From: Desulfosporosinus sp.
GTDB taxonomy: Bacteria > Bacillota > Desulfitobacteriia > Desulfitobacteriales > Desulfitobacteriaceae
Assembly: GCA_020692355.1 (NCBI GenBank)
Contig: JAIMKP010000020.1
Coordinates: 1-54,700, forward strand
Direction: 5' to 3'
DNA: 54,700 nucleotides
Position numbers and translations under genes: made by a program. The notes beneath the pieces are model-generated. The model saw nothing but the letters and a program-made list of their open reading frames with translations, did not search any database and was not told the origin of the DNA. This document shows, in pieces, positions 1 through 54,700 of the stretch (within the stretch, counting starts at the first letter, position 1; each line of letters begins with the position of its first letter).

Positions 1-157
1 AAAGCCAGGGGCATGCGGCTAAGCCTTTTGGTCAATTTCTTCGGGTCGGGAAGGTTTGGTGCACGCAGGAAGAGCAGGCCGACGATGAGCAAAGGGAGCG
101 AAAACCAGAGAAAAACGTGGTGCCAGTTTCCTTGAGCAATGCGGGGAACCCGAGTTG
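1..157 (-). pseudogene. MFS-type transporter fragment, cut at its 5' side and by the window edge
   Basis: Read on the minus strand, about 50 codons stay open and give a membrane-protein-like stretch: a GNWHHVFLWF segment, then a hydrophobic run (LPLLIVGLLFLR), then a basic loop. This resembles the end of a transmembrane helix in drug-efflux MFS proteins (WRWIFL...GLL pattern). Upstream on the same strand the frame enters the AGAACCGTCCCC-type repeat at 164-189 and I find no ATG/GTG/TTG start with a ribosome site, so the 5' part looks lost. The reading continues off the left edge. It could also be an internal part of an intact gene with an odd insertion. The family call rests on one short stretch. 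Confidence 0.35.
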
Positions 158-163
158 TCCCTG

Positions 164-189
164 AGACACAAGAACCGTCCCCGCTGTCT
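164..189. repeat. Hairpin repeat with AGAACCGTCCCC core (copy 1)
   Basis: The core AGAACCGTCCCC (171-182) is flanked by complementary arms AGACA (164-168) and TGTCT (185-189). The same core recurs at 19906-19917, 33164-33175, 33231-33242 and, inverted, 31102-31113, each time with its own pair of complementary arms. Confidence 0.7.
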
Positions 190-214
190 GCGCGACATAT
201 TATTTCAAGAGAAG

Positions 215-250
215 AACACGCTAATCTGAAGTGATTGAGCGTGTTTTTTA
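215..250 (+). terminator. Rho-independent terminator
   Basis: AACACGCT (215-222) pairs with AGCGTGTT (238-245), with partial extra pairing inside the loop, and runs straight into a T-rich tract (TTTTTTATTT). It insulates the dsr locus from whatever lies to the left. Confidence 0.7.
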
Positions 251-430
251 TTTCTTTTAATTTAAAGGGATGGGGAATTTCCCGCTGCTTACGGTGGGGA
301 GAATTCATTATGAAAAATGCGAAAAACGATATTGCCGAACAAAGGAATAGTAAAAGACGGAATATGCTCGTGCGTGGCTTCTGGCTTCGAAGACAGGTGG
401 AATCGCTCAATCGACACCATCGAATTTCCG

Positions 431-483
431 GATTGCATAATCGGGAATCTGTATTTTACAGGAGTTGTACATGGGTGTTTAAT
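431..483 (+). promoter_or_regulatory. Promoter/operator module of the dsrMK-like operon
   Basis: A sigma-A-like promoter TTTACA (455-460), 17-bp spacer, TTTAAT (478-483) is preceded by a palindrome-like site GATTGCATAATC (431-442). A second inverted repeat, CTGTATTTTACAG (449-461), covers the -35. The whole arrangement, including the 24-bp step from operator start to -35, recurs at 4876-4928 ahead of the ferredoxin-dsrAB genes, which argues that one regulator controls both units. The transcript would carry a leader of about 75 nt before dsrM. Confidence 0.7.
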
Positions 484-566
484 AGGGGTGAACTTAGTGC
501 TAATGAATACAAGTGCATCAATCCTGAGTGCAGGCAAAGAATCTCATAGCCAAGGAGGCGGTATCG

Positions 567-1469
567 ATGTTATGGATTTTTTATGGTTCGGCCTTGCTGT
601 TTTTGGTGTTATCCGGATACAAGGCCTATGTGTTTACCAAAATGCCGCTACATGGAAGGATGGAGCTTTACCCGGTTCCGAAGGAAAAGGGGAAAAGTGA
701 ATATGGCGGCTCCTATTTTGAAGAAGTGGAATGGTGGCACAAACCCCGGGAGTTATCGGGTTTTAGCGAATTGAAGGATATGCTCAAAGAGATGCTCTTT
801 ATCAAGAAGCTCTTCCAGAATCAACGGTCACTGTGGTGGGTGTCATATGCCCTGCATCTGGGGATTTATCTTTTGGCAGCCTGGACGGCACTGTTGATCG
901 TCGGGGCGATCAGCGGCTTGGCCGGTATGCCGATTAGCGCTAGTGGCAGACTCCTTCCTGGAGCGTGGCCTGCTTTTCTTTATTATTTAACGGCACTATG
1001 CGGCAATCTGGGTTTTGCCTGTGCAACCTTCGGAGCAGCGGCATTGCTTTGGCGGCGGGCCTTTGACCCTGTTTTACGTAAATATACGACACCGCAGGAA
1101 TATTTTAATCTCCTGCTGCTTTTGGCGGCTCTGGTTAGCGGCCTGATTGTTTGGTTTCCTGATCTTTTTTATCAGGAGGCACGGACGGTGATGGCGGATT
1201 TCCTGAGTCTTACGCCACCCCAAGCGACAGGAACCTTGACCCTGCATGTCATCCTGGTGGGCTTTATGTTCATTTATATTCCGCTCAGCAAAATGAGCCA
1301 TTATGTAGGGAAATACTTTACCTTCCACAAAGTTCTCTGGGAAAATGATCCCAATCTGCCAGGTAGCGAGATCGAGAAAAAAGTACAAGCTGCGCTCGGG
1401 TACAAACCGGGCCACACGTGGTCGGCGCCGCATGTTCAGACGGTTCGTCCACAAAATCAGGATAGGTGA
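567..1469 (+). CDS. dsrM: DsrM-like membrane cytochrome b subunit (stand-alone DsrMK pair)
   Basis: This is a 300-aa membrane protein of the nitrate-reductase-gamma/DsrM family, which oxidises menaquinol and passes electrons through haem b to a DsrK-type partner. Hydrophobic segments lie near residues 1-20, 95-120, 130-160, 190-212 and 235-258, with several His residues in or near them as candidate haem ligands. The ATG at 567 was chosen because AGGAGG at 553-558 sits at ideal distance; an in-frame extension to 528 lacks such a site. The DsrK-like gene starts 21 nt downstream. This is the second dsrM of the locus (the other is in dsrMKJOP), and the two are clearly diverged. Family assignment is firm; the redox partner in vivo is inferred. 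Confidence 0.85.
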   Translation: MLWIFYGSALLFLVLSGYKAYVFTKMPLHGRMELYPVPKEKGKSEYGGSYFEEVEWWHKPRELSGFSELKDMLKEMLFIKKLFQNQRSLWWVSYALHLGIYLLAAWTALLIVGAISGLAGMPISASGRLLPGAWPAFLYYLTALCGNLGFACATFGAAALLWRRAFDPVLRKYTTPQEYFNLLLLLAALVSGLIVWFPDLFYQEARTVMADFLSLTPPQATGTLTLHVILVGFMFIYIPLSKMSHYVGKYFTFHKVLWENDPNLPGSEIEKKVQAALGYKPGHTWSAPHVQTVRPQNQDR

Positions 1470-1490
1470 TGAGGGAAAGGGGGGTTGACC

Positions 1491-3101
1491 ATGCACGATG
1501 CGAAAACCTTAAAACCAAGCGATCTGGGACGGCAGGAAGAACAATTGATTGTTGTCGATAATTTGATGCCTTTGTTGCCACCGTATGATCAGCCGGGGAT
1601 GGAGCGTCCGTTTGGCGAAGTTAAAGGAGCCTGGCGAGAAAAATACTGCACGTCCCTGGATGGGTTTGTCGGGATCGATACGTTGCAGCGGCCTAAGACG
1701 AAGGAAGAAGAAAAGGAGTTTGTTCAGAAATTTCTAAACGGGCTGGAAAAGATTCTATCGGATGCTAACAATGGGATGTTGCAGCCCCTCTTGTTGTCGT
1801 TAGAGTATTGTGCTAAATGCAACACGTGTTCTGAAGCCTGCCATGTTTTTCAGGCCTCCGGCGGGAACGAACTTTACCGTCCGATTTTTCGTTCGGAGGC
1901 TCTGAGAAAAATGATCAAGAAGTATTTTACCCCCAGCGGGCGGCTTTTGGGTCGCTTTGTCGGGGCGGACATCGAGGTTAACTGGGAGAGCATCGCTCGC
2001 CTGGGGGAACTGGCTTACCGTTGCAATCTGTGTCGGCGGTGCGCGCAGACCTGTCCCTTAGGTCTGGACAATTCAATCTTTGCCAAGGAGATCCGTAAAA
2101 TTTTCAGCCAGGAGCTGGGGATCGCCCCCAGTCCCCTGCATGCCAAGGGTTCCATGATTCAATTGAAAACAGGGTCTTCCACAGGGATTACTAAACCAGC
2201 CTTTCTGGACATGCTGGAATTCATGGAAGAGGATATTGAAGAGAAAACAGGTAAGAAAATTAAGTTCCCTCTTGACAAGGAAGGGGCGGATATCCTCCTC
2301 ATTCATAATGCCGGGGAGTTCATGGCCTGGCCGGAGAATCCGGCTGCGTTTGCGATTCTCTTTGAAGAGGCAGGGTTGAATTGGACGCTGAGTACGGAAC
2401 TCATGGGTTATGACAGTGTGAACTACGGGATTTGGTATGACGATACGCAAGCAAAAAAGATTGCCTTGCAGCAATTCCAAACGGCAAAGCATCTGGGCGT
2501 CCGCCGTATCGTTATCGGTGAATGCGGGCATGCGCATAAAGCGGCTGCTGTAACAGCTGACCGTATGGCGGTCGGGGAAGACAAGATCCCAGTGGAGAGC
2601 TTCCTGCCACTTCTGTGGGATTTGGTGCGCACGGGCCGGCTAAAGTTTGATCCGCAGAAAAACAACTTTCCCGTAACCCTGCACGATCCCTGCAATGTGG
2701 TGCGGCAGATGGGCATCGTCCAACCGCAGCGCCATATTCTTAAGCAGATCTGCCCGCAGTTTCGGGAGATGACGCCGCATGGGGTTGATAATTACTGCTG
2801 TGGCGGCGGCAGCGGTTTTGCCATTATGAACTCTTTAAATTTTGGCCAGTTTCGGGACAAAGTGAGCGGACGCATGAAGTTTAATCAGATCTTAGGTGCT
2901 TTTCAAGATACCATCGAGGATCCGAGTATTCCGAAGTACGTCTGTGCCCCCTGTTCCAATTGCAAAGGCACGATCCGGGAACTCTTGGAGTTTTACCACA
3001 CGACAGAAAAATTCAATGTCCATTACGGCGGTTTGGTGGAACTTATGGTAAATGCTTTGCCCGACTTGGAAAAGCCTTATTTGGAGTTTCTGCAAGCGTG
3101 A
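1491..3101 (+). CDS. dsrK: DsrK-like Fe-S protein (HdrD/CCG-domain), stand-alone DsrMK pair
   Basis: This 536-aa cytoplasmic iron-sulfur protein belongs to the heterodisulfide-reductase-D/DsrK family. Two ferredoxin-type 4Fe-4S motifs (CAKCNTCSEAC near residue 106, CNLCRRCAQTC near 177) are followed by two CCG-type cysteine regions (HDPC near 397, CCGGGSG near 436, CAPCSNC near 485) that in HdrD build the catalytic noncubane cluster. Known DsrK proteins are thought to reduce the DsrC trisulfide. It follows dsrM closely; the ATG at 1491 fits the GGAAAGGGGGG ribosome site better than the TTG at 1485. It is a paralogue of the DsrK at 9566. It could serve another disulfide substrate than DsrC. 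Confidence 0.87.
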   Translation: MHDAKTLKPSDLGRQEEQLIVVDNLMPLLPPYDQPGMERPFGEVKGAWREKYCTSLDGFVGIDTLQRPKTKEEEKEFVQKFLNGLEKILSDANNGMLQPLLLSLEYCAKCNTCSEACHVFQASGGNELYRPIFRSEALRKMIKKYFTPSGRLLGRFVGADIEVNWESIARLGELAYRCNLCRRCAQTCPLGLDNSIFAKEIRKIFSQELGIAPSPLHAKGSMIQLKTGSSTGITKPAFLDMLEFMEEDIEEKTGKKIKFPLDKEGADILLIHNAGEFMAWPENPAAFAILFEEAGLNWTLSTELMGYDSVNYGIWYDDTQAKKIALQQFQTAKHLGVRRIVIGECGHAHKAAAVTADRMAVGEDKIPVESFLPLLWDLVRTGRLKFDPQKNNFPVTLHDPCNVVRQMGIVQPQRHILKQICPQFREMTPHGVDNYCCGGGSGFAIMNSLNFGQFRDKVSGRMKFNQILGAFQDTIEDPSIPKYVCAPCSNCKGTIRELLEFYHTTEKFNVHYGGLVELMVNALPDLEKPYLEFLQA

Positions 3102-3176
3102 AGGACGAGTGGTAAAGTTCCAACGTAAGTACCTTAGAAAAGGAGAAAGAAAAAAGAGAAAGAAGGGTAATTCGCG

Positions 3177-4856
3177 ATGAAAGTCGTGATTATTGGGGGT
3201 GTGGCAACAGGGCCTAAAACCGCGGCCCGTCTGCGTCGACTCCAACCTGAGGCGGAGATCACGGTGGTCGAGGAAGGGGAACTCATCTCTTACGGTGGGT
3301 GTGGGCTGCCGCTGTATCTGAGCAACCTCGTGCCGCAGTTGGATGATTTGCGCACAACGGCTTTTGGTTTGCTGCGCGATCCCTTGTATTTTCGCGAACA
3401 CAAGGATATCGAGATTTTGAACCACACCAGAGCTCTAGCTATCGAGCGGGAGAAAAAAGAGGTGCTAGTTAAAGATCTTGTGACAGGACAGGAAAGACGC
3501 TTGCCGTATGACGTTTTGGTTTTGGCGACAGGAGCCCGACCCGTGCTGCCGCCGCTACCTGGCCGGGATTTGTGGGGGGTGTCTGTCCTGCACCACCCAG
3601 AAGACGCCAGGCAGCTGAAAGACGGGTTGCGGCAGAGAAACGTGCGGCGGGCCACCGTCATTGGGGCCGGACTCATCGGGCTGGAGGCGGCGGATGCCTT
3701 GGCTGCGCAGCGGATTCAGATAAGTGTTTGCGAGTTACAAGGACAAGTGCTGGCGAAAGTCTTCGATCGCGACATGGCCAAGCTTTTGGAGACCCATATG
3801 GTGCGCCGAGGGATTGATTTGCGTCTAAATTGTCGGGTTCAGGCCCTGGAGGGGGATGAGCACGGGAAGGTTTGCGCCGTATTGACGGATCAGGGGCGGA
3901 TCGAAACGGAGCTTGTCATTCTGGCGACTGGCGTTATGCCGCGTGTAGAATTGGCACGGGAGGCTGGACTAAGCCTCGGTGTGACCGGTGCCATTCAAGT
4001 GGATAGCCGGCAGAGGACTAACGATCCCTGGATCTACGCCGGAGGAGACTGTGCCGAACAGAAGCATCTTCTGTCTGGTAAACCCGTCTATGTCCCTCTG
4101 GCTTCGACCGGAAACAAACAGGGGCGGATTATTGCTGACCAAATTGCTGGCCTGGAGGCGGTTTTTCAGGGCGTTCTGGGAACATCTGTGTTGCAGGCCT
4201 TTGAATGGAATATGGGTCGAACGGGTTTGGGGGAGGAGGAGGCAAAAGAGTCAGGTTTCGAGATCATCACAGGCTTGATCAGTGGCCATGATGCGACCCA
4301 TTACCATCCATTTCATGCCAGCCTAACGTTGAAACTGGTGGCTGATCGTTCGGGGCGACTGTTGGGTGCTCAAGTCCTCGGACCGGGTGAAGGCATCAAG
4401 CGTTTAGATGTTTTGACGACACTGATTCAGTTTGGCGGATCCCTGGAAGATGTCATGGGTCTGGATCTCGGGTATGCTCCTCCTTTTGCCACTGCAATGG
4501 ATGTCGTCATCCATGCGGCTAATACGTTGGAAAACAAGCGGCGCAAGCGGGTGTCGGGAATCCAGGCTCAGGAGCTTTGGCAGAGGCTCGGAGCTGAAAA
4601 AGGGATCTGTCTTTTGGATGTTCGGGAGCGGGAGGAAGTTGAAAATCTTCCGATCAAAATTCAGGGCGTTCTCTGGATTCCCCTCGGGGAACTACGCCAA
4701 CGCTGGCGGGAGATTCCGGCGGATGCTGAAGTGGTCGCGGTCTGTGAACGGGGAATTCGTGGGTATGAAGCCGCTTGCTTTCTACAAGGCCGAGGTTTTT
4801 CGGAGGTAGCTTATCTTGAGGGCGGAATGGCGGTATGGGCTGCCTATCAGGAATAA
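3177..4856 (+). CDS. CoA-disulfide reductase-type flavoprotein fused to a rhodanese domain
   Basis: This 559-aa protein combines an FAD/NAD(P)-dependent disulfide oxidoreductase (about residues 1-445) with a C-terminal rhodanese domain (about 460-559). Visible signatures are the N-terminal dinucleotide fold (IIGGVATG), the single redox cysteine in SYGGCGLP (about residue 42) typical of CoA-disulfide and NADH:polysulfide reductases, a second nucleotide fold (IGAGLIGLEAA), the FAD motif YAGGDCAE, and the rhodanese loop CERGIR (Cys about 522). Such fusions reduce CoA-disulfides, CoA-persulfides or polysulfide. Lying between dsrMK and the ferredoxin-dsrAB unit, it probably handles persulfide or zero-valent sulfur linked to sulfite reduction; that substrate is inferred. 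No promoter is seen in the 75-nt gap before it, so it likely shares the dsrMK transcript. Confidence 0.85.
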   Translation: MKVVIIGGVATGPKTAARLRRLQPEAEITVVEEGELISYGGCGLPLYLSNLVPQLDDLRTTAFGLLRDPLYFREHKDIEILNHTRALAIEREKKEVLVKDLVTGQERRLPYDVLVLATGARPVLPPLPGRDLWGVSVLHHPEDARQLKDGLRQRNVRRATVIGAGLIGLEAADALAAQRIQISVCELQGQVLAKVFDRDMAKLLETHMVRRGIDLRLNCRVQALEGDEHGKVCAVLTDQGRIETELVILATGVMPRVELAREAGLSLGVTGAIQVDSRQRTNDPWIYAGGDCAEQKHLLSGKPVYVPLASTGNKQGRIIADQIAGLEAVFQGVLGTSVLQAFEWNMGRTGLGEEEAKESGFEIITGLISGHDATHYHPFHASLTLKLVADRSGRLLGAQVLGPGEGIKRLDVLTTLIQFGGSLEDVMGLDLGYAPPFATAMDVVIHAANTLENKRRKRVSGIQAQELWQRLGAEKGICLLDVREREEVENLPIKIQGVLWIPLGELRQRWREIPADAEVVAVCERGIRGYEAACFLQGRGFSEVAYLEGGMAVWAAYQE

Positions 4857-4875
4857 ACGAACCATGAGGTTTTCA

Positions 4876-4928
4876 GATTGTGCAATCGGGATTTTGTATT
4901 TTACAGGTTGAGCGATAGGGTGTTAAAT
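4876..4928 (+). promoter_or_regulatory. Promoter/operator module of the ferredoxin-dsrAB operon
   Basis: A perfect inverted repeat GATTG-TG-CAATC (4876-4887) lies 24 bp, start to start, before TTTACA (4900-4905); a 17-bp spacer and TTAAAT (4923-4928) follow. TGTA-TTT-TACA straddles the -35. Layout and much of the sequence match the module at 431-483. Binding by one shared transcription factor is inferred; no sequence seen here identifies it. Confidence 0.7.
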
Positions 4929-4978
4929 AGAGGTAGATTGAGAAAGAAAGTGCAAGAACATGAATGGGGGTGTTGTGG

Positions 4979-5167
4979 ATGTACATTGTCAGCATCGATG
5001 AAGAACTCTGTTCCGGGTGCAACGCGTGCACGGCAGGATGTCCGGCACGGCTGCTCAAATTCAACGGGGAGAAAACCGAAGTTGCGGGTGAGGCGACGGA
5101 ATGTATGGGTTGTGAGAGCTGTATCACGGTCTGTCCGACGGGAGCGGTGACGATCCAGGAACTCTAG
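4979..5167 (+). CDS. Two-cluster [4Fe-4S] ferredoxin
   Basis: This 62-aa protein has two CxxCxxCxxxC motifs (CSGCNACTAGC near residue 11, CMGCESCITVC near 40), the pattern of a small bacterial 2[4Fe-4S] ferredoxin. It is the first gene after the promoter at 4876-4928, 46 nt ahead of dsrA, so it is likely co-transcribed with dsrAB and a candidate electron carrier to DsrAB. The ATG at 4979 is preferred because the protein then begins, as in relatives, with MYIVSIDEE; an ATG at 4964 would add five residues and lose the GGGGGTG ribosome site. Confidence 0.88.
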   Translation: MYIVSIDEELCSGCNACTAGCPARLLKFNGEKTEVAGEATECMGCESCITVCPTGAVTIQEL

Positions 5168-5213
5168 CTGAGATCCGGTAGGATAAAAAATAAGCGAAAA
5201 TGGAGGGTGTGCC

Positions 5214-6401
5214 ATGACGGAGAAAAAAACGCCACAGCTTGATGAGCTGGAAAAAGGCCCCTGGCCCAGCTTTGTCAGCGAAATTAAGAGAGCCGCTGTC
5301 AAAAGCGAGGCCGCGAAGGATCTGCTGAATCTGCTGGAACGCTCGTACGAAGACAAGAAAGGCCACTGGAAACATGGTGGGATCGTCGGGGTCAAAGGAT
5401 ATGGCGGGGGAGTCATCGGTCGCTATACGGATTTGCCGGGGGAATTCCCCCATGTCGCGGAATTTCATACGATGCGCTTGAATCAACCCAGTGGCTGGTT
5501 TTATACCACGGATAAATTGCGCCAAATTTGTGACATTTGGGAGAAACATGGGAGTGGCTTAACGAACTTCCATGGTTCTACCGGAGACATTATTTTGCTG
5601 GGAACGAAGACAGAGCACTTGCAGCCGGCTTTTGACGAGTACAGCGATGCCGGGTTTGACCTGGGAGGCTCCGGTTCGGATTTGCGCACCCCGAGCTGCT
5701 GTGTGGGTCCAGGCCGCTGTGAACATGCCTGTTATGATACCTTGGATATGTGTTATGACATCACCAACGAATTTCAGGATGAGTTGCACCGTCCGATGTG
5801 GCCTTATAAGTTCAAAATCAAGATGTCGGGCTGTGCGAATGATTGTGTCGCCTCAATCGCCCGGGCTGACTGTTCGGTCATTGGCACCTGGAGAGACACC
5901 TTGACGATTGATCAGGATGCGATCAAGGCCTATGCCGCAGAAGGGCTTGACATTCAAGGCATGGTCTGTGACAAGTGCCCGACGCGGGCTCTCAAGTATG
6001 ATGCCGCAAAACAGGAACTACATGTCATACCAGAAGATTGCTCGCGCTGTATGCACTGCATCAACGTGTTGCCCAAAGCGGTACAACCGGGTCAGGAAAA
6101 GGGTGCCACTATCCTCCTGGGTGGGAAATCCACGATTGTGCAATCTGCCTTTCTCGCCTGGGTGATCGTGCCCTTTATGAAGATGGAAGCTCCCTATACG
6201 GAGTTTAAGGATTTGATGCGGCGCATTTGGGAATGGTGGGATGAGAACGGCAAGACGCGCGAACGGGTGGGCGAACTGATTTACCGGGTCGGCATGGGCC
6301 GGTTCCTCCGGGAAGTCGGACTCGCACCGGTGCCACAGATGGTCTTCAGGCCACGGGCCAATCCCTATGTTTTCTGGCCGCAGGATGAAATCGTTAAATA
6401 G
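5214..6401 (+). CDS. dsrA: Dissimilatory sulfite reductase alpha subunit
   Basis: This 395-aa subunit of the cytoplasmic DsrA2B2 siroheme enzyme reduces sulfite with DsrC as sulfur acceptor. The siroheme/[4Fe-4S] cysteines appear as CCVGPGRC (about residue 161) and CANDC (about 207). The inserted ferredoxin domain follows with CDKCPT (about 255) and CSRCMHC (about 279). Length is slightly shorter than typical proteobacterial DsrA (about 420-440 aa), as in Gram-positive forms. An AGGGTG ribosome site precedes the ATG. dsrB follows after 34 nt. The assignment is secure from the motif set and from neighbours dsrB and dsrD. Confidence 0.97.
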
Positions 6402-6435
6402 GTTTTCTAAGATTGTAGGAAAGGTGGAGTAAATA

Positions 6436-7494
6436 ATGTCCAGAATTGATGCAGGTCCTCCTAACTACCGCGAGATGCTGCCGCCGATTATCTTGCAGAA
6501 CTACGGAAAATGGCAATATCATGAACTTCCTCAGCCCGGTGTTTTAAAACACGTCAGCGAAAACGGCTCGGAACTCTACAGTGTGCGCGTGGGCTCGCCA
6601 CGTCTGGTGAGTATTGATTTCATCCGCGAGATCTGTGATTTGGCCGATACCTACTGTGACGGTTATCTGCGCTTTACCAGCCGGAACAATATTGAGTTCC
6701 TAGTCGGGGATCCGGTCAAAGTTGCCCCCCTGCTCCAAGCCCTGGAAGCCAAAGGGCTGCCGGTCGGGGGAACAGGCAACGCCCTCAGCAATATTGTGCA
6801 TACGCAAGGCTGGGTGCACTGCCATACGCCGGCTACCGATGCCTCCGGCATTGTCAAGTCGGTCATGGATGACTTGTTCGAGCATTTTGGCCACATGGAC
6901 TTACCCGCCAAGCTGAAGATTGCCATGGCCTGCTGCCTCAACATGTGCGGAGCGGTGCACTGCAGTGACATTGCAATTCTCGGCGTGCATAGGACGCCTC
7001 CGCGGGTCAACGATGAGATCATCCAGAAAGGAACGGAGATCCCGACCTTGGTCGGTGCTTGTCCGACGGGGGCGATCCGTCCGAATCCCAAGACCAAGAG
7101 TGTGGTCGTCAACGAAGAGCGCTGTATGTATTGCGGGAACTGCTACACGATGTCTCCGGGTATGCAAATATTGGATGAGAAGAATGATGGTGTGGCGATT
7201 CTCGTGGGCGGCAAGGTGTCCAACGCCCGGACAGCTCCGAGCTTTTCCCGTTTGGTCATCCCGTTTATGCCCAATAATCCGCCGCGCTGGCCGGAAGTGA
7301 CCGAGGCGGTGCATCATATCGTGGATGTCTGGATGAAGTATGCTCGGCGCGGAGAGCGCGTCGGTGAGTGGATTGAGCGCATTGGCTGGGAGAAATTCTT
7401 TGGCCTGACCGGGCTACCTTTCAGCGACAAGCTGATCGACGACTTTATCTTCTCCAAGGAGACGTTTAGGACGACGGCAGCCTTTAAGTACTGA
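6436..7494 (+). CDS. dsrB: Dissimilatory sulfite reductase beta subunit
   Basis: This 352-aa partner of DsrA carries, in the known enzyme, the catalytically active siroheme. Cysteine motifs [14 protein letters not shown] (about residues 164-176) and the ferredoxin domain GACPTGAI plus CMYCGNC (about 215-240) are present. Conserved DsrB stretches such as [10 protein letters not shown] occur in the N-terminal third. An AGGTGG ribosome site lies 8-13 nt before the ATG. It is followed by dsrD after 29 nt, so fdx-dsrA-dsrB-dsrD form a tight unit. Confidence 0.97.
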
Positions 7495-7523
7495 GATGGG
7501 ATAAGATTAAATAAGGGGGTGCC

Positions 7524-7748
7524 ATGCCGATGCAAGGGACAGCCAACCCTGAAATCAAAGCCAAGATCCTGGCTTACCTGGAAACCGTTGAGAAGGCCAA
7601 GAGCAAAGAGATCGCTCAGGCTATCGGGGAAAAGAAGGCGGATGTCGACCTGGGCGTCAAGGAACTGGCCCTGGAAGATAAAGTGGAGTATCTCTACATC
7701 ACGACAACCTTTGTTGCCTTGAAGGGCAAGGTCGGGAAACCGAACTAA
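7524..7748 (+). CDS. dsrD: DsrD, winged-helix regulator of sulfite reductase
   Basis: This 74-aa protein matches the small DsrD family: an N-terminal NPEIKAKILAYLE helix, a helix-turn-helix-like middle (SKEIAQAIGEKKADVD) and a beta-wing (YLYITTTFVAL). Earlier work suggested DNA binding from its fold; later work shows DsrD binds DsrAB and stimulates sulfite reduction. It lies directly after dsrB, as in most sulfate and sulfite reducers. The ATG at 7524 follows a GGGGGTG ribosome site; the ATG at 7530 is possible. Confidence 0.93.
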   Translation: MPMQGTANPEIKAKILAYLETVEKAKSKEIAQAIGEKKADVDLGVKELALEDKVEYLYITTTFVALKGKVGKPN

Positions 7749-7775
7749 ATACTGACGAACTCAGCGTGCTGATGA

Positions 7776-7802
7776 GCGTGGGTCAACGGCGTTGGCTCAC
7801 GC
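7776..7802 (+). promoter_or_regulatory. Hairpin between dsrD and the RsbRD-domain gene
   Basis: GCGTGGGTCAAC (7776-7787) and GTTGGCTCACGC (7791-7802) pair over 12 positions with two G-T wobbles and a 3-nt loop. No T-tract follows, so it is unlikely to be a simple terminator. It may stabilise the 3' end of a fdx-dsrABD transcript or mark an RNA processing site. Confidence 0.5.
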
Positions 7803-7883
7803 CGTCGGTGCCGGAGCTGGGGAACTTAGATAAGTTGGGCATGTGTCAGGTAGTATCGGGTATGAGTTGGAGGAGCTGAGAAG

Positions 7884-8507
7884 ATGGCACAAGTAGGAAG
7901 CCCTCTCAAGGAAATGGGAAGCCTTCTCAAGGAAAAAGAAGAGCGAATCTTGGCTAGGTGGCAGAGTGTCCTCTTAGGGAGTTATCCAGAGAGTGCAGCG
8001 CGATTCTTTCAAAACAAGGACGCTCGTTTTACAAACCCAGTGGCCTACGCTTTAGAAGCAGGCATTCATGAGGTTTGGAACGGGCTCTTGGAGGGGAAAA
8101 CATCCCAGGAGCTCGCCCAAGCACTGGATCCCTTGCTGCGCCTGAGAGCGACGCAGGAACTGAGTCCCAGCCAGGCCGTAGGATTTATTCTCAAGTTAAA
8201 GGGGATCCTGCAAGAGGAAATGTCCACTGTAGGCCAATCGGCTCCAGAGGCTGCGGCACTCTTTTCTCTGGAGGAGCGGATTGACGCTCTGGCCTTGCTG
8301 GCCTTTGATGGGTACGTTCGTTGTCGGGAGCAGATTTTCGAACTTCGGGTCAGAGAACTGCGCCTGACGCTCGGAGGATTGTCCCCGAGAGAACGGGATG
8401 TGTCCTCAGGAGAACGGGATGTGTCCTCAGGAGAACGGGATGTGTCCTCAGGAGAACGGGACGTGGGGCCGGGTGTGCTCAACCTGACGCACCGGGCGAG
8501 GGAGTAA
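7884..8507 (+). CDS. RsbRD N-terminal-domain protein in front of dsrMKJOP
   Basis: This 207-aa soluble, mostly alpha-helical protein resembles the RsbRD_N domain (the non-haem globin-like N-terminal part of stressosome RsbR paralogues): KEKEERILARWQ near residue 15, a PVAYALEAG helix near 55, and LSPSQAVGFILKLKGIL near 95. No STAS domain follows. The C-terminal end instead holds three and a half in-frame copies of ERDVSSG (about residues 169-194), encoded by 21-bp tandem repeats. Its position between dsrD and dsrM suggests a sensory or assembly role for the membrane complex; that is inference. GGAGGAG precedes the ATG. Confidence 0.7.
   Translation: MAQVGSPLKEMGSLLKEKEERILARWQSVLLGSYPESAARFFQNKDARFTNPVAYALEAGIHEVWNGLLEGKTSQELAQALDPLLRLRATQELSPSQAVGFILKLKGILQEEMSTVGQSAPEAAALFSLEERIDALALLAFDGYVRCREQIFELRVRELRLTLGGLSPRERDVSSGERDVSSGERDVSSGERDVGPGVLNLTHRARE
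8389..8463 (+). repeat. 21-bp in-frame tandem repeat inside the RsbRD-domain gene
   Basis: Three perfect consecutive 21-nt units start at 8389, 8410 and 8431 (GAGAACGGGATGTGTCCTCAG reads across each), with a partial fourth at 8452. Each unit encodes seven residues, so copy changes keep the frame. Confidence 0.9.
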
Positions 8508-8572
8508 GACATGCTAACGGCTAATCTGGAAGCATGTGGAGAAACATGTGGGCTTGGAGAGAGGTGAGGGAG

Positions 8573-9559
8573 TTGAAGATTCTATACCCTTTATTGGGCG
8601 TATTAGCCCTCGTTCTACTCGCGTACGCGGGGGTTGTGGCGCATCTGAATGTTTTTTTTGGCATAGTTGTTCCGTATCTGGCGTTTTTGCTGTTTCTGGT
8701 CGGATTCATGGTTAGGGTGATCACGTGGGGCCGGTCTCCTGTTCCCTTTCGCATCCCGACGACCTGCGGGCAACAGAAATCCTTGCCTTGGATTAAACAG
8801 AATCGGCTTGAGAATCCGTCCTCTGCTCTGGGCGTTGTCGGTCGGATGACTTTGGAAGTCCTTCTGTTTCGCTCCCTTTTTCGCAATCTGAAGACAGAGA
8901 AGCGGGGAGATCGCTTAGCTTATGGTTCCGCCAAGTGGTTGTGGCTGGGAGGGCTGGTCTTTCACTGGTCTTTTCTCATCATCGTGTTGCGGCATCTCAG
9001 GCTATTCATGGAGCCGGTGCCGGTGTTGATCACGCAATTGGGTGACTTAGATAGCTTTCTCCAAATCGGAATTCCTCTCTTCTATATCACAGATGGACTT
9101 ATTTTGGCGGCTTTAACCTACCTCTTTTTGCGCCGGGTGCTCGTGCCGCAGATTCGCTACATTTCCCTGCAGGCAGACTATTTCCCCCTGTTTTTGCTCC
9201 TGGGGATCGCCGCCAGCGGCGTGCTGATGCGCTATGTGTGGAAAGTGGATATCGTGGAGGTGAAGGCGTTAACCATGAGTTTGGTCACGCTGAGGCCGGA
9301 AGTACCACTTTCGATCGGAGCCATCTTTTACATTCATCTTTTCCTGGTGAGTGCTCTGTTCGCCTACTTTCCGCTCAGCAAGCTGATGCATATGGGAGGG
9401 GTGTTCCTGAGCCCGACGCGCAACATGATCAACAACAGCCGTAGCGTTCGGCATATCAATCCCTGGAATTATCCGGTGCAGGTACACACTTATGAGGCGT
9501 ACGAAGCGGAGTTCCGGGCGAAGATGAAGAAGGCCGGGCTACCGCTGGAAACGGAGTGA
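8573..9559 (+). CDS. dsrM: DsrM, cytochrome b subunit of the DsrMKJOP complex
   Basis: This protein of about 328 aa is the membrane subunit of DsrMKJOP, related to NarI. It should oxidise menaquinol near the outside of the membrane and carry electrons by two b haems to DsrK. Hydrophobic segments occur near residues 3-20, 25-45, 125-145, 170-195, 205-225 and 255-275. Start choice is open: the TTG at 8573 (then MKILYPLLG) follows a GGTGAGGGAG ribosome site, while GTG 8564, ATG 8546 and ATG 8534 are in frame but poorly served. DsrK begins 6 nt after the stop. It differs clearly from the DsrM at 567. Confidence 0.9.
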   Translation: MKILYPLLGVLALVLLAYAGVVAHLNVFFGIVVPYLAFLLFLVGFMVRVITWGRSPVPFRIPTTCGQQKSLPWIKQNRLENPSSALGVVGRMTLEVLLFRSLFRNLKTEKRGDRLAYGSAKWLWLGGLVFHWSFLIIVLRHLRLFMEPVPVLITQLGDLDSFLQIGIPLFYITDGLILAALTYLFLRRVLVPQIRYISLQADYFPLFLLLGIAASGVLMRYVWKVDIVEVKALTMSLVTLRPEVPLSIGAIFYIHLFLVSALFAYFPLSKLMHMGGVFLSPTRNMINNSRSVRHINPWNYPVQVHTYEAYEAEFRAKMKKAGLPLETE

Positions 9560-9565
9560 CGGGGT

Positions 9566-11176
9566 ATGGCTAAAAAGGTGAAGCCGGAAGAATTACTGCA
9601 GTATGACTTGAAGCCGCCAAGGCAGGAATGGGTGGACACTCCAGTGGAGTTAAAGCCGGGCACATTTTGTTGGGGTGCGAAGGGGAAAAATCTGCAGACT
9701 GTGGGGTTCCCCAATGCCCGTGACTGGTCGCCCACCGAGGAGGACTGGAAACTACCGGAGGACTGGCAGGAAACGATCCTGGAGGGGATCGCGGATCGAC
9801 TGAAAAAATATCGTTCTTTTCGCCTGTTTATGGATGTCTGTGTGCGCTGCGGGGCTTGCGCGGATAAGTGTCACTTCTACATGGGCTCAGGGGATCCGAA
9901 GAATATGCCGGTATTGCGGGCAGAACTTCTCCGTTCGGTTTACCGTCGCTATTTTACCACACCGGGAAAACTCTTGGGCCGCTGGGCTGGGGCTAGGGAA
10001 CTCACGCCAGACGTGCTCAAAGAGTGGTGGTACTACTTCTTCCAGTGTACGGAGTGCCGCCGCTGTTCGGTCTTCTGTCCTTACGGGATCGACCAGGCCG
10101 AGATGACCATGATGGGCCGCGAACTCCTCAATTTGCTGGGACTCAATACGGATTGGATCGCCGGCCCCGTAGCTAACTGTTACATGAAGGGAAACCATGT
10201 GGGGCTCGAGCCGCAGACGATCACCAGCAACATCGAATTCATGTTGGAAGACATCGAGACGGTTACGGGTATTCAAATCGAGCCCAACTTTAACCGCAAA
10301 GGGGCAGAAATCCTGTTTGTGGCACCATCGGGGGACTTCTTCGCCGAACCGGGTACGTACACGTTTATGGGCTATTTGATGCTTTTTGAGGAATTAGGGT
10401 TGGACTATACCCTAAGCACGTATGCTTCCGAGGGCGGGAATTTTGGCTTTTTTACTTCTAATGAGATGGCAAAGCGGCTGAACAGTAAGATCTATGCTGA
10501 GGCTAAACGCCTCGGGGTGAAGTGGATTCTCGGCGGGGAATGCGGGCACATGTGGCGGGTGGTTCATCAGTATATGGACACCTGGAACGGTCCGGCGGAT
10601 TTCTTGGAAGAGCCGGTATCGCCGATCACGGGGACAAAATTCGAAAATGCCAAATCAACCAAGATGGTGCATATTGCGGAATTTACGGCGGATTTGATCC
10701 AGCATAATAAGCTGAAATTGGATAAAAGCCGCAATGATCACTTGAGGGTCACCTTCCACGATTCCTGTAATACGGCACGGGGCATGGGGATTTTGGAAGA
10801 GCCGCGCTATATCATTCGGAACGTCTGTAATCATTTTTATGAGATGCCGGAAGAGACAATCCGGGAGAAGACGCTCTGCTGTGGGAGCGGATCAGGGCTT
10901 AACGCCGGAGAGAACCTGGAACTCCGTTTGCGGGGTGGGTTCCCACGGGCTAACGCTGTGCGCTATGTCCGGGAAAAATACGGAGTGAACATGCTGGCTA
11001 ACATCTGTGCGGTGGACCGGGCCGCCATGCCGACGCTCATGGATTATTGGGTTCCGGGCGTCGGTGTGACTGGGGTACACGAGCTTGTGGCCAATGCTTT
11101 GGTCATGAAAGGGGAAAAGGAACGGACGACGGATCTGCGCGGGATGCCTTTACTTGGAAAGGACGGTGAGGCCTGA
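9566..11176 (+). CDS. dsrK: DsrK, catalytic Fe-S subunit of DsrMKJOP
   Basis: This 536-aa protein has the same layout as the DsrK at 1491: CVRCGACADKC near residue 91, CTECRRCSVFC near 161, then CCG-type motifs HDSC near 398 and CCGSGSG near 437. In the complex it is the cytoplasmic subunit that binds DsrC and reduces its trisulfide. The gene is wedged between dsrM (6-nt gap) and dsrJ (the stop shares a base with dsrJ's ATG), showing tight translational coupling. The last CCG region reads CAVDRAAMPT, so the final CxxC of the other copy (CAPCSNC) is not conserved here; the two DsrK forms may differ in cluster ligation. Confidence 0.94.
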   Translation: MAKKVKPEELLQYDLKPPRQEWVDTPVELKPGTFCWGAKGKNLQTVGFPNARDWSPTEEDWKLPEDWQETILEGIADRLKKYRSFRLFMDVCVRCGACADKCHFYMGSGDPKNMPVLRAELLRSVYRRYFTTPGKLLGRWAGARELTPDVLKEWWYYFFQCTECRRCSVFCPYGIDQAEMTMMGRELLNLLGLNTDWIAGPVANCYMKGNHVGLEPQTITSNIEFMLEDIETVTGIQIEPNFNRKGAEILFVAPSGDFFAEPGTYTFMGYLMLFEELGLDYTLSTYASEGGNFGFFTSNEMAKRLNSKIYAEAKRLGVKWILGGECGHMWRVVHQYMDTWNGPADFLEEPVSPITGTKFENAKSTKMVHIAEFTADLIQHNKLKLDKSRNDHLRVTFHDSCNTARGMGILEEPRYIIRNVCNHFYEMPEETIREKTLCCGSGSGLNAGENLELRLRGGFPRANAVRYVREKYGVNMLANICAVDRAAMPTLMDYWVPGVGVTGVHELVANALVMKGEKERTTDLRGMPLLGKDGEA

Positions 11177-11571
11177 TGTATAAGGGAGGAAGGATCATCG
11201 CTGGGCTCCTACTTTTTGCCTGCCTGGCGCTAATGCCATTTCTTATTAACATTGGGAAGGCAGCGGCCAAGCCGAGCCCGCAAGTGAATACACCCTTCAT
11301 TCAACAGCTAACAACTCAGACCTGTGTGGAGCCGGCTGCGTTTATGAAAACAGAGCATATGCAACTCTTAAATCAATGGCGGGACGCGGCGCTACGCGAC
11401 GGTAAAACGGTGTATGTCAACAGTCAGGGACAGTCGTTCCCGATTAGCCTGGAAAACAGCTGCCTAAAATGTCACTCCAACCCACAGCAGTTTTGCAACA
11501 CCTGTCATACGTATGCCGCTGTAAAGCCCTACTGTTGGGACTGCCATAATCAGGGAGGGACCAGCCAATGA
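11176..11571 (+). CDS. dsrJ: DsrJ, triheme cytochrome c subunit
   Basis: This 131-aa exported cytochrome has an N-terminal signal anchor (about residues 8-28) and three CxxCH haem sites packed at the C-terminus: CLKCH, CNTCH and CWDCH. The conserved upstream segment TCVEPAAFMKTEHMQLL (about residues 45-62) contains the Cys reported in other DsrJ proteins as an unusual axial haem ligand. Its ATG overlaps the dsrK stop by one base and its end overlaps dsrO by ATGA. The protein should sit on the outer face of the membrane with DsrO. Confidence 0.94.
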   Translation: MYKGGRIIAGLLLFACLALMPFLINIGKAAAKPSPQVNTPFIQQLTTQTCVEPAAFMKTEHMQLLNQWRDAALRDGKTVYVNSQGQSFPISLENSCLKCHSNPQQFCNTCHTYAAVKPYCWDCHNQGGTSQ

Positions 11572-12365
11572 GTGTGACGCGCAGGAGATTTTTAAAGCTG
11601 GGCCTTACGACCTTGGCGGGGGTCGGCGGCGCTATGGCCCTGGATGGGTTCTGGAGAGGAAGTGCGGAGGCCTCCGAGGTTTTAACGGACCAAAAGGCCT
11701 TGAAAGCCAAGCACTGGGCCATGGTGATCGATTCAGACCGCTTAAAATCGGCGGAGAATGTTCAGCGGATGATCGATGCTTGCCATCGGACCCACAATGT
11801 GCCCGACTTTGGCAACAGCAAAGATGAGATCAAGTGGATGGGGACTGAGACGTATGAACATGCTTTCCCAGGGCAGGAGAATGGTTATCTCAATGAGGGC
11901 ATCAAAGAGAAACTTTTCCCGGTGCTGTGTAATCATTGTGAGAATCCGGCTTGTGTGCGGGTTTGTCCGACCCAGGCTACGTTTAAGCGCCCAGATGGGA
12001 TCGTAGCCATGGATTACCACCGCTGCATCGGCTGTCGCTTTTGCATGGCAGCTTGCGCGTTCGGAGCCAGAAGCTTTAATTTCCGGGATCCCCGGCCCTT
12101 TATCAAGCAGGTGAATCCGGATTTCCCCACTCGCACCAAAGGGGTTGTGGAGAAGTGCAATTTCTGCGTGGAGAGGCTGGAGAAGGGGCTTCCACCCGCC
12201 TGTGTTGAGGCAAGCAACGGGGCCTTAATCTTTGGGGATCTGGATGATCCCAATTCGGAAGTGCGCCAAGTTCTAGCTACGCATTACAGCATCCGGCGTA
12301 AACCGGAATTGGGTACAGAACCCAGCGTTTACTATCTCATCGGTGGGGGGGAAGAGCATGCTTGA
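11568..12365 (+). CDS. dsrO: DsrO, exported Fe-S subunit with Tat signal
   Basis: This 265-aa ferredoxin-like protein starts with a twin-arginine signal (TRRRFLKLG, residues 4-12), so it is exported folded. Cysteine motifs for several [4Fe-4S] clusters follow: CNHCENPACVRVC near residue 122, CIGCRFCMAAC near 152, and CNFC near 197, the arrangement of the HybA/DmsB-type family. It overlaps dsrJ by 4 nt and dsrP by 8 nt. In DsrMKJOP it links DsrJ and the NrfD-like DsrP. Confidence 0.94.
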   Translation: MSVTRRRFLKLGLTTLAGVGGAMALDGFWRGSAEASEVLTDQKALKAKHWAMVIDSDRLKSAENVQRMIDACHRTHNVPDFGNSKDEIKWMGTETYEHAFPGQENGYLNEGIKEKLFPVLCNHCENPACVRVCPTQATFKRPDGIVAMDYHRCIGCRFCMAACAFGARSFNFRDPRPFIKQVNPDFPTRTKGVVEKCNFCVERLEKGLPPACVEASNGALIFGDLDDPNSEVRQVLATHYSIRRKPELGTEPSVYYLIGGGEEHA

Positions 12366-13527
12366 GAAAGCTCTAAGCGGAAGCCGAAGGTATTGGGCCT
12401 GGGTCGCGGTTCTATTGGCATTGATTGCTGTCGGGTTCAGTACCTACTTGAAGCAATATCATGAGGGACTAGGGATCACGGGCATGAGCCGGGATGTGTC
12501 CTGGGGGTTATATATCGCTCAGTTCACCTTTCTGGTGGGGGTAGCGGCCTCGGCCGTGATGGTTGCCATTCCCTACTATCTCCACAACTATAAGAAGTTC
12601 GGTAAGATTGTGATTTTAGGGGAGTTTCTGGCCGTGGCTTCCGTGATCATGTGTATCTTGTTCATCTTCGTGGATTTGGGTCAACCGGTGCGCGTGCTGA
12701 ACGTGTTGCTCCATCCGACGCCCCATTCCGTGATGTTTTGGGACATGATCGTGCTGAGCGGATATCTTCTGCTCAACCTCATCATCGGCTGGACTTCCCT
12801 GGGGGCGGAACGCAAGGGATTTCCTCCTCCGTCATGGGTCAAACCGCTGATCTATATCGCCATACCGTGGGCGGTCAGCATTCATACGGTGACAGCGTTT
12901 TTGTATGCCGGATTGCCGGGGAGAAGCCATTGGCTTACGGCGATCATGGCGGCACGCTTTCTGGCTTCGGCTTTTGCTGCCGGTCCTGCACTCCTCGTCA
13001 TCCTCTGCCTGTTGCTGAGACGCTTGAGTACCTTTGACGCGGGGAGCGAAAGCATCCAGGCTTTAGCAAAAATCGTGGCCTATGCCATGAGTGCGAATGT
13101 ATTTTTCTTCCTGCTGGAGGTGTTCACTGCCTTTTACAGCCATATACCTGAGCACATGGCTCCCATTCGCTATCTGTTCTTCGGGCTGGAAGGGCATCAG
13201 GGGCTGGTTGGGTTTATGTGGAGCGCCGCCATTCTCGCCTTTGTGGGTATTGGACTTCTGATTAACCCGTCCACGCGTAAGAATGAGAGGGTATTGCCTT
13301 TCGCTTTGGCGGCGGTGTTCATCGCGGCCTGGATTGACAAGGGTCTGGGGCTTATCGTTGGCGGATTTATTCCTAATCCGATGGGTCGAATCACTGAGTA
13401 TGCGCCGACTTTTCCGGAAATATGGATCACGCTCGGCGTTTACAGTATTGGATTGTTGGTTTTAACCGTTCTCTATAAGGTCGCGATTGCCGTGCGGGAG
13501 GAGGAATCTCTGGCAGCGCACGGATAA
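12358..13527 (+). CDS. dsrP: DsrP, NrfD-type membrane subunit
   Basis: This 389-aa integral membrane protein of the NrfD/PsrC family has about ten hydrophobic segments from residue 12 to the C-terminus. Family members exchange electrons with the quinone pool without haem and pair with a DsrO-type Fe-S protein. The ATG at 12358 is preferred over the GTG at 12343 because GGGGGGAAG lies just before it; translation then overlaps the dsrO end. It closes the dsrMKJOP set. The next 200 nt hold no gene. Confidence 0.93.
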   Translation: MLEKALSGSRRYWAWVAVLLALIAVGFSTYLKQYHEGLGITGMSRDVSWGLYIAQFTFLVGVAASAVMVAIPYYLHNYKKFGKIVILGEFLAVASVIMCILFIFVDLGQPVRVLNVLLHPTPHSVMFWDMIVLSGYLLLNLIIGWTSLGAERKGFPPPSWVKPLIYIAIPWAVSIHTVTAFLYAGLPGRSHWLTAIMAARFLASAFAAGPALLVILCLLLRRLSTFDAGSESIQALAKIVAYAMSANVFFFLLEVFTAFYSHIPEHMAPIRYLFFGLEGHQGLVGFMWSAAILAFVGIGLLINPSTRKNERVLPFALAAVFIAAWIDKGLGLIVGGFIPNPMGRITEYAPTFPEIWITLGVYSIGLLVLTVLYKVAIAVREEESLAAHG

Positions 13528-13678
13528 TCCCGAATAAGCCGAAGTCGGTTGCTGTAGGAGTCGGATAATCCGGCGCCGGCAGTAAAAGTCAGCTGTAAAA
13601 GCTAGCCACGGAAGCTGAAGAAGCTGCCGAGGAAGTTGAGGGAACTGAGGGAATTGGGTTATTGATCGAGTGATGCTG

Positions 13679-13698
13679 TTGAACCGCTAATGGTTCAA
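13679..13698 (+). promoter_or_regulatory. Inverted repeat upstream of dsrC
   Basis: TTGAACC (13679-13685), loop GCTAAT, GGTTCAA (13692-13698) form a perfect 7-bp inverted repeat 31 nt before dsrC. The rest of 13528-13729 holds no ORF. dsrC may therefore have its own promoter or leader, but I see no clear -10/-35 pair. Confidence 0.45.
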
Positions 13699-13729
13699 AT
13701 AGATTATCTGAACAAAGGAGGAGATCCGT

Positions 13730-14044
13730 ATGGCAGAAATTGTGGTTGGGACGCTCACCCTGGCTCTGGATGAAGATGGTTTTCTTGAGAATGCGGACGA
13801 ATGGAATGAAGAGGTGGCTTTGGCGTTGGCAGCCACTGAGGAGGTCGTCCTTACGGAGGAACACTGGGAGCTTATCAATTATCTGCGCAATTATTATGCA
13901 GAATACAATGTGGCGCCCATGGTTCGCAAATTAGTCAAGGACAGCGGCAAGAGTCTGCAAGAGATCTATGCGCTATTTCCGAGCGGCCCTGGGAAAGGAG
14001 CCTGCAAAATCGCCGGGCTGCCCAAACCGACAGGGTGCGTCTAA
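13730..14044 (+). CDS. dsrC: DsrC, sulfur-carrier protein
   Basis: This 104-aa cytoplasmic protein has the full DsrC C-terminal arm ending GACKIAGLPKPTGCV, with both functional cysteines (Cys92 and the penultimate Cys103). DsrAB loads sulfur between these two to form a trisulfide, which DsrK-type proteins then reduce; having both residues separates true DsrC from RspA/TusE relatives. AAGGAGGAG precedes the ATG. Downstream, a strong terminator at 14051-14072 suggests that dsrC can be transcribed separately and more abundantly than its neighbours, as reported in other sulfite and sulfate reducers. Confidence 0.96.
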   Translation: MAEIVVGTLTLALDEDGFLENADEWNEEVALALAATEEVVLTEEHWELINYLRNYYAEYNVAPMVRKLVKDSGKSLQEIYALFPSGPGKGACKIAGLPKPTGCV

Positions 14045-14050
14045 GCCCAC

Positions 14051-14072
14051 GGGGGGATGATTCCCCCCTTTT
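14051..14072 (+). terminator. Terminator after dsrC
   Basis: GGGGGGA (14051-14057), loop TGAT, TCCCCCC (14062-14068), then TTTT. It is a compact rho-independent terminator 6 nt after the dsrC stop. Confidence 0.88.
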
Positions 14073-14119
14073 ACAGGGAGTCAACGGAAAGCACTGAGTA
14101 GGGAAGGGGTGTGGGGTCG

Positions 14120-15712
14120 ATGCCGGGGACTGGGGAGAAGGATCGACTGCAGAGCTTCCAGGGCGAAGGGTCAGGGCATGTTCCCCGGATCATCATAGGA
14201 GCCCCCCAGGGGCGCAGTGGAAAGACGACCGTAACGCTCGGGCTCTTGCGGGCCTTGAACCGGATGGGCGTCGCCGTGCAACCCTTTAAGAAGGGTCCTG
14301 ACTATATCGATCCAAGTTGGCATCGGGCTGCGGCAGGGCGGGATTGCCGGAACTTGGACTCCTACTTTATGAGCCCGGAGCAAATCCGCTCTTCTTTGCT
14401 CAAGGCGTCCCAGGGCAGCGCTTTAACGGTCATCGAGGGTGCTATGGGATTATTTGACGGGATCGATCTGGCAGGCAGTACTTCGACGGCGGAAATCGCG
14501 AAAATCACGGGATCCCCGGTGATCCTGGTCGTCGATGCCACCCGCATGACCCGGAGTGTGGCGGCCTTGGTCAAAGGGTATCAAATCTTCGATCCGGGTA
14601 TCAGTGTGGTTGGGGTCATCTTAAACAAGGTAGCAAGGGCGCGTCAGGAGAAGTTGATGCGCGAGGCCATCGAAATGTTTTGCGGCCTCCCGGTGCTGGG
14701 GGCACTGCCCAAAGAGGCTTCCGTGAGCATACCGGATCGCCACCTGGGCCTCGTCACACAGGAAGAAATGGCGGAAGCCGTGTCGCTCGTGGATGGATTG
14801 GCCGATCTTATCCAGAAACATGTGGATCTCGCCGCGGTGTGCGCCCTGGCAGAAAAAGCGCCGAAATTGCCTGCGACCGCACAGACCACCGCCGTGCAGA
14901 CCATCGTCGCACTCAAGAGCACCCCGGATAGTGATGCGATAACAGCAAATAGTGCTGTGCTAGGGGAAAGGGTCGTTATCGGGAACCACGGCCACCGGTC
15001 TTTAAGTGATTTGGGGAGTGCGATGCTTGGGCAAAGTTTTCCGGTGCGGATCGGGGTCTTGCGGGATCGGGTGTTCAGCTTCTACTACCCGGAGAATTTG
15101 CAGGCTTTACGGCAGTATGGCGCTGAGCTGCTCTCGATTAATAGTCTGACAGATTCTTGCTTGCCTGAGGATTTGGACGGTTTATATATTGGTGGAGGCT
15201 TTCCGGAAGTGTTTGCGGCGGAACTGGGAGGCAATAGACATCTGTGTGAAGACATTCGCTGCGCTACCGAAGCGGGGCTTCCAGTTTATGCGGAATGCGG
15301 AGGGCTGATGTACTTGGGCCGGAGCCTCCAGGTGAATGGCCAAACCTTCGCGATGGTCGGCGCTCTGCCGCTGGATACCGTGATGGAGGCTAAGCCGCAG
15401 GGACATGGTTACACCAGCATGGAGGTTTTAAAGGATAATCCCTGGTTTAGCGGCACGCAAAGCGTGCGAGGACACGAATTTCATCATTCCCGGATTGTGA
15501 ACCTTGATCCCAAAGTCCGGTTTGGGCTGCGTGTGGAGCGGGGTTTTGGCATCGACGGGGAGCATGACGGAATCTTGTATCGGGGAATCTATGCGGCCTA
15601 CAATCACATTCATGTGCTTAGTTGTCCCACTTGGGCATCATCATTCGTGAATCTGGCTGGAGCATATCATCAAGTAAGGTGGGGGAACAAGAAATGGGCT
15701 GCTGGAGAATAA
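14120..15712 (+). CDS. dsrN: CbiA/CobB-type amidase, probable siroheme amidase DsrN
   Basis: This protein of about 530 aa has the cobyrinic-acid a,c-diamide synthase layout. An ATP-binding N-terminal domain (IIIGAPQGRSGKTTVT near residue 22, KKGPDYIDPSW near 59) is joined to a C-terminal class-I glutamine amidotransferase domain with nucleophile Cys in YAECGGLMYLG (about residue 393). No other cobalamin gene is nearby, whereas dsrC lies just upstream. In dsr loci this homologue is DsrN, which amidates siroheme to the form found in DsrAB. A cobalamin role remains possible. Start is ATG 14120; GTG 14111 is also in frame with a GGGAAGGGG site. Confidence 0.82.
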   Translation: MPGTGEKDRLQSFQGEGSGHVPRIIIGAPQGRSGKTTVTLGLLRALNRMGVAVQPFKKGPDYIDPSWHRAAAGRDCRNLDSYFMSPEQIRSSLLKASQGSALTVIEGAMGLFDGIDLAGSTSTAEIAKITGSPVILVVDATRMTRSVAALVKGYQIFDPGISVVGVILNKVARARQEKLMREAIEMFCGLPVLGALPKEASVSIPDRHLGLVTQEEMAEAVSLVDGLADLIQKHVDLAAVCALAEKAPKLPATAQTTAVQTIVALKSTPDSDAITANSAVLGERVVIGNHGHRSLSDLGSAMLGQSFPVRIGVLRDRVFSFYYPENLQALRQYGAELLSINSLTDSCLPEDLDGLYIGGGFPEVFAAELGGNRHLCEDIRCATEAGLPVYAECGGLMYLGRSLQVNGQTFAMVGALPLDTVMEAKPQGHGYTSMEVLKDNPWFSGTQSVRGHEFHHSRIVNLDPKVRFGLRVERGFGIDGEHDGILYRGIYAAYNHIHVLSCPTWASSFVNLAGAYHQVRWGNKKWAAGE

Positions 15713-15871
15713 ATGGGTTTTGGGGAAAGGGGGGAGGCAATAACGAAACGGTTATACGCCATAAAGAATTTAACGGAAGGGGGAAAGAACGATTGAGCCG
15801 ATGGGGGCTGAAGGAAAGATAAGTCTAAGAAAGGGGGAAGAAACAGCAGAATCCAGCTTACTTTGTGAAAG

Positions 15872-15923
15872 AACTATTTTTCCTAAAAGTATAGTTTTAA
15901 TTAATCCTGCAACGGAATATAAT
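15872..15923 (+). promoter_or_regulatory. Candidate LysR-type operator and promoter of the YeiH-like gene
   Basis: AACTAT (15872-15877) and ATAGTT (15891-15896) form an interrupted 25-nt dyad, the size of a LysR recognition site, directly upstream of a weak -35 (TTTTAA, 15895-15900), a 17-bp spacer and a perfect TATAAT (15918-15923). A LysR gene lies 2 kb downstream. Region 15713-15871 holds no gene. Confidence 0.5.
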
Positions 15924-15969
15924 AAATATGTAATGGATCCTTGAGACCATTACGAGGAGGATAGCTAAT

Positions 15970-17319
15970 ATGAGCAATATCCCCAACGTTAAAACGACTC
16001 CTACCCTGGGGGGCGGATCCGGTCTGTTTAAGAAGGAAGATTACTGGGCGGTATGGATTGGGCTTGGCACCGTGATTTTGGCCATTATTCTTTGGGCGGC
16101 AGGTAGTAAAGTCATGCCCTCGTTGGCGATCAGTTTTCCGGCTTGGGATAACTTTGCTAAAGTTTCGGCTTATCTCGGGACACACTTGGGCGGGATTATC
16201 GGCCTTTGGTTTTGCTTTTTGATCGTGTTCTCAGTCGCCGTTAAGATTCTGGGACACGACTTAAAAGCGTTCGTTCCCGGGTTTACGATTCTGTTTATTT
16301 TGGGTGTGCTGGTCTCGATTCTCGGAGCTTCGACAACAGCCAAGAAGTGGAGCCTGGAGGCCCCGTTGATGGCTCTGCTGGTGGGGCTGATTATCGGCAA
16401 CTTTGTTCCCATTCCGAAATGGTTGGATACCGCGTTTCGTACCGAGTTTTACGTCAAGACCGGGATTGTCTTGATGGGAGCGACCCTTCCTTTTACGCTC
16501 ATCCTGCAGTCCGGTCCGATGGCGTTCCTCCAGGCAACGATCGTGGCGGTGTCCACCTTCCTGACGATTTATTGGGCAGGAACCCGGTTGTTTGGTTTGG
16601 ACAAACGTTTTTCGACAGCGTTGGCAGCCGGCGGTTCTATCTGTGGGGTCTCGGCCGCGATTGCCATCGGTGGCTCTGTGAAAGCGGAAAAGAATCATGT
16701 TTCCGTGGCCATTTCACTCGTCGTTGTCTGGGCGGTGATCATGGTCTTTCTCCTACCGATCCTGATTAAAGTCTTGCATATTGCTCCCGGACCGGGCGGC
16801 GCCTGGATTGGAACCTCCGAATTCGCCGATGCGGCTGGTATTGCGGCTGCGGCTTCGATTAACGAACAGGCGATTAAGACCTTTACCCTCATGAAGGTCG
16901 TCGGACGTGATATGTTCGTGGGCATCTGGTGCTTTATTATGGCCATGATTTCCGTGACGAAGTGGGAAAAGCGGGATGACGGAACGAAACCGAGCGGTAA
17001 GGAAATCTGGGTTCGTTTCCCAAAATTTGTCCTGGGCTTCTTTGCCGCTTCGATCATTGTTACCCTACTCTTGGCCTTCGTGGATGCACCGACGGCCAAG
17101 AGCGTCAAAGCTAGTATCATCGCTCCGATTTCCATGATCCGGTTGTGGGCGTTCATCTTTACCTTCCTTTGTATTGGCCTGACGACGCGTTTTAAAGACC
17201 TGGCGGCGGTTGGCTGGCGGCCTTTCGCAGCCTTTACAACAGGGGTATTGGTCAATGTGCCGCTGGGCTACATCTTGTCCGTTATCGTCCTGGGTGGCTA
17301 TTGGGAAATGGTAAAATAG
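15970..17319 (+). CDS. YeiH-family (UPF0324) putative sulfur-oxyanion exporter
   Basis: This 449-aa polytopic membrane protein has about 11-12 hydrophobic segments and the family hallmark AAGGSICGVSAAIAIGG (about residues 217-233). The family is called putative sulfate exporter, with little biochemistry. In enterobacteria yeiH stands beside the LysR gene yeiE, whose product responds to sulfite; here a LysR gene also follows. Sitting next to a dsr locus, export of sulfite or sulfate is a sensible but inferred role. AGGAGG precedes the ATG. The stop codon lies in the first unit of a 17-bp tandem repeat. Confidence 0.83.
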   Translation: MSNIPNVKTTPTLGGGSGLFKKEDYWAVWIGLGTVILAIILWAAGSKVMPSLAISFPAWDNFAKVSAYLGTHLGGIIGLWFCFLIVFSVAVKILGHDLKAFVPGFTILFILGVLVSILGASTTAKKWSLEAPLMALLVGLIIGNFVPIPKWLDTAFRTEFYVKTGIVLMGATLPFTLILQSGPMAFLQATIVAVSTFLTIYWAGTRLFGLDKRFSTALAAGGSICGVSAAIAIGGSVKAEKNHVSVAISLVVVWAVIMVFLLPILIKVLHIAPGPGGAWIGTSEFADAAGIAAAASINEQAIKTFTLMKVVGRDMFVGIWCFIMAMISVTKWEKRDDGTKPSGKEIWVRFPKFVLGFFAASIIVTLLLAFVDAPTAKSVKASIIAPISMIRLWAFIFTFLCIGLTTRFKDLAAVGWRPFAAFTTGVLVNVPLGYILSVIVLGGYWEMVK

Positions 17320-17358
17320 GTTTGATGGTAAAATAGGTTTGATGGTAAAATAGGTCTG
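17308..17358 (+). repeat. 17-bp tandem repeat across the stop of the YeiH-like gene
   Basis: ATGGTAAAATAGGTTTG occurs three times in a row (17308, 17325 and 17342; the last differs at one position). The first unit encodes the final residues and TAG stop of the gene, so the following copies also carry TAG in the same register relative to ATG. Confidence 0.92.
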
Positions 17359-17474
17359 TGTGTTAAAACAAAGTGGGTGCGTTTGAAGCAGAAGTTCGCA
17401 GCAGAAGTGACCAGGGTCCTTCCTTTGAACGGCAGGCCCCTGGTCCGGCTCAAAGCATTTAAGGAGGTGCGCTG

Positions 17475-17840
17475 ATGCGCGCTGGGAATGAAACCTGCGT
17501 CCAAAAAGTACGGTTTTCCTTCGCGTTGTTTGGCAAGAGCGGATGGAAGGAAAGGGAGTCTCCCTGGCAGCGGCTGAGCCGAAATAAAGGGGTCAGCCCC
17601 GTAGTATTAAGGGCAAGCAAAGACTTTCTTACCTGGCGGTTGGAGCGGATCGCGACGATGATGGAACTCCTGCTGGCTGCTCATGGAGAATGGGGCCTGG
17701 CCAGTCGCAAGGATCAAGTTGTCATGGAAACGGAGACGCTGGATTTTAATCAGGCGTTGCAAGTTCTGAGACAGCACGGATTTCGTGACGATGAATTTGT
17801 CTTGACCGTAGAGTACTCCCGGAAATGGGGAGTATTGTAA
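17475..17840 (+). CDS. Hypothetical protein between the exporter and the LysR gene
   Basis: I do not recognise this 121-aa product. A near-perfect AAGGAGGTG ribosome site six nucleotides before the ATG at 17475, and the stop lying 42 nt before the LysR ATG, argue that it is real. The N-terminal 40 residues are basic. Residues 45-70 (FLTWRLERIATMMELLLAAHGEWG) should be helical, and the C-terminal part (NQALQVLRQHGFRDDEFVLTV) ends in a predicted beta strand. It has no signal peptide, membrane segment or Cys cluster. It is probably co-transcribed with the regulator. Confidence 0.6.
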   Translation: MRAGNETCVQKVRFSFALFGKSGWKERESPWQRLSRNKGVSPVVLRASKDFLTWRLERIATMMELLLAAHGEWGLASRKDQVVMETETLDFNQALQVLRQHGFRDDEFVLTVEYSRKWGVL

Positions 17841-17882
17841 ATGGTGGTGGGATTCAGGCAAGTGTATAAGGGGGGGAGTCTG

Positions 17883-18833
17883 ATGAGCGAACAAGAGTTT
17901 CTTGCTTTTAAGACGGTTGCTGACACCCGGAATATTACGCTGGCTGCTAAAAAGTTGCACATGAGTCAATCAAGTATTAGCCTTCAGATTCAAAATCTGG
18001 AGAGCCGTTTTGGAGCCCGTTTCTTTGACCGCACGAACAAGGGAGTGACCTTGACCCGGAGCGGCAAGGTTTTCTATAACCACGTGTGCGAAATTCTGGA
18101 CCTTCTCCATAACGTTCAGGAAAAATTAAGCGCCTTAGTCGAGGATCGGCGGGGAATCGTTTGCTTAGGGGCGACGCTCACTATCGGAGAATATGTATTA
18201 CCCCATATTTTGGCCTATTTGTACAATATCCGTCCGGACATTGACTTTAAGGTGAAGATTGCCAATACGGAAGTTATTAGTCAAGACGTCCTGGAGAGAA
18301 ATATTCATATCGGTTTAATTGAGGGTCCCGTGGCGCATCAGAGGGATTTGGTGATTGAGCAGTTTTGGCAAGATGAGTTGGTCGTGGTTGTACCTTATTT
18401 TCATCCCTGGGCAGAACGTAGGAGTATTACTTTGAACGAACTGGCAGGCGAGCGCATGATTGCCCGCGAGGTCGGATCGGGAACCCGAAAAGTCTTGGAA
18501 TTGGCCCTCCAGGAGCGTGGGTTTGATCCGGATAAACTCAATATCACGATGGAACTCGGGAGTACGCAGGCCATTAAGCAGGTCGTGTCTGCCGGATTGG
18601 GCATGACGATTATCTCTTCTCTAACGGTACGACGGGAGTGCGATCAGCGTATTTTTAAAACTCTGCAAATTCAGGATGCTCCGATTTACCGACCTCTGAA
18701 TATCTTGACCTTGGCGCAAACCAATGAAACGAAGGAAGAAAGATTTTTTATTAACTTCTTGCATGACCAGGAAAGTCTCTGCGAAGTTTTGAACCTGGAT
18801 TATTGTAGTTTGGAAAATCCCGCTATCATATAA
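17883..18833 (+). CDS. LysR-family transcriptional regulator
   Basis: This 316-aa protein has an N-terminal winged helix-turn-helix (residues 1-62; ITLAAKKLHMSQSSISLQIQNLE) and a periplasmic-binding-protein-like effector domain (about 90-300). It resembles the CysL/YeiE/CbbR branch. The ATG at 17883 follows GGGGGGAG and gives the usual short N-terminus; an ATG at 17841 directly after the previous stop would add 14 residues. By context it probably senses sulfite, sulfate or a sulfur metabolite and controls the YeiH-like gene through the dyad at 15872-15896; target and ligand are inferred. Confidence 0.88.
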   Translation: MSEQEFLAFKTVADTRNITLAAKKLHMSQSSISLQIQNLESRFGARFFDRTNKGVTLTRSGKVFYNHVCEILDLLHNVQEKLSALVEDRRGIVCLGATLTIGEYVLPHILAYLYNIRPDIDFKVKIANTEVISQDVLERNIHIGLIEGPVAHQRDLVIEQFWQDELVVVVPYFHPWAERRSITLNELAGERMIAREVGSGTRKVLELALQERGFDPDKLNITMELGSTQAIKQVVSAGLGMTIISSLTVRRECDQRIFKTLQIQDAPIYRPLNILTLAQTNETKEERFFINFLHDQESLCEVLNLDYCSLENPAII

Positions 18834-18946
18834 AGGGGCCGATCATTCTCTTTAGGCGGAAAGCATGATATGATAAGGATGCAAATGGTATCATCTTTAA
18901 TATGTTAATGTTATGTGATTATAAGTATTCCACTGAAGTCAAGTGA

Positions 18947-18973
18947 ACGCCCACTTATTGAAGTGGGCGTCTT
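18947..18973 (+). terminator. Terminator-like hairpin after the LysR gene
   Basis: ACGCCCACTT (18947-18956), loop ATTG, AAGTGGGCGT (18961-18970) form a perfect 10-bp stem followed by a short CTT. The T-tract is poor, so strength is uncertain. The gap 18834-19037 holds no ORF. Confidence 0.6.
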
Positions 18974-19037
18974 GAAATTGGATTAACAGAAATAACAGAA
19001 ATTTAACGACGCTACGGAGGGAAGGATCAGGGAAAGC

Positions 19038-19883
19038 ATGCAGCAGGATTGCCGGATCGGCTTGGTACAAATGGAAAGCAGGGTCAACGCGGTCGAAGAT
19101 AATTTGAAAACAATCTTAGACAGTGCAGCGGCAGCGGCGCGGGAACAAGTGACGCATCTGTGCTTCCCGGAAATGGCTTTGCACGGCTATGCTCCGGGGG
19201 AAGCCGCGCTTATTGCAGAGCCGTTGCACAGCCCACGGGTGAGGGAAATTGCAGCATGCGCTCAAAGGTTTAACATGACCTTATTGGTGGGGATGGCTGA
19301 ATACAATGAGCGCCAACCGAGGAAACCCTATTTGTCGCATTTGATCGCTTTGCCCGACGGACAGGTCAGAAGTTATCGTAAGACGCATCTTGGTCAGAAT
19401 GAAGGGGAGTATTTCTCTGCAGGTGAAGCGTTTCCGATCTTTGTCAGCCATGGGGTGACGTTTGCGGTCGGGATCTGTTGGGATTGGCATTTTCCTGAGG
19501 TTGCGGGGATCTATTCTCTGAAGGGGGCGGAAATTCTGTTTGCACCGCATGCTTCCCCTGCCATCGCCGGTGACCGCAAGGAACTCTGGCTGCGATACCT
19601 AGGGACGAGAGCCTATGATAACTCGGTTTACCTCGGGGCGTGCAACCTCTGCGGAAGCAATGGCCAGGGGCAAGCGTTCAGCGGTGGGGCCTTGGTGCTG
19701 GGACCCAAAGCAGACCTGCTCGCTGAGGCCGCCTCGGGGACGCCCGGGATCCTGACGATTGAACTTTCCTCCGCCCGCCTGAATCGTATCCGACAGATGC
19801 AGTCTTCATCCATGAAAGAACGTTTCTTTTTGGCTGAGCGACGGAAACACCTGTACCGGGAATTAATAGAGCTGGACATCTAA
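19038..19883 (+). CDS. Carbon-nitrogen hydrolase (nitrilase superfamily)
   Basis: This 281-aa cytoplasmic hydrolase carries the catalytic Glu-Lys-Cys triad: Glu in CFPEMALHG (about residue 45), Lys in YRKTHLGQ (about 114) and Cys in GICWDWHFPE (about 146). It belongs to the amidase/omega-amidase/carbamoylase side of the family rather than true nitrilases, judging by length and the GICWDWHFPE motif. Substrate is unknown. It has its own intergenic space on both sides, so it is likely a single-gene unit. A poor GGAGGGAAGG ribosome site lies 14-20 nt upstream of the ATG. Confidence 0.85.
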   Translation: MQQDCRIGLVQMESRVNAVEDNLKTILDSAAAAAREQVTHLCFPEMALHGYAPGEAALIAEPLHSPRVREIAACAQRFNMTLLVGMAEYNERQPRKPYLSHLIALPDGQVRSYRKTHLGQNEGEYFSAGEAFPIFVSHGVTFAVGICWDWHFPEVAGIYSLKGAEILFAPHASPAIAGDRKELWLRYLGTRAYDNSVYLGACNLCGSNGQGQAFSGGALVLGPKADLLAEAASGTPGILTIELSSARLNRIRQMQSSSMKERFFLAERRKHLYRELIELDI

Positions 19884-19896
19884 TGGGAAACCAGTT

Positions 19897-19925
19897 GGAA
19901 GCAAAAGAACCGTCCCCTCGCTTCC
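19897..19925. repeat. Hairpin repeat with AGAACCGTCCCC core (copy 2)
   Basis: Arms GGAAGC (19897-19902) and GCTTCC (19920-19925) enclose the core AGAACCGTCCCC (19906-19917). It starts 14 nt after the hydrolase gene. Confidence 0.75.
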
Positions 19926-19927
19926 AC

Positions 19928-19975
19928 CTATAAGCGTCCCCTCGCTTCTAGGTGGAAGCGAGGGGACGCTTATAG
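19928..19975. repeat. Perfect 21-bp inverted repeat
   Basis: Positions 19928-19948 and 19955-19975 are exact reverse complements with a 6-nt loop (TAGGTG). Its CGTCCCCTCGCTTC segment also matches part of the adjacent hairpin repeat at 19911-19924, so it may derive from the same element. Only a weak T-run follows, so it is not an obvious terminator. Confidence 0.85.
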
Positions 19976-19985
19976 TGATTGTTGC

Positions 19986-20023
19986 GGCTCACAGTCAGTA
20001 TACCTGGCAGTTGAGCCTTTTTT
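19986..20023 (+). terminator. Possible terminator
   Basis: GGCTCA (19986-19991) and TGAGCC (20012-20017) enclose a 20-nt loop, followed by TTTTTT. The stem is short and the loop long, so this is a moderate call. Confidence 0.45.
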
Positions 20024-20087
20024 GGCATATCAGAAAGTATAAGTCTGTGGGTGCATAAGAGCAACTAGGCAGCCGCCTTCGCTAAGG

Positions 20088-20112
20088 CTTGGCGCCAGCC
20101 AAGTTTTCTTTA
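20088..20112 (+). terminator. Terminator-like hairpin in the aspartase upstream region
   Basis: CTTGGC (20088-20093), loop GCCA, GCCAAG (20098-20103), then TTTTCTTT. The rest of 19976-20179 shows no ORF, and I cannot assign it to a known RNA class. Confidence 0.5.
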
Positions 20113-20179
20113 TGCGCGAAACTTGCGATGCGTCGCCGTGCTTCCAGACTAAACTTATCCGATCCGGGCCATATTAGCA

Positions 20180-20208
20180 TCGACAGACCTAGACGGTAAG
20201 TGTATAAT
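20180..20208 (+). promoter_or_regulatory. Sigma-A-type promoter of the aspartase gene
   Basis: TCGACA (20180-20185), a 17-bp spacer and TATAAT (20203-20208) match the consensus at 11 of 12 positions. The leader to the ATG is about 33 nt. Confidence 0.75.
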
Positions 20209-20247
20209 GTATACAGCATAAACGGTGAGTACAAGGGGAGACGAAGG

Positions 20248-21654
20248 ATGCGCGAAGAAAGAGATTTTCTCGGGGTGCAGAAGGTGCCGGATGAGGCTTA
20301 TTATGGAATTCAGACGCTGAGGGCGGTGGATAATTTCCCCATTACGGGATATCGCCCCCATCATGAGTTAATTCGGGCTTTAGGACTCGTGAAGGCGGCT
20401 GCGGCTCAGGCGAACATGGAGATCGGGGCCTTAACTCCGGTGATTGCCAAAGCGATTGTTCAAGCGGCTCTGGAGATGGCTGGCGGCAAGTTCAACGACC
20501 AGTTTGTCGTGGATGTCATTCAGGGCGGTGCTGGGACATCGATGAATATGAATGCCAATGAAGTGATCGCGAATCGGGCGATCGAAATCCTCGGGGGAAG
20601 CAAGGGGGATTATGCTAAAATCCATCCCAATTCCCATGTGAATATGGGGCAGAGCACGAATGATGTGTTTCCGACGGCGATTCGGATTGCCTGCCTCAAT
20701 GTCTCAAGCGATCTGCTCAAGAGCTTAAGGGAATTAGAGCAGGCCTTCGCTGCTAAAGCTCAGGAATTTGACGGGATCATCAAAATGGGCCGAACGCATT
20801 TACAGGATGCGGTGCCCATCCGTCTAGGCCAAGAATTTTCAGCATACGCGGCCATGATCAAACGGGACTTAGGACGGATTGAAAGGGCGGTGCGCTCTCT
20901 TGAAGTGACCAACATGGGTGCGACGGCGGTAGGCACAGGGCTGAATGCGGATCCAGCCTATATTGCCAGGGTCACGGAAATCCTGGGGGAAATCAGCGGA
21001 CTGCCGCTCAAGCGGGCCGACAATTTAGTGGATGCGACCCAAAATACCGATGCTTTTCTAGAGGTGTCAGGGGCATTGAAGACCTTGGCGGTGAACTTGT
21101 CAAAGGTTGCCAATGACCTAAGGCTCATGGCTTCGGGGCCGCGGGCAGGGTTTAAGGAAATTAACCTTCCCTCATTGCAGCCGGGTTCCTCGATCATGCC
21201 GGGTAAAGTCAATCCCGTGCTGCCGGAGGTCGTCAATCAAGTAGCTTTTCAGGTTCAGGGGAACGATTTTACGATTGCCTTGGCCTGTGGTGCCGGGCAG
21301 ATGGAACTCAATGTCATGGAGCCAGTCATTGTTTTTAATCTCCTGCAATCCTTGGATATTCTCCGCAACGTGATGAAAGTCTTCCGGGATCGCTGTGTTG
21401 TGGGGATTACAGCGAATGCTGAGCGCTGCCAAACCATGGTAGAAAACAGTGTCGGAGTGATTACCGCCATCAATCCTCATGTCGGATATGATGTGGCCTC
21501 TATGGTGGCTAAAGAAGCGATTGCCGGTGGCCGCTCCGTGCGAGCGATCGTCTTGGAGAAGGGTATTCTTACGGAAGAAGAATTGGATCTTATTCTCCAT
21601 CCGTATGAGATGACAAAACCGGGCATTGCGGGTGCACGTTTACTCAAGCGGTGA
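20248..21654 (+). CDS. aspA: Aspartate ammonia-lyase (aspartase)
   Basis: This 468-aa enzyme of the fumarase/aspartase superfamily converts aspartate to fumarate and ammonia, which would feed fumarate to central metabolism or respiration. The signature GSSIMPGKVNPVLPEVVNQ near residue 312 has the PEVVNQ ending typical of aspartases rather than the TQCE of class II fumarases; GRTHLQDAVPI and GQSTNDVFPTA are also present. The ATG at 20248 has an AGACGAAGG ribosome site; the open frame extends to 20200, but that part overlaps the promoter. Fumarase activity cannot be excluded from sequence alone. Confidence 0.9.
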   Translation: MREERDFLGVQKVPDEAYYGIQTLRAVDNFPITGYRPHHELIRALGLVKAAAAQANMEIGALTPVIAKAIVQAALEMAGGKFNDQFVVDVIQGGAGTSMNMNANEVIANRAIEILGGSKGDYAKIHPNSHVNMGQSTNDVFPTAIRIACLNVSSDLLKSLRELEQAFAAKAQEFDGIIKMGRTHLQDAVPIRLGQEFSAYAAMIKRDLGRIERAVRSLEVTNMGATAVGTGLNADPAYIARVTEILGEISGLPLKRADNLVDATQNTDAFLEVSGALKTLAVNLSKVANDLRLMASGPRAGFKEINLPSLQPGSSIMPGKVNPVLPEVVNQVAFQVQGNDFTIALACGAGQMELNVMEPVIVFNLLQSLDILRNVMKVFRDRCVVGITANAERCQTMVENSVGVITAINPHVGYDVASMVAKEAIAGGRSVRAIVLEKGILTEEELDLILHPYEMTKPGIAGARLLKR

Positions 21655-21659
21655 GACTT

Positions 21660-21708
21660 CGAACCACGAACCACGAACCGCGAACTTCGGACATCGAACG
21701 ATGAACCC
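21660..21708. repeat. Heptanucleotide repeat array (CGAACCN type)
   Basis: Seven consecutive 7-nt units begin here: CGAACCA, CGAACCA, CGAACCG, CGAACTT, CGGACAT, CGAACGA, TGAACCC. Similar arrays occur at 31141, 35967 and (different unit) 51946. Confidence 0.8.
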
Positions 21709-21739
21709 GCCTTGCGAATTTGCTCGGAAAATGGTAAAC

Positions 21740-21786
21740 TTGACATAGCATTTAACAGCCAGGAGCGTTCCTCCTGGCTCATTTCT
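21740..21786 (+). promoter_or_regulatory. TTGACA box and hairpin upstream of the DUF4321 gene
   Basis: A perfect TTGACA (21740-21745) has no good -10 at the expected place. AGCCAGGAG (21757-21765) pairs with CTCCTGGCT (21771-21779), followed by CATTTCT. The hairpin could terminate upstream transcripts or form a leader structure. Confidence 0.4.
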
Positions 21787-21805
21787 ATGAGTGTTGGGGG
21801 TTCAC

Positions 21806-22069
21806 ATGGCAGTTGGCCGCAATTCGTCAGGCACCGGTCGGACGATCCTATTAATTTTGATCGGAGCCGCCCTAGGCACTTTGGTTGGTTTCGGTCTGGA
21901 AAAATATGGGCTATTTACGCCTTTTTTGCGCCCGGCGATCATCGATGTGCCATCGCACACCTATTTGGATTTCTTTTTCCTTTCCCTTTCCTTTGGGTTT
22001 CGCTTGAATATTACGGCGGCCACACTTCTTGGGGCATTGGGGGGGTATTACCTAGCAAGGAAGTGGTAA
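21806..22069 (+). CDS. DUF4321 small membrane protein
   Basis: This 87-aa protein has two hydrophobic segments (about residues 11-32 and 58-83) joined by a short loop, matching the DUF4321 family commonly found just before maf in Clostridia. Function is unknown; the constant position in the maf-radC-mreB cluster suggests a cell-envelope role. The ATG at 21806 follows a GGGGG site; a GTG at 21791 would add five residues. The maf ATG begins immediately after its stop. Confidence 0.75.
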   Translation: MAVGRNSSGTGRTILLILIGAALGTLVGFGLEKYGLFTPFLRPAIIDVPSHTYLDFFFLSLSFGFRLNITAATLLGALGGYYLARKW

Positions 22070-22070
22070 G

Positions 22071-22724
22071 ATGCTCGTTTTAGCTTCATCCTCTCCCAGG
22101 CGGCGCATGCTGTTGGAGAAGTGGGGGTACGAATTCGAGCGGATCGAGGCCTCGGTTTCGGAGAACTTACCAGCCAGTGCTAAGGCAAGTTTAGGGGTGC
22201 GCATTTTGGCCGGACGTAAAGCCCAGGCGGGACTTAAATACTGGCTAGAAATAGCGGGCACGCCAGAGGTGGTTGTTTTAGGCTCGGATACGATGGTTGT
22301 CTTGGATGGGGAGGCCTTGGGCAAACCGGGAAACCCTAAGGAAGCCGTCATGATGCTGAAGCGGTTAAGCGGCAGGGAGCATTCTGTCTTAACAGGTGTG
22401 GCCTTGGCCAGGATAGGGAAGCTAGAATCTTTTGTCGTGGAGACGAAGGTTCGTTTTCGGGAATTGTCCCAGACGGAAATTGAGCGTTATGTGGCCAGCG
22501 GGGAGCCCTTGGACAAAGCTGGAGCGTATGGGATTCAAGGGCCGGCGAAGGCGTTTGTTGCTTCCTATGATGGCTCATTGACGAACGTCATTGGCCTGCC
22601 GATGGAGCATGTTGAAGAGCGGCTAAAAGCGTGGGGGATTGAACATAAAGATATCGCTTCACGCGGGGTGACTTATGGATTACCGGAAATTGAAGGATCT
22701 CCCAGAGGAGATGTTTCCCCGTGA
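22071..22724 (+). CDS. maf: Maf nucleoside triphosphate pyrophosphatase
   Basis: This 217-aa house-cleaning enzyme hydrolyses non-canonical or surplus nucleotides (dTTP/UTP-type subfamily by sequence pattern). The N-terminal SSSPRR motif (residues 6-11), GSDTMVVLDGEALGKPG (about 73-89) and DKAGAYGIQGP (about 147-157) are family hallmarks. The C-terminal 17 codons overlap radC by 50 nt in another frame, so translation of the two is likely coupled. The tail after residue 195 is longer than in most homologues. Confidence 0.93.
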   Translation: MLVLASSSPRRRMLLEKWGYEFERIEASVSENLPASAKASLGVRILAGRKAQAGLKYWLEIAGTPEVVVLGSDTMVVLDGEALGKPGNPKEAVMMLKRLSGREHSVLTGVALARIGKLESFVVETKVRFRELSQTEIERYVASGEPLDKAGAYGIQGPAKAFVASYDGSLTNVIGLPMEHVEERLKAWGIEHKDIASRGVTYGLPEIEGSPRGDVSP

Positions 22725-23358
22725 ACGCCTGTTTCAGTTCGGCCCGGAGGCCTTGTCCAACCGGGAGATTTTAGCCATCCTCCTCAGAACCGGCGTTAAG
22801 GGAGAAAACGTCCTGGACGTCGCGGAACGCCTACTGGCGGAAACCGGAGGACTGACAGGTCTTGCCCGTTTAACGGTGCACGATCTTGCTCAGCTACATG
22901 GCTTGGGACAGGCAAAGTCAGCGACGGTCAAGGCGGCTCTGGAACTCGGGCGACGGTTGGTGTCGGCTGATCCGGCGGCCAGACCCGTGGTCAATTCCCC
23001 TCAGGATGTGGCCCACTTGGTGATGGAGGAAATGCGCTACCTTGATCGGGAACATTTTCGCATTATGAGTTTGACCACAAAAAACCATGTTTTAGGGGTA
23101 AGCCAAATTTCCGTGGGATCGCTTAACTCTTCCTTAGTGCATCCGCGGGAATGTTTTAAAGAAGCAATCCGCCGCAATTCGAACGCCATCATTCTTTTGC
23201 ACAATCATCCGAGCGGGGATCCGACGCCAAGCCAGGAAGATATTGAGGTGACGCGAAGGCTGTCTGAGGGTGGACAGATTTTGGGGATTGAAGTGCTAGA
23301 CCATGTTATTATTGGCGATAATCGGTATATAAGCCTTAAGGAACGAGGAATATTATAG
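22675..23358 (+). CDS. radC: RadC/JAB-domain protein
   Basis: This 227-aa protein has an N-terminal helix-hairpin-helix region (about residues 1-95) and a JAB1/MPN domain with the metal motif [14 protein letters not shown] near residue 175. It is annotated as a DNA repair protein in the literature, though a repair role is disputed; the JAB domain predicts a metalloprotease-like fold. The ATG at 22675 overlaps maf; a downstream Met at codon 13 could replace it, but conserved RadC residues ([19 protein letters not shown]) start soon after 22675, which supports the early start. Confidence 0.92.
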
Positions 23359-23390
23359 ATAGTTGGTGCAAGGGAAGGGGTCTTTTAGCA

Positions 23391-24407
23391 ATGTTCTTTG
23401 GAAAAGATTTAGGGATTGACCTGGGTACGGCCAACACCTTGGTTCATGTACGCGGCAAAGGGATCGTGGTGCGAGAACCTTCGGTTGTAGCGATGGATAT
23501 GGAAAAGAAAACCCCTCTGGCGGTTGGAGACAAAGCCAAAGAGATGATCGGGCGCACCCCAAGCCATATTGTTGCCATTCGCCCCTTAAAAGACGGGGTG
23601 ATTTCCGATTTTAATGTGACGCAAAAGATGTTGAAGTACTTTATTTCTCGGGCCATTGGTTCGGATTCGCCCTTTGCCCGGCCTCGAGTGGTCATTTGCG
23701 TCCCTTCCGGGGTAACCCCTGTGGAAGAGCGGGCAGTCAAAGAGGCGGCGATGGCAGCTGGAGCGAAAGACCCCATTATTATGGAAGAACCGATGGCTGC
23801 AGCGATTGGAGCCGGGCTTCCGGTCAGCGAACCAACCGGCAATATGATTGTGGATATCGGTGGCGGAACAACGGAGGTTGCGGTGATTTCCCTCGGCGGG
23901 ATTGTGACCAGCCGTTCGATTCGGGTCGCCGGAGATGAAATGGATGATGCGATTGTGGCGCATATCAAGCGCCGCTATAATCTCATGGTCGGCTACCGGA
24001 CGGCGGAAAATATTAAGACTGAAATAGGGGCCGCCTATATGGCTGAAAAAGGGATTACTTATTCGGTTCGCGGTCGGGATCTCTTGACAGGGCTTCCCAA
24101 GACGGTGGAAGTGACATCCGAGGAGATTCAGGATGCCTTGCAGGAACCGGTCATGGCAATCGTTGAGGCGATAAAATCCTGTTTGGAGAAGACCCCGCCG
24201 GAGCTGTCCGCCGACATCATGGATCGCGGCATCATGATGGCTGGTGGAGGGTCGCTTTTGCGCAATCTGGACAGGCTCATCGCGGATGAAACGAGCATTC
24301 CCGTCCATATGGCGGAGGATCCGTTATCCTGTGTTGCCTTGGGAACCGGCCGCGTGTTGGAAGACCGGGAGATCTTAAGAAAAATCACTGCACTGCAGAA
24401 GAGCTAA
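23391..24407 (+). CDS. mreB: MreB rod-shape actin homologue
   Basis: This 338-aa actin-like ATPase polymerises beneath the membrane and positions the elongation machinery. Phosphate-binding motifs GIDLGTANT (residues 7-15) and [11 protein letters not shown] (about 157-167), and the adenosine motif MAGGGSLL, are intact. It leads the mreB-mreC-mreD-PBP2 series; a 32-nt gap separates it from radC. The N-terminal [12 protein letters not shown] supports the ATG at 23391. Confidence 0.97.
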
Positions 24408-24468
24408 AAGATGCGGGGAAACCCAGGATCTTTTCCGCCAGAATTGAATTGAGCTGGGGGCAAGTACG

Positions 24469-25326
24469 ATGGGGAGAAGAGTTAATGTGACGGGAATTGC
24501 GGTTCTCGTCTTCTTTCTATTGCTAGGTATTCTGATAAGCATGCGTTTGACGGGGCTCGGACGGCAGTTTTTGAATCCGGTCGGGGGTGCTTTGCAGCGG
24601 GCTTTAAGTCCTGTGGAAAACGCCCTGCTTCAAGTTGGAACGCTCGTCAGAGATGATACACGAGCCTTCTGGAGCTTTGACGCCGTTCAAAAAGAAAATG
24701 CGGCCTTAAAAGGAAAAGTGGATCAGCTGACAGGAGACAATCTCAAACTCAAACAGCAGGTTCTGGCCGGGATGCGTTATGCGGAATTGGATCAGGGTGT
24801 ATTTCGCAGCCCGACCTTGGACAAGTTCAAGATGCTGGGTGCGACCATTATCAATCGTAATCCCACTGCGTGGTATCAGACGTTGACCATTAACCGGGGA
24901 AGCGATGATGGGATTCGTGTCGATGCACCTGTGATAGCTCATTTGGGCCTTGTGGGAAAGGTTATTGCCGTCACACCGAAAACGAGCGAAGTGCTACTGA
25001 TCACGGACGGGGAAGGTCAGGTCAGCGCCTTGGTGCGCGGAAGTTCTGGAGAAGGCACCTTTGGCATCGTCCAAGGGACCTACCAACGGGGCTCACGGCT
25101 GACCGCCAGCGGGCATCTGCAGATGCTCTTCCGCCGGGACGACAACGTCAATGCCGGGGATTTGGTGCTTACTTCGGGTTGGGGCGGGGTTTATCCGAAA
25201 GATATTCCCGTGGGCAAAGTCACGGAAGTCCAACTCGACAAATCCGGCTTATTAAAGACCGCGTACATCGAACCGTTGGTTAATTTTGATAACCTGGAAG
25301 AAGTCTATATTGTAAAAATGTCGTAG
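24469..25326 (+). CDS. mreC: MreC rod-shape protein
   Basis: This 285-aa bitopic protein has one transmembrane helix (about residues 7-25), a coiled coil (about 65-100; ENAALKGKVDQLTGDNLKLK) and the extracytoplasmic MreC beta-domains up to the end. It links MreB filaments to the peptidoglycan synthases PBP2 and RodA encoded downstream. It is followed by mreD after 10 nt. Length and domain order are standard. Confidence 0.95.
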   Translation: MGRRVNVTGIAVLVFFLLLGILISMRLTGLGRQFLNPVGGALQRALSPVENALLQVGTLVRDDTRAFWSFDAVQKENAALKGKVDQLTGDNLKLKQQVLAGMRYAELDQGVFRSPTLDKFKMLGATIINRNPTAWYQTLTINRGSDDGIRVDAPVIAHLGLVGKVIAVTPKTSEVLLITDGEGQVSALVRGSSGEGTFGIVQGTYQRGSRLTASGHLQMLFRRDDNVNAGDLVLTSGWGGVYPKDIPVGKVTEVQLDKSGLLKTAYIEPLVNFDNLEEVYIVKMS

Positions 25327-25336
25327 GTGAAATGAT

Positions 25337-25843
25337 ATGCGTTATGTCATTTTGGTATTCCTCTTGCTGTTAACATTAGTGCTACCAGGCACCCTCTTCC
25401 ACCTCTGGGCTTGGTCAGGGATCAAGCCTGATCTTGCCATGCTTTTTATCATTTATGTCGCGCTTCATGAGCCGAAGTGGACAGGAATTCTATGGGGCCT
25501 GGGAACAGGGCTTATCGAGGATTTTTACCTCGGTCATTACCTTGGCATGTACTCAGTGACGCTGACGCTGGTCGCTGCCCTGACGAGTTGGCTTGCTGGA
25601 CGTTGGTACCGGGAGAATTTCTCGCTCACCATGCTCCTCGTTTTCCTGGTCACCGCCGTCGGTCAGCTCATGGTTGGCTTCCTCGGCCTGGGTGCTGGAC
25701 TGAGCTGGTCTGCTTCCGATATCTTCCGCCTCGTTCTTGGCGTCTCCATCTACAACGCCCTGCTCGTCCCCGTCACCTACCCCTGGATCCACCGCTCCTT
25801 CCTCCACGGTTGGTTGAGGTATAGGCCGAAGTATGAACGCTGA
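25337..25843 (+). CDS. mreD: MreD rod-shape membrane protein
   Basis: This 168-aa, highly hydrophobic protein has five to six membrane segments and the MreD/YfhO-like pattern (PDLAMLFIIYVALHEPKWTGILWG near residue 32). It is assigned mainly from its place between mreC and PBP2. Codon choice in its second half is unusually C-rich compared with neighbours, but the frame is intact. Confidence 0.9.
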   Translation: MRYVILVFLLLLTLVLPGTLFHLWAWSGIKPDLAMLFIIYVALHEPKWTGILWGLGTGLIEDFYLGHYLGMYSVTLTLVAALTSWLAGRWYRENFSLTMLLVFLVTAVGQLMVGFLGLGAGLSWSASDIFRLVLGVSIYNALLVPVTYPWIHRSFLHGWLRYRPKYER

Positions 25844-25858
25844 TCGGAGGTGACCCTT

Positions 25859-27946
25859 TTGGACGACGAAGAGAAAGAACGCAAACCCTATGTGCAACGG
25901 CTTTGGGGTTTAGCGGTTGTGGTAACCGTAGTGTTTACTATCCTCAGCTTCAACCTTTGGCGCTTGCAGATCGCCATGGGCTCTTACTATGCGGCGATGG
26001 CCAAAGGAAATGTGATGCAAACGGTTCCGATTCAGCCTACGCGCGGGGATATCGTCGATCGGTCAGGGAAACTATTGGTGACGAGTGTTCCCGAGTTTGT
26101 CTTGACCCTGGACTGGCTCGGTCTTCAGGAGGCAAGCCAGACGAGTTGGAAGAATGTCGTCAAGCGCTTAGCCACGTTTGTTAAGCCCTATTGGCCGAAT
26201 ACCTCGGAATCCGTGGATCTGATTACAGAAGACATCTTGGCTATGATTCAAAATCACCAGTGGGAACGCTACCGTACGATGGCGATTCTCCCCAATGTCC
26301 CGCAAACACTTCAAGCTGTGGTCGCAGAACACCAAGAAGAGCTGCCAGGGGTGAGCGTCGAGGCCGTTCCCGTGCGTTCCTACCCAGAGCACACCTTGGC
26401 TGGGCAGATTCTTGGCTATGTACGCGAAATCAGCGACCCGGAAATTAAGGAATTTAACAAGGATCCTGATGCACAAAAAGCGGGTCTCGAGTATAAGCAA
26501 GGGGATTTGGTCGGCAAGGACGGGGTTGAGAAATCCTATGATTTCTGGCTCCACGGCAAGGAAGGGCAAGAACAGGTTGAAGTAGATAATAATGCCCGTC
26601 CCATTGCTAAGACGATGATACAAGCCCCTGAGCCCGGAAAAACCATACAATTGACGATCGATGCTAAGCTCCAGCAGGTGGTTGAGACTGAATTGGACAA
26701 TCAGATCCACAAAGCCCAGCAGACACATCCTGAGGCCCAGGCGGGAGCCGCCGTCGTCATCGATGTGCAGACGGGAAGGATTCTAGCCATGGCTTCCCGG
26801 CCGGCGATGGATCCGAATGACCTTACTGGCGTGATTTCAGATGATACGGCCACTCGCTATTTTAAGGGGAAAGCTGCGGCTTCACTCAACCGGGCACTTT
26901 CTGGGGTTTATCCTCCCGGTTCTACCTTTAAGATGCTCACCGCCATGGCTGCTTTGAAGGCTGGAGTGATCACGCCCAATGAGTATATTGATGATTCTAT
27001 GGCTTCTCTGGGGTCGGCGTCAGCCCAGATTCAGGGTTTTCCAGAGTGGGGGGGTTACTATTTCGGTAAAGTCGACCTTTACCGCGGGTTAGCGAAGTCT
27101 TCAGATATTTATTTTCAAGTCTTAGGCCGCCGGGTTTTCGACGCGGATCCTGAAATGGTTAAGCAGTTAGCGAATGAAACGGGGCTCGGCGTGTTATCTG
27201 GTGTAGATTTGCCGGGAGAGGTCAAGGGCATCGCTCCCTCTCCGGAATGGAAAAAGGCGTATTATCAGCCTTATTATGATGAGCAACGACAGAAGAAACT
27301 GGCGGCGATTGACAGCGATTATGCAGTCAAACTCGCTGGGGCTCCGGATCAGAAAACCAAGGATAAGCTGCAGAAGGAAAAAGACAGTAAAAAAAACCAA
27401 GTCGAGGTTTGGTATAAACAGATGCTCAGCCAGAACGTTGACTGGCATTTGTATGACAGCTTCAACAATGCGATTGGACAAGGGTATAATGCCTATACGC
27501 CTCTGCAATTGGCCAATTATGTAGCAACGATCGTCAATGGTGGTCAGCATTATCGGCCCTATATTGTGGACAAAATCATTGATCCGGTTTCGGGGAAAGT
27601 CGTGAAGCAGAATCAACCCAAGCTCTTGAGCACGCTTTCGGCATCTCCAGATGTCTTGAACCAGGTGAAATATGGAATGTCTAGGGTGATGACTGGAGAA
27701 GGAACAGCCGCCTTTCTCTTTGCTGATGTTCCGGAGTTTAGCGGGGGCGGTAAGACGGGAACCGCCCAAATTGGTTCCAAAGATACGATTTCCGGGGAAC
27801 TTTACAACGGCCTGTTTGTGGCCTTTGCCCCGTACGACAATCCGAAGATTGCCTTTGCAGGGGTCATAGAATATGGGAGCCACGGCGGAGATACGGCCGG
27901 CTATGTCGCTAAGGCCGCTTTTATGCAGTATTTTGGTTGGAAATAA
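25859..27946 (+). CDS. mrdA: Penicillin-binding protein 2 (elongasome transpeptidase)
   Basis: This class B PBP of about 695 aa crosslinks peptidoglycan during elongation with RodA. A single membrane anchor near residues 15-38 precedes the dimerisation domain (QPTRGDIVDRSGKLL). The transpeptidase domain has SxxK as STFK (about residue 354), SSD (about 414, as SxD in other PBP2s) and KTGT (about 632). An insertion of charged, Lys-rich sequence (about 470-520) sits between SSD and KTGT. TTG 25859 is the likely start, six bases after GGAGGTG; GTG 25850 lies inside that site. A terminator follows. Confidence 0.94.
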   Translation: MDDEEKERKPYVQRLWGLAVVVTVVFTILSFNLWRLQIAMGSYYAAMAKGNVMQTVPIQPTRGDIVDRSGKLLVTSVPEFVLTLDWLGLQEASQTSWKNVVKRLATFVKPYWPNTSESVDLITEDILAMIQNHQWERYRTMAILPNVPQTLQAVVAEHQEELPGVSVEAVPVRSYPEHTLAGQILGYVREISDPEIKEFNKDPDAQKAGLEYKQGDLVGKDGVEKSYDFWLHGKEGQEQVEVDNNARPIAKTMIQAPEPGKTIQLTIDAKLQQVVETELDNQIHKAQQTHPEAQAGAAVVIDVQTGRILAMASRPAMDPNDLTGVISDDTATRYFKGKAAASLNRALSGVYPPGSTFKMLTAMAALKAGVITPNEYIDDSMASLGSASAQIQGFPEWGGYYFGKVDLYRGLAKSSDIYFQVLGRRVFDADPEMVKQLANETGLGVLSGVDLPGEVKGIAPSPEWKKAYYQPYYDEQRQKKLAAIDSDYAVKLAGAPDQKTKDKLQKEKDSKKNQVEVWYKQMLSQNVDWHLYDSFNNAIGQGYNAYTPLQLANYVATIVNGGQHYRPYIVDKIIDPVSGKVVKQNQPKLLSTLSASPDVLNQVKYGMSRVMTGEGTAAFLFADVPEFSGGGKTGTAQIGSKDTISGELYNGLFVAFAPYDNPKIAFAGVIEYGSHGGDTAGYVAKAAFMQYFGWK

Positions 27947-27960
27947 GCGAATAGGGGTTG

Positions 27961-27992
27961 AAAAAACGGGGAAAATCGTCCTCGTTTTTTTT
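27961..27992 (+). terminator. Terminator after PBP2
   Basis: CGGGG (27967-27971) pairs with CCTCG (27980-27984, one wobble), extended by AAAAAA against TTTTTTTT. It ends the maf-to-PBP2 transcript. Confidence 0.85.
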
Positions 27993-28074
27993 GTTTGGAA
28001 AAAGGGAATTCCCCTAGTCCTGTAGAATTTATCTCATCAGCGTTCGAATACAGACAAGCACTGGAGGACTGGAC

Positions 28075-28746
28075 TTGACCCGGACAGAACATCTTTCGAT
28101 TAAAGGAACTCGTGACGGACTCGTGCTTTATTTGGATCCCAACGTAGAATTTCAGATCGTGCTCGATGAGTTGAAACACTATCTTGGTGAGTCTTCCCAG
28201 TTCTTGCAAGGTGCTACCGTACGTTGCTACGCGGGGGAGCGGGGGTATAATGCCGAGGAACTCCAGGCTCTGACCAGCACCTTGGCGTCGTACAACTTAG
28301 AACTCTCTGGCTGGCTCAAAGCGGCAGAGGTGTACGGAAAAACTACTCGCCCGAGTGACGTTGAGCGGGAAAAAGGCGATGAAAGCATGGCCGAAGGGAA
28401 CTGCCTTTTCATTGATCGTACGCTGCGTTCAGGCAACAGTGTGCAGTATGAAGGGCATGTGGTTGTTCTGGGTGATGTGAATCCGGGGGCGGAAATCATC
28501 TCGACCGGAAATATCGTGGTTCTCGGGGCTTTGCGAGGAGTGGCTCATGCGGGGGCGTCCGGGAATCGCTTGGCCACGGTCAGTGCTTATCACCTGATTC
28601 CGACTCAACTGAGAATCGCGGATTTGCTAACCCGCGCTCCTGACGGAGAGGACACATGGCGGGGACCAGAAATCGCTCGGGTTAAAGAGGGTCAGCTCAT
28701 TGTTGAAGGGTTGGCAGGAATGACGTGGAAAGGTTCGTTAAGATAA
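28075..28746 (+). CDS. minC: MinC septum-site inhibitor
   Basis: This 223-aa inhibitor of FtsZ assembly has an N-terminal alpha/beta domain (residues 1-100) and a C-terminal beta-helix (about 112-215) with the conserved RSGNSVQYEGHVVVLGDVNPG pattern. It begins with TTG at 28075, eight bases after GGAGGA, with no competing ATG. minD starts 13 nt after its stop and minE follows, so the Min oscillation set is complete, which in Firmicutes is a Clostridia rather than Bacillus trait. Confidence 0.95.
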   Translation: MTRTEHLSIKGTRDGLVLYLDPNVEFQIVLDELKHYLGESSQFLQGATVRCYAGERGYNAEELQALTSTLASYNLELSGWLKAAEVYGKTTRPSDVEREKGDESMAEGNCLFIDRTLRSGNSVQYEGHVVVLGDVNPGAEIISTGNIVVLGALRGVAHAGASGNRLATVSAYHLIPTQLRIADLLTRAPDGEDTWRGPEIARVKEGQLIVEGLAGMTWKGSLR

Positions 28747-28759
28747 GGGAGGCGTAATT

Positions 28760-29554
28760 ATGGGTGAAGTAATCGTAGTGACCTCAGGGAAAGGTGGTGT
28801 CGGCAAAACCACTACTTCGGCAAATCTGGGTACAGGGCTTGCTGTTGCCGGCCATAAAGTCGTATTAGTGGATACAGATATCGGGCTGCGCAATTTGGAT
28901 GTGGTTATGGGCCTGGAAAACCGGATCGTTTATGACATTGTGGATGTCACGAGCGGCAACTGTCGGCTCCGCCAAGCCTTAATCAAGGACAAGCGTTTTG
29001 AAAACCTCTTCTTACTGCCGGCTGCTCAGACGAAGGACAAAAACGCGGTCACTCCGGAGCAGATGCGGGAGCTGGCCGCGGAACTGAAGCAGGAATTTGA
29101 TTATGCCATCATCGACTGCCCGGCTGGGATTGAACAAGGCTTTAAGAATGCGATAGCGGGTGCGGATCGGGCGGTTGTGGTCACAACCCCGGAAATGAGT
29201 GCCGTGCGCGATGCGGATCGGATTATCGGGCTTTTGGAAGCAGCAGAACTCAGTAATCCGAAGCTGATTATTAACCGTATTCGGCCCCAAATGGTTAAGC
29301 GCGGGGATATGATGGATATGGCAGATATTCTTGACATTTTGGCGATCGAGCTTCTGGGTGTGGTTCCGGAAGACGAGAGCATCATTATTTCGACGAACAA
29401 AGGTGAACCAGCGGTCATGGATCATAATGCAAAAGCAGGGGAGGCTTACCGCCGGATAACTCGCAGAATTCGCGGCGAACAAGTTGCCCTCATGAATCTT
29501 GATGTGCCTGAAGGACTCATGGACAAGCTGAGGAAACTCGTCGGCCTTCGGTAA
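28760..29554 (+). CDS. minD: MinD ATPase
   Basis: This 264-aa deviant Walker ATPase recruits MinC to the membrane. The Walker A variant KGGVGKTT (residues 10-17), DTDIGLRNLDVV and the VTTPEMSAVRDADR region are present. The C-terminal DKLRKLVG is the amphipathic membrane-targeting helix. It is followed by minE after 23 nt. Confidence 0.97.
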   Translation: MGEVIVVTSGKGGVGKTTTSANLGTGLAVAGHKVVLVDTDIGLRNLDVVMGLENRIVYDIVDVTSGNCRLRQALIKDKRFENLFLLPAAQTKDKNAVTPEQMRELAAELKQEFDYAIIDCPAGIEQGFKNAIAGADRAVVVTTPEMSAVRDADRIIGLLEAAELSNPKLIINRIRPQMVKRGDMMDMADILDILAIELLGVVPEDESIIISTNKGEPAVMDHNAKAGEAYRRITRRIRGEQVALMNLDVPEGLMDKLRKLVGLR

Positions 29555-29577
29555 ATGCTCGTTGAGGAGGGAAAGAC

Positions 29578-29862
29578 ATGTCCTTATTAGAGTTTGTTAA
29601 CCGGATGCTGGGCAAGGAGAGCACCTCAAGTAAAAATATTGCGAAAGAGCGCTTGCGCCTTGTTCTCGTGCATGATCGGGCGAGCATTTCACCGCAAATG
29701 CTCAACAAGCTTAAAGAAGATCTGATCAAGGTGATCTCTAATTATATGGATATTGATGAAGACTCCATGGAGGTTAACTTAAGTCAGGACGATCGGGAAG
29801 TCGCACTCGTGGCGAATATTCCTGTGATGAAAATGAAAAGGGATTATAGTGCCAAAGGATAG
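29578..29862 (+). CDS. minE: MinE topological specificity factor
   Basis: This 94-aa protein stimulates MinD ATPase activity and drives pole-to-pole oscillation. The N-terminal anti-MinCD segment (AKERLRLVLVHDRASISPQM, about residues 22-41) and the C-terminal dimerisation half (MEVNLSQDDREVALVANIPV) are clear. GAGGAGGG precedes the ATG, and a strong terminator lies 18 nt after the stop. Confidence 0.95.
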   Translation: MSLLEFVNRMLGKESTSSKNIAKERLRLVLVHDRASISPQMLNKLKEDLIKVISNYMDIDEDSMEVNLSQDDREVALVANIPVMKMKRDYSAKG

Positions 29863-29880
29863 ATGGTGGATAAAATATCA

Positions 29881-29911
29881 AGCAGGAACAACCCATGTTC
29901 CTGCTTATTTT
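29881..29911 (+). terminator. Terminator after minCDE
   Basis: AGCAGGAACA (29881-29890), loop ACCCA, TGTTCCTGCT (29896-29905), then TTATTTT. Confidence 0.9.
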
Positions 29912-29919
29912 ACACGATG

Positions 29920-29928
29920 TGATATAAT
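29920..29928 (+). promoter_or_regulatory. Extended -10 promoter of rodA
   Basis: TGATATAAT is a perfect extended -10 (TGN + TATAAT at 29923-29928), 37 nt before the rodA start. The -35 region overlaps the preceding terminator and is weak, which an extended -10 would tolerate. Confidence 0.6.
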
Positions 29929-29964
29929 AATCTGAGCGTACAAGCATTCAGGGGGTAAGGTGCA

Positions 29965-31095
29965 TTGGACAAGCGAATGCTGAGGAACTTAGATTTTCTA
30001 TTCATCCTGTTTTTCTTATTGTTATTGGGAGCAAGCTTGCTCATTTTGAGCACGGCTTCTCTTAATGTGGATAAGGTCAATCCTTATCATTATGTTGAAC
30101 TGCAAGCAAGGTGGATTTTGAGTGGCTTAGTGTTGCTGAGCGTGGTGGCCTTGTTTGATTACCAAAAGCTGAGGAAAATGAGCTGGGTGATCTACGGAAT
30201 CAACCTGTTGTTCCTCATCGCCGTGTTCTTTGTTGGCTCATCGGCCAAAGGGGCGCAGCGCTGGATTCCTGTGACTTCCGGTTTTGCCATCCAACCTTCT
30301 GAATTTGCTAAGATTTTGATCATCGTAACGCTGGCCGATTTTTTAGCGAAACGGCAGGGACGGCTGAATCGCTTCCGCGATTTTATCCCACCCATCCTGT
30401 TTGTTGGCGTACCCATGCTGCTCATCTTTATGCAGCCGGACTTAGGAACATCTATGGTTTTGGCTGCGATCTTGATCGGTATGATGTATGTCGCCGGAGC
30501 GAATCCCTGGAAACTTACAGTCCTTCTCTTGGCTGGAGCGGCGATCGTCGGCGTGGCTCTCTGGCTGCATTTTGCGCACGGTGTGCCTTTGCCCATGAAA
30601 GATTATCAGCTGAAACGCTTAACGATCTTTATGGATCCGGCAGCTGATTTAGCGGGGGACGGCTGGCATATTATTCAGTCCATGTGGGCGATCGGGTCAG
30701 GCGGCCTTTGGGGAAAAGGATATCGTATGGGGACGCAAGGACGGTTTAATTTCCTGCCTGAGCATCATACGGACTTTATTTTCTCGGTTATTGGTGAGGA
30801 GTTCGGTTTTATTGGAGCGGTCACGCTATTGTTTTTTTTCTTGATCTTTATCGTTCGGGCGATTAACATTGCCAGTAAGTCGAGGGATCTCTTCGGCATG
30901 CTCATTGCTTCAGGCATTGTGGCGATGTTTACGTTTCATATCCTGGTCAATGTGGGGATGACTTCAGGGATTATGCCGGTGACGGGGATCCCGCTACCTC
31001 TGATCAGTTATGGAGGAAGCACCATGTGGTCGAATATGCTCTCCGTTGGGCTTTTGCTCAGTGTGAATTTGAGGCGACGAAGGTTGATGTTCTGA
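29965..31095 (+). CDS. rodA: RodA-type SEDS peptidoglycan glycosyltransferase
   Basis: This 376-aa SEDS-family polymerase has about ten membrane segments and family motifs GSSAKGAQRWIP (about residue 91), QPSEFAKI (about 110) and VTGIPLPLISYGGS (about 339). It should polymerise glycan strands in partnership with the PBP2 encoded upstream. The TTG at 29965 follows GGGGGTAAGG. SpoVE and FtsW are close paralogues; the gene neighbourhood favours RodA. Confidence 0.92.
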   Translation: MDKRMLRNLDFLFILFFLLLLGASLLILSTASLNVDKVNPYHYVELQARWILSGLVLLSVVALFDYQKLRKMSWVIYGINLLFLIAVFFVGSSAKGAQRWIPVTSGFAIQPSEFAKILIIVTLADFLAKRQGRLNRFRDFIPPILFVGVPMLLIFMQPDLGTSMVLAAILIGMMYVAGANPWKLTVLLLAGAAIVGVALWLHFAHGVPLPMKDYQLKRLTIFMDPAADLAGDGWHIIQSMWAIGSGGLWGKGYRMGTQGRFNFLPEHHTDFIFSVIGEEFGFIGAVTLLFFFLIFIVRAINIASKSRDLFGMLIASGIVAMFTFHILVNVGMTSGIMPVTGIPLPLISYGGSTMWSNMLSVGLLLSVNLRRRRLMF

Positions 31096-31120
31096 GACAG
31101 CGGGGACGGTTCTTCTTGTC
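31096..31120. repeat. Hairpin repeat with AGAACCGTCCCC core (copy 5, inverted)
   Basis: GACA (31096-31099) and TGTC (31117-31120) flank GGGGACGGTTCT (31102-31113), the reverse complement of the core seen elsewhere. It begins one base after the rodA stop. Confidence 0.65.
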
Positions 31121-31140
31121 GCGCCTCCCGTGTCATACCT

Positions 31141-31184
31141 CGAATCTCGAACTTCGAACCTCGATTTCGGGGTTCTTTTTTTTT
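31141..31184 (+). terminator. Heptad-repeat array that also forms the rodA terminator
   Basis: Four 7-nt units (CGAATCT, CGAACTT, CGAACCT, CGATTTC; 31141-31168) run into a hairpin: GAACCTCG (31156-31163) pairs with CGGGGTTC (31168-31175, one wobble), followed by nine T. Repeat and terminator are thus the same DNA. Confidence 0.82.
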
Positions 31185-31254
31185 GTCCTCCCTCATAGAT
31201 TTTTATCGGGATGTACGAGCCTTGTTGAGTTTTGGGTGAAGTGAGGGAGCGGAT

Positions 31255-32034
31255 ATGAACCCGTATGAGCGCTGGGATGACTGGGAATGGGAGAAGGCGG
31301 TCCAGGAAGTGGGCCACGGGCGTGAGGGAGACATGAACCCACCGTGGAAATTAAAGCGTGCCCGCACTCAGATGAAGCAGGGGTGGGGGAGTTTCCTTAA
31401 CCAATGGTCGAGTGGGCAGAGGAAAACTGTAATGGCGGCCCTTGTTTTCTTAACGGTTTTTGCGAGTTCAACAGGGGGGGATGTCCTGTCACGAGGGATA
31501 CATCGCTTTTATCAGACCGCGATGACGAGCGGGGATTACTATCCGGCTTTGACCACGATGGCGAAAGGGGCTATGGGATTGGGCGGAGTAACCGGCAAAG
31601 GCTTACCGGTCGATGCGAAAATGCAGGGAAAGTTTCAGCCACCCCTGTCTGGTCCGGTGGTGGCCGGTTTTGGTCAAGTAGCGAATGACGGTAAGGGGAC
31701 GGTCCACCAGGGAATTGATGTGGGAAGTACCTTGGGGACACCGGTGGTTTCGCCGTTTCGGGGAATCGTCGTAGCAACAGGGGTTGATCCCCAGATGGGG
31801 AATTTCATCAAGCTCGATTTCGGGGACGGCTGGAGCGCAGTGCTCGGAAACTTAGGTGATGTGCCAATTGCCAAAGGGCAGAAAGTGGAGCAGGGGGAGA
31901 TTGTGGGTACCGTCGGGCTTTCAGCACCATTGAAACAGCCGTGGCTCCATTTTGAACTGCGTAAAAACGATAAGCCGCTAAATCCGCTGCCATACCTGAT
32001 CCCGCCCACAAAAGAAGGAGCAAAAAAACCCTGA
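31255..32034 (+). CDS. SpoIVFA-like M23/LytM-domain membrane protein
   Basis: This 259-aa protein has a basic N-terminus, one membrane segment (about residues 58-77) and a C-terminal LytM/M23 domain (about 140-250). The first metal motif HQGIDVG (about residue 152) is present, but the second reads PWLHFELR where active LytM enzymes have HxH, so the first His is replaced by Trp. That points to an inactive, regulatory domain, as in SpoIVFA, which holds the SpoIVFB protease in check. The SpoIVFB gene follows after 123 nt. Confidence 0.8.
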   Translation: MNPYERWDDWEWEKAVQEVGHGREGDMNPPWKLKRARTQMKQGWGSFLNQWSSGQRKTVMAALVFLTVFASSTGGDVLSRGIHRFYQTAMTSGDYYPALTTMAKGAMGLGGVTGKGLPVDAKMQGKFQPPLSGPVVAGFGQVANDGKGTVHQGIDVGSTLGTPVVSPFRGIVVATGVDPQMGNFIKLDFGDGWSAVLGNLGDVPIAKGQKVEQGEIVGTVGLSAPLKQPWLHFELRKNDKPLNPLPYLIPPTKEGAKKP

Positions 32035-32157
32035 ACATGCTTCGCTAAGTTATGAGTTTACGCAATGAAGTGCTCGGGGGGATTCCCATGTCGTACAGTG
32101 AACCCTGAGTGATGTTTGCGCTAGGCGAACCGCTTCGGGTGATGGGGGTGATAGACC

Positions 32158-33033
32158 GTGCAGCTTGGGAAGATTGCGGGGATCAGCCTACGGGTACACC
32201 CCGCGTTTCTGGTGGTCCTGGGGATTTATGCGGGCCTGGGTCTTGGTGCCCAGGCCATTCTCGTCTTTACCCTGGTGATGGGGCATGAACTCGTTCATCT
32301 CTTGGCTGCGAAGGCTTACGGATTCAAGGTGTCGGGCCTTGAGATCTTTCCCTTGGGAGGGGTGGCATACTGCGATGGTCTCTTTGAAGGACGCAAAGTT
32401 GAGGAGAGTTTGATGGCTTTGGCAGGCCCCTTATTTAATGTGGTGCTTTTATTTCTGGCGGAGGGATTGCGTTGGCAGGGGTTCTGGAACGGAAGCTTCT
32501 CGGAAGACTTTGTACGTTATAATTTCTGGTTGGCGGCATTCAATCTGATTCCGGTGCTCCCGCTTGACGGGGGCCGGGTGGTACGGGCACTGTTTTCCGG
32601 AGTGTTTGGTTTCGTCCGGGTGACAAAAGGATTGGCCTGGGCGGGAAGGTGGCTGGGAATCGCTCTCATCGTTTTTGCCCTCACCACCTGGCTGAAAAAT
32701 GGTTTACAGGAGGGTACATTATTTTTGATCATCCTGGCCGGGTTCTTTTGGCTTGCAGGAGGGAAGGAAATTGCCTCCGCTCGGGTCACATTTTTACGCC
32801 AACTCACCCAGAAGAAAGAGGAACTAATGCGTAAAGGGCTAATGCCGAGTCACTGGTTGACCGTGCACAGAGAAACTCCCGTGATTCGGATTGTCGAGGA
32901 ACTGACTGCGGATCGCTACACATTCATTGCGCTCACGGATGATTTAGACGGGTTGGGGCAGACCTTCTCAGAAACACAGGTGTTAGATGGAATGATGCGA
33001 GAGGGAATTAGTTACCCAGTGGGCAAGCTATAG
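32158..33033 (+). CDS. spoIVFB: SpoIVFB-type M50 intramembrane metalloprotease
   Basis: This 291-aa site-2-protease relative has the zinc motif HELVH (about residue 43) in a membrane helix and the third ligand in LPLDGGRV (about residue 138); four to six membrane segments are visible. The C-terminal part (about 205-291) is soluble. In Bacillus, SpoIVFB cleaves pro-sigma-K in the mother cell. A GTG start at 32158 follows GGGGGTGAT. A vegetative substrate is possible because the genes sit in a shape/ribosome block rather than in a sporulation operon. Confidence 0.87.
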   Translation: MQLGKIAGISLRVHPAFLVVLGIYAGLGLGAQAILVFTLVMGHELVHLLAAKAYGFKVSGLEIFPLGGVAYCDGLFEGRKVEESLMALAGPLFNVVLLFLAEGLRWQGFWNGSFSEDFVRYNFWLAAFNLIPVLPLDGGRVVRALFSGVFGFVRVTKGLAWAGRWLGIALIVFALTTWLKNGLQEGTLFLIILAGFFWLAGGKEIASARVTFLRQLTQKKEELMRKGLMPSHWLTVHRETPVIRIVEELTADRYTFIALTDDLDGLGQTFSETQVLDGMMREGISYPVGKL

Positions 33034-33118
33034 TGAGGTTCGAGATTTGACGTCGAAGTCGTTCGCTCGTTGTTGAATCCCCAAACTTCATGGATGATAA
33101 GAACCTTGCGCCTTGGTG

Positions 33119-33250
33119 TTTGGGGCACAAGTCTTTGGGCCAGCTTGATAAGGGGGAAGCAGCAGAACCGTCCCCTTGCTTCCTTTTTGGGGCACAAGTC
33201 TTTGGGCCAGCTTGATAAGGGGGAAGCAGCAGAACCGTCCCCTTGCTTCC
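33119..33250. repeat. 65-bp perfect direct repeat containing two core hairpins (copies 3 and 4)
   Basis: Positions 33119-33183 and 33186-33250 are identical, separated by TT. Each contains arms GGAAGC/GCTTCC around the AGAACCGTCCCC core (33155-33183 and 33222-33250). An extra CCTTGCTTCC follows at 33251-33260, hinting at slippage. The whole gap 33034-33356 holds no gene. Confidence 0.9.
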
Positions 33251-33279
33251 CCTTGCTTCCTTCGGGAATGCGCGGCTAC

Positions 33280-33329
33280 TTGGAAACATAAACACTCTAT
33301 GCTATAATACTAAGTTACAGTGCTATAAT
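33280..33329 (+). promoter_or_regulatory. Two tandem sigma-A-type promoters
   Basis: TTGGAA (33280-33285), a 17-bp spacer and TATAAT (33303-33308) form the first promoter. A second TATAAT lies at 33324-33329. Both are preceded by TGC (extended -10) and stand exactly 21 bp apart. They precede the radical-SAM gene by 27-48 nt. Confidence 0.7.
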
Positions 33330-33356
33330 GTCCAAATGAGGGGGCCTTTCTGATTT

Positions 33357-35210
33357 ATGAGCAATACAACGACCCGTATCCGGGAACAGGTGGAACGTTT
33401 TCTGCCGAAAGTATTGAAGCCAAGCAGATACCTGGGTGCGGAGTGGAATTCGATCCATAAAGACTGGGATGAGACGGATGTCCATATGGTATTTGCCTTT
33501 CCAGATGTGTACGAAGTGGGGATGTCGCATTTAGGGACGCGGATCCTTTATCATTTAGTCAATTCTTTTCCTTGGTTTGCCTGTGAACGGGTTTTTGCCC
33601 CGTGGGTGGACATGGAAGAGAAGATGCGTGCACGGGGCATTCCACTATATGCCTTAGAGTCTTTCCGCCCGATCAGGGATTTCGATGTCCTGGGTTTTAC
33701 GTTACAGTATGAGATGAGCTTTTCCAACATCTTAAATATGCTGGATTTGGCAGGGATCCCGCTACGCACGAGTGAGCGGGGCCAAGAGGATCCTTGGGTG
33801 ATTGTGGGCGGGCCATGTGCCTATAATCCGGAGCCATTAGCTCCATTTATTGATTTTGCGCTGTTGGGTGAGAGTGAGGAACAGCTGCCGGAGGTACTTA
33901 ACCTCGTGGCCGAGCAGAAGAAAAACCCGGTCTCGCGGCGGGAGTTTCTGCTCAAGGTGGCGCAGGTACAGGGGGTTTATGTTCCGGAATTCTACCAGGT
34001 GGATTATCAAGAGGATGGACGGATTGCCGGGATCATAGCAGAGCCCGGTGTACCCAAGGTGGTTGAAAAAGCGATTGTGAAAGACCTGGATGCGGCCTTT
34101 TTTCCGACCAACCCCATCGTACCCTATATGGAGATCGTGCATGACCGCATGATGTTGGAAGTGATGCGTGGCTGCTCTCGGGGCTGCCGGTTTTGCCAGG
34201 CCGGGATGATTTACCGCCCGGTGCGGGAGCGTTCACCCGAGACCCTCTTGCGCCAGACCGAAGAACTGGTTCGTTCGACAGGGTATGAGGAGATATCGCT
34301 GACCTCTCTTTCTTCCGGAGATTATTCCTGCATTCAACCGGTTGTCCAGGAGATTATCGCAAAATACAGCCCGGAGCGGGTCGGGGTTTCTCTCCCGTCT
34401 CTAAGAATCGATTCTTTTGATGTTAAGCTGGCTCAGGAAGTGCAGAAAGTGCGCAAATCGGGGCTCACTTTTGCTCCAGAGGCAGGAACACAGCGTTTGC
34501 GTGATGTGATTAATAAAGGCGTGACAGAAGAGAACCTCATGGAGGCGACAGAAGCAGCATTCAAGGCGGGTTGGTCGAGTATCAAACTCTATTTCATGAT
34601 TGGGTTGCCGACGGAGACCCAGGAGGATTTGGATGGTATAGCCCATTTAGCAAAGAACGTGGCTAATCTGGGGAATAAGCTGGGCAGGCGCAATGTCAAT
34701 GTCACGGTGTCCACCAGTTCGTTCGTGCCGAAGAGCCATACCCCGTTTCAATGGGAGCCGCAGGAACGCCAAGCTTCCCTGGAGGCCAAGCAGAAATACC
34801 TGAAAGAAAAACTGCGAGATCGGCGGATTAAGTATAATTATCATGATGCTTCAACCAGTTTCCTGGAGGCGGTGTTTGCCAAAGGGGATCGGCGTTTGGC
34901 GGATGTGCTGGAACACGCTTTCCGGGCCGGTTGCCGTTTCGACGGCTGGTCAGAGCATTTTCGCTATGATGTGTGGATGGAAAGCTTCAGGGAATTGGGA
35001 ATCGACCCCAGTTTTTATGCGCATCGAGCGCTGGATTACGATGATGTCCTTGCCTGGGATCATCTGGAGAGCGGGGTTAAGAAGCGGTTTTTGATGCAGG
35101 AACATTTTCAGGCCTTACAAGAAGCGAGGACGTTGGATTGTCGGCTTACTGACTGCACAGGGTGCGGGGTGTGCCCAGACCGAGGGGTGCAGATCGATTT
35201 GAAAGGGTGA
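33357..35210 (+). CDS. TIGR03960-family radical SAM protein
   Basis: This 617-aa protein has an N-terminal B12-binding-like region (about residues 30-190) and a radical SAM core with the CxxxCxxC motif in CSRGCRFCQAG (about residue 273). A C-terminal cysteine-rich segment (CRLTDCTGCGVCPDRG) also occurs. The family is almost always adjacent to a DUF2344 gene and rng/rplU in Firmicutes, as here, suggesting a conserved RNA or ribosome-linked reaction that has not been defined. The downstream gene starts 5 nt after the stop. Confidence 0.88.
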   Translation: MSNTTTRIREQVERFLPKVLKPSRYLGAEWNSIHKDWDETDVHMVFAFPDVYEVGMSHLGTRILYHLVNSFPWFACERVFAPWVDMEEKMRARGIPLYALESFRPIRDFDVLGFTLQYEMSFSNILNMLDLAGIPLRTSERGQEDPWVIVGGPCAYNPEPLAPFIDFALLGESEEQLPEVLNLVAEQKKNPVSRREFLLKVAQVQGVYVPEFYQVDYQEDGRIAGIIAEPGVPKVVEKAIVKDLDAAFFPTNPIVPYMEIVHDRMMLEVMRGCSRGCRFCQAGMIYRPVRERSPETLLRQTEELVRSTGYEEISLTSLSSGDYSCIQPVVQEIIAKYSPERVGVSLPSLRIDSFDVKLAQEVQKVRKSGLTFAPEAGTQRLRDVINKGVTEENLMEATEAAFKAGWSSIKLYFMIGLPTETQEDLDGIAHLAKNVANLGNKLGRRNVNVTVSTSSFVPKSHTPFQWEPQERQASLEAKQKYLKEKLRDRRIKYNYHDASTSFLEAVFAKGDRRLADVLEHAFRAGCRFDGWSEHFRYDVWMESFRELGIDPSFYAHRALDYDDVLAWDHLESGVKKRFLMQEHFQALQEARTLDCRLTDCTGCGVCPDRGVQIDLKG

Positions 35211-35215
35211 GTGAC

Positions 35216-35941
35216 ATGCTTTTGCGGATTGCCTACTCCAAGCTGGAAACAGCCAAATACATTGCCCATCTGGATTTAACCCGTGTTTTCGAGCGGGCCA
35301 TGCGGCGGGCGAAAATCCCAATGGCTTATTCCGAAGGATTTAATCCGCATCCCAAGATCGCTTTTGGATCCGCCTTGGCGGTCGCTGTGGAAGGGGAGCG
35401 GGAGTACGTTGACGTGGAATTGCGGCAGGACATGGATATTCGGGAGGTACTGGGGAGGCTTCAAGAACAGCTTCCCTCAGGTATCCGTCTCTTGGAAGGA
35501 CGCGTTGTGCAGACCGGAAGCAAGGCTTTAATGGCGGTGCTTAATGCCGCGAGTTATCTCATCCGCGTACCCATGGCCCTCCCGATCGGGCCGGAACGTT
35601 TGGCCGAAGGGATGGACGCTTGGCTTAAACGGGAGCACATTCCCTTTGCCCGTTACAGCAAAAAGGGGCGTACCGACAAAGATATCCGGCCTTGGGTGAA
35701 ACGTTTGACTGGAAGCGTGGAGGGAGATGCTGTCATCGTCGAGCTGGAGGTTGAGGTAGGCAACTCTGGCAGTGTACGCCCGGAAGAAGTGCTCGCCAGC
35801 CTCAGGGATTTGGAGAATCTCCCCTTTGATCTCGATGCTCTGCAGATTAAACGGACCGGGATCTATGTCCATTATGAGGGGCAGCATTACTCCCCCCTGG
35901 ATCCGGACCATAAGCGCGGATTTAGATCCGAGGCCCGTTAA
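35216..35941 (+). CDS. DUF2344 (TIGR03936) radical-SAM-associated protein
   Basis: This 241-aa protein begins LLRIAYSKLETAKYIAHLDL, the recognisable start of the DUF2344 family, and contains YSEGFNPHPKIAFGSAL near residue 38. Function is unknown; in some species it is fused to the radical SAM protein encoded just upstream, so the two probably act together. GGGTGAGTGAC precedes the ATG at 35216; the open frame extends to 35162 but would overlap the upstream gene with no benefit. Confidence 0.87.
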   Translation: MLLRIAYSKLETAKYIAHLDLTRVFERAMRRAKIPMAYSEGFNPHPKIAFGSALAVAVEGEREYVDVELRQDMDIREVLGRLQEQLPSGIRLLEGRVVQTGSKALMAVLNAASYLIRVPMALPIGPERLAEGMDAWLKREHIPFARYSKKGRTDKDIRPWVKRLTGSVEGDAVIVELEVEVGNSGSVRPEEVLASLRDLENLPFDLDALQIKRTGIYVHYEGQHYSPLDPDHKRGFRSEAR

Positions 35942-35966
35942 AAGACCAATGCCGGGGATCAATCAT

Positions 35967-35994
35967 CGGAGTTCGAATATCGAACATCGAACAG
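35967..35994. repeat. Short heptanucleotide repeat array
   Basis: Four 7-nt units occur: CGGAGTT, CGAATAT, CGAACAT, CGAACAG. They lie immediately before the rng ribosome site. Confidence 0.65.
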
Positions 35995-36012
35995 CGCACT
36001 GGGGGTTTCGAG

Positions 36013-37263
36013 TTGAAAGAGATTATTCTGAAAGGACTTGCCTCCAACCTGAGGGCGGCCCTGCTTGAGGACGGGGAACTCGTGGAAGTCTTCGAAGGAG
36101 ATGGGGTTCAGGCGGGGCTCGTGGGGAACATCTATCGGGGCCGGGTCGAGAATGTTTTGCCAGGGATGCAGGCCGCTTTTGTGGACATCGGACTGGAACG
36201 CAACGCGTTCCTTTATGTGGGGGATGCGGTGCCACCCCGTACCCTTGAGGAAGAGGAACGCCAGGCTGCCCCGGAGAGCATCCGGGTAGAGAATGTTCTT
36301 AAATCACGGCAGGAACTTCTGGTTCAAATCATCAAAGAGCCGGTAGGAAACAAAGGAGCACGGATAACGACAAACCTTACCGTGGCCGGTCGCCATGTCG
36401 TCTTGGTCCCGAACGTGGATCATGTCGGCGTTTCCCGTAAAATTGTGGAGGGAGCTGAGCGCGAGCGGCTCCGTCAGCTGGCAAATGTTATCCGCCCCAA
36501 AGGGGTCGGCCTAATTGTCCGTACCTTGGCTGCAGGGACCCGTGCCGAGGAGATGCGGGAAGATGTTGAAGAATTGATGGAACTTTGGGCGGATATTCAG
36601 GAAAAGGTGTCTCATGTGGCTGTACCGGGGATTGTCCACCAGGAAGTGGACCTCATCGCCCGCTTGGTACGCGATCTCATGGACCCTGATATAGCCCGGC
36701 TGACGGCAGATGATGCAGATGTTGCAGCAACTTTGAGGGGTGCTCTGCAAAATATTGGCCACCCGGCAGTAAACCAAGTATTCGTGGACATGCGGGGAGA
36801 CTTATTTGAGCGTTTTGGCGTGGATGACGAAATCCGCAAAGCTTTGCGCCCGAAGGTTTGGCTCAAAAGCGGCGGTTACTTGGTGGTGAACCGGACGGAG
36901 GCCTTGGTGGCTATTGATGTGAATACGGGGAAATACATTGGTAAATCTTCTCTTCAGGAAACGGTTCTCCATACGAATTTGGAGGCAGCCCGCGAGATCG
37001 CTCGTCAACTGAGGCTGCGCAACCTGGGTGGCATTATTATAGTGGATTTTATCGATATGTTTTCCGCAACGGACAAGGAACAGGTGTTAAAAACCCTCTC
37101 TGATGCCTGTGCGGGTGATCGGCTGAAGTGTGAGGTTTTAGGTCTGACTCAGCTGGGGTTGATTGAGATGACCCGGAAGAAATCAGGCCAGGCTTTGGCG
37201 GCACGCTACACTCGGCCTTGCTCGGCTTGTGATGGCACAGGGTATTTGACAAATCAATTCTAA
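36013..37263 (+). CDS. rng: Rne/Rng-family endoribonuclease (RNase G type), short form
   Basis: This 416-aa RNase E/G-type enzyme processes or degrades RNA. An S1 domain (GNIYRGRVENVLPGMQAAFVD near residue 37) precedes the catalytic DNase-I-like domain with metal-binding Asp in AIDVNTGKYIG (about 304) and VDFIDM (about 346). The zinc-link cysteines CSACDGTG (about 403-410) are followed by only six residues, so the small C-terminal domain found in longer RNase G proteins is missing. The TTG at 36013 follows a GGGGG site. Confidence 0.9.
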   Translation: MKEIILKGLASNLRAALLEDGELVEVFEGDGVQAGLVGNIYRGRVENVLPGMQAAFVDIGLERNAFLYVGDAVPPRTLEEEERQAAPESIRVENVLKSRQELLVQIIKEPVGNKGARITTNLTVAGRHVVLVPNVDHVGVSRKIVEGAERERLRQLANVIRPKGVGLIVRTLAAGTRAEEMREDVEELMELWADIQEKVSHVAVPGIVHQEVDLIARLVRDLMDPDIARLTADDADVAATLRGALQNIGHPAVNQVFVDMRGDLFERFGVDDEIRKALRPKVWLKSGGYLVVNRTEALVAIDVNTGKYIGKSSLQETVLHTNLEAAREIARQLRLRNLGGIIIVDFIDMFSATDKEQVLKTLSDACAGDRLKCEVLGLTQLGLIEMTRKKSGQALAARYTRPCSACDGTGYLTNQF

Positions 37264-37440
37264 GGATGTTAAAATAATGCAATGTGGTGGTTTCTCTGCC
37301 GCAACCGCACGAACCAGGTCAGCAATAATCATTTCTTTGCGATTCATTGATATGGATGATTTTATTAATTCATTGATGTTGATTCACTGTAAGAAGAGAT
37401 TAACCTGAAGAGGCGAGTCTAGGATAGAGGAGGTGTAAAT
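37264..37440 (+). other. Leader region upstream of rplU
   Basis: This 177-nt region holds no ORF. L21 operons of Firmicutes often carry a structured autoregulatory leader (Rfam L21_leader); a segment around 37285-37330 could be one, but I could not confirm a stem pattern by eye. The downstream part is AT-rich and ends in the AGGAGGTG ribosome site of rplU. Confidence 0.3.
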
Positions 37441-37752
37441 ATGTACGCTGTGATTGAGACCGGTGGCAAACAATTCCGGATTAAACAAGGTGATGTCATC
37501 TCTGTCGAAAAATTAAACGCGAATGTCGGGGATACCGTGGCCATCGACAAGGTTCTCCTCGTGGAGAAAGATGGCGTGGTTAAGGTCGGAACCCCTGTTG
37601 TCGAGGGAGCGAAGGCTATGTTGAAAGTGATGGAGCATGGCAAAGGGGAGAAGATTATTGTCTTCAAATACAAGTCCAAGAAAAACTACCGTCGTAAGCA
37701 AGGGCATCGCCAGCCTTATACAAAGGTCCTCGTCGAGGCCCTCGAAGCCTAA
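37441..37752 (+). CDS. rplU: Ribosomal protein L21
   Basis: This 103-aa ribosomal protein starts [14 protein letters not shown] and ends with the [13 protein letters not shown] motif of bL21. It binds 23S rRNA in the large subunit. It is followed directly by prp and rpmA, the standard order. Confidence 0.97.
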
Positions 37753-37774
37753 AGGCAAGAAAACTGCGAACGGG

Positions 37775-38113
37775 GTGCGGTTTGCTTATTGGCTTGATGA
37801 AACGGAGCGGATCCGGGGCTTTGAGCTTTCTGGGCATGCCGGTTTTGGCGAAGACGGACAGGATATTGTCTGCGCGGGGGTGTCAGCTTTAAGTATTGCA
37901 GCGGCCAATGGGTTGGAGTATTTTTTGAATGTCCCCCCGATGGCTAAGGATGACGAAGGCTTTCTCACTTGTCGTATTGAATTGGCAAGCCTTGAGGAAC
38001 TGGATAACGCCCAGTGGATTCTGAGGACGTTGTTATTAGGGGTTGAATCCATTCAAGACGCTTATGGTAAGAAATATGTAATGATTGAACAGAGGAGGTG
38101 GACTCCATGTTGA
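37775..38113 (+). CDS. prp: Prp, ribosomal-processing cysteine protease
   Basis: This 112-aa protease removes the N-terminal extension of L27. The catalytic dyad is visible as His in ELSGHAGFG (about residue 21) and Cys in [12 protein letters not shown] (about residue 33). The only sensible start is GTG at 37775, since the preceding codons back to the L21 stop contain no start and an ATG at 37637 lies deep inside rplU. It overlaps the L27 gene by 7 nt. A weak ribosome site suggests translational coupling from rplU. Confidence 0.9.
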
Positions 38114-38406
38114 AGATGAACTTACAGCTTTTCGCTCATAAAAAAGGAGTGGGAAGCTCTCGGAATGGTCGGGATAGCAACGCCCAACGCCTTGGTGTTA
38201 AACGGGGCGATGGTCAGTTTGTTCTAGCCGGCAACATCATCGTACGCCAGCGCGGGACGAAGTTCCATCCTGGCAAAAACTGCGGCCTGGGTAAGGATGA
38301 TACTTTGTTTGCGCTGGTTGACGGCTATGTCAAGTTCGAGCGCAAAGACCGCAATCGCAAAAAGGTTAGCATCTACAACGAGCGCCCGGTTGCTCAAGCT
38401 CAATAA
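38107..38406 (+). CDS. rpmA: Ribosomal protein L27 with cleavable N-terminal extension
   Basis: This 99-aa precursor begins [18 protein letters not shown]. The first nine residues are the Firmicute-type extension removed by Prp before Ala10 so that L27 can reach the peptidyl-transferase centre. AGGAGGTGG precedes the ATG at 38107, which overlaps the end of prp. A strong terminator at 38421-38446 closes the rplU-prp-rpmA operon. Confidence 0.96.
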
Positions 38407-38420
38407 TCAGACTTCATCGA

Positions 38421-38446
38421 ACCCTCGGGACATCCCGAGGGTTTTT
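38421..38446 (+). terminator. Terminator after rpmA
   Basis: ACCCTCGGGA (38421-38430) pairs with TCCCGAGGGT (38433-38442), followed by TTTT. Confidence 0.92.
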
Positions 38447-38516
38447 GGTTCGAAGGCTTTCCTTCGAAAAAGAGGTTAAGATCGTGCGGAAATTGAAAGT
38501 GAACAGGTGATAGTAT

Positions 38517-39053
38517 ATGGATAAAGAATCCACCCCTGGGTTGGCCGAGCGGCTTCTCACTGAGCAGCTGAACTGGTACAGTATTCAGCGCCATGATTTT
38601 CTGAACCATTGGCAGGTGATCCTGGGATATTTGCAGTTGAAGCAGGTGGATAAGGCCTCGAATTATATGAAAGAGGCGTTGAATCTGGAAGCCGAACAGC
38701 AGGCAGGCCAGATTGCGGATCCCTTGGTGGCGGCTGTGGTACTGGGTCTCATTCATCGCCTGCGCTTGGAAGGGTTTGTGGCGAAGCTAATGATTCCCGA
38801 GCGGTTTAAGGTTCCGGAGTTTTGGCAGACCTTTACGGTAAAAAAGTATGCTGAAGTGCTCTACGGGTACACTACAGAGTGTCTGAAACTCAGTCATGCC
38901 AATGCCAATCTCAAGCGTGAGGCTGGCCTGATTCAGGCCCTTATCGATTTTGAAGATGAGTTCGGCGAAAGTTTTGTCTTCAGCCTCTATCAGGAACAGG
39001 CGGGAGCGGCTGAGGAAGTGTGCTTAGGTGAGCGTACGTTTAGTTTTGATTAA
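38517..39053 (+). CDS. Spo0B-like histidine phosphotransferase domain protein
   Basis: This 178-aa protein carries the Spo0B/SpoOB_a helical-hairpin motif with the phospho-accepting His in QRHDFLNHWQVILGYLQL (about residues 24-41). In Bacillus, spo0B lies in the same place between rpmA and obg and relays phosphate to Spo0A. The remainder lacks a clear ATPase N-box set, as in Spo0B. Clostridia mostly phosphorylate Spo0A directly, so its partner here is uncertain. Obg follows after 30 nt. Confidence 0.8.
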   Translation: MDKESTPGLAERLLTEQLNWYSIQRHDFLNHWQVILGYLQLKQVDKASNYMKEALNLEAEQQAGQIADPLVAAVVLGLIHRLRLEGFVAKLMIPERFKVPEFWQTFTVKKYAEVLYGYTTECLKLSHANANLKREAGLIQALIDFEDEFGESFVFSLYQEQAGAAEEVCLGERTFSFD

Positions 39054-39083
39054 AACGTTGAATGGTAAGTAAGGAGTAGGCTC

Positions 39084-40361
39084 ATGTTTTACGATCAAGC
39101 CAAAATTTATGTCAAAGGCGGAGATGGCGGGGCGGGGGCCGTAGCCTTCCGCCGGGAAAAATATGTGCCTGAAGGCGGCCCGAGCGGCGGGGATGGCGGA
39201 CGCGGCGGCAGCGTGATCCTGGAAGCGGATGAGGGTTTGAGAACGCTCGTGGATTTCCGCTATAAGCGCCATTACAAAGCACTGCGGGGTGAGCATGGCC
39301 AGGGCAAGAATATGCACGGCAAGGGCGCAGAGGATCTTATCCTTCGGATCCCGGTGGGAACGCTGGTTAAAGACTCGGAGACGGGGGAGATCCTAGCCGA
39401 TTTGGTGGAGCACGGGCAACGCGCCGTTGTGGCCCCGGGTGGCCGGGGCGGTCGGGGAAATGCCCGCTTTTTGAGCAACACGAACAAGGCCCCGACCTTA
39501 GCGGAAAACGGAGAGCCGGGCAAGGAACGCTGGCTTCTCTTGGAGTTGAAGCTCCTCGCGGATGTGGGGCTTGTGGGCTTTCCCAATGTCGGTAAATCGA
39601 CGCTTATTTCCAAAGTCTCAGCGGCAAAACCAAAGATAGCGGACTATCATTTTACGACCTTAGTGCCGAACCTGGGGGTTGTGCGGCTGGAAGACGGGGA
39701 AAGCTTTGTGATGGCTGATATCCCAGGTCTTATCGAAGGAGCCCACACGGGAGCAGGCCTGGGACATGAATTTTTGCGCCATACGGAACGAACCCGTTTG
39801 ATTCTCCATGTTTTGGACATCTCCGGATCGGAAGAGCGGGATCCAGTGGAAGATTTTCGCATCATCAAGGAAGAATTGTCTCAATACAGCGCTTACTTGG
39901 CCGAACGCCCGATGCTCATTGCGGCGAACAAGATGGATATGCCGGAGGCGGAAGAGAACCTGGCGAGGCTCCGTGCCGAGCTGGGGGAGGATTATGAAAT
40001 ATTCCCGGTTTCGGCTATGAATGGCGAGGGGCTTTCGCAACTTATTTACCGAATCGCACAGATCCTGCCTGAGCTTCCAGTCCCGGAACTGGTGCTACGC
40101 ACAAAAGCAGAGCACCGGGTCACGAAGGCAAGTCCAGATGAGCGCTTTTCCTTGTCTCGGGATGAAGAGGGGGTTTTCGTCATCAGCGGGGAGGAAGTGG
40201 AACGCCATGTGGCGATGACGCATTTTGAAAGTGATGAGGGGCTCTATCGCTTCCAAACCATCCTGCGCGTAATCGGGGTTGACAAGGCCTTGGTGAAGGC
40301 AGGGATCAAACCCGGTGCTAAAGTCCGAATCGGTCGTTTAGAGTTCGAATGGGAGGATTAG
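39084..40361 (+). CDS. obg: Obg/CgtA GTPase
   Basis: This 425-aa ribosome-associated GTPase has the glycine-rich Obg fold (residues 1-158; GGDGGAGAVAFRREKYVPEG), a GTPase domain with G1 GFPNVGKST (about 166), G3 DIPGLIEGA (about 213) and G4 NKMD (about 283), and the C-terminal OCT domain (about 345-425) seen in Firmicutes. It takes part in 50S assembly and stress signalling. AAGGAGTAGG precedes the ATG. Confidence 0.97.
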   Translation: MFYDQAKIYVKGGDGGAGAVAFRREKYVPEGGPSGGDGGRGGSVILEADEGLRTLVDFRYKRHYKALRGEHGQGKNMHGKGAEDLILRIPVGTLVKDSETGEILADLVEHGQRAVVAPGGRGGRGNARFLSNTNKAPTLAENGEPGKERWLLLELKLLADVGLVGFPNVGKSTLISKVSAAKPKIADYHFTTLVPNLGVVRLEDGESFVMADIPGLIEGAHTGAGLGHEFLRHTERTRLILHVLDISGSEERDPVEDFRIIKEELSQYSAYLAERPMLIAANKMDMPEAEENLARLRAELGEDYEIFPVSAMNGEGLSQLIYRIAQILPELPVPELVLRTKAEHRVTKASPDERFSLSRDEEGVFVISGEEVERHVAMTHFESDEGLYRFQTILRVIGVDKALVKAGIKPGAKVRIGRLEFEWED

Positions 40362-40371
40362 AAAAACGTTC

Positions 40372-41541
40372 ATGAAGAGGTTAGCTTGGGTTTTGGGCAG
40401 TGGGGTGCTGGTTCTGGCGGGATTGGTCCTGTGGTGGTTTTGGGGAAGACCGGCTCAGCCAACGTCAGTGCATGTGGTGACGGTGAAGCCAAGTACGTTG
40501 ACAGAGGCGGTTTATGCCTCGGGGACGATTGTCCCGAAGCTGAGGCAGGAAGTCCGCGCTGCCAGCCCCGGAAAAGTGGCAAAGATCTTAGTGAAAACAG
40601 GTGATACAGTTCTAGCTGGACAGGTGCTTGTGCAGATGGACAGTACCCTTGCCGATGCCCAAGTGGCGCAGGCACAGGTAAGTCTGGATGCGGCTAAGGC
40701 TGGACAAACTCTGGCCCAAAAGAACCTGGCTCAGGCAGAGGATCGCTTTGCCACCCTTAAGGCTAACCCTCCTTCCCAAAACATGGCTATCGCGCAGGCA
40801 CCAGGGGCTGGTATTCCCAGTGCGGATGCGACGCTTCAGCTCGAAGGTTCAGTCGAGCAGTTACAAGGATCGGTACAGCAGGCCGGTTCGGCGGTGAAAC
40901 AGGCCCAGGCAGCCCTCAATATGGCTCAAGCTCAACGGGATCAATTGACTTATAAAGCAGGGTTTGCGGGAACGGTTTTGGAAGTGAATGCCCAGGAAGG
41001 GAACCCGGCTCCCTTGCAAAGCCCGCTCCTGGTGGTTGCGGATTTGAAGTCCCTCTATGTGCAGGCAACTTTAAATGAAGCGGATGCTGGCAAAGTCAAG
41101 AGCGGGCAGAAAGTTTTCGTGAGCAGTAAGTCCTTATCCCTGGATGTCGGGGGTCAGGTGCAGACGGTAGCCCCGGAGGCTGTGGCCCGGCCAAGCCTAC
41201 AAGGAAATGCCGCGCCCACGGTTGACGTCACTTTGTCCTTGGATCAGGTGCCTGAGGCACTTAAACCGGGTTATTCGGTAAATGTCAAAGTCCTGGTTGC
41301 CTCGAAATCGGGGGTTTTGGCCGTTCCCCAGGAGGTTTTGTTTCAAGAAGGGGAACGGAACTTTGTTTACACTGAAGCTGGAGGAAAGATCAGGAAGGCC
41401 GAAGTGAAGACGGGCATTGCCGATGATGTCAACCAGGAAATCACCTCCGGCCTGAAAACCGGGGACCAGGTGGTCTTGAGCCCAACCCGTGAGTTCTATG
41501 CTGGCATGCCGGTTACTGTCATAGGAGGTGAGGGTGGATGA
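40372..41541 (+). CDS. MacA-like membrane-fusion/adaptor protein
   Basis: This 389-aa HlyD/MacA-type adaptor has an N-terminal membrane anchor (about residues 5-24), a lipoyl/biotinyl-like domain, a coiled-coil hairpin rich in Ala-Gln (about 100-195; VQQAGSAVKQAQAALNMAQA) and beta-barrel domains. Such proteins work with MacB-type permeases for export of peptides, lipids or drugs. Its end overlaps the permease by ATGA. A separate ABC ATPase gene, normally between adaptor and permease, is absent. The pair interrupts the usual obg-yhbY order. Confidence 0.87.
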   Translation: MKRLAWVLGSGVLVLAGLVLWWFWGRPAQPTSVHVVTVKPSTLTEAVYASGTIVPKLRQEVRAASPGKVAKILVKTGDTVLAGQVLVQMDSTLADAQVAQAQVSLDAAKAGQTLAQKNLAQAEDRFATLKANPPSQNMAIAQAPGAGIPSADATLQLEGSVEQLQGSVQQAGSAVKQAQAALNMAQAQRDQLTYKAGFAGTVLEVNAQEGNPAPLQSPLLVVADLKSLYVQATLNEADAGKVKSGQKVFVSSKSLSLDVGGQVQTVAPEAVARPSLQGNAAPTVDVTLSLDQVPEALKPGYSVNVKVLVASKSGVLAVPQEVLFQEGERNFVYTEAGGKIRKAEVKTGIADDVNQEITSGLKTGDQVVLSPTREFYAGMPVTVIGGEGG

Positions 41542-42734
41542 CCTTTTTTGAAGGGATGCGCGGGGCCTTGCACAGCATGGTGGCGAACAAGTTGAGAGCA
41601 GGACTCACCATGCTCGGGATCGTGATTGGCATCGCGGCGGTGATTGCAGTGGTCACCATTGGTTTGGGTGGGAAGGCAGCGATCATGCAGGAGATGCAAA
41701 AGAGCGGGGTCAACCTTTTCGTCCTCTATGCCAAATCGGTTGGACAGGGTGGCGGCTCGGCAAACCCGATCAACCTCCAGGATGTGGAGAGCTTGAAGCG
41801 CGCTTTGCCAGGGGTTAAGACTCTTCTCCCTGCCAGCATTGAATACGCGAACTTGGACGTAAATCAAAAAAAAGGCCCAGCGGTTGTGGTGGGAACGACG
41901 GCAGAGTTTGCGGGACTTAGGAATCGGGAGATTGCCAAAGGACGTTTTTTTTCGACGGAGGAAGCGGTCTCCGGACGCCGGGTGGTGGTGATCGACGAGA
42001 CCCTGGCACAGCAACTATTTGGGGCTGGGAATCCCCTCGGACAGCAGGTGCTCATGCGCAATGTGCCCTGCCGCGTGATTGGGGTGTTGGCTAAAGATAC
42101 GTCAGCTTTTGCTCAATTTGATATGGGGCCGAAAAATGCGTTTGTTTATGTCCCTTGGGAGACGTGGTCAGAGATTTTCCAGTCGGAGCGGGTGGATCAA
42201 ATTGAAGGCTCGACCGTGAAGGAACAGGATATCGAAGCTACGATCAGTCTTGCTAAGCGGATTCTCAATACTCGGCATGGTACGACTGACAAGTATGAAG
42301 CCTTCAATGTCCAGCAGCTGGTACAGGCAGCCGAAAAAATCACGCACATTTTGACGAGCATCATTGCTTTTGTGGCAGGGATCTCGCTTTTGGTCGGAGG
42401 GATCGGGATTATGAACATCATGCTCGTCTCTGTGACCGAGCGCACGCGCGAAATTGGCCTGCGCAAAGCCGTGGGGGCACGCGAGCGCGATATCCTGGCC
42501 CAGTTTCTCTTAGAGGCGATCACCCTCTCGTTTAGCGGTGGGCTCTTGGGAATACTCATCGGGATCGGTGGAGCGAGTTTGGCAGCATATCTGCTCCACT
42601 GGCCGCCCCTGCTTTCCGGCTGGGCGATCGTCCTTGCCGTTACTTTCTCCATCGGGGTGGGCATCTTTTTTGGCTATTACCCTGCCCGTAAGGCGGCGAA
42701 GCTGGAGCCGATCGTGGCTTTGAGGTACGAGTAG
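41538..42734 (+). CDS. MacB/FtsX-type ABC transporter permease
   Basis: This 398-aa permease has the four-helix MacB layout: one N-terminal helix (about residues 20-42), a large extracytoplasmic MacB_PCD domain (about 45-265), and three C-terminal helices in the FtsX domain with GIMNIMLVSVTERTREIGLRKAVGA near residue 292. No Walker motifs are present, so an ATPase encoded elsewhere must power it. Upstream is the adaptor (4-nt overlap); downstream is yhbY. Confidence 0.9.
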   Translation: MTFFEGMRGALHSMVANKLRAGLTMLGIVIGIAAVIAVVTIGLGGKAAIMQEMQKSGVNLFVLYAKSVGQGGGSANPINLQDVESLKRALPGVKTLLPASIEYANLDVNQKKGPAVVVGTTAEFAGLRNREIAKGRFFSTEEAVSGRRVVVIDETLAQQLFGAGNPLGQQVLMRNVPCRVIGVLAKDTSAFAQFDMGPKNAFVYVPWETWSEIFQSERVDQIEGSTVKEQDIEATISLAKRILNTRHGTTDKYEAFNVQQLVQAAEKITHILTSIIAFVAGISLLVGGIGIMNIMLVSVTERTREIGLRKAVGARERDILAQFLLEAITLSFSGGLLGILIGIGGASLAAYLLHWPPLLSGWAIVLAVTFSIGVGIFFGYYPARKAAKLEPIVALRYE

Positions 42735-42761
42735 TTCGATAAAACGAAGGAGGTCTAAGCC

Positions 42762-43055
42762 ATGTTAACAGGAAAACAAAAAGGATATTTGCGTTCACTC
42801 GGTCATGCAATGGAGCCGACCCTGATGTTGGGGAAAGGCGGGATTACGGATCGGGTCTGCACCCAGGCTGCGGAGGCACTGGAAGCGAATGAACTGATTA
42901 AAGGCAGGGTTTTGCCAAACCTGATGGAATCGTCTAAGGCTGTCGCCGAGGAATTGGCCGAACGGGTGGGTGCGGATTTGGTTCAGGTGGTGGGGAGAAA
43001 TTTCCTGCTGTACCGCGCCTCTCAGAAAAAGCCACTCATCATACTCCCAACGTGA
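42762..43055 (+). CDS. yhbY: YhbY-type CRM-domain RNA-binding protein
   Basis: This 97-aa protein is a single CRM (CRS1-YhbY) domain: LTGKQKGYLRSLGHAMEP at the start, the GKGGITD loop near residue 26 and a C-terminal GRNFLLYR strand. It binds pre-50S ribosomal particles in bacteria. AAGGAGGT precedes the ATG. It normally follows obg and precedes nadD in Clostridia. Confidence 0.93.
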   Translation: MLTGKQKGYLRSLGHAMEPTLMLGKGGITDRVCTQAAEALEANELIKGRVLPNLMESSKAVAEELAERVGADLVQVVGRNFLLYRASQKKPLIILPT

Positions 43056-43111
43056 ACAGGGCCAGTAGGTTCACTTCTAACCGTGCTGATCAGAGCTTTC
43101 TGCGTTAGAAC

Positions 43112-43206
43112 TAGATGGCGTACCATCTAATGAGCTCCACGTTTCGTAGAGGGTATTTAGAGGGCATCGGCTTCATAATGATAAATTTCTTTTACTCTGA
43201 TATAAT
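43112..43206 (+). promoter_or_regulatory. Hairpin and extended -10 promoter before nadD
   Basis: TAGATGG (43112-43118), CGTA, CCATCTA (43123-43129) is a perfect 7-bp hairpin with no T-tract. TGATATAAT (43198-43206) is an extended -10, 34 nt before the first nadD start. The gap 43056-43239 holds no ORF. Confidence 0.55.
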
Positions 43207-43239
43207 ACAAACGATGGACGCTTTAAGAAAGCGAGTCGT

Positions 43240-43878
43240 ATGGCGATGAATGTTAGCCGCAAACAGATAAAAATGAATCGATTCGGTATCATGGGTGGCA
43301 CCTTTGATCCGATCCATTACGGCCATTTAGTAGCGGCGGAGACGGCCCGGATAGAGTTTTCTCTTGATAAGGTTCTTTTTATCCCTACCGGGAATCCGCC
43401 GCATAAGCAGGAGAATAAAGTCACGCCGGCTGAACTGCGTTTTGAGATGGTGCGCCAGGCTATTAAAGACAATGTCGATTTTGCAATTTCCCGGGTAGAG
43501 ATAGACCGAGACGGCCCGTCTTATACGATAGATACCTTGAAATTATTGCAGCAAGAGTATCCTACGCAAGAACTCTTTTTCATCACGGGGACGGATGCCT
43601 TGAAGGAGATCTTTTTCTGGCATGAAGCGGAGGAAATTCTGCGTTTGACTCACTTTATTGCCGCTTCGCGGCCCGGGTTTGAGGCTCGAGGGTTTTTAGA
43701 GCAGGCTGTTAAGGAACATCCGCAAGTGGAGGGACGGATTCACTCGCTCGAAGTTCCGGCTTTGGCGATTTCTTCGACAGACATCCGTGCCCGCTTGCAG
43801 CGGGGGCAGTCGATTCGTTATCTTCTGCCCGAAACGGTGCGGCTCTTTATTCGGTCCCAGGGGCTTTACAAGGGTTAA
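43240..43878 (+). CDS. nadD: Nicotinate-nucleotide adenylyltransferase
   Basis: This enzyme of up to 212 aa makes deamido-NAD from nicotinate mononucleotide and ATP. GGTFDPIHYGHL carries the HxGH nucleotidyl-transferase motif, and ISSTDIRARL near the C-terminus is the second signature. Homologues usually begin two or three residues before GIMGGTF, so ATG 43273 may be the true start; ATG 43240 and 43246 give an 11-9-residue extension with only modest ribosome sites. Confidence 0.93.
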   Translation: MAMNVSRKQIKMNRFGIMGGTFDPIHYGHLVAAETARIEFSLDKVLFIPTGNPPHKQENKVTPAELRFEMVRQAIKDNVDFAISRVEIDRDGPSYTIDTLKLLQQEYPTQELFFITGTDALKEIFFWHEAEEILRLTHFIAASRPGFEARGFLEQAVKEHPQVEGRIHSLEVPALAISSTDIRARLQRGQSIRYLLPETVRLFIRSQGLYKG

Positions 43879-44011
43879 GATGAAGACATAATCTGCAACT
43901 TTATGGCTGAAATTGGATTTGAACTCGGAAGGAGCATTCGACAAAGCAGGGTATACTCCGGCCTGATTTGCCCATACTAGAAACGAATCCAATGAGCAAG
44001 AGGTGACAGCA

Positions 44012-44263
44012 ATGACAGAAACCCTTTACGTCGGAAACCTTCCCTGGAACACATCCGCAGAAGAACTCACTGCGTTTTTTGGTGAGTATGGCGAAGTACT
44101 GAGCAGTCGCATCATTACGGATCGGGAGACAGGACGCTCCCGGGGATTTGGTTTTGTCGAGGTTGGAGACGGAGACGCTGCAAGACTGGCGCAGGATTTG
44201 AACGGCAAAGACTTTGGCGGACGCCCGCTCACCGTGAATGAAGCGAAACCAAAACAGTTTTAA
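44012..44263 (+). CDS. Single-RRM RNA-binding protein
   Basis: This 83-aa protein is one RNA-recognition motif with RNP2 LYVGNL (residues 4-9) and RNP1 RSRGFGFVEV (about 45-54), similar to cyanobacterial Rbp proteins. Bacterial relatives bind U-rich RNA, and some are cold-induced. The ATG at 44012 follows AGAGGTGA; a GTG at 44003 lies inside that site. A terminator directly follows, so it is a single-gene unit. Confidence 0.93.
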   Translation: MTETLYVGNLPWNTSAEELTAFFGEYGEVLSSRIITDRETGRSRGFGFVEVGDGDAARLAQDLNGKDFGGRPLTVNEAKPKQF

Positions 44264-44269
44264 CGGTGT

Positions 44270-44295
44270 AGGGGGGCTATTAGTCCCCCTTTTTG
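44270..44295 (+). terminator. Terminator after the RRM gene
   Basis: GGGGG (44271 onward) pairs with CCCCC (44285-44289) across an 8-9-nt loop, followed by TTTTT. Confidence 0.88.
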
Positions 44296-44420
44296 TAATG
44301 AGCGGTACGCTTCAGGATGTAGAGCCTACAACCTTCTGTGCAGATTGATGTAAGTTTTTGGATGTGAGCTTTTTAAAATTGGCCGCTCCATGTGGCGTGG
44401 GAATACTGAGGGAGGAAATC

Positions 44421-44990
44421 ATGCTTGATGTTCGTGTAGCCTTGGACTTGGCGGCTCGTTCCCTTTCTCCGGGGCGATTTAGGCATACCTTAGGGGTGGC
44501 AGCCCTGGCGGAAGAACTGGCATCGAAGCATGGGATTGATCCTCTAAAGGCAAAATATGCGGCTCTGGTGCACGATTTGGCCAAGGAGATTCCGACCGTG
44601 CAGCAAGTAAAGCTGGCCCGCCGCTGGAACCTTTTAGTATATCCAGAAGATGAGGCGAATCCAGCTGTGCTCCACGGGCCTTTGGCTGCGTATTGGTTGG
44701 CCCATTGCGTCGGCGTGAAGGATGAAGATCTTTTGGCGGCTGTGGCGCATCATACCTTAGGGGTTCCGCAGATGTCACAGCTGGAGATGCTGATTTACAG
44801 TGCCGACCTCGTGGAACCTAACCGAAATTTCCCCCGAGTGGACAATTTGCGTAAAGCCTTGTATCATAGCTTAGAGGAGGGTACATTGGCTTGTGTTGAA
44901 CATACGTTACAGTATCTAGAAGACTCCAACCGGCCTGTTCACCCTTTGACTCATCTCGCCCATGAAGATTTGCGAAGGAGGCAAGGATAG
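44421..44990 (+). CDS. yqeK: YqeK, HD-domain Ap4A hydrolase
   Basis: This 189-aa HD-superfamily phosphohydrolase carries metal-binding residues in RFRHTLGVA, LVHDLAKE (the HD pair, about residue 54), LHGPLAAYW and AHHTLG. Characterised YqeK proteins cleave diadenosine tetraphosphate symmetrically. The ATG at 44421 follows GGGAGGAAATC; an upstream in-frame extension has no ribosome site. rsfS starts 4 nt after the stop, the usual nadD-yqeK-rsfS order with an RRM gene inserted. Confidence 0.93.
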   Translation: MLDVRVALDLAARSLSPGRFRHTLGVAALAEELASKHGIDPLKAKYAALVHDLAKEIPTVQQVKLARRWNLLVYPEDEANPAVLHGPLAAYWLAHCVGVKDEDLLAAVAHHTLGVPQMSQLEMLIYSADLVEPNRNFPRVDNLRKALYHSLEEGTLACVEHTLQYLEDSNRPVHPLTHLAHEDLRRRQG

Positions 44991-44993
44991 GAT

Positions 44994-45341
44994 TTGGAAC
45001 TTGAACAGAAAGCGCTCAAACAGGTGGTCGATTGGGTCGCGGACAAAAAAGGCCGCGATATTGTGATGCTCAATCTTAAAGGAATATCCATGGTCACGGA
45101 CTATTTTCTCATTACGACCGGGAACTCAACCACTCAGGTTAAAGGGATTGCCGATTATCTAGAAGAGAAACTTGGAAGCATCGGCATTCCCATCTTGAGG
45201 GTGGAGGGGCTTCCGGAGGCTAAATGGCTCTTAATCGACTGCGGGGATTTGGTTGTGCATATTATGACGCCCGAACAACGGGATTTCTATAATCTGGAGC
45301 GCCTCTGGGGCGATGCAGAAGTGTTGGCATTTTCGGACTAA
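44994..45341 (+). CDS. rsfS: RsfS ribosomal silencing factor
   Basis: This 115-aa protein binds ribosomal protein L14 and blocks subunit joining under starvation. The family core KGRDIVMLNLKGISMVTDYFLI and TGNSTTQVKGIADYLEE is present, and the C-terminal VVHIMTPEQRDFYNLERLW is typical. The TTG at 44994 is served by GAAGGAGGCAAGG and no ATG competes. Confidence 0.94.
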   Translation: MELEQKALKQVVDWVADKKGRDIVMLNLKGISMVTDYFLITTGNSTTQVKGIADYLEEKLGSIGIPILRVEGLPEAKWLLIDCGDLVVHIMTPEQRDFYNLERLWGDAEVLAFSD

Positions 45342-45384
45342 ACGGTGGGAAATCAAGCAATCATTGGACAGCTTGGCTCAGGCT

Positions 45385-45667
45385 TGACTTTTACCTCGGT
45401 TTTGTTAAAATGAGTATAAAATTTAGGGACTTTTTGTAGAAGTTTGCGAAAGGCAGGGAAGGGGAGCAGTACCTGAGAGGACTTTGCGTCAAGAGAGGCG
45501 GCGGGAGGTGTGAGCCGCGCAGCAAAGGGACTTGGGGAACTCGCCCTGGAGCTGTGCCCAGGTTGCAATGGGCATCGGTTGGCTGACGTTAACAGCCTGG
45601 AGTGCTGAATTAGAAATTGGGTGGTAGCGCGAGTAATCCTCGTCCCTTTGGGGCGAGGTTTTCTTTA
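45385..45667 (+). promoter_or_regulatory. Promoter and T-box leader (leucyl) of leuS
   Basis: TTGACT (45385-45390), a 16-bp spacer and TAAAAT (45407-45412) form the promoter. The leader that follows has a candidate CTC Leu specifier at 45540-45542 and a T-box-like GGGTGGTAGCGCG (45619-45631), one base off the usual GGTACCGCG. The terminator is CCTCGTCCC (45638-45646) with GGGGCGAGG (45650-45658) and a T-rich tail. CGAG (about 45629-45632) can pair instead with CTCG (45639-45642) as antiterminator. Uncharged tRNA-Leu would thus raise leuS expression. Confidence 0.88.
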
Positions 45668-45686
45668 TGTATAAGGGGGAAGGGTC

Positions 45687-48170
45687 ATGCAGGAGAAGTA
45701 TTCTTTTTCAGAAATTGAGCCGAAGTGGCAAAAACGCTGGCTGGAGGAAAAGGCCTGGAGGGCTGAAGAGCATTCAGAGAAGCCGAAGTTTTATGCCTTG
45801 GCTATGTTTCCCTATCCATCCGGAAATTTACACATTGGACATGTCCGCAATTATTCGATTGTTGATGTGATCGCCCGCTTTAAGCGAATGCAGGGCTATA
45901 ATGTGTTGCACCCGATCGGTTGGGATGCCTTCGGGCTCCCGGCAGAAAATGCGGCGATTAAGAATCAGACTCCGCCGGCGGAATGGACTTGGAAGAATAT
46001 TGCCAACATGAAGCGGCAACTGCAAAGTATGGGGATTTCCTATGACTGGGAGCGAGAGGTCGCGACCTGTCATCCGGGTTATTATAAGTGGACTCAATGG
46101 ATATTCCTGGAATTTTATAAGCACGGGCTGGTTTATAAGAAGAAGGCTGCCGTCAACTGGTGCCCGTCTTGTGCGACGGTCTTGGCGAATGAGCAGGTTG
46201 TGGACGGAGCTTGTGAACGCTGCGAGACGCCGGTGACGAAGAAGGATTTGGAACAGTGGTTCTTCAAGATTACGGACTATGCCGATGTCTTGTTGGACGA
46301 TCTCAATAAGCTCGAGGGCTGGCCGGAGAAGGTTAAGGCCATGCAGCGCAATTGGATCGGTCGTTCTGAAGGGGTGGAGACCGAGTTTGGCATCGAGGGA
46401 CGCGAGGAGCGCATCAAAGTCTATACGACCCGGATTGATACGATTTTTGGGGTGACTTACTTGGTATTGGCTCCCGAGCACCCGCTCGTCCAAGAATTGG
46501 TCGCTAATAGCAAGTTCGAACAGCCGGTTATGGCTTTCATGGATAAGATGAAGGGGCTCAATGAGATCGCCCGTACCTCCACCGAAGTGGAAAAAGAGGG
46601 CCTTTTTATTGGAAAATACTGTATTAATCCCCTGAGCGGGAAAAGAATCCCGATTTGGATTGCGAATTACGTCTTAGTGGACTATGGTACCGGTGCTGTG
46701 ATGGGAGTTCCGGCCCATGATGAGCGGGACTTTGCTTTTGCAACCAAATATAACCTCCCGATTCCGATGGTTATTTTGCCTCCAGGCATGGATGCGGCGG
46801 CTAAAGACAAACCCTTGGCCGCAGCCTTTACCGAAGAAGGAACCATGGTGAATTCTGGCGAGTTCGACGGGCTGGATAATGATACCGCCTGGGATCAAAT
46901 CGCCGATGCGCTTGAAAAGCGGGGCCTGGGTGAGCGGAAAGTCAACTTTCGTCTACGCGATTGGCTCATTTCGCGTCAGCGCTACTGGGGGGCCGCGATC
47001 CCCATGGTTTATTGTGAGCACTGTGGCACGGTGCCCGTGCCGGAAAAAGATTTACCGGTTTTGCTTCCCGAGGATGTCGTGTTCAAAGCCGGCGAGAATC
47101 CACTCACGACCTCTGAATCCTTCGTGCACACGACCTGCCCAACATGCGGCGCTCCGGCTCACCGTGAGACGGACACGATGGATACCTTCATGTGTTCCTC
47201 CTGGTACTATCTCCGCTATACCGATCCGCGCAATGAAGAAGAGCCCTTTAGCCACGAGGCCGTTGATCCTTGGATGAATGTGGATCAATATGTGGGGGGG
47301 GTGGAGCATGCGATTTTGCACCTCCTCTATTCTCGCTTCTTCACCAAGGCCTTACGCGACTTTGGCTTTCTTAAAGTAGATGAGCCCTTCCAGAACCTGC
47401 TGACCCAAGGGATGGTTTGCATGGACGGCTCTAAGATGTCGAAGTCGAAAGGGAACGTGGTCAGTCCGGAAGAGATTATCAATCGCTTCGGGGCGGATAC
47501 CGCGCGCATCTTTATCCTCTTCGCCGCTCCACCCGAACGGGATCTAGAGTGGAGCGAACAAGGGGTGGAAGGGTGCTATCGCTTCTTAAATCGTATTTGG
47601 CGGTTGGCCGCTCAATATGAAGCTACCCTGAAGGGAAAGAAGACTCCGCCACTCGATCCAGGGAGCCTCGATACCGAAGGTAAAGCCATGCGCCGTCAGA
47701 CCCACCTGACGATTCAACGGGTCACCAACGATGTTGGCCAGCGTTTTAATTTCAACACGGCCATCAGTGCCATTATGGAGCTGGTGAATGCCCTTTATCT
47801 CTACAAGGAGAAACCAGAAGCCAACCCCGCCGTGGCCAAGGAGGCCTTGGAGCACATTCTCGTTCTCCTTGCTCCCTTTGCCCCTCACATCACGGAGGAA
47901 ATCTGGGCCGGGTTGGGCCATGCACAGAGCATTCATGCCCAGGAGTGGCCTTCCCTCGATGAGGCTGCCTTAACTCAGGATGAGATAACCATCGTCCTCC
48001 AAGTCAATGGTAAAGTCCGGGAGCGCATTCAAGTTCCGGCAGAAATTTCTGCCGCCGAACTGGAGAAGCAAATCCGTACCCTACCAAAGATCCACGAATG
48101 GACCCAAGGTAAGGAAATCATCAAAGTGGTCACGGTCCCCGGCAAACTGGTGAATTTGGTGGTCAGGTAA
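45687..48170 (+). CDS. leuS: Leucyl-tRNA synthetase
   Basis: This 827-aa class Ia synthetase charges tRNA-Leu. Signatures are [15 protein letters not shown] (HIGH, about residue 45), the editing CP1 domain (about 225-420), WYYLRYTDP, and KMSKSKGN (about 585). Residues 750-827 form the C-terminal domain ending GKLVNLVVR. It is preceded by the T-box leader and followed by a strong terminator, so it forms its own unit. GGGGGAAGG precedes the ATG. Confidence 0.98.
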
Positions 48171-48207
48171 GAGGAATTTCAAACGAGGAGTGATTCAGAT
48201 AAGTTTA

Positions 48208-48240
48208 CAGGGGTCAGACGTTTAGGTCTGGCCCCTGTTT
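48208..48240 (+). terminator. Terminator after leuS
   Basis: CAGGGGTCAGAC (48208-48219) pairs with GTCTGGCCCCTG (48226-48237) with one wobble, followed by TTT. Confidence 0.88.
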
Positions 48241-48302
48241 GCCTGTCTCGGTAGTTCGGCGACGACTTAAGCTTGTATCCACGTAAGCCCATTCACGGGG
48301 CT

Positions 48303-48551
48303 TTATGCTTGCGAAAGTTCGTTTCTCACCTGGGCGATCTCACTCGGGGACGCAGTTTGAGCTGGTTTGTAATAGCCTTTTTGCATGGCGATATTGGCTA
48401 ATTGGTATTGAAAGTTTTCATCCCCATTGCGGATTTCCTGCCAAGTTTGGCGGAGATGTTGGTTAGACGTTTCACTAATCGTCCGGGCATAATTAGCTAA
48501 ACTGCCTTTTAACTGGCTGAGCACATCAGCGACAATGTCCTTTTCTTGCAT
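48303..48551 (-). CDS. CotF-like spore coat protein
   Basis: This 82-aa, helix-rich protein resembles the Coat_F family (MQEKDIVADVLSQLKGSL start, aromatic QKGYYKPA near the C-terminus). Such proteins are made late in sporulation or coat the spore surface; some are small ferritin-like helical bundles. AAAGGAG lies upstream of the ATG on the minus strand. The open frame extends further 5' but that part is the overlap with the next minus-strand gene. It is probably co-transcribed with the 62-aa gene 16 nt upstream. Confidence 0.82.
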   Translation of the reverse strand: MQEKDIVADVLSQLKGSLANYARTISETSNQHLRQTWQEIRNGDENFQYQLANIAMQKGYYKPAQTASPSEIAQVRNELSQA

Positions 48552-48567
48552 CCGGATTTTCTCCTTT

Positions 48568-48756
48568 CTAGTGTAGAAATGACATGAGTTTTTGTTTGGT
48601 GTTCTGAGCAGACTGAGCGGATTGTTGCAGCATTTGTTTAACTTGAGGGTCAGTCGCCTGGCCGGCATATTCCTGGAGTTTTTTGGCGCCCAAGGAGTGA
48701 GCGGCAATGGATTCTCTCAGGTTCTGCAGTTCCATTTGTGTCAGTTGTTCTTGCAT
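48568..48756 (-). CDS. Small CotF-associated protein
   Basis: This 62-aa protein (start MQEQLTQMELQNLRESIAAH) is predicted fully helical with a Gln/Ala-rich second half. It resembles the N-terminal half of Coat_F-type proteins and is commonly paired with a CotF gene in Clostridia. AGAAAGGGAG precedes the ATG. Function is unknown; context and a sigma-G-like promoter (48789-48817) suggest expression during sporulation. Confidence 0.75.
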   Translation of the reverse strand: MQEQLTQMELQNLRESIAAHSLGAKKLQEYAGQATDPQVKQMLQQSAQSAQNTKQKLMSFLH

Positions 48757-48788
48757 TGGGCATGCTCCCTTTCTGAAAAATTCAAGTT

Positions 48789-48817
48789 TAGTATGATCAA
48801 AATGATTTGTTTTATAC
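48789..48817 (-). promoter_or_regulatory. Possible sigma-G/F-type promoter for the two coat genes
   Basis: On the minus strand, GTATA (48813-48817), a 17-bp spacer and CATACTA (48789-48795) fit the forespore sigma-G pattern GHATR-N18-CATNNTA except for one spacer base. It lies 33 nt before the 62-aa gene. Confidence 0.4.
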
Positions 48818-48846
48818 TGGGATAAATAGAAACATAGAGATAAGGG

Positions 48847-49039
48847 TTTTCAATAAGTCCATTGTTTGATACAATGAAATTGATGTTATGGTAGGATGGC
48901 TCTGGTGACCCTGGTGTCTCAGGATCACATACATGGAGGCATCTTTTTTCTGTCATTGGCTCTATTTTGATGGGGTCTGCTTCGAGTTACAACCACTGCT
49001 GAATTCGATGAGGTGTACGACTTGCTAAGGGGGATGGGG
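48847..49039 (+). promoter_or_regulatory. Possible promoter and structured leader of the butyrate kinase gene
   Basis: TTTTCA (48847-48852), 17 bp and TACAAT (48870-48875) form a modest promoter. The leader of about 155 nt contains GTGACCCTG (48905-48913) pairing with CAGGATCAC (48920-48928, one wobble), and a T6 tract at 48944-48949. No ORF is seen. It could be an attenuator of unknown type or simply an unrelated hairpin. Confidence 0.4.
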
Positions 49040-50107
49040 ATGAAGATACTTGCGATCAATCCGGGATCGACATCGACGAAAATTGCAGCCTATGAGCAGG
49101 AAGCGTGCCTTTGGAAAGAAGGAATTGACCACCCGGTCGACGAGATTAATGCTTTTGTCCACGTGGGGGATCAATATGCATATCGGACTGAAATGATTTC
49201 AAAAACGCTCGCCGAAAAAGGAATGCCTCTTGAGCAGTTTGATGCCATCGTGGGACGGGGAGGATTGCTTCGTCCTTTAGCGGGTGGAACGTATTTGCTC
49301 GATGATGCGCTGGTGAATGCCCTGCATCACGCTCCGGGGGGTGAACATGCTTCGAATCTGGGAGGGATCATTGCTTTCCATTTAGGACAACAGATCAAAG
49401 TCCCGGCTTATATCGTGGATCCGGTAGCCGTGGATGAGATGGAGCCGGTTGCGCGCTTGTCCGGACATCCGGAATTACCCCGTTTAAGTCAGTCTCACGC
49501 CTTAAATATGAAGGCCGTGGCTCGCAAAGTAGCGAAAGAAATGGGCAAAACCTATCAGGATGTTAACTTGATTGTGGCGCATTTGGGTGGAGGAATATCG
49601 GTCGCACCGCATCGGCGAGGAAAAATGATCGATGTTAACAATGCGAATAATGAAGGGCCGTATTCTGTCGAACGTTGTGGTACGTTACCCTCTTACCAAC
49701 TCCTGAAACTCTGTTACTCCGGAAAGTATTCGGAAAAAGATTTGCTTAAGCAAATCCTCAAAGAGGGAGGCATGTACGCTTACCTGGGAACAAAAGACGG
49801 GCGTGAAGCCGAGCGGCGCCTGCGTGCAGGGGATTTGCAAGCCAAGCTCGTGTTGGAAGGCATGGCCTATCAGGTAGCCAAGGAGATCGGTGCGATGGCC
49901 ACCGTACTTGAGGGGGATGTCGATCGAATTGTTCTAACCGGTGGACTCGCGTACTCTGAATTTATCACGCAGGAGATTGTGCGTCGGGTGTCCTTTATGG
50001 CCCCTGTGGTCATTGTTCCCGGTGAGGAAGAAATGGAAGCCCTGGCGCTCGGTGCTTTAAGAGTTTTGCGCGGGGAAGAAGAAGCTTTGACTTACCAAGC
50101 TGATTAG
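49040..50107 (+). CDS. buk: Butyrate kinase
   Basis: This 355-aa ASKHA-fold kinase transfers phosphate from (branched) acyl-phosphate to ADP. The N-terminal LAINPGSTSTKIA and the internal AHLGGGISVAPHRRGKMIDVNNA (about residue 183) are family hallmarks. The ATG at 49040 (MKILAINPG) follows AAGGGGGATGGGG. With the following phosphate butyryltransferase it makes ATP from acyl-CoA; acyl-CoA may come from the 2-oxoacid oxidoreductase encoded downstream. Branched-chain substrates are likely but not proven. Confidence 0.94.
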   Translation: MKILAINPGSTSTKIAAYEQEACLWKEGIDHPVDEINAFVHVGDQYAYRTEMISKTLAEKGMPLEQFDAIVGRGGLLRPLAGGTYLLDDALVNALHHAPGGEHASNLGGIIAFHLGQQIKVPAYIVDPVAVDEMEPVARLSGHPELPRLSQSHALNMKAVARKVAKEMGKTYQDVNLIVAHLGGGISVAPHRRGKMIDVNNANNEGPYSVERCGTLPSYQLLKLCYSGKYSEKDLLKQILKEGGMYAYLGTKDGREAERRLRAGDLQAKLVLEGMAYQVAKEIGAMATVLEGDVDRIVLTGGLAYSEFITQEIVRRVSFMAPVVIVPGEEEMEALALGALRVLRGEEEALTYQAD

Positions 50108-50193
50108 CAGAACGTGTTCACTGGGGTAGCTTTAAAGGGTCGCTAGGATGGCTAGGGCAGCTAAGGGTGGCATAAAAATGGGGTGTGTTTACA

Positions 50194-51102
50194 ATGCGTT
50201 ATAGTGGATTTGAATCACTCACTGAGAGCGCGAAGCGTTTAGGACGGACCAAGGCAGCAGTAGCCGCTGCCGCGGATAAAGAAGTACTGGAAGCGGTGAA
50301 GCTGGCTGAGGGAGAAGGTTTAATCACCCCCGTTTTGGTAGGGGATATTGCCAAGATCAAGCGCTTAGCCGCAGATATTAAGCTCAATTTAGAGGAAGCG
50401 GAACTGATTCATGAACCGAATCCAGTCGCAGCGGCAAATCGAGCTGTCGATGCCGTGGTAGATGGAAAAGCCCATTTCTTGATGAAAGGGATGGTCAATA
50501 GTTCGGATTTTTTAAAAGCGGTCTTGCGTCCGGAGCGGGGATTGCGAACAGGACGCTTGCTGAGCCATCTCGCCGCGTTCCAAGTTCCGGGCTACTCACA
50601 CTTGTTCTTTGTCACTGACGGAGGCATGAACATCGCGCCGGATCGGGAACAGAAGAAGGAAATTCTGGAAAGCAGCATTTCGTTTATGCACCAAATCGGG
50701 ATGGAGACCGTGAATGTTGTTGTACTCACGGCCACGGAAGTGGCGAATCCCAAAATGCAAGCGACGTTGGACGCGCAAGCTCTGGTGAAAATGAACCAAG
50801 CGGGGGAGTTTCCGGGAGCGATTGTCGAAGGCCCGCTGGCACTCGATGGGGCCGTCAGTGCGTCGGCCTTGAAGCATAAGGGCATTGCTAGCCAAATCAA
50901 CGGAGAGGTAGACTTATTCCTTGTCCCAACCATCGAAGTGGGCAACGTGTTAGGTAAAGCCATGGTCTACTTTGCCGGGGCGACCATGGCCGGAGTCATT
51001 CTCGGGGCCCAAGTCCCGATTGTTCTCAATTCGAGAAATGATACCCCACGCAGTAAGTTGATGGCGTTGACGCTAGCGGCACTCAGTCGGAGGGAATCAT
51101 GA
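50194..51102 (+). CDS. ptb: Phosphate butyryltransferase
   Basis: This 302-aa PTA/PTB-family enzyme swaps CoA for phosphate on acyl-CoA. Conserved parts include LVGDIAKIKRLA (about residue 48), FLMKGMVNSSDFLKAVL and FFVTDGGMNIAPD (about 144), and the C-terminal GAQVPIVLNSRNDTP. The ATG at 50194 is preceded by GGGGTG. The stop overlaps the next gene by ATGA. It is a phosphotransacetylase relative; neighbour buk supports the butyryl/branched-acyl call. Confidence 0.93.
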   Translation: MRYSGFESLTESAKRLGRTKAAVAAAADKEVLEAVKLAEGEGLITPVLVGDIAKIKRLAADIKLNLEEAELIHEPNPVAAANRAVDAVVDGKAHFLMKGMVNSSDFLKAVLRPERGLRTGRLLSHLAAFQVPGYSHLFFVTDGGMNIAPDREQKKEILESSISFMHQIGMETVNVVVLTATEVANPKMQATLDAQALVKMNQAGEFPGAIVEGPLALDGAVSASALKHKGIASQINGEVDLFLVPTIEVGNVLGKAMVYFAGATMAGVILGAQVPIVLNSRNDTPRSKLMALTLAALSRRES

Positions 51103-51806
51103 ACGTGGATAAGGCAAACCTGCTGAAGCGCCGGATCATTGTTTTAGTGGGCGGATATGGAGCGGGCAAAACCCAGTTGTCCATTAGCTTGGTCTTAGAC
51201 ATCGCGAGGGGGGGCGAACAGGTCGCCTTGGTGGATCTAGACCTCATCAATCCTTACTTTCGTTCGCGCGAAATGGCGTTACCCCTCGAAAAGGAAGGCA
51301 TCGAGGTGATTCGTCCCGCTGGGGATTTAGCGTTTGCGGAGAACCCTTCTCTGCCGCCTCAAATTGAAGGGGCCTTACGCGATCCAGCACGGCGCGTGGT
51401 GCTCGATGTGGGGGGGAATGAGGCCGGGGCTACGATTGTCGGACGCTATCATCATTTGCTGGCTGCGGGGGATGTTGCCATACTTCAGGTGGTGAATGTC
51501 TTTCGCCCATTCAGTAGTAGCAGCGAAGAGATTCAAAGCTTAAGAGAGGAAATGGAGCGAAAATCTCATTTGCCGATTCAAGGTTGGATTAACAATTCCA
51601 ATCTTCAGGATTGGACGACGCTTGAGGATTGGCAAAGGGCTGAAGCGTTCATGCAGACGCTTGCCGCTCAGAGTGGCCTTCCACTCGTCGCGCATGGAGT
51701 AAATCCCACCTGGGTTCAAAAAGTAGGACTCTCCTGGCAACCGGATTGGATTCCGGTGCAACGGTATCTCAACCTGGGCTGGAAAAGCCCTGGTAAAGGT
51801 TATTAG
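51099..51806 (+). CDS. Uncharacterised P-loop ATPase in the buk-ptb-VOR cluster
   Basis: This 235-aa protein has a Walker A motif GGYGAGKT (about residues 18-25), a ParA/Mrp-like switch (ALVDLDLINPYFRSRE, about 44-59), a Walker-B-like VVLDVGGNEAG (about 107) and WINNSNLQ near 164. It resembles the SIMIBI class (MinD/Mrp/NifH-type) but lacks the deviant Walker lysine and any CxxC for Fe-S binding. Translational coupling to ptb (ATGA) and position before the oxidoreductase genes suggest a maturation or regulatory role for that module. I do not know its function. Confidence 0.75.
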   Translation: MNVDKANLLKRRIIVLVGGYGAGKTQLSISLVLDIARGGEQVALVDLDLINPYFRSREMALPLEKEGIEVIRPAGDLAFAENPSLPPQIEGALRDPARRVVLDVGGNEAGATIVGRYHHLLAAGDVAILQVVNVFRPFSSSSEEIQSLREEMERKSHLPIQGWINNSNLQDWTTLEDWQRAEAFMQTLAAQSGLPLVAHGVNPTWVQKVGLSWQPDWIPVQRYLNLGWKSPGKGY

Positions 51807-51945
51807 GATAGAAGGTATTAGCCCATAGGTTGTCAGGATAGGTTGTCAGGAGCGAATCCTATGCCGCTTTAGCGGCACGATCAGTGGCTGAAAACTGCTT
51901 AGAGAGTCTGTCAGAGCCAGAAAGTTTGGGCTCAGGTAATTTTGT

Positions 51946-51980
51946 CTGGCCTCTGGTCTCTGGCCTCTGGCTTCTGGATA
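51946..51980. repeat. Heptanucleotide repeat array (CTGGCCT type)
   Basis: Five 7-nt units occur: CTGGCCT, CTGGTCT, CTGGCCT, CTGGCTT, CTGGATA. The same gap (51807-51993) also holds a direct duplication of AGGTTGTCAGGA (about 51827-51852) and a GCCGC/GCGGC hairpin near 51861-51876, but no ORF. Confidence 0.75.
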
Positions 51981-51993
51981 GAGGAGGAAAAGG

Positions 51994-52215
51994 ATGAAAA
52001 ATATCGTTAAGATTCATACGGAACGCTGTAAAAGTTGTGGGCTCTGTGTCCACGTTTGTCCCCAAAAGATTTTGCATATCGGGGAGATCGCCAATAGTAA
52101 AGGATATTATGCCGTCGAAATCCAAGATCAAGACCGCTGTAAGGGTTGTGCATTTTGTGCCTTGATCTGTCCGGATTTGGCGTTAGACGTGTACCGCGAA
52201 GAGAAAGGAGAGTGA
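51994..52215 (+). CDS. 2-oxoacid:ferredoxin oxidoreductase, ferredoxin-like delta subunit
   Basis: This 73-aa 2[4Fe-4S] subunit has motifs CKSCGLCVHVC (residues 11-21) and CKGCAFCALIC (about 48-58). It receives electrons from the TPP-bearing subunits of the oxidoreductase and passes them to free ferredoxin. GAGGAGGAAAAGG precedes the ATG. The alpha subunit begins five nucleotides after its stop. The subunit order delta-alpha-beta-gamma is that of VOR/KOR-type enzymes. Confidence 0.93.
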   Translation: MKNIVKIHTERCKSCGLCVHVCPQKILHIGEIANSKGYYAVEIQDQDRCKGCAFCALICPDLALDVYREEKGE

Positions 52216-52220
52216 TTCGA

Positions 52221-53282
52221 GTGGCCTTGTTAATGAAAGGAAATGAAGCCATCGCTGAAGCCGCGATTCAAGCTGGTTGCCGTCTGTTCTACGGCTACCC
52301 GATCACTCCGTCGACGGAAATTCCGGAGTATATGGCCAAGAAAATGAAAGACGCAGGAGGCACCTATCTGCAAGCCGAGAGTGAAGTGGCTGCGATCTAT
52401 ATGGTTTATGGGGCTGGGGCTGTTGGGGAACGCGTGATGACAGGAACCTCCAGCCCGGGATTTAGCTTGATGCAGGAAGGGATATCCTATTTATTTGCCG
52501 CTGAGATTCCGAGCGTGATCGTGGACGTGATGCGGGGAGGACCCGGACTGGGTGGTTTAGGGCCCACACAAGCCGATTATTTCCAACTGACGAAAGGGGG
52601 TGGGCATGGAGACTATCATGCGATGGTGCTCGCCCCGGCGACGGTTCAGGAAATGGTGGATTTAACGAAATTATCCTTTGATTTGGCGGATGCGTATCGT
52701 AATCCGGTGATCCTGGCGGTCGATGGTATCCTGGGGCAAATGATGGAGCCGGTGGAATTCCCATCCTATGAGGGGCAAAAGCTCGAACCCAAAGCGTGGG
52801 CAGCCAGCGGTGCTGAAGGACGACCGAAAAATAATATCGTGAGCTATTACCTCACCAATGAAGTTGGAGAAGCGGAAAATCGGCGTTGGGGCCAAAAAAT
52901 GGCCCGGATCAAAGCAACTGAGCAGCGTTTTGCGGAATACCAAATGGCTGATGCGGAATATGCTTTTGTGGCCTTTGGAACCAGCTCCCGGATCACGGAA
53001 ACCGCGGTCGACATGCTCCGTGAAGAGGGGATTAAAGCAGGGCTTTATCGCCCGATCACTCTTTGGCCATTCCCTGAAGCAGGGTTAGCGGCACGACTCA
53101 ACCAGATCAAAGGCTGGATAAGTATCGAGCTTAGTGCAGGACAAATGGTGGAAGACGTGAAGCTCGTGGTCAATGGGAAAGCGCCGGTCGGATTTTATGG
53201 ACGTCAAGGTGGAATGACACCGGAACCCGAGGATATCGTGACGGCGTTCAAAGCTCAGTTGTTAGGAGGGGTGCAAGCATGA
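52221..53282 (+). CDS. 2-oxoacid:ferredoxin oxidoreductase alpha subunit (VOR/KOR type)
   Basis: This 353-aa subunit has the pyrimidine-binding domain (LMKGNEAIAEAAIQAGC, YGYPITPSTEI near residue 25) and the transketolase-C-like domain II (about 225-345). It forms the thiamine-pyrophosphate site with the beta subunit. GTG 52221 is preferred because AAAGGAGAG lies 11-19 nt before it; ATG 52233 would remove the first four residues. It overlaps the beta-subunit gene by ATGA. Valine/isovalerate versus 2-oxoglutarate specificity cannot be read from sequence by eye; linkage to ptb-buk favours branched-chain 2-oxoacids. Confidence 0.92.
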   Translation: MALLMKGNEAIAEAAIQAGCRLFYGYPITPSTEIPEYMAKKMKDAGGTYLQAESEVAAIYMVYGAGAVGERVMTGTSSPGFSLMQEGISYLFAAEIPSVIVDVMRGGPGLGGLGPTQADYFQLTKGGGHGDYHAMVLAPATVQEMVDLTKLSFDLADAYRNPVILAVDGILGQMMEPVEFPSYEGQKLEPKAWAASGAEGRPKNNIVSYYLTNEVGEAENRRWGQKMARIKATEQRFAEYQMADAEYAFVAFGTSSRITETAVDMLREEGIKAGLYRPITLWPFPEAGLAARLNQIKGWISIELSAGQMVEDVKLVVNGKAPVGFYGRQGGMTPEPEDIVTAFKAQLLGGVQA

Positions 53283-54037
53283 AACCGATTTTTACCAAAA
53301 CAGCAGGGTTGACCGAACGCCCCTTTCATTATTGCCCGGGCTGTACCCACGGGATTATTCATCGTCTCATCGCTGAAGTCTTAGAAGAATTGAATCTGAT
53401 TGAGAAATCGATCGGTATCGCTCCGGTGGGCTGTGCCGGATTCTGTGAAACGTATTTTGCCTGCGATATGATCGGAGCGGCACACGGACGTGCGGTAGCG
53501 GTTGCGACCGGGGCCAAACGGGGACGTCCGGATCGTGTCGTCTTCACCTACCAAGGGGATGGCGACGGAGCGTCCATTGGCTTAGCCGAAACGATCTCCG
53601 CTGCGGCTCGCGGCGAAAAAATCACGTCTATTTTCGTGAACAATGCGATTTACGGTATGACCGGAGGCCAAATGGCTCCGACCTCCCTCATTGGCCAAAA
53701 AACGGCAACCTCTCCGTATGGTCGGGAAGCGGCAACGATGGGTTTTCCCTTAGATCTTCCCAAAGTCCTGACGCAAGTCAAGGGGGCAGCCTATGTGGCC
53801 TCGGTTTCGGTGGATACGCCTCAAGCGATCCAAAAAGCAAAAAAGGCCATCAAAAAAGCGTTCCAAGTGCAGCTCGACGGCTTAGGGTATTCTTTTGTTA
53901 GCATTCTTTCCACCTGCCCGACCAACTGGGGTGTCAATCCGGTTGAAGCCCTGGAGTGGTTGCAAACCAAGATGAAACCTTACTTCGCCTTGGGGGAATT
54001 GAAGATTCCAGCCACAGAAGGGGGGGGAGAGGCATGA
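53279..54037 (+). CDS. 2-oxoacid:ferredoxin oxidoreductase beta subunit (TPP-binding)
   Basis: This 252-aa subunit has the TPP/Mg motif GDGDGASIGLAE (about residues 93-104) with downstream FVNNAIYGMTGGQMAPTS (about 119-136), and FHYCPGCTHG near the N-terminus. It oxidatively decarboxylates 2-oxoacids with the alpha subunit. Overlaps of 4 nt at both ends show strict translational coupling. Confidence 0.94.
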   Translation: MKPIFTKTAGLTERPFHYCPGCTHGIIHRLIAEVLEELNLIEKSIGIAPVGCAGFCETYFACDMIGAAHGRAVAVATGAKRGRPDRVVFTYQGDGDGASIGLAETISAAARGEKITSIFVNNAIYGMTGGQMAPTSLIGQKTATSPYGREAATMGFPLDLPKVLTQVKGAAYVASVSVDTPQAIQKAKKAIKKAFQVQLDGLGYSFVSILSTCPTNWGVNPVEALEWLQTKMKPYFALGELKIPATEGGGEA

Positions 54038-54582
54038 GCACAGGCATGACGAAGTATATTTTTGCCGGTTTTGGAGGACAAGGAGTCTTATTTATCGGCA
54101 AAGTCATTGCTCAAGCAGGCATGCAGGCAAAAAAGCAGGTTACGTGGATTCCTTCTTACGGTCCTGAAATGCGGGGTGGAACGGCGAACTGCTCGGTGAT
54201 CGTATCCAACAAGAAAATTGGTTCACCGACCGTGGGCAAACCGGATATTGCTGTGGTGATGAACACCGCGTCTTACCAATTGTTCATCGATCGAGTCGTT
54301 CCTGGCGGTACGGTTTATGTGAATTCCTCGATCGTGCCGGAATTTCCGGCTAGGGAGGATGTCCGCATCATCCTGGTTCCCGTCAATGACATCGCGCATG
54401 AATTGGGCGCAGCGAAGGTGGCCAACATCGTCATGCTGGGTGTGATCCAGACGCTTACACCGACCGTACCCGATGCTGTCTTAGAGCAAACCCTGATGGA
54501 GCTGGCCGGAAAGAAACCTGAACTTGCAGACCTAAATGCCAGAGCCTTTCAGGCCGGAAAAGCGTACGCACAAAAGTTATGA
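54034..54582 (+). CDS. 2-oxoacid:ferredoxin oxidoreductase gamma subunit
   Basis: This 182-aa subunit has the conserved start YIFAGFGGQGVLFIGKV and the motif WIPSYGPEMRGGTANC (about residue 42), which bind CoA in related enzymes. ATG 54034 overlaps the beta-subunit stop by ATGA and follows GGGGGGGAGAGG; an open extension to 53956 would sit inside the beta gene. It closes the operon; no clear terminator is visible before 54631. Confidence 0.93.
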   Translation: MSTGMTKYIFAGFGGQGVLFIGKVIAQAGMQAKKQVTWIPSYGPEMRGGTANCSVIVSNKKIGSPTVGKPDIAVVMNTASYQLFIDRVVPGGTVYVNSSIVPEFPAREDVRIILVPVNDIAHELGAAKVANIVMLGVIQTLTPTVPDAVLEQTLMELAGKKPELADLNARAFQAGKAYAQKL

Positions 54583-54630
54583 AGCGTAAACGTTGACGTA
54601 AGTGAGGCTACTAATATTTCATTCATTGAG

Positions 54631-54658
54631 TTGAAACATACAATAATTATCGTATAAT
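54631..54658 (+). promoter_or_regulatory. Sigma-A-type promoter at the right edge
   Basis: TTGAAA (54631-54636), a 16-bp spacer and TATAAT (54653-54658) point to a plus-strand gene that starts beyond the window. Confidence 0.6.
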
Positions 54659-54700
54659 AAGCATAGAATAATTTATCCAATCGTGAGACTCCCACTTCTA

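Follow-up and report, generated by a model that had tools for sequence, protein, structure and literature searches.

Two promoter modules in the dsr cluster of a Desulfosporosinus genome, one before an extra DsrMK pair and one before ferredoxin-dsrAB, carry a composite site with T-N11-A geometry that is conserved in related genomes before both linked and unlinked dsr genes, and the distribution of the site is matched by that of a gene for a LysR-type regulator. We consider it likely that the modules are sigma-A promoters of a single dissimilatory sulfite-reduction regulon and that their activator is the LysR-type protein encoded at positions 17841-18833 of the window (the whole stretch of 54,700 nucleotides that was analyzed).

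Two modules of the dsr cluster share sequence and spacing

The sequences at 414-483 and 4859-4928 are identical at 47 of 70 positions, compared with 35 for the runner-up site on either strand of the window (z = 8.1), a composite similarity far above chance expectation. Each module contains a dyad (GATTGCATAATC at 431-442 in module 1 and GATTGTGCAATC at 4876-4887 in module 2) that starts 24 bp before the start of TTTACA, followed after a 17-bp spacer by TTTAAT in module 1 and by TTAAAT in module 2; TGTATTTTACA spans the -35 box of both. An earlier note on this DNA had described twin promoter/operator modules with this architecture, and each of these elements was found in place on inspection of the sequence. 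The modules extend farther than that note proposed, beginning at about 414 and about 4859 (Table 1). The dyad combined with TTTACA occurs at two sites in the 3.36-Mb genome, which are exactly the two modules; another genome of this genus (G040) has it at the two places orthologous to them. Occurrence of the module before unrelated genes genome-wide, which the note had named as grounds for abandoning its proposal, was not seen.

A weight matrix from which this genus was left out ranked the two modules first and second in the 54.7-kb window, with scores of 31.6 and 30.4 against a maximum of 16.4 across 60 dinucleotide shuffles. The third-best score in the window (19.2, at 48788) fell in an A/T-rich patch with poor half-sites and was rejected. 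An RNA element at the modules was likewise rejected: no Rfam family matched, and the predicted transcription start lies 3' of the conserved dyad.

The resemblance of the modules could in principle reflect a simple, recent local duplication in this genus without functional conservation, since the pair matches at 47/70 positions here versus 28 to 36/70 in 13 other same-genome pairs of dsrAB and dsrMK promoters. However, both modules are found by the matrix that excludes this genus, and in other genera, too, each of the two genes has an orthologous site before it. Duplication is thereby refuted as the whole explanation and retains almost no probability; copying accounts for the extra similarity but not for the conservation. 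Because of that extra similarity, it is plausible that a dsrAB-type promoter was recently copied or converted before dsrM in this genus; the twin arrangement itself predates the genus.

Table 1. Positions of promoter elements, boxes, and genes of the dsr cluster in the window
Feature	Position	Strand	Basis or remark
Box 1, module 1: ACACCAT-N11-ATTGCAT	414-438	+	21-bp phase from box 2; centre ~-64 from predicted start
Box 2 (main), module 1: GCATAAT-N11-ATTTTAC	435-459	+	Centre ~-43; right half overlaps -35
-35 TTTACA, dsrM1 promoter	455-460	+	Sequence; position common to relatives
-10 TTTAAT, dsrM1 promoter	478-483	+	Sequence; start predicted near 490
Rex-like element TAGTGC-TAATGA-ATACAA (weak)	495-512	+	8/12 match to TTGTKA-N6-TMACAA
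dsrM1, membrane subunit of extra DsrMK pair	567-1469	+	Pfam Nitrate_red_gam, ORF list; start codon picked by ribosome-binding site AAGGAGG
dsrK1	1485-3101	+	NCBIfam NF045796 DsrK, above cut-off
CoA-disulfide reductase-rhodanese fusion	3177-4856	+	Pfam and NCBIfam
Box 1, module 2: GAACCAT-N11-ATTGTGC	4859-4883	+	Centre ~-64 from predicted start
Box 2 (main), module 2: GTGCAAT-N11-ATTTTAC	4880-4904	+	Centre ~-43; dyad/alignment analysis
-35 TTTACA, fdx-dsrAB promoter	4900-4905	+	Sequence; relatives TTTTAC/TTGTAC at equivalent position
-10 TTAAAT, fdx-dsrAB promoter	4923-4928	+	Start predicted near 4935
Degenerate remnant AAGTGC-AAGAAC-ATGAAT at Rex-like position	4948-4965	+	Well conserved in relatives, not here
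2[4Fe-4S]-type ferredoxin, first gene of dsrAB unit	4979-5167	+	Sequence; tblastn matches in relatives
dsrA	5214-6401	+	NCBIfam dsrA, above cut-off
dsrB	6436-7494	+	ORF and homology; dsrA and dsrB span 5214-7494
RsbRD-domain gene and dsrMKJOP	7884-13527	+	No box here; boxed where unlinked in relatives
YeiH-family transporter (PF03601)	15970-17319	+	Pfam
LysR-type regulator, proposed activator	17841-18833	+	PF00126 and PF03466; probable ATG at 17883

The conserved operator has the geometry of a LysR-type box

A dsrA gene was detected in 36 of the 46 genomes of the family, and the DNA upstream was aligned. Relatives conserve the inverted repeat (G)TACAAT-N11-ATTGTA(C), and its right half shares bases with the -35 box. 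A 7-N11-7 dyad ranked first among 1690 combinations of centre and spacer in the aligned dsrAB promoters, and likewise in the combined set. The T of T-N11-A was invariant in 37/37 non-redundant promoters, the A being part of the anchor by which these were aligned. By its sequence, the conserved dyad is the T-N11-A box that defines the sites of LysR-type regulators (PMC4834489, PMC12609908).

This box replaces the operator that the earlier note had proposed, the GATTGnnnAATC dyad, the left half of which is not conserved: GATTG becomes ATAGT, ATGGT, and other variants in relatives, while the CAAT half and ATTKTAC are kept. What the note saw is the ATWGTRCAAT junction shared by two T-N11-A boxes in 21-bp phase. 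The conservation upstream of dsr genes that it had looked for in relatives holds for the composite site and fails for the exact dyad. By itself the dyad is uninformative: exact copies also occur at 6134 (within dsrA) and 53398, the 24 one-mismatch matches in the window are near the chance expectation of 17.5, and outside the genus the exact dyad has no association with dsr genes.

Box 1, 21 bp upstream of box 2, is the weaker of the two, with a half-site conserved only in part; its averaged symmetry was not significant, and it was not accepted as an independently significant dyad. Classical promoters of this regulator class, such as those controlled by CbbR, have a T-N11-A site near -65 and an activation site near -35 (PMC4834489, PMC12609908). 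The boxes described here, centred at about -64 and -43 from the predicted start with the latter over the -35, would resemble that layout, but the downstream box is better conserved than the poorly conserved upstream one, and the gene of the proposed regulator does not lie divergent to its target. The activator-like phasing of the module to the -35, proposed earlier, is supported.

A strong or special promoter with no regulator site, made up of core elements, UP-like A/T tracts, or the site of an alternative sigma factor, is a very improbable account of the conserved sequence. The -35, the spacer length, and the -10 are indeed conserved along with the site, which is A/T rich and lies mainly before respiration genes. 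However, the -35 reads TTGTAC in most relatives and so departs from consensus, conservation reaches 18 bp upstream of the -35 and includes the N11 dyad, and the box is kept in both dsrAB and dsrMK promoters though their -10 elements are unlike.

The site accompanies dsr genes at linked and unlinked loci

About 36 family genomes have the site in front of ferredoxin-dsrAB and dsrMK. All dsrA-positive genomes of the family but one gave strong model matches before fdx-dsrAB; the exception (G041) is a fragmented assembly whose contig does not include the region upstream of dsrAB. The fdx-dsrAB promoter reads GTACAAT-N11-ATTGTAC, N17, TTAAAT in the genomes of genus g5, and GTGCAAT-N11-ATTTTAC or similar, with one extra base before the -10, in the genus of the window and some others; the -10 TTAAAT is invariant among these promoters in the family, genus g2 excepted (TTTAAT). 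Most genomes have an extra DsrMK pair upstream of dsrAB, and in relatives its promoters have GTATAAT or TCACAAT-N11-ATTTTACA, N17, and TAAACT/TAGACT. A 60-position sequence model gave one strong match per genome before dsrAB (two in the genus of the window), followed by a gap to an E value of ~2e-3; the model E values come from a shortened calibration. Where genomes of genus g5 have a second DsrMK1-like copy, no site was found at it.

The site also follows genes that have moved. In one genome (G001), 2.4 Mb separate dsrAB from the extra dsrMK and the CoA-disulfide reductase gene, each of which has its own site, and a second genome (G002) similarly has both genes, both with the site, at a separate locus; in the window, the CoA-disulfide reductase-rhodanese gene lies within the module-1 transcription unit. 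A further model, R2, was built only from promoters of dsrAB, dsrMK1, the CoA-disulfide reductase gene, and one transporter gene, with no dsrMKJOP promoter included, and it matched unlinked loci before RsbRD-dsrMKJOP in five g5 genomes (G009, G014, G018, G030, and G037; E values of 1e-7 to 1.5e-5), all 180 to 370 bp upstream. With the weak matches that the first model (R1) gave before the same unit in G008, G017, and G025, RsbRD-dsrMKJOP has the site at unlinked loci in eight genomes in total. The dsrMKJOP genes of the window directly follow dsrAB and have no site of their own. The earlier suggestion that one regulator controls the extra DsrMK pair and ferredoxin-DsrAB gains support from these data, in which the module precedes both genes in relatives, including at unlinked loci.

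Outside the family, the site is present in two genomes (G155 and G092), both with a LysR gene in the dsr cluster; G155 has three sites, before dsrMK-like, exchanger-YeiH, and fdx-dsrAB units. One match in the phylum sample (E value of 6e-4) came from G066, which has no dsrA match, and was taken as chance.

A LysR gene of the dsr cluster is the candidate regulator

The protein encoded at 17841-18833 has an N-terminal PF00126 domain (HTH_1; 68.9 bits) and a C-terminal PF03466 domain (LysR_substrate; 142.6 bits), both above the cut-offs. Its gene lies after dsrN, directly or via an intervening YeiH gene, and before a nitrilase gene in 7/7 relatives' clusters examined. It was found in 36/36 dsrA-positive genomes of the family and in 2/10 without a dsrA match, both of which are draft assemblies; of 299 genomes sampled from the phylum, 41 were dsrA positive and 8 had the LysR gene, all 8 being among the dsrA-positive ones. 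Related genomes share ancestry, so these counts are not independent per genome, and because the LysR gene is linked to the site-bearing genes, the co-distribution partly reflects that ancestry. The site was not found in two genomes outside the family that have a dsr cluster without LysR (G119 and G077). In three f51 genomes, where the LysR has diverged further (51% identity), no box was found before dsrAB, and one of the three has the site elsewhere in its dsr cluster.

We regard as unlikely, though not negligible, the alternative that another dimeric regulator, encoded elsewhere, uses the composite site as its operator, with this LysR controlling only its neighbours, the YeiH-type transporter and the nitrilase. 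Inverted repeats over the -35 are used by many regulators, no box was found upstream of either the YeiH gene or the LysR gene of the window, and at 14 sampled paralogous LysR loci a similar box was not found, none being convincing. Such a regulator fits less well with the T-N11-A geometry and the 21-bp phasing of the two boxes at -64/-43, or with the co-distribution of site and LysR, which extends to G155 and G092 outside the family. Weak model matches also lie beside other LysR genes, namely, a LysR/YeiH pair (G042), a LysR/CidAB-like pair (G023), and a LysR-MFS pair (four genomes); they are expected if the model captures a LysR-type box, an interpretation made after the fact.

The closest solved structures to the protein are the LysR protein 8sbf, CbbR, and YeiE. 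It passes none of the NCBIfam equivalog cut-offs; a selenium-metabolism LysR model matches it best and YeiE second (NF040889; 170 bits, with the cut-off at 480). The protein is related to YeiE without being a member, and we therefore term it YeiE-like in context, not YeiE. PF03601 genes also lie near the dsr genes in G004, G042, and G155.

A Rex-like element lies downstream of the promoters in relatives

Just 3' of the predicted start, most dsrAB promoters of relatives have TAGTGTTAATTTACACAA, and their dsrMK promoters have AAGTGANNNNNNTAACAA or TTGTTAAAATAATAACAA as the downstream element. Matches to the Rex consensus are mostly 9 to 12/12, up to 12/12, in relatives' dsrMK1 promoters, and 8 to 9/12 in most dsrAB promoters, compared with a shuffled background of mostly 6 to 9. 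A gene for the Rex protein lies at G000:C92:378-989, and Rex is present in 43/46 family genomes. An exact Rex-box scan for known Rex targets returned too few matches to be of use. The element may serve as a further control step, although in the window it is weak in module 1 and degenerate in module 2.

Rex represses sat in Desulfovibrio vulgaris, according to the citation of Christensen 2015 in PMC7531388. The present system may share with it redox control of sulfate respiration genes, here through Rex-like elements just downstream of relatives' promoters, and differs in the genes concerned and in that the window element is a weak candidate.

Proposed control of sulfite respiration and related systems

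From these sequences we infer a scheme in which this LysR is both the binder and the activator, sulfite is the signal, and Rex adds a step. A LysR tetramer would occupy the two T-N11-A boxes on one helix face, centred at about -64 and -43, and a co-inducer would convert the bound protein to an activator of RNA polymerase at the overlapping -35. The co-inducer would most likely be sulfite, the substrate of DsrAB, because the LysR is related to YeiE and neighbours a YeiH-type transporter gene. Relatives would have NADH/NAD control as well, through a Rex-like operator at about +6 to +27.

Among Gram-positives, Bacillus offers a parallel to the LysR-type control proposed here: its LysR-type regulator CysL (YwfM) activates the sulfite reductase genes cysJI; that enzyme, in contrast, is assimilatory. 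YeiE is a sulfite-binding regulator that activates yeiH and also controls genes for sulfite reductase (PMC12880088). The present system resembles YeiE-YeiH of Salmonella and Cronobacter (FinR in Pseudomonas; PMC12880088) in its sequence-related LysR-type regulator, the adjoining YeiH-family transporter, and the sulfite reductase genes among its targets, which here are predicted. It differs in that those targets are the dissimilatory DsrAB, DsrMK, and DsrMKJOP and in that the LysR gene follows dsrN instead of being divergent to yeiH, with a product below the YeiE equivalog cut-off.

More tentatively, a sulfite-sensing LysR activator, Rex-gated in most relatives, may be the master switch for dsrAB, dsrMK, dsrMKJOP, and the CoA-disulfide reductase gene in Desulfitobacterium/Desulfosporosinus-like Gram-positives, the regulon staying intact while its operons are scattered; this is a possibility to which we give somewhat less than even weight. 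Our literature search found no description of the control of dissimilatory sulfite reductase genes in Gram-positive sulfate/sulfite reducers. Because the site follows moved genes, it lends outside support to placing the stand-alone DsrMK and the CoA-disulfide reductase-rhodanese functionally in sulfite respiration. With a specific operator, a candidate regulator, and a regulon over the DsrAB, DsrMK, and DsrMKJOP steps, one protein and two DNA fragments now suffice to put the question to the test, and this LysR would be a first candidate for a dedicated controller of sulfite respiration in Gram-positive sulfate/sulfite reducers.

Gene content around dsr

YeiH-family transporter genes recur within or adjoining the dsr clusters of several genera, at differing positions. 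In G155, a genome from another family, one such gene accompanies a cation-exchanger-like gene and is preceded by its own predicted LysR-type box. The RsbRD-domain gene is, in relatives, the first gene of the dsrMKJOP operon, and the predicted LysR-type site lies there on the RsbRD-headed unit. The cluster of relative G042 differs from the window: dsrAB is followed by a short dsrM and dsrK, and no match to dsrJOP was found in that cluster.

Features of the window and of loci in relatives
Feature	Location	Remarks
Terminator-like hairpin	window 210-256	AACACGCT...AGCGTGTT, then T-run; immediately upstream of dsr locus
RsbRD N-terminal domain protein	window 7884-8507	C-terminus with tandem SGERDV repeat
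YeiH-family transporter	window 15970-17319; also L184, L112, L117, L222	PF03601, or match to window's YeiH
T-box leader	window 45447-45650	before leuS; RF00230
Third-ranked matrix match	window 48788-48850	score 19.2
dsrM-dsrK	L117, 11287-13370 (G042)	
Tandem matrix match	L114 9053 (G001); G002:C54:90167-90223	genus g2
rex and CoA-disulfide reductase-rhodanese gene	L118 1350-3673 (G005)	

Further matrix matches and Rex

The third-ranked match to the LysR-type weight matrix in the window is an A/T-rich patch with poor half-sites upstream of a butyrate kinase gene. Genus g2, in whose genomes dsrMK1 has been relocated away from dsrAB, has a second, tandem match that precedes the dsrAB site by approximately 230 bp; this match may be a relict of the former dsrMK1 promoter. 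In relative G005, a rex gene is directly followed by a CoA-disulfide reductase-rhodanese gene, approximately 5 kb upstream of dsrM1, an arrangement that links Rex to the Dsr neighborhood by gene order.
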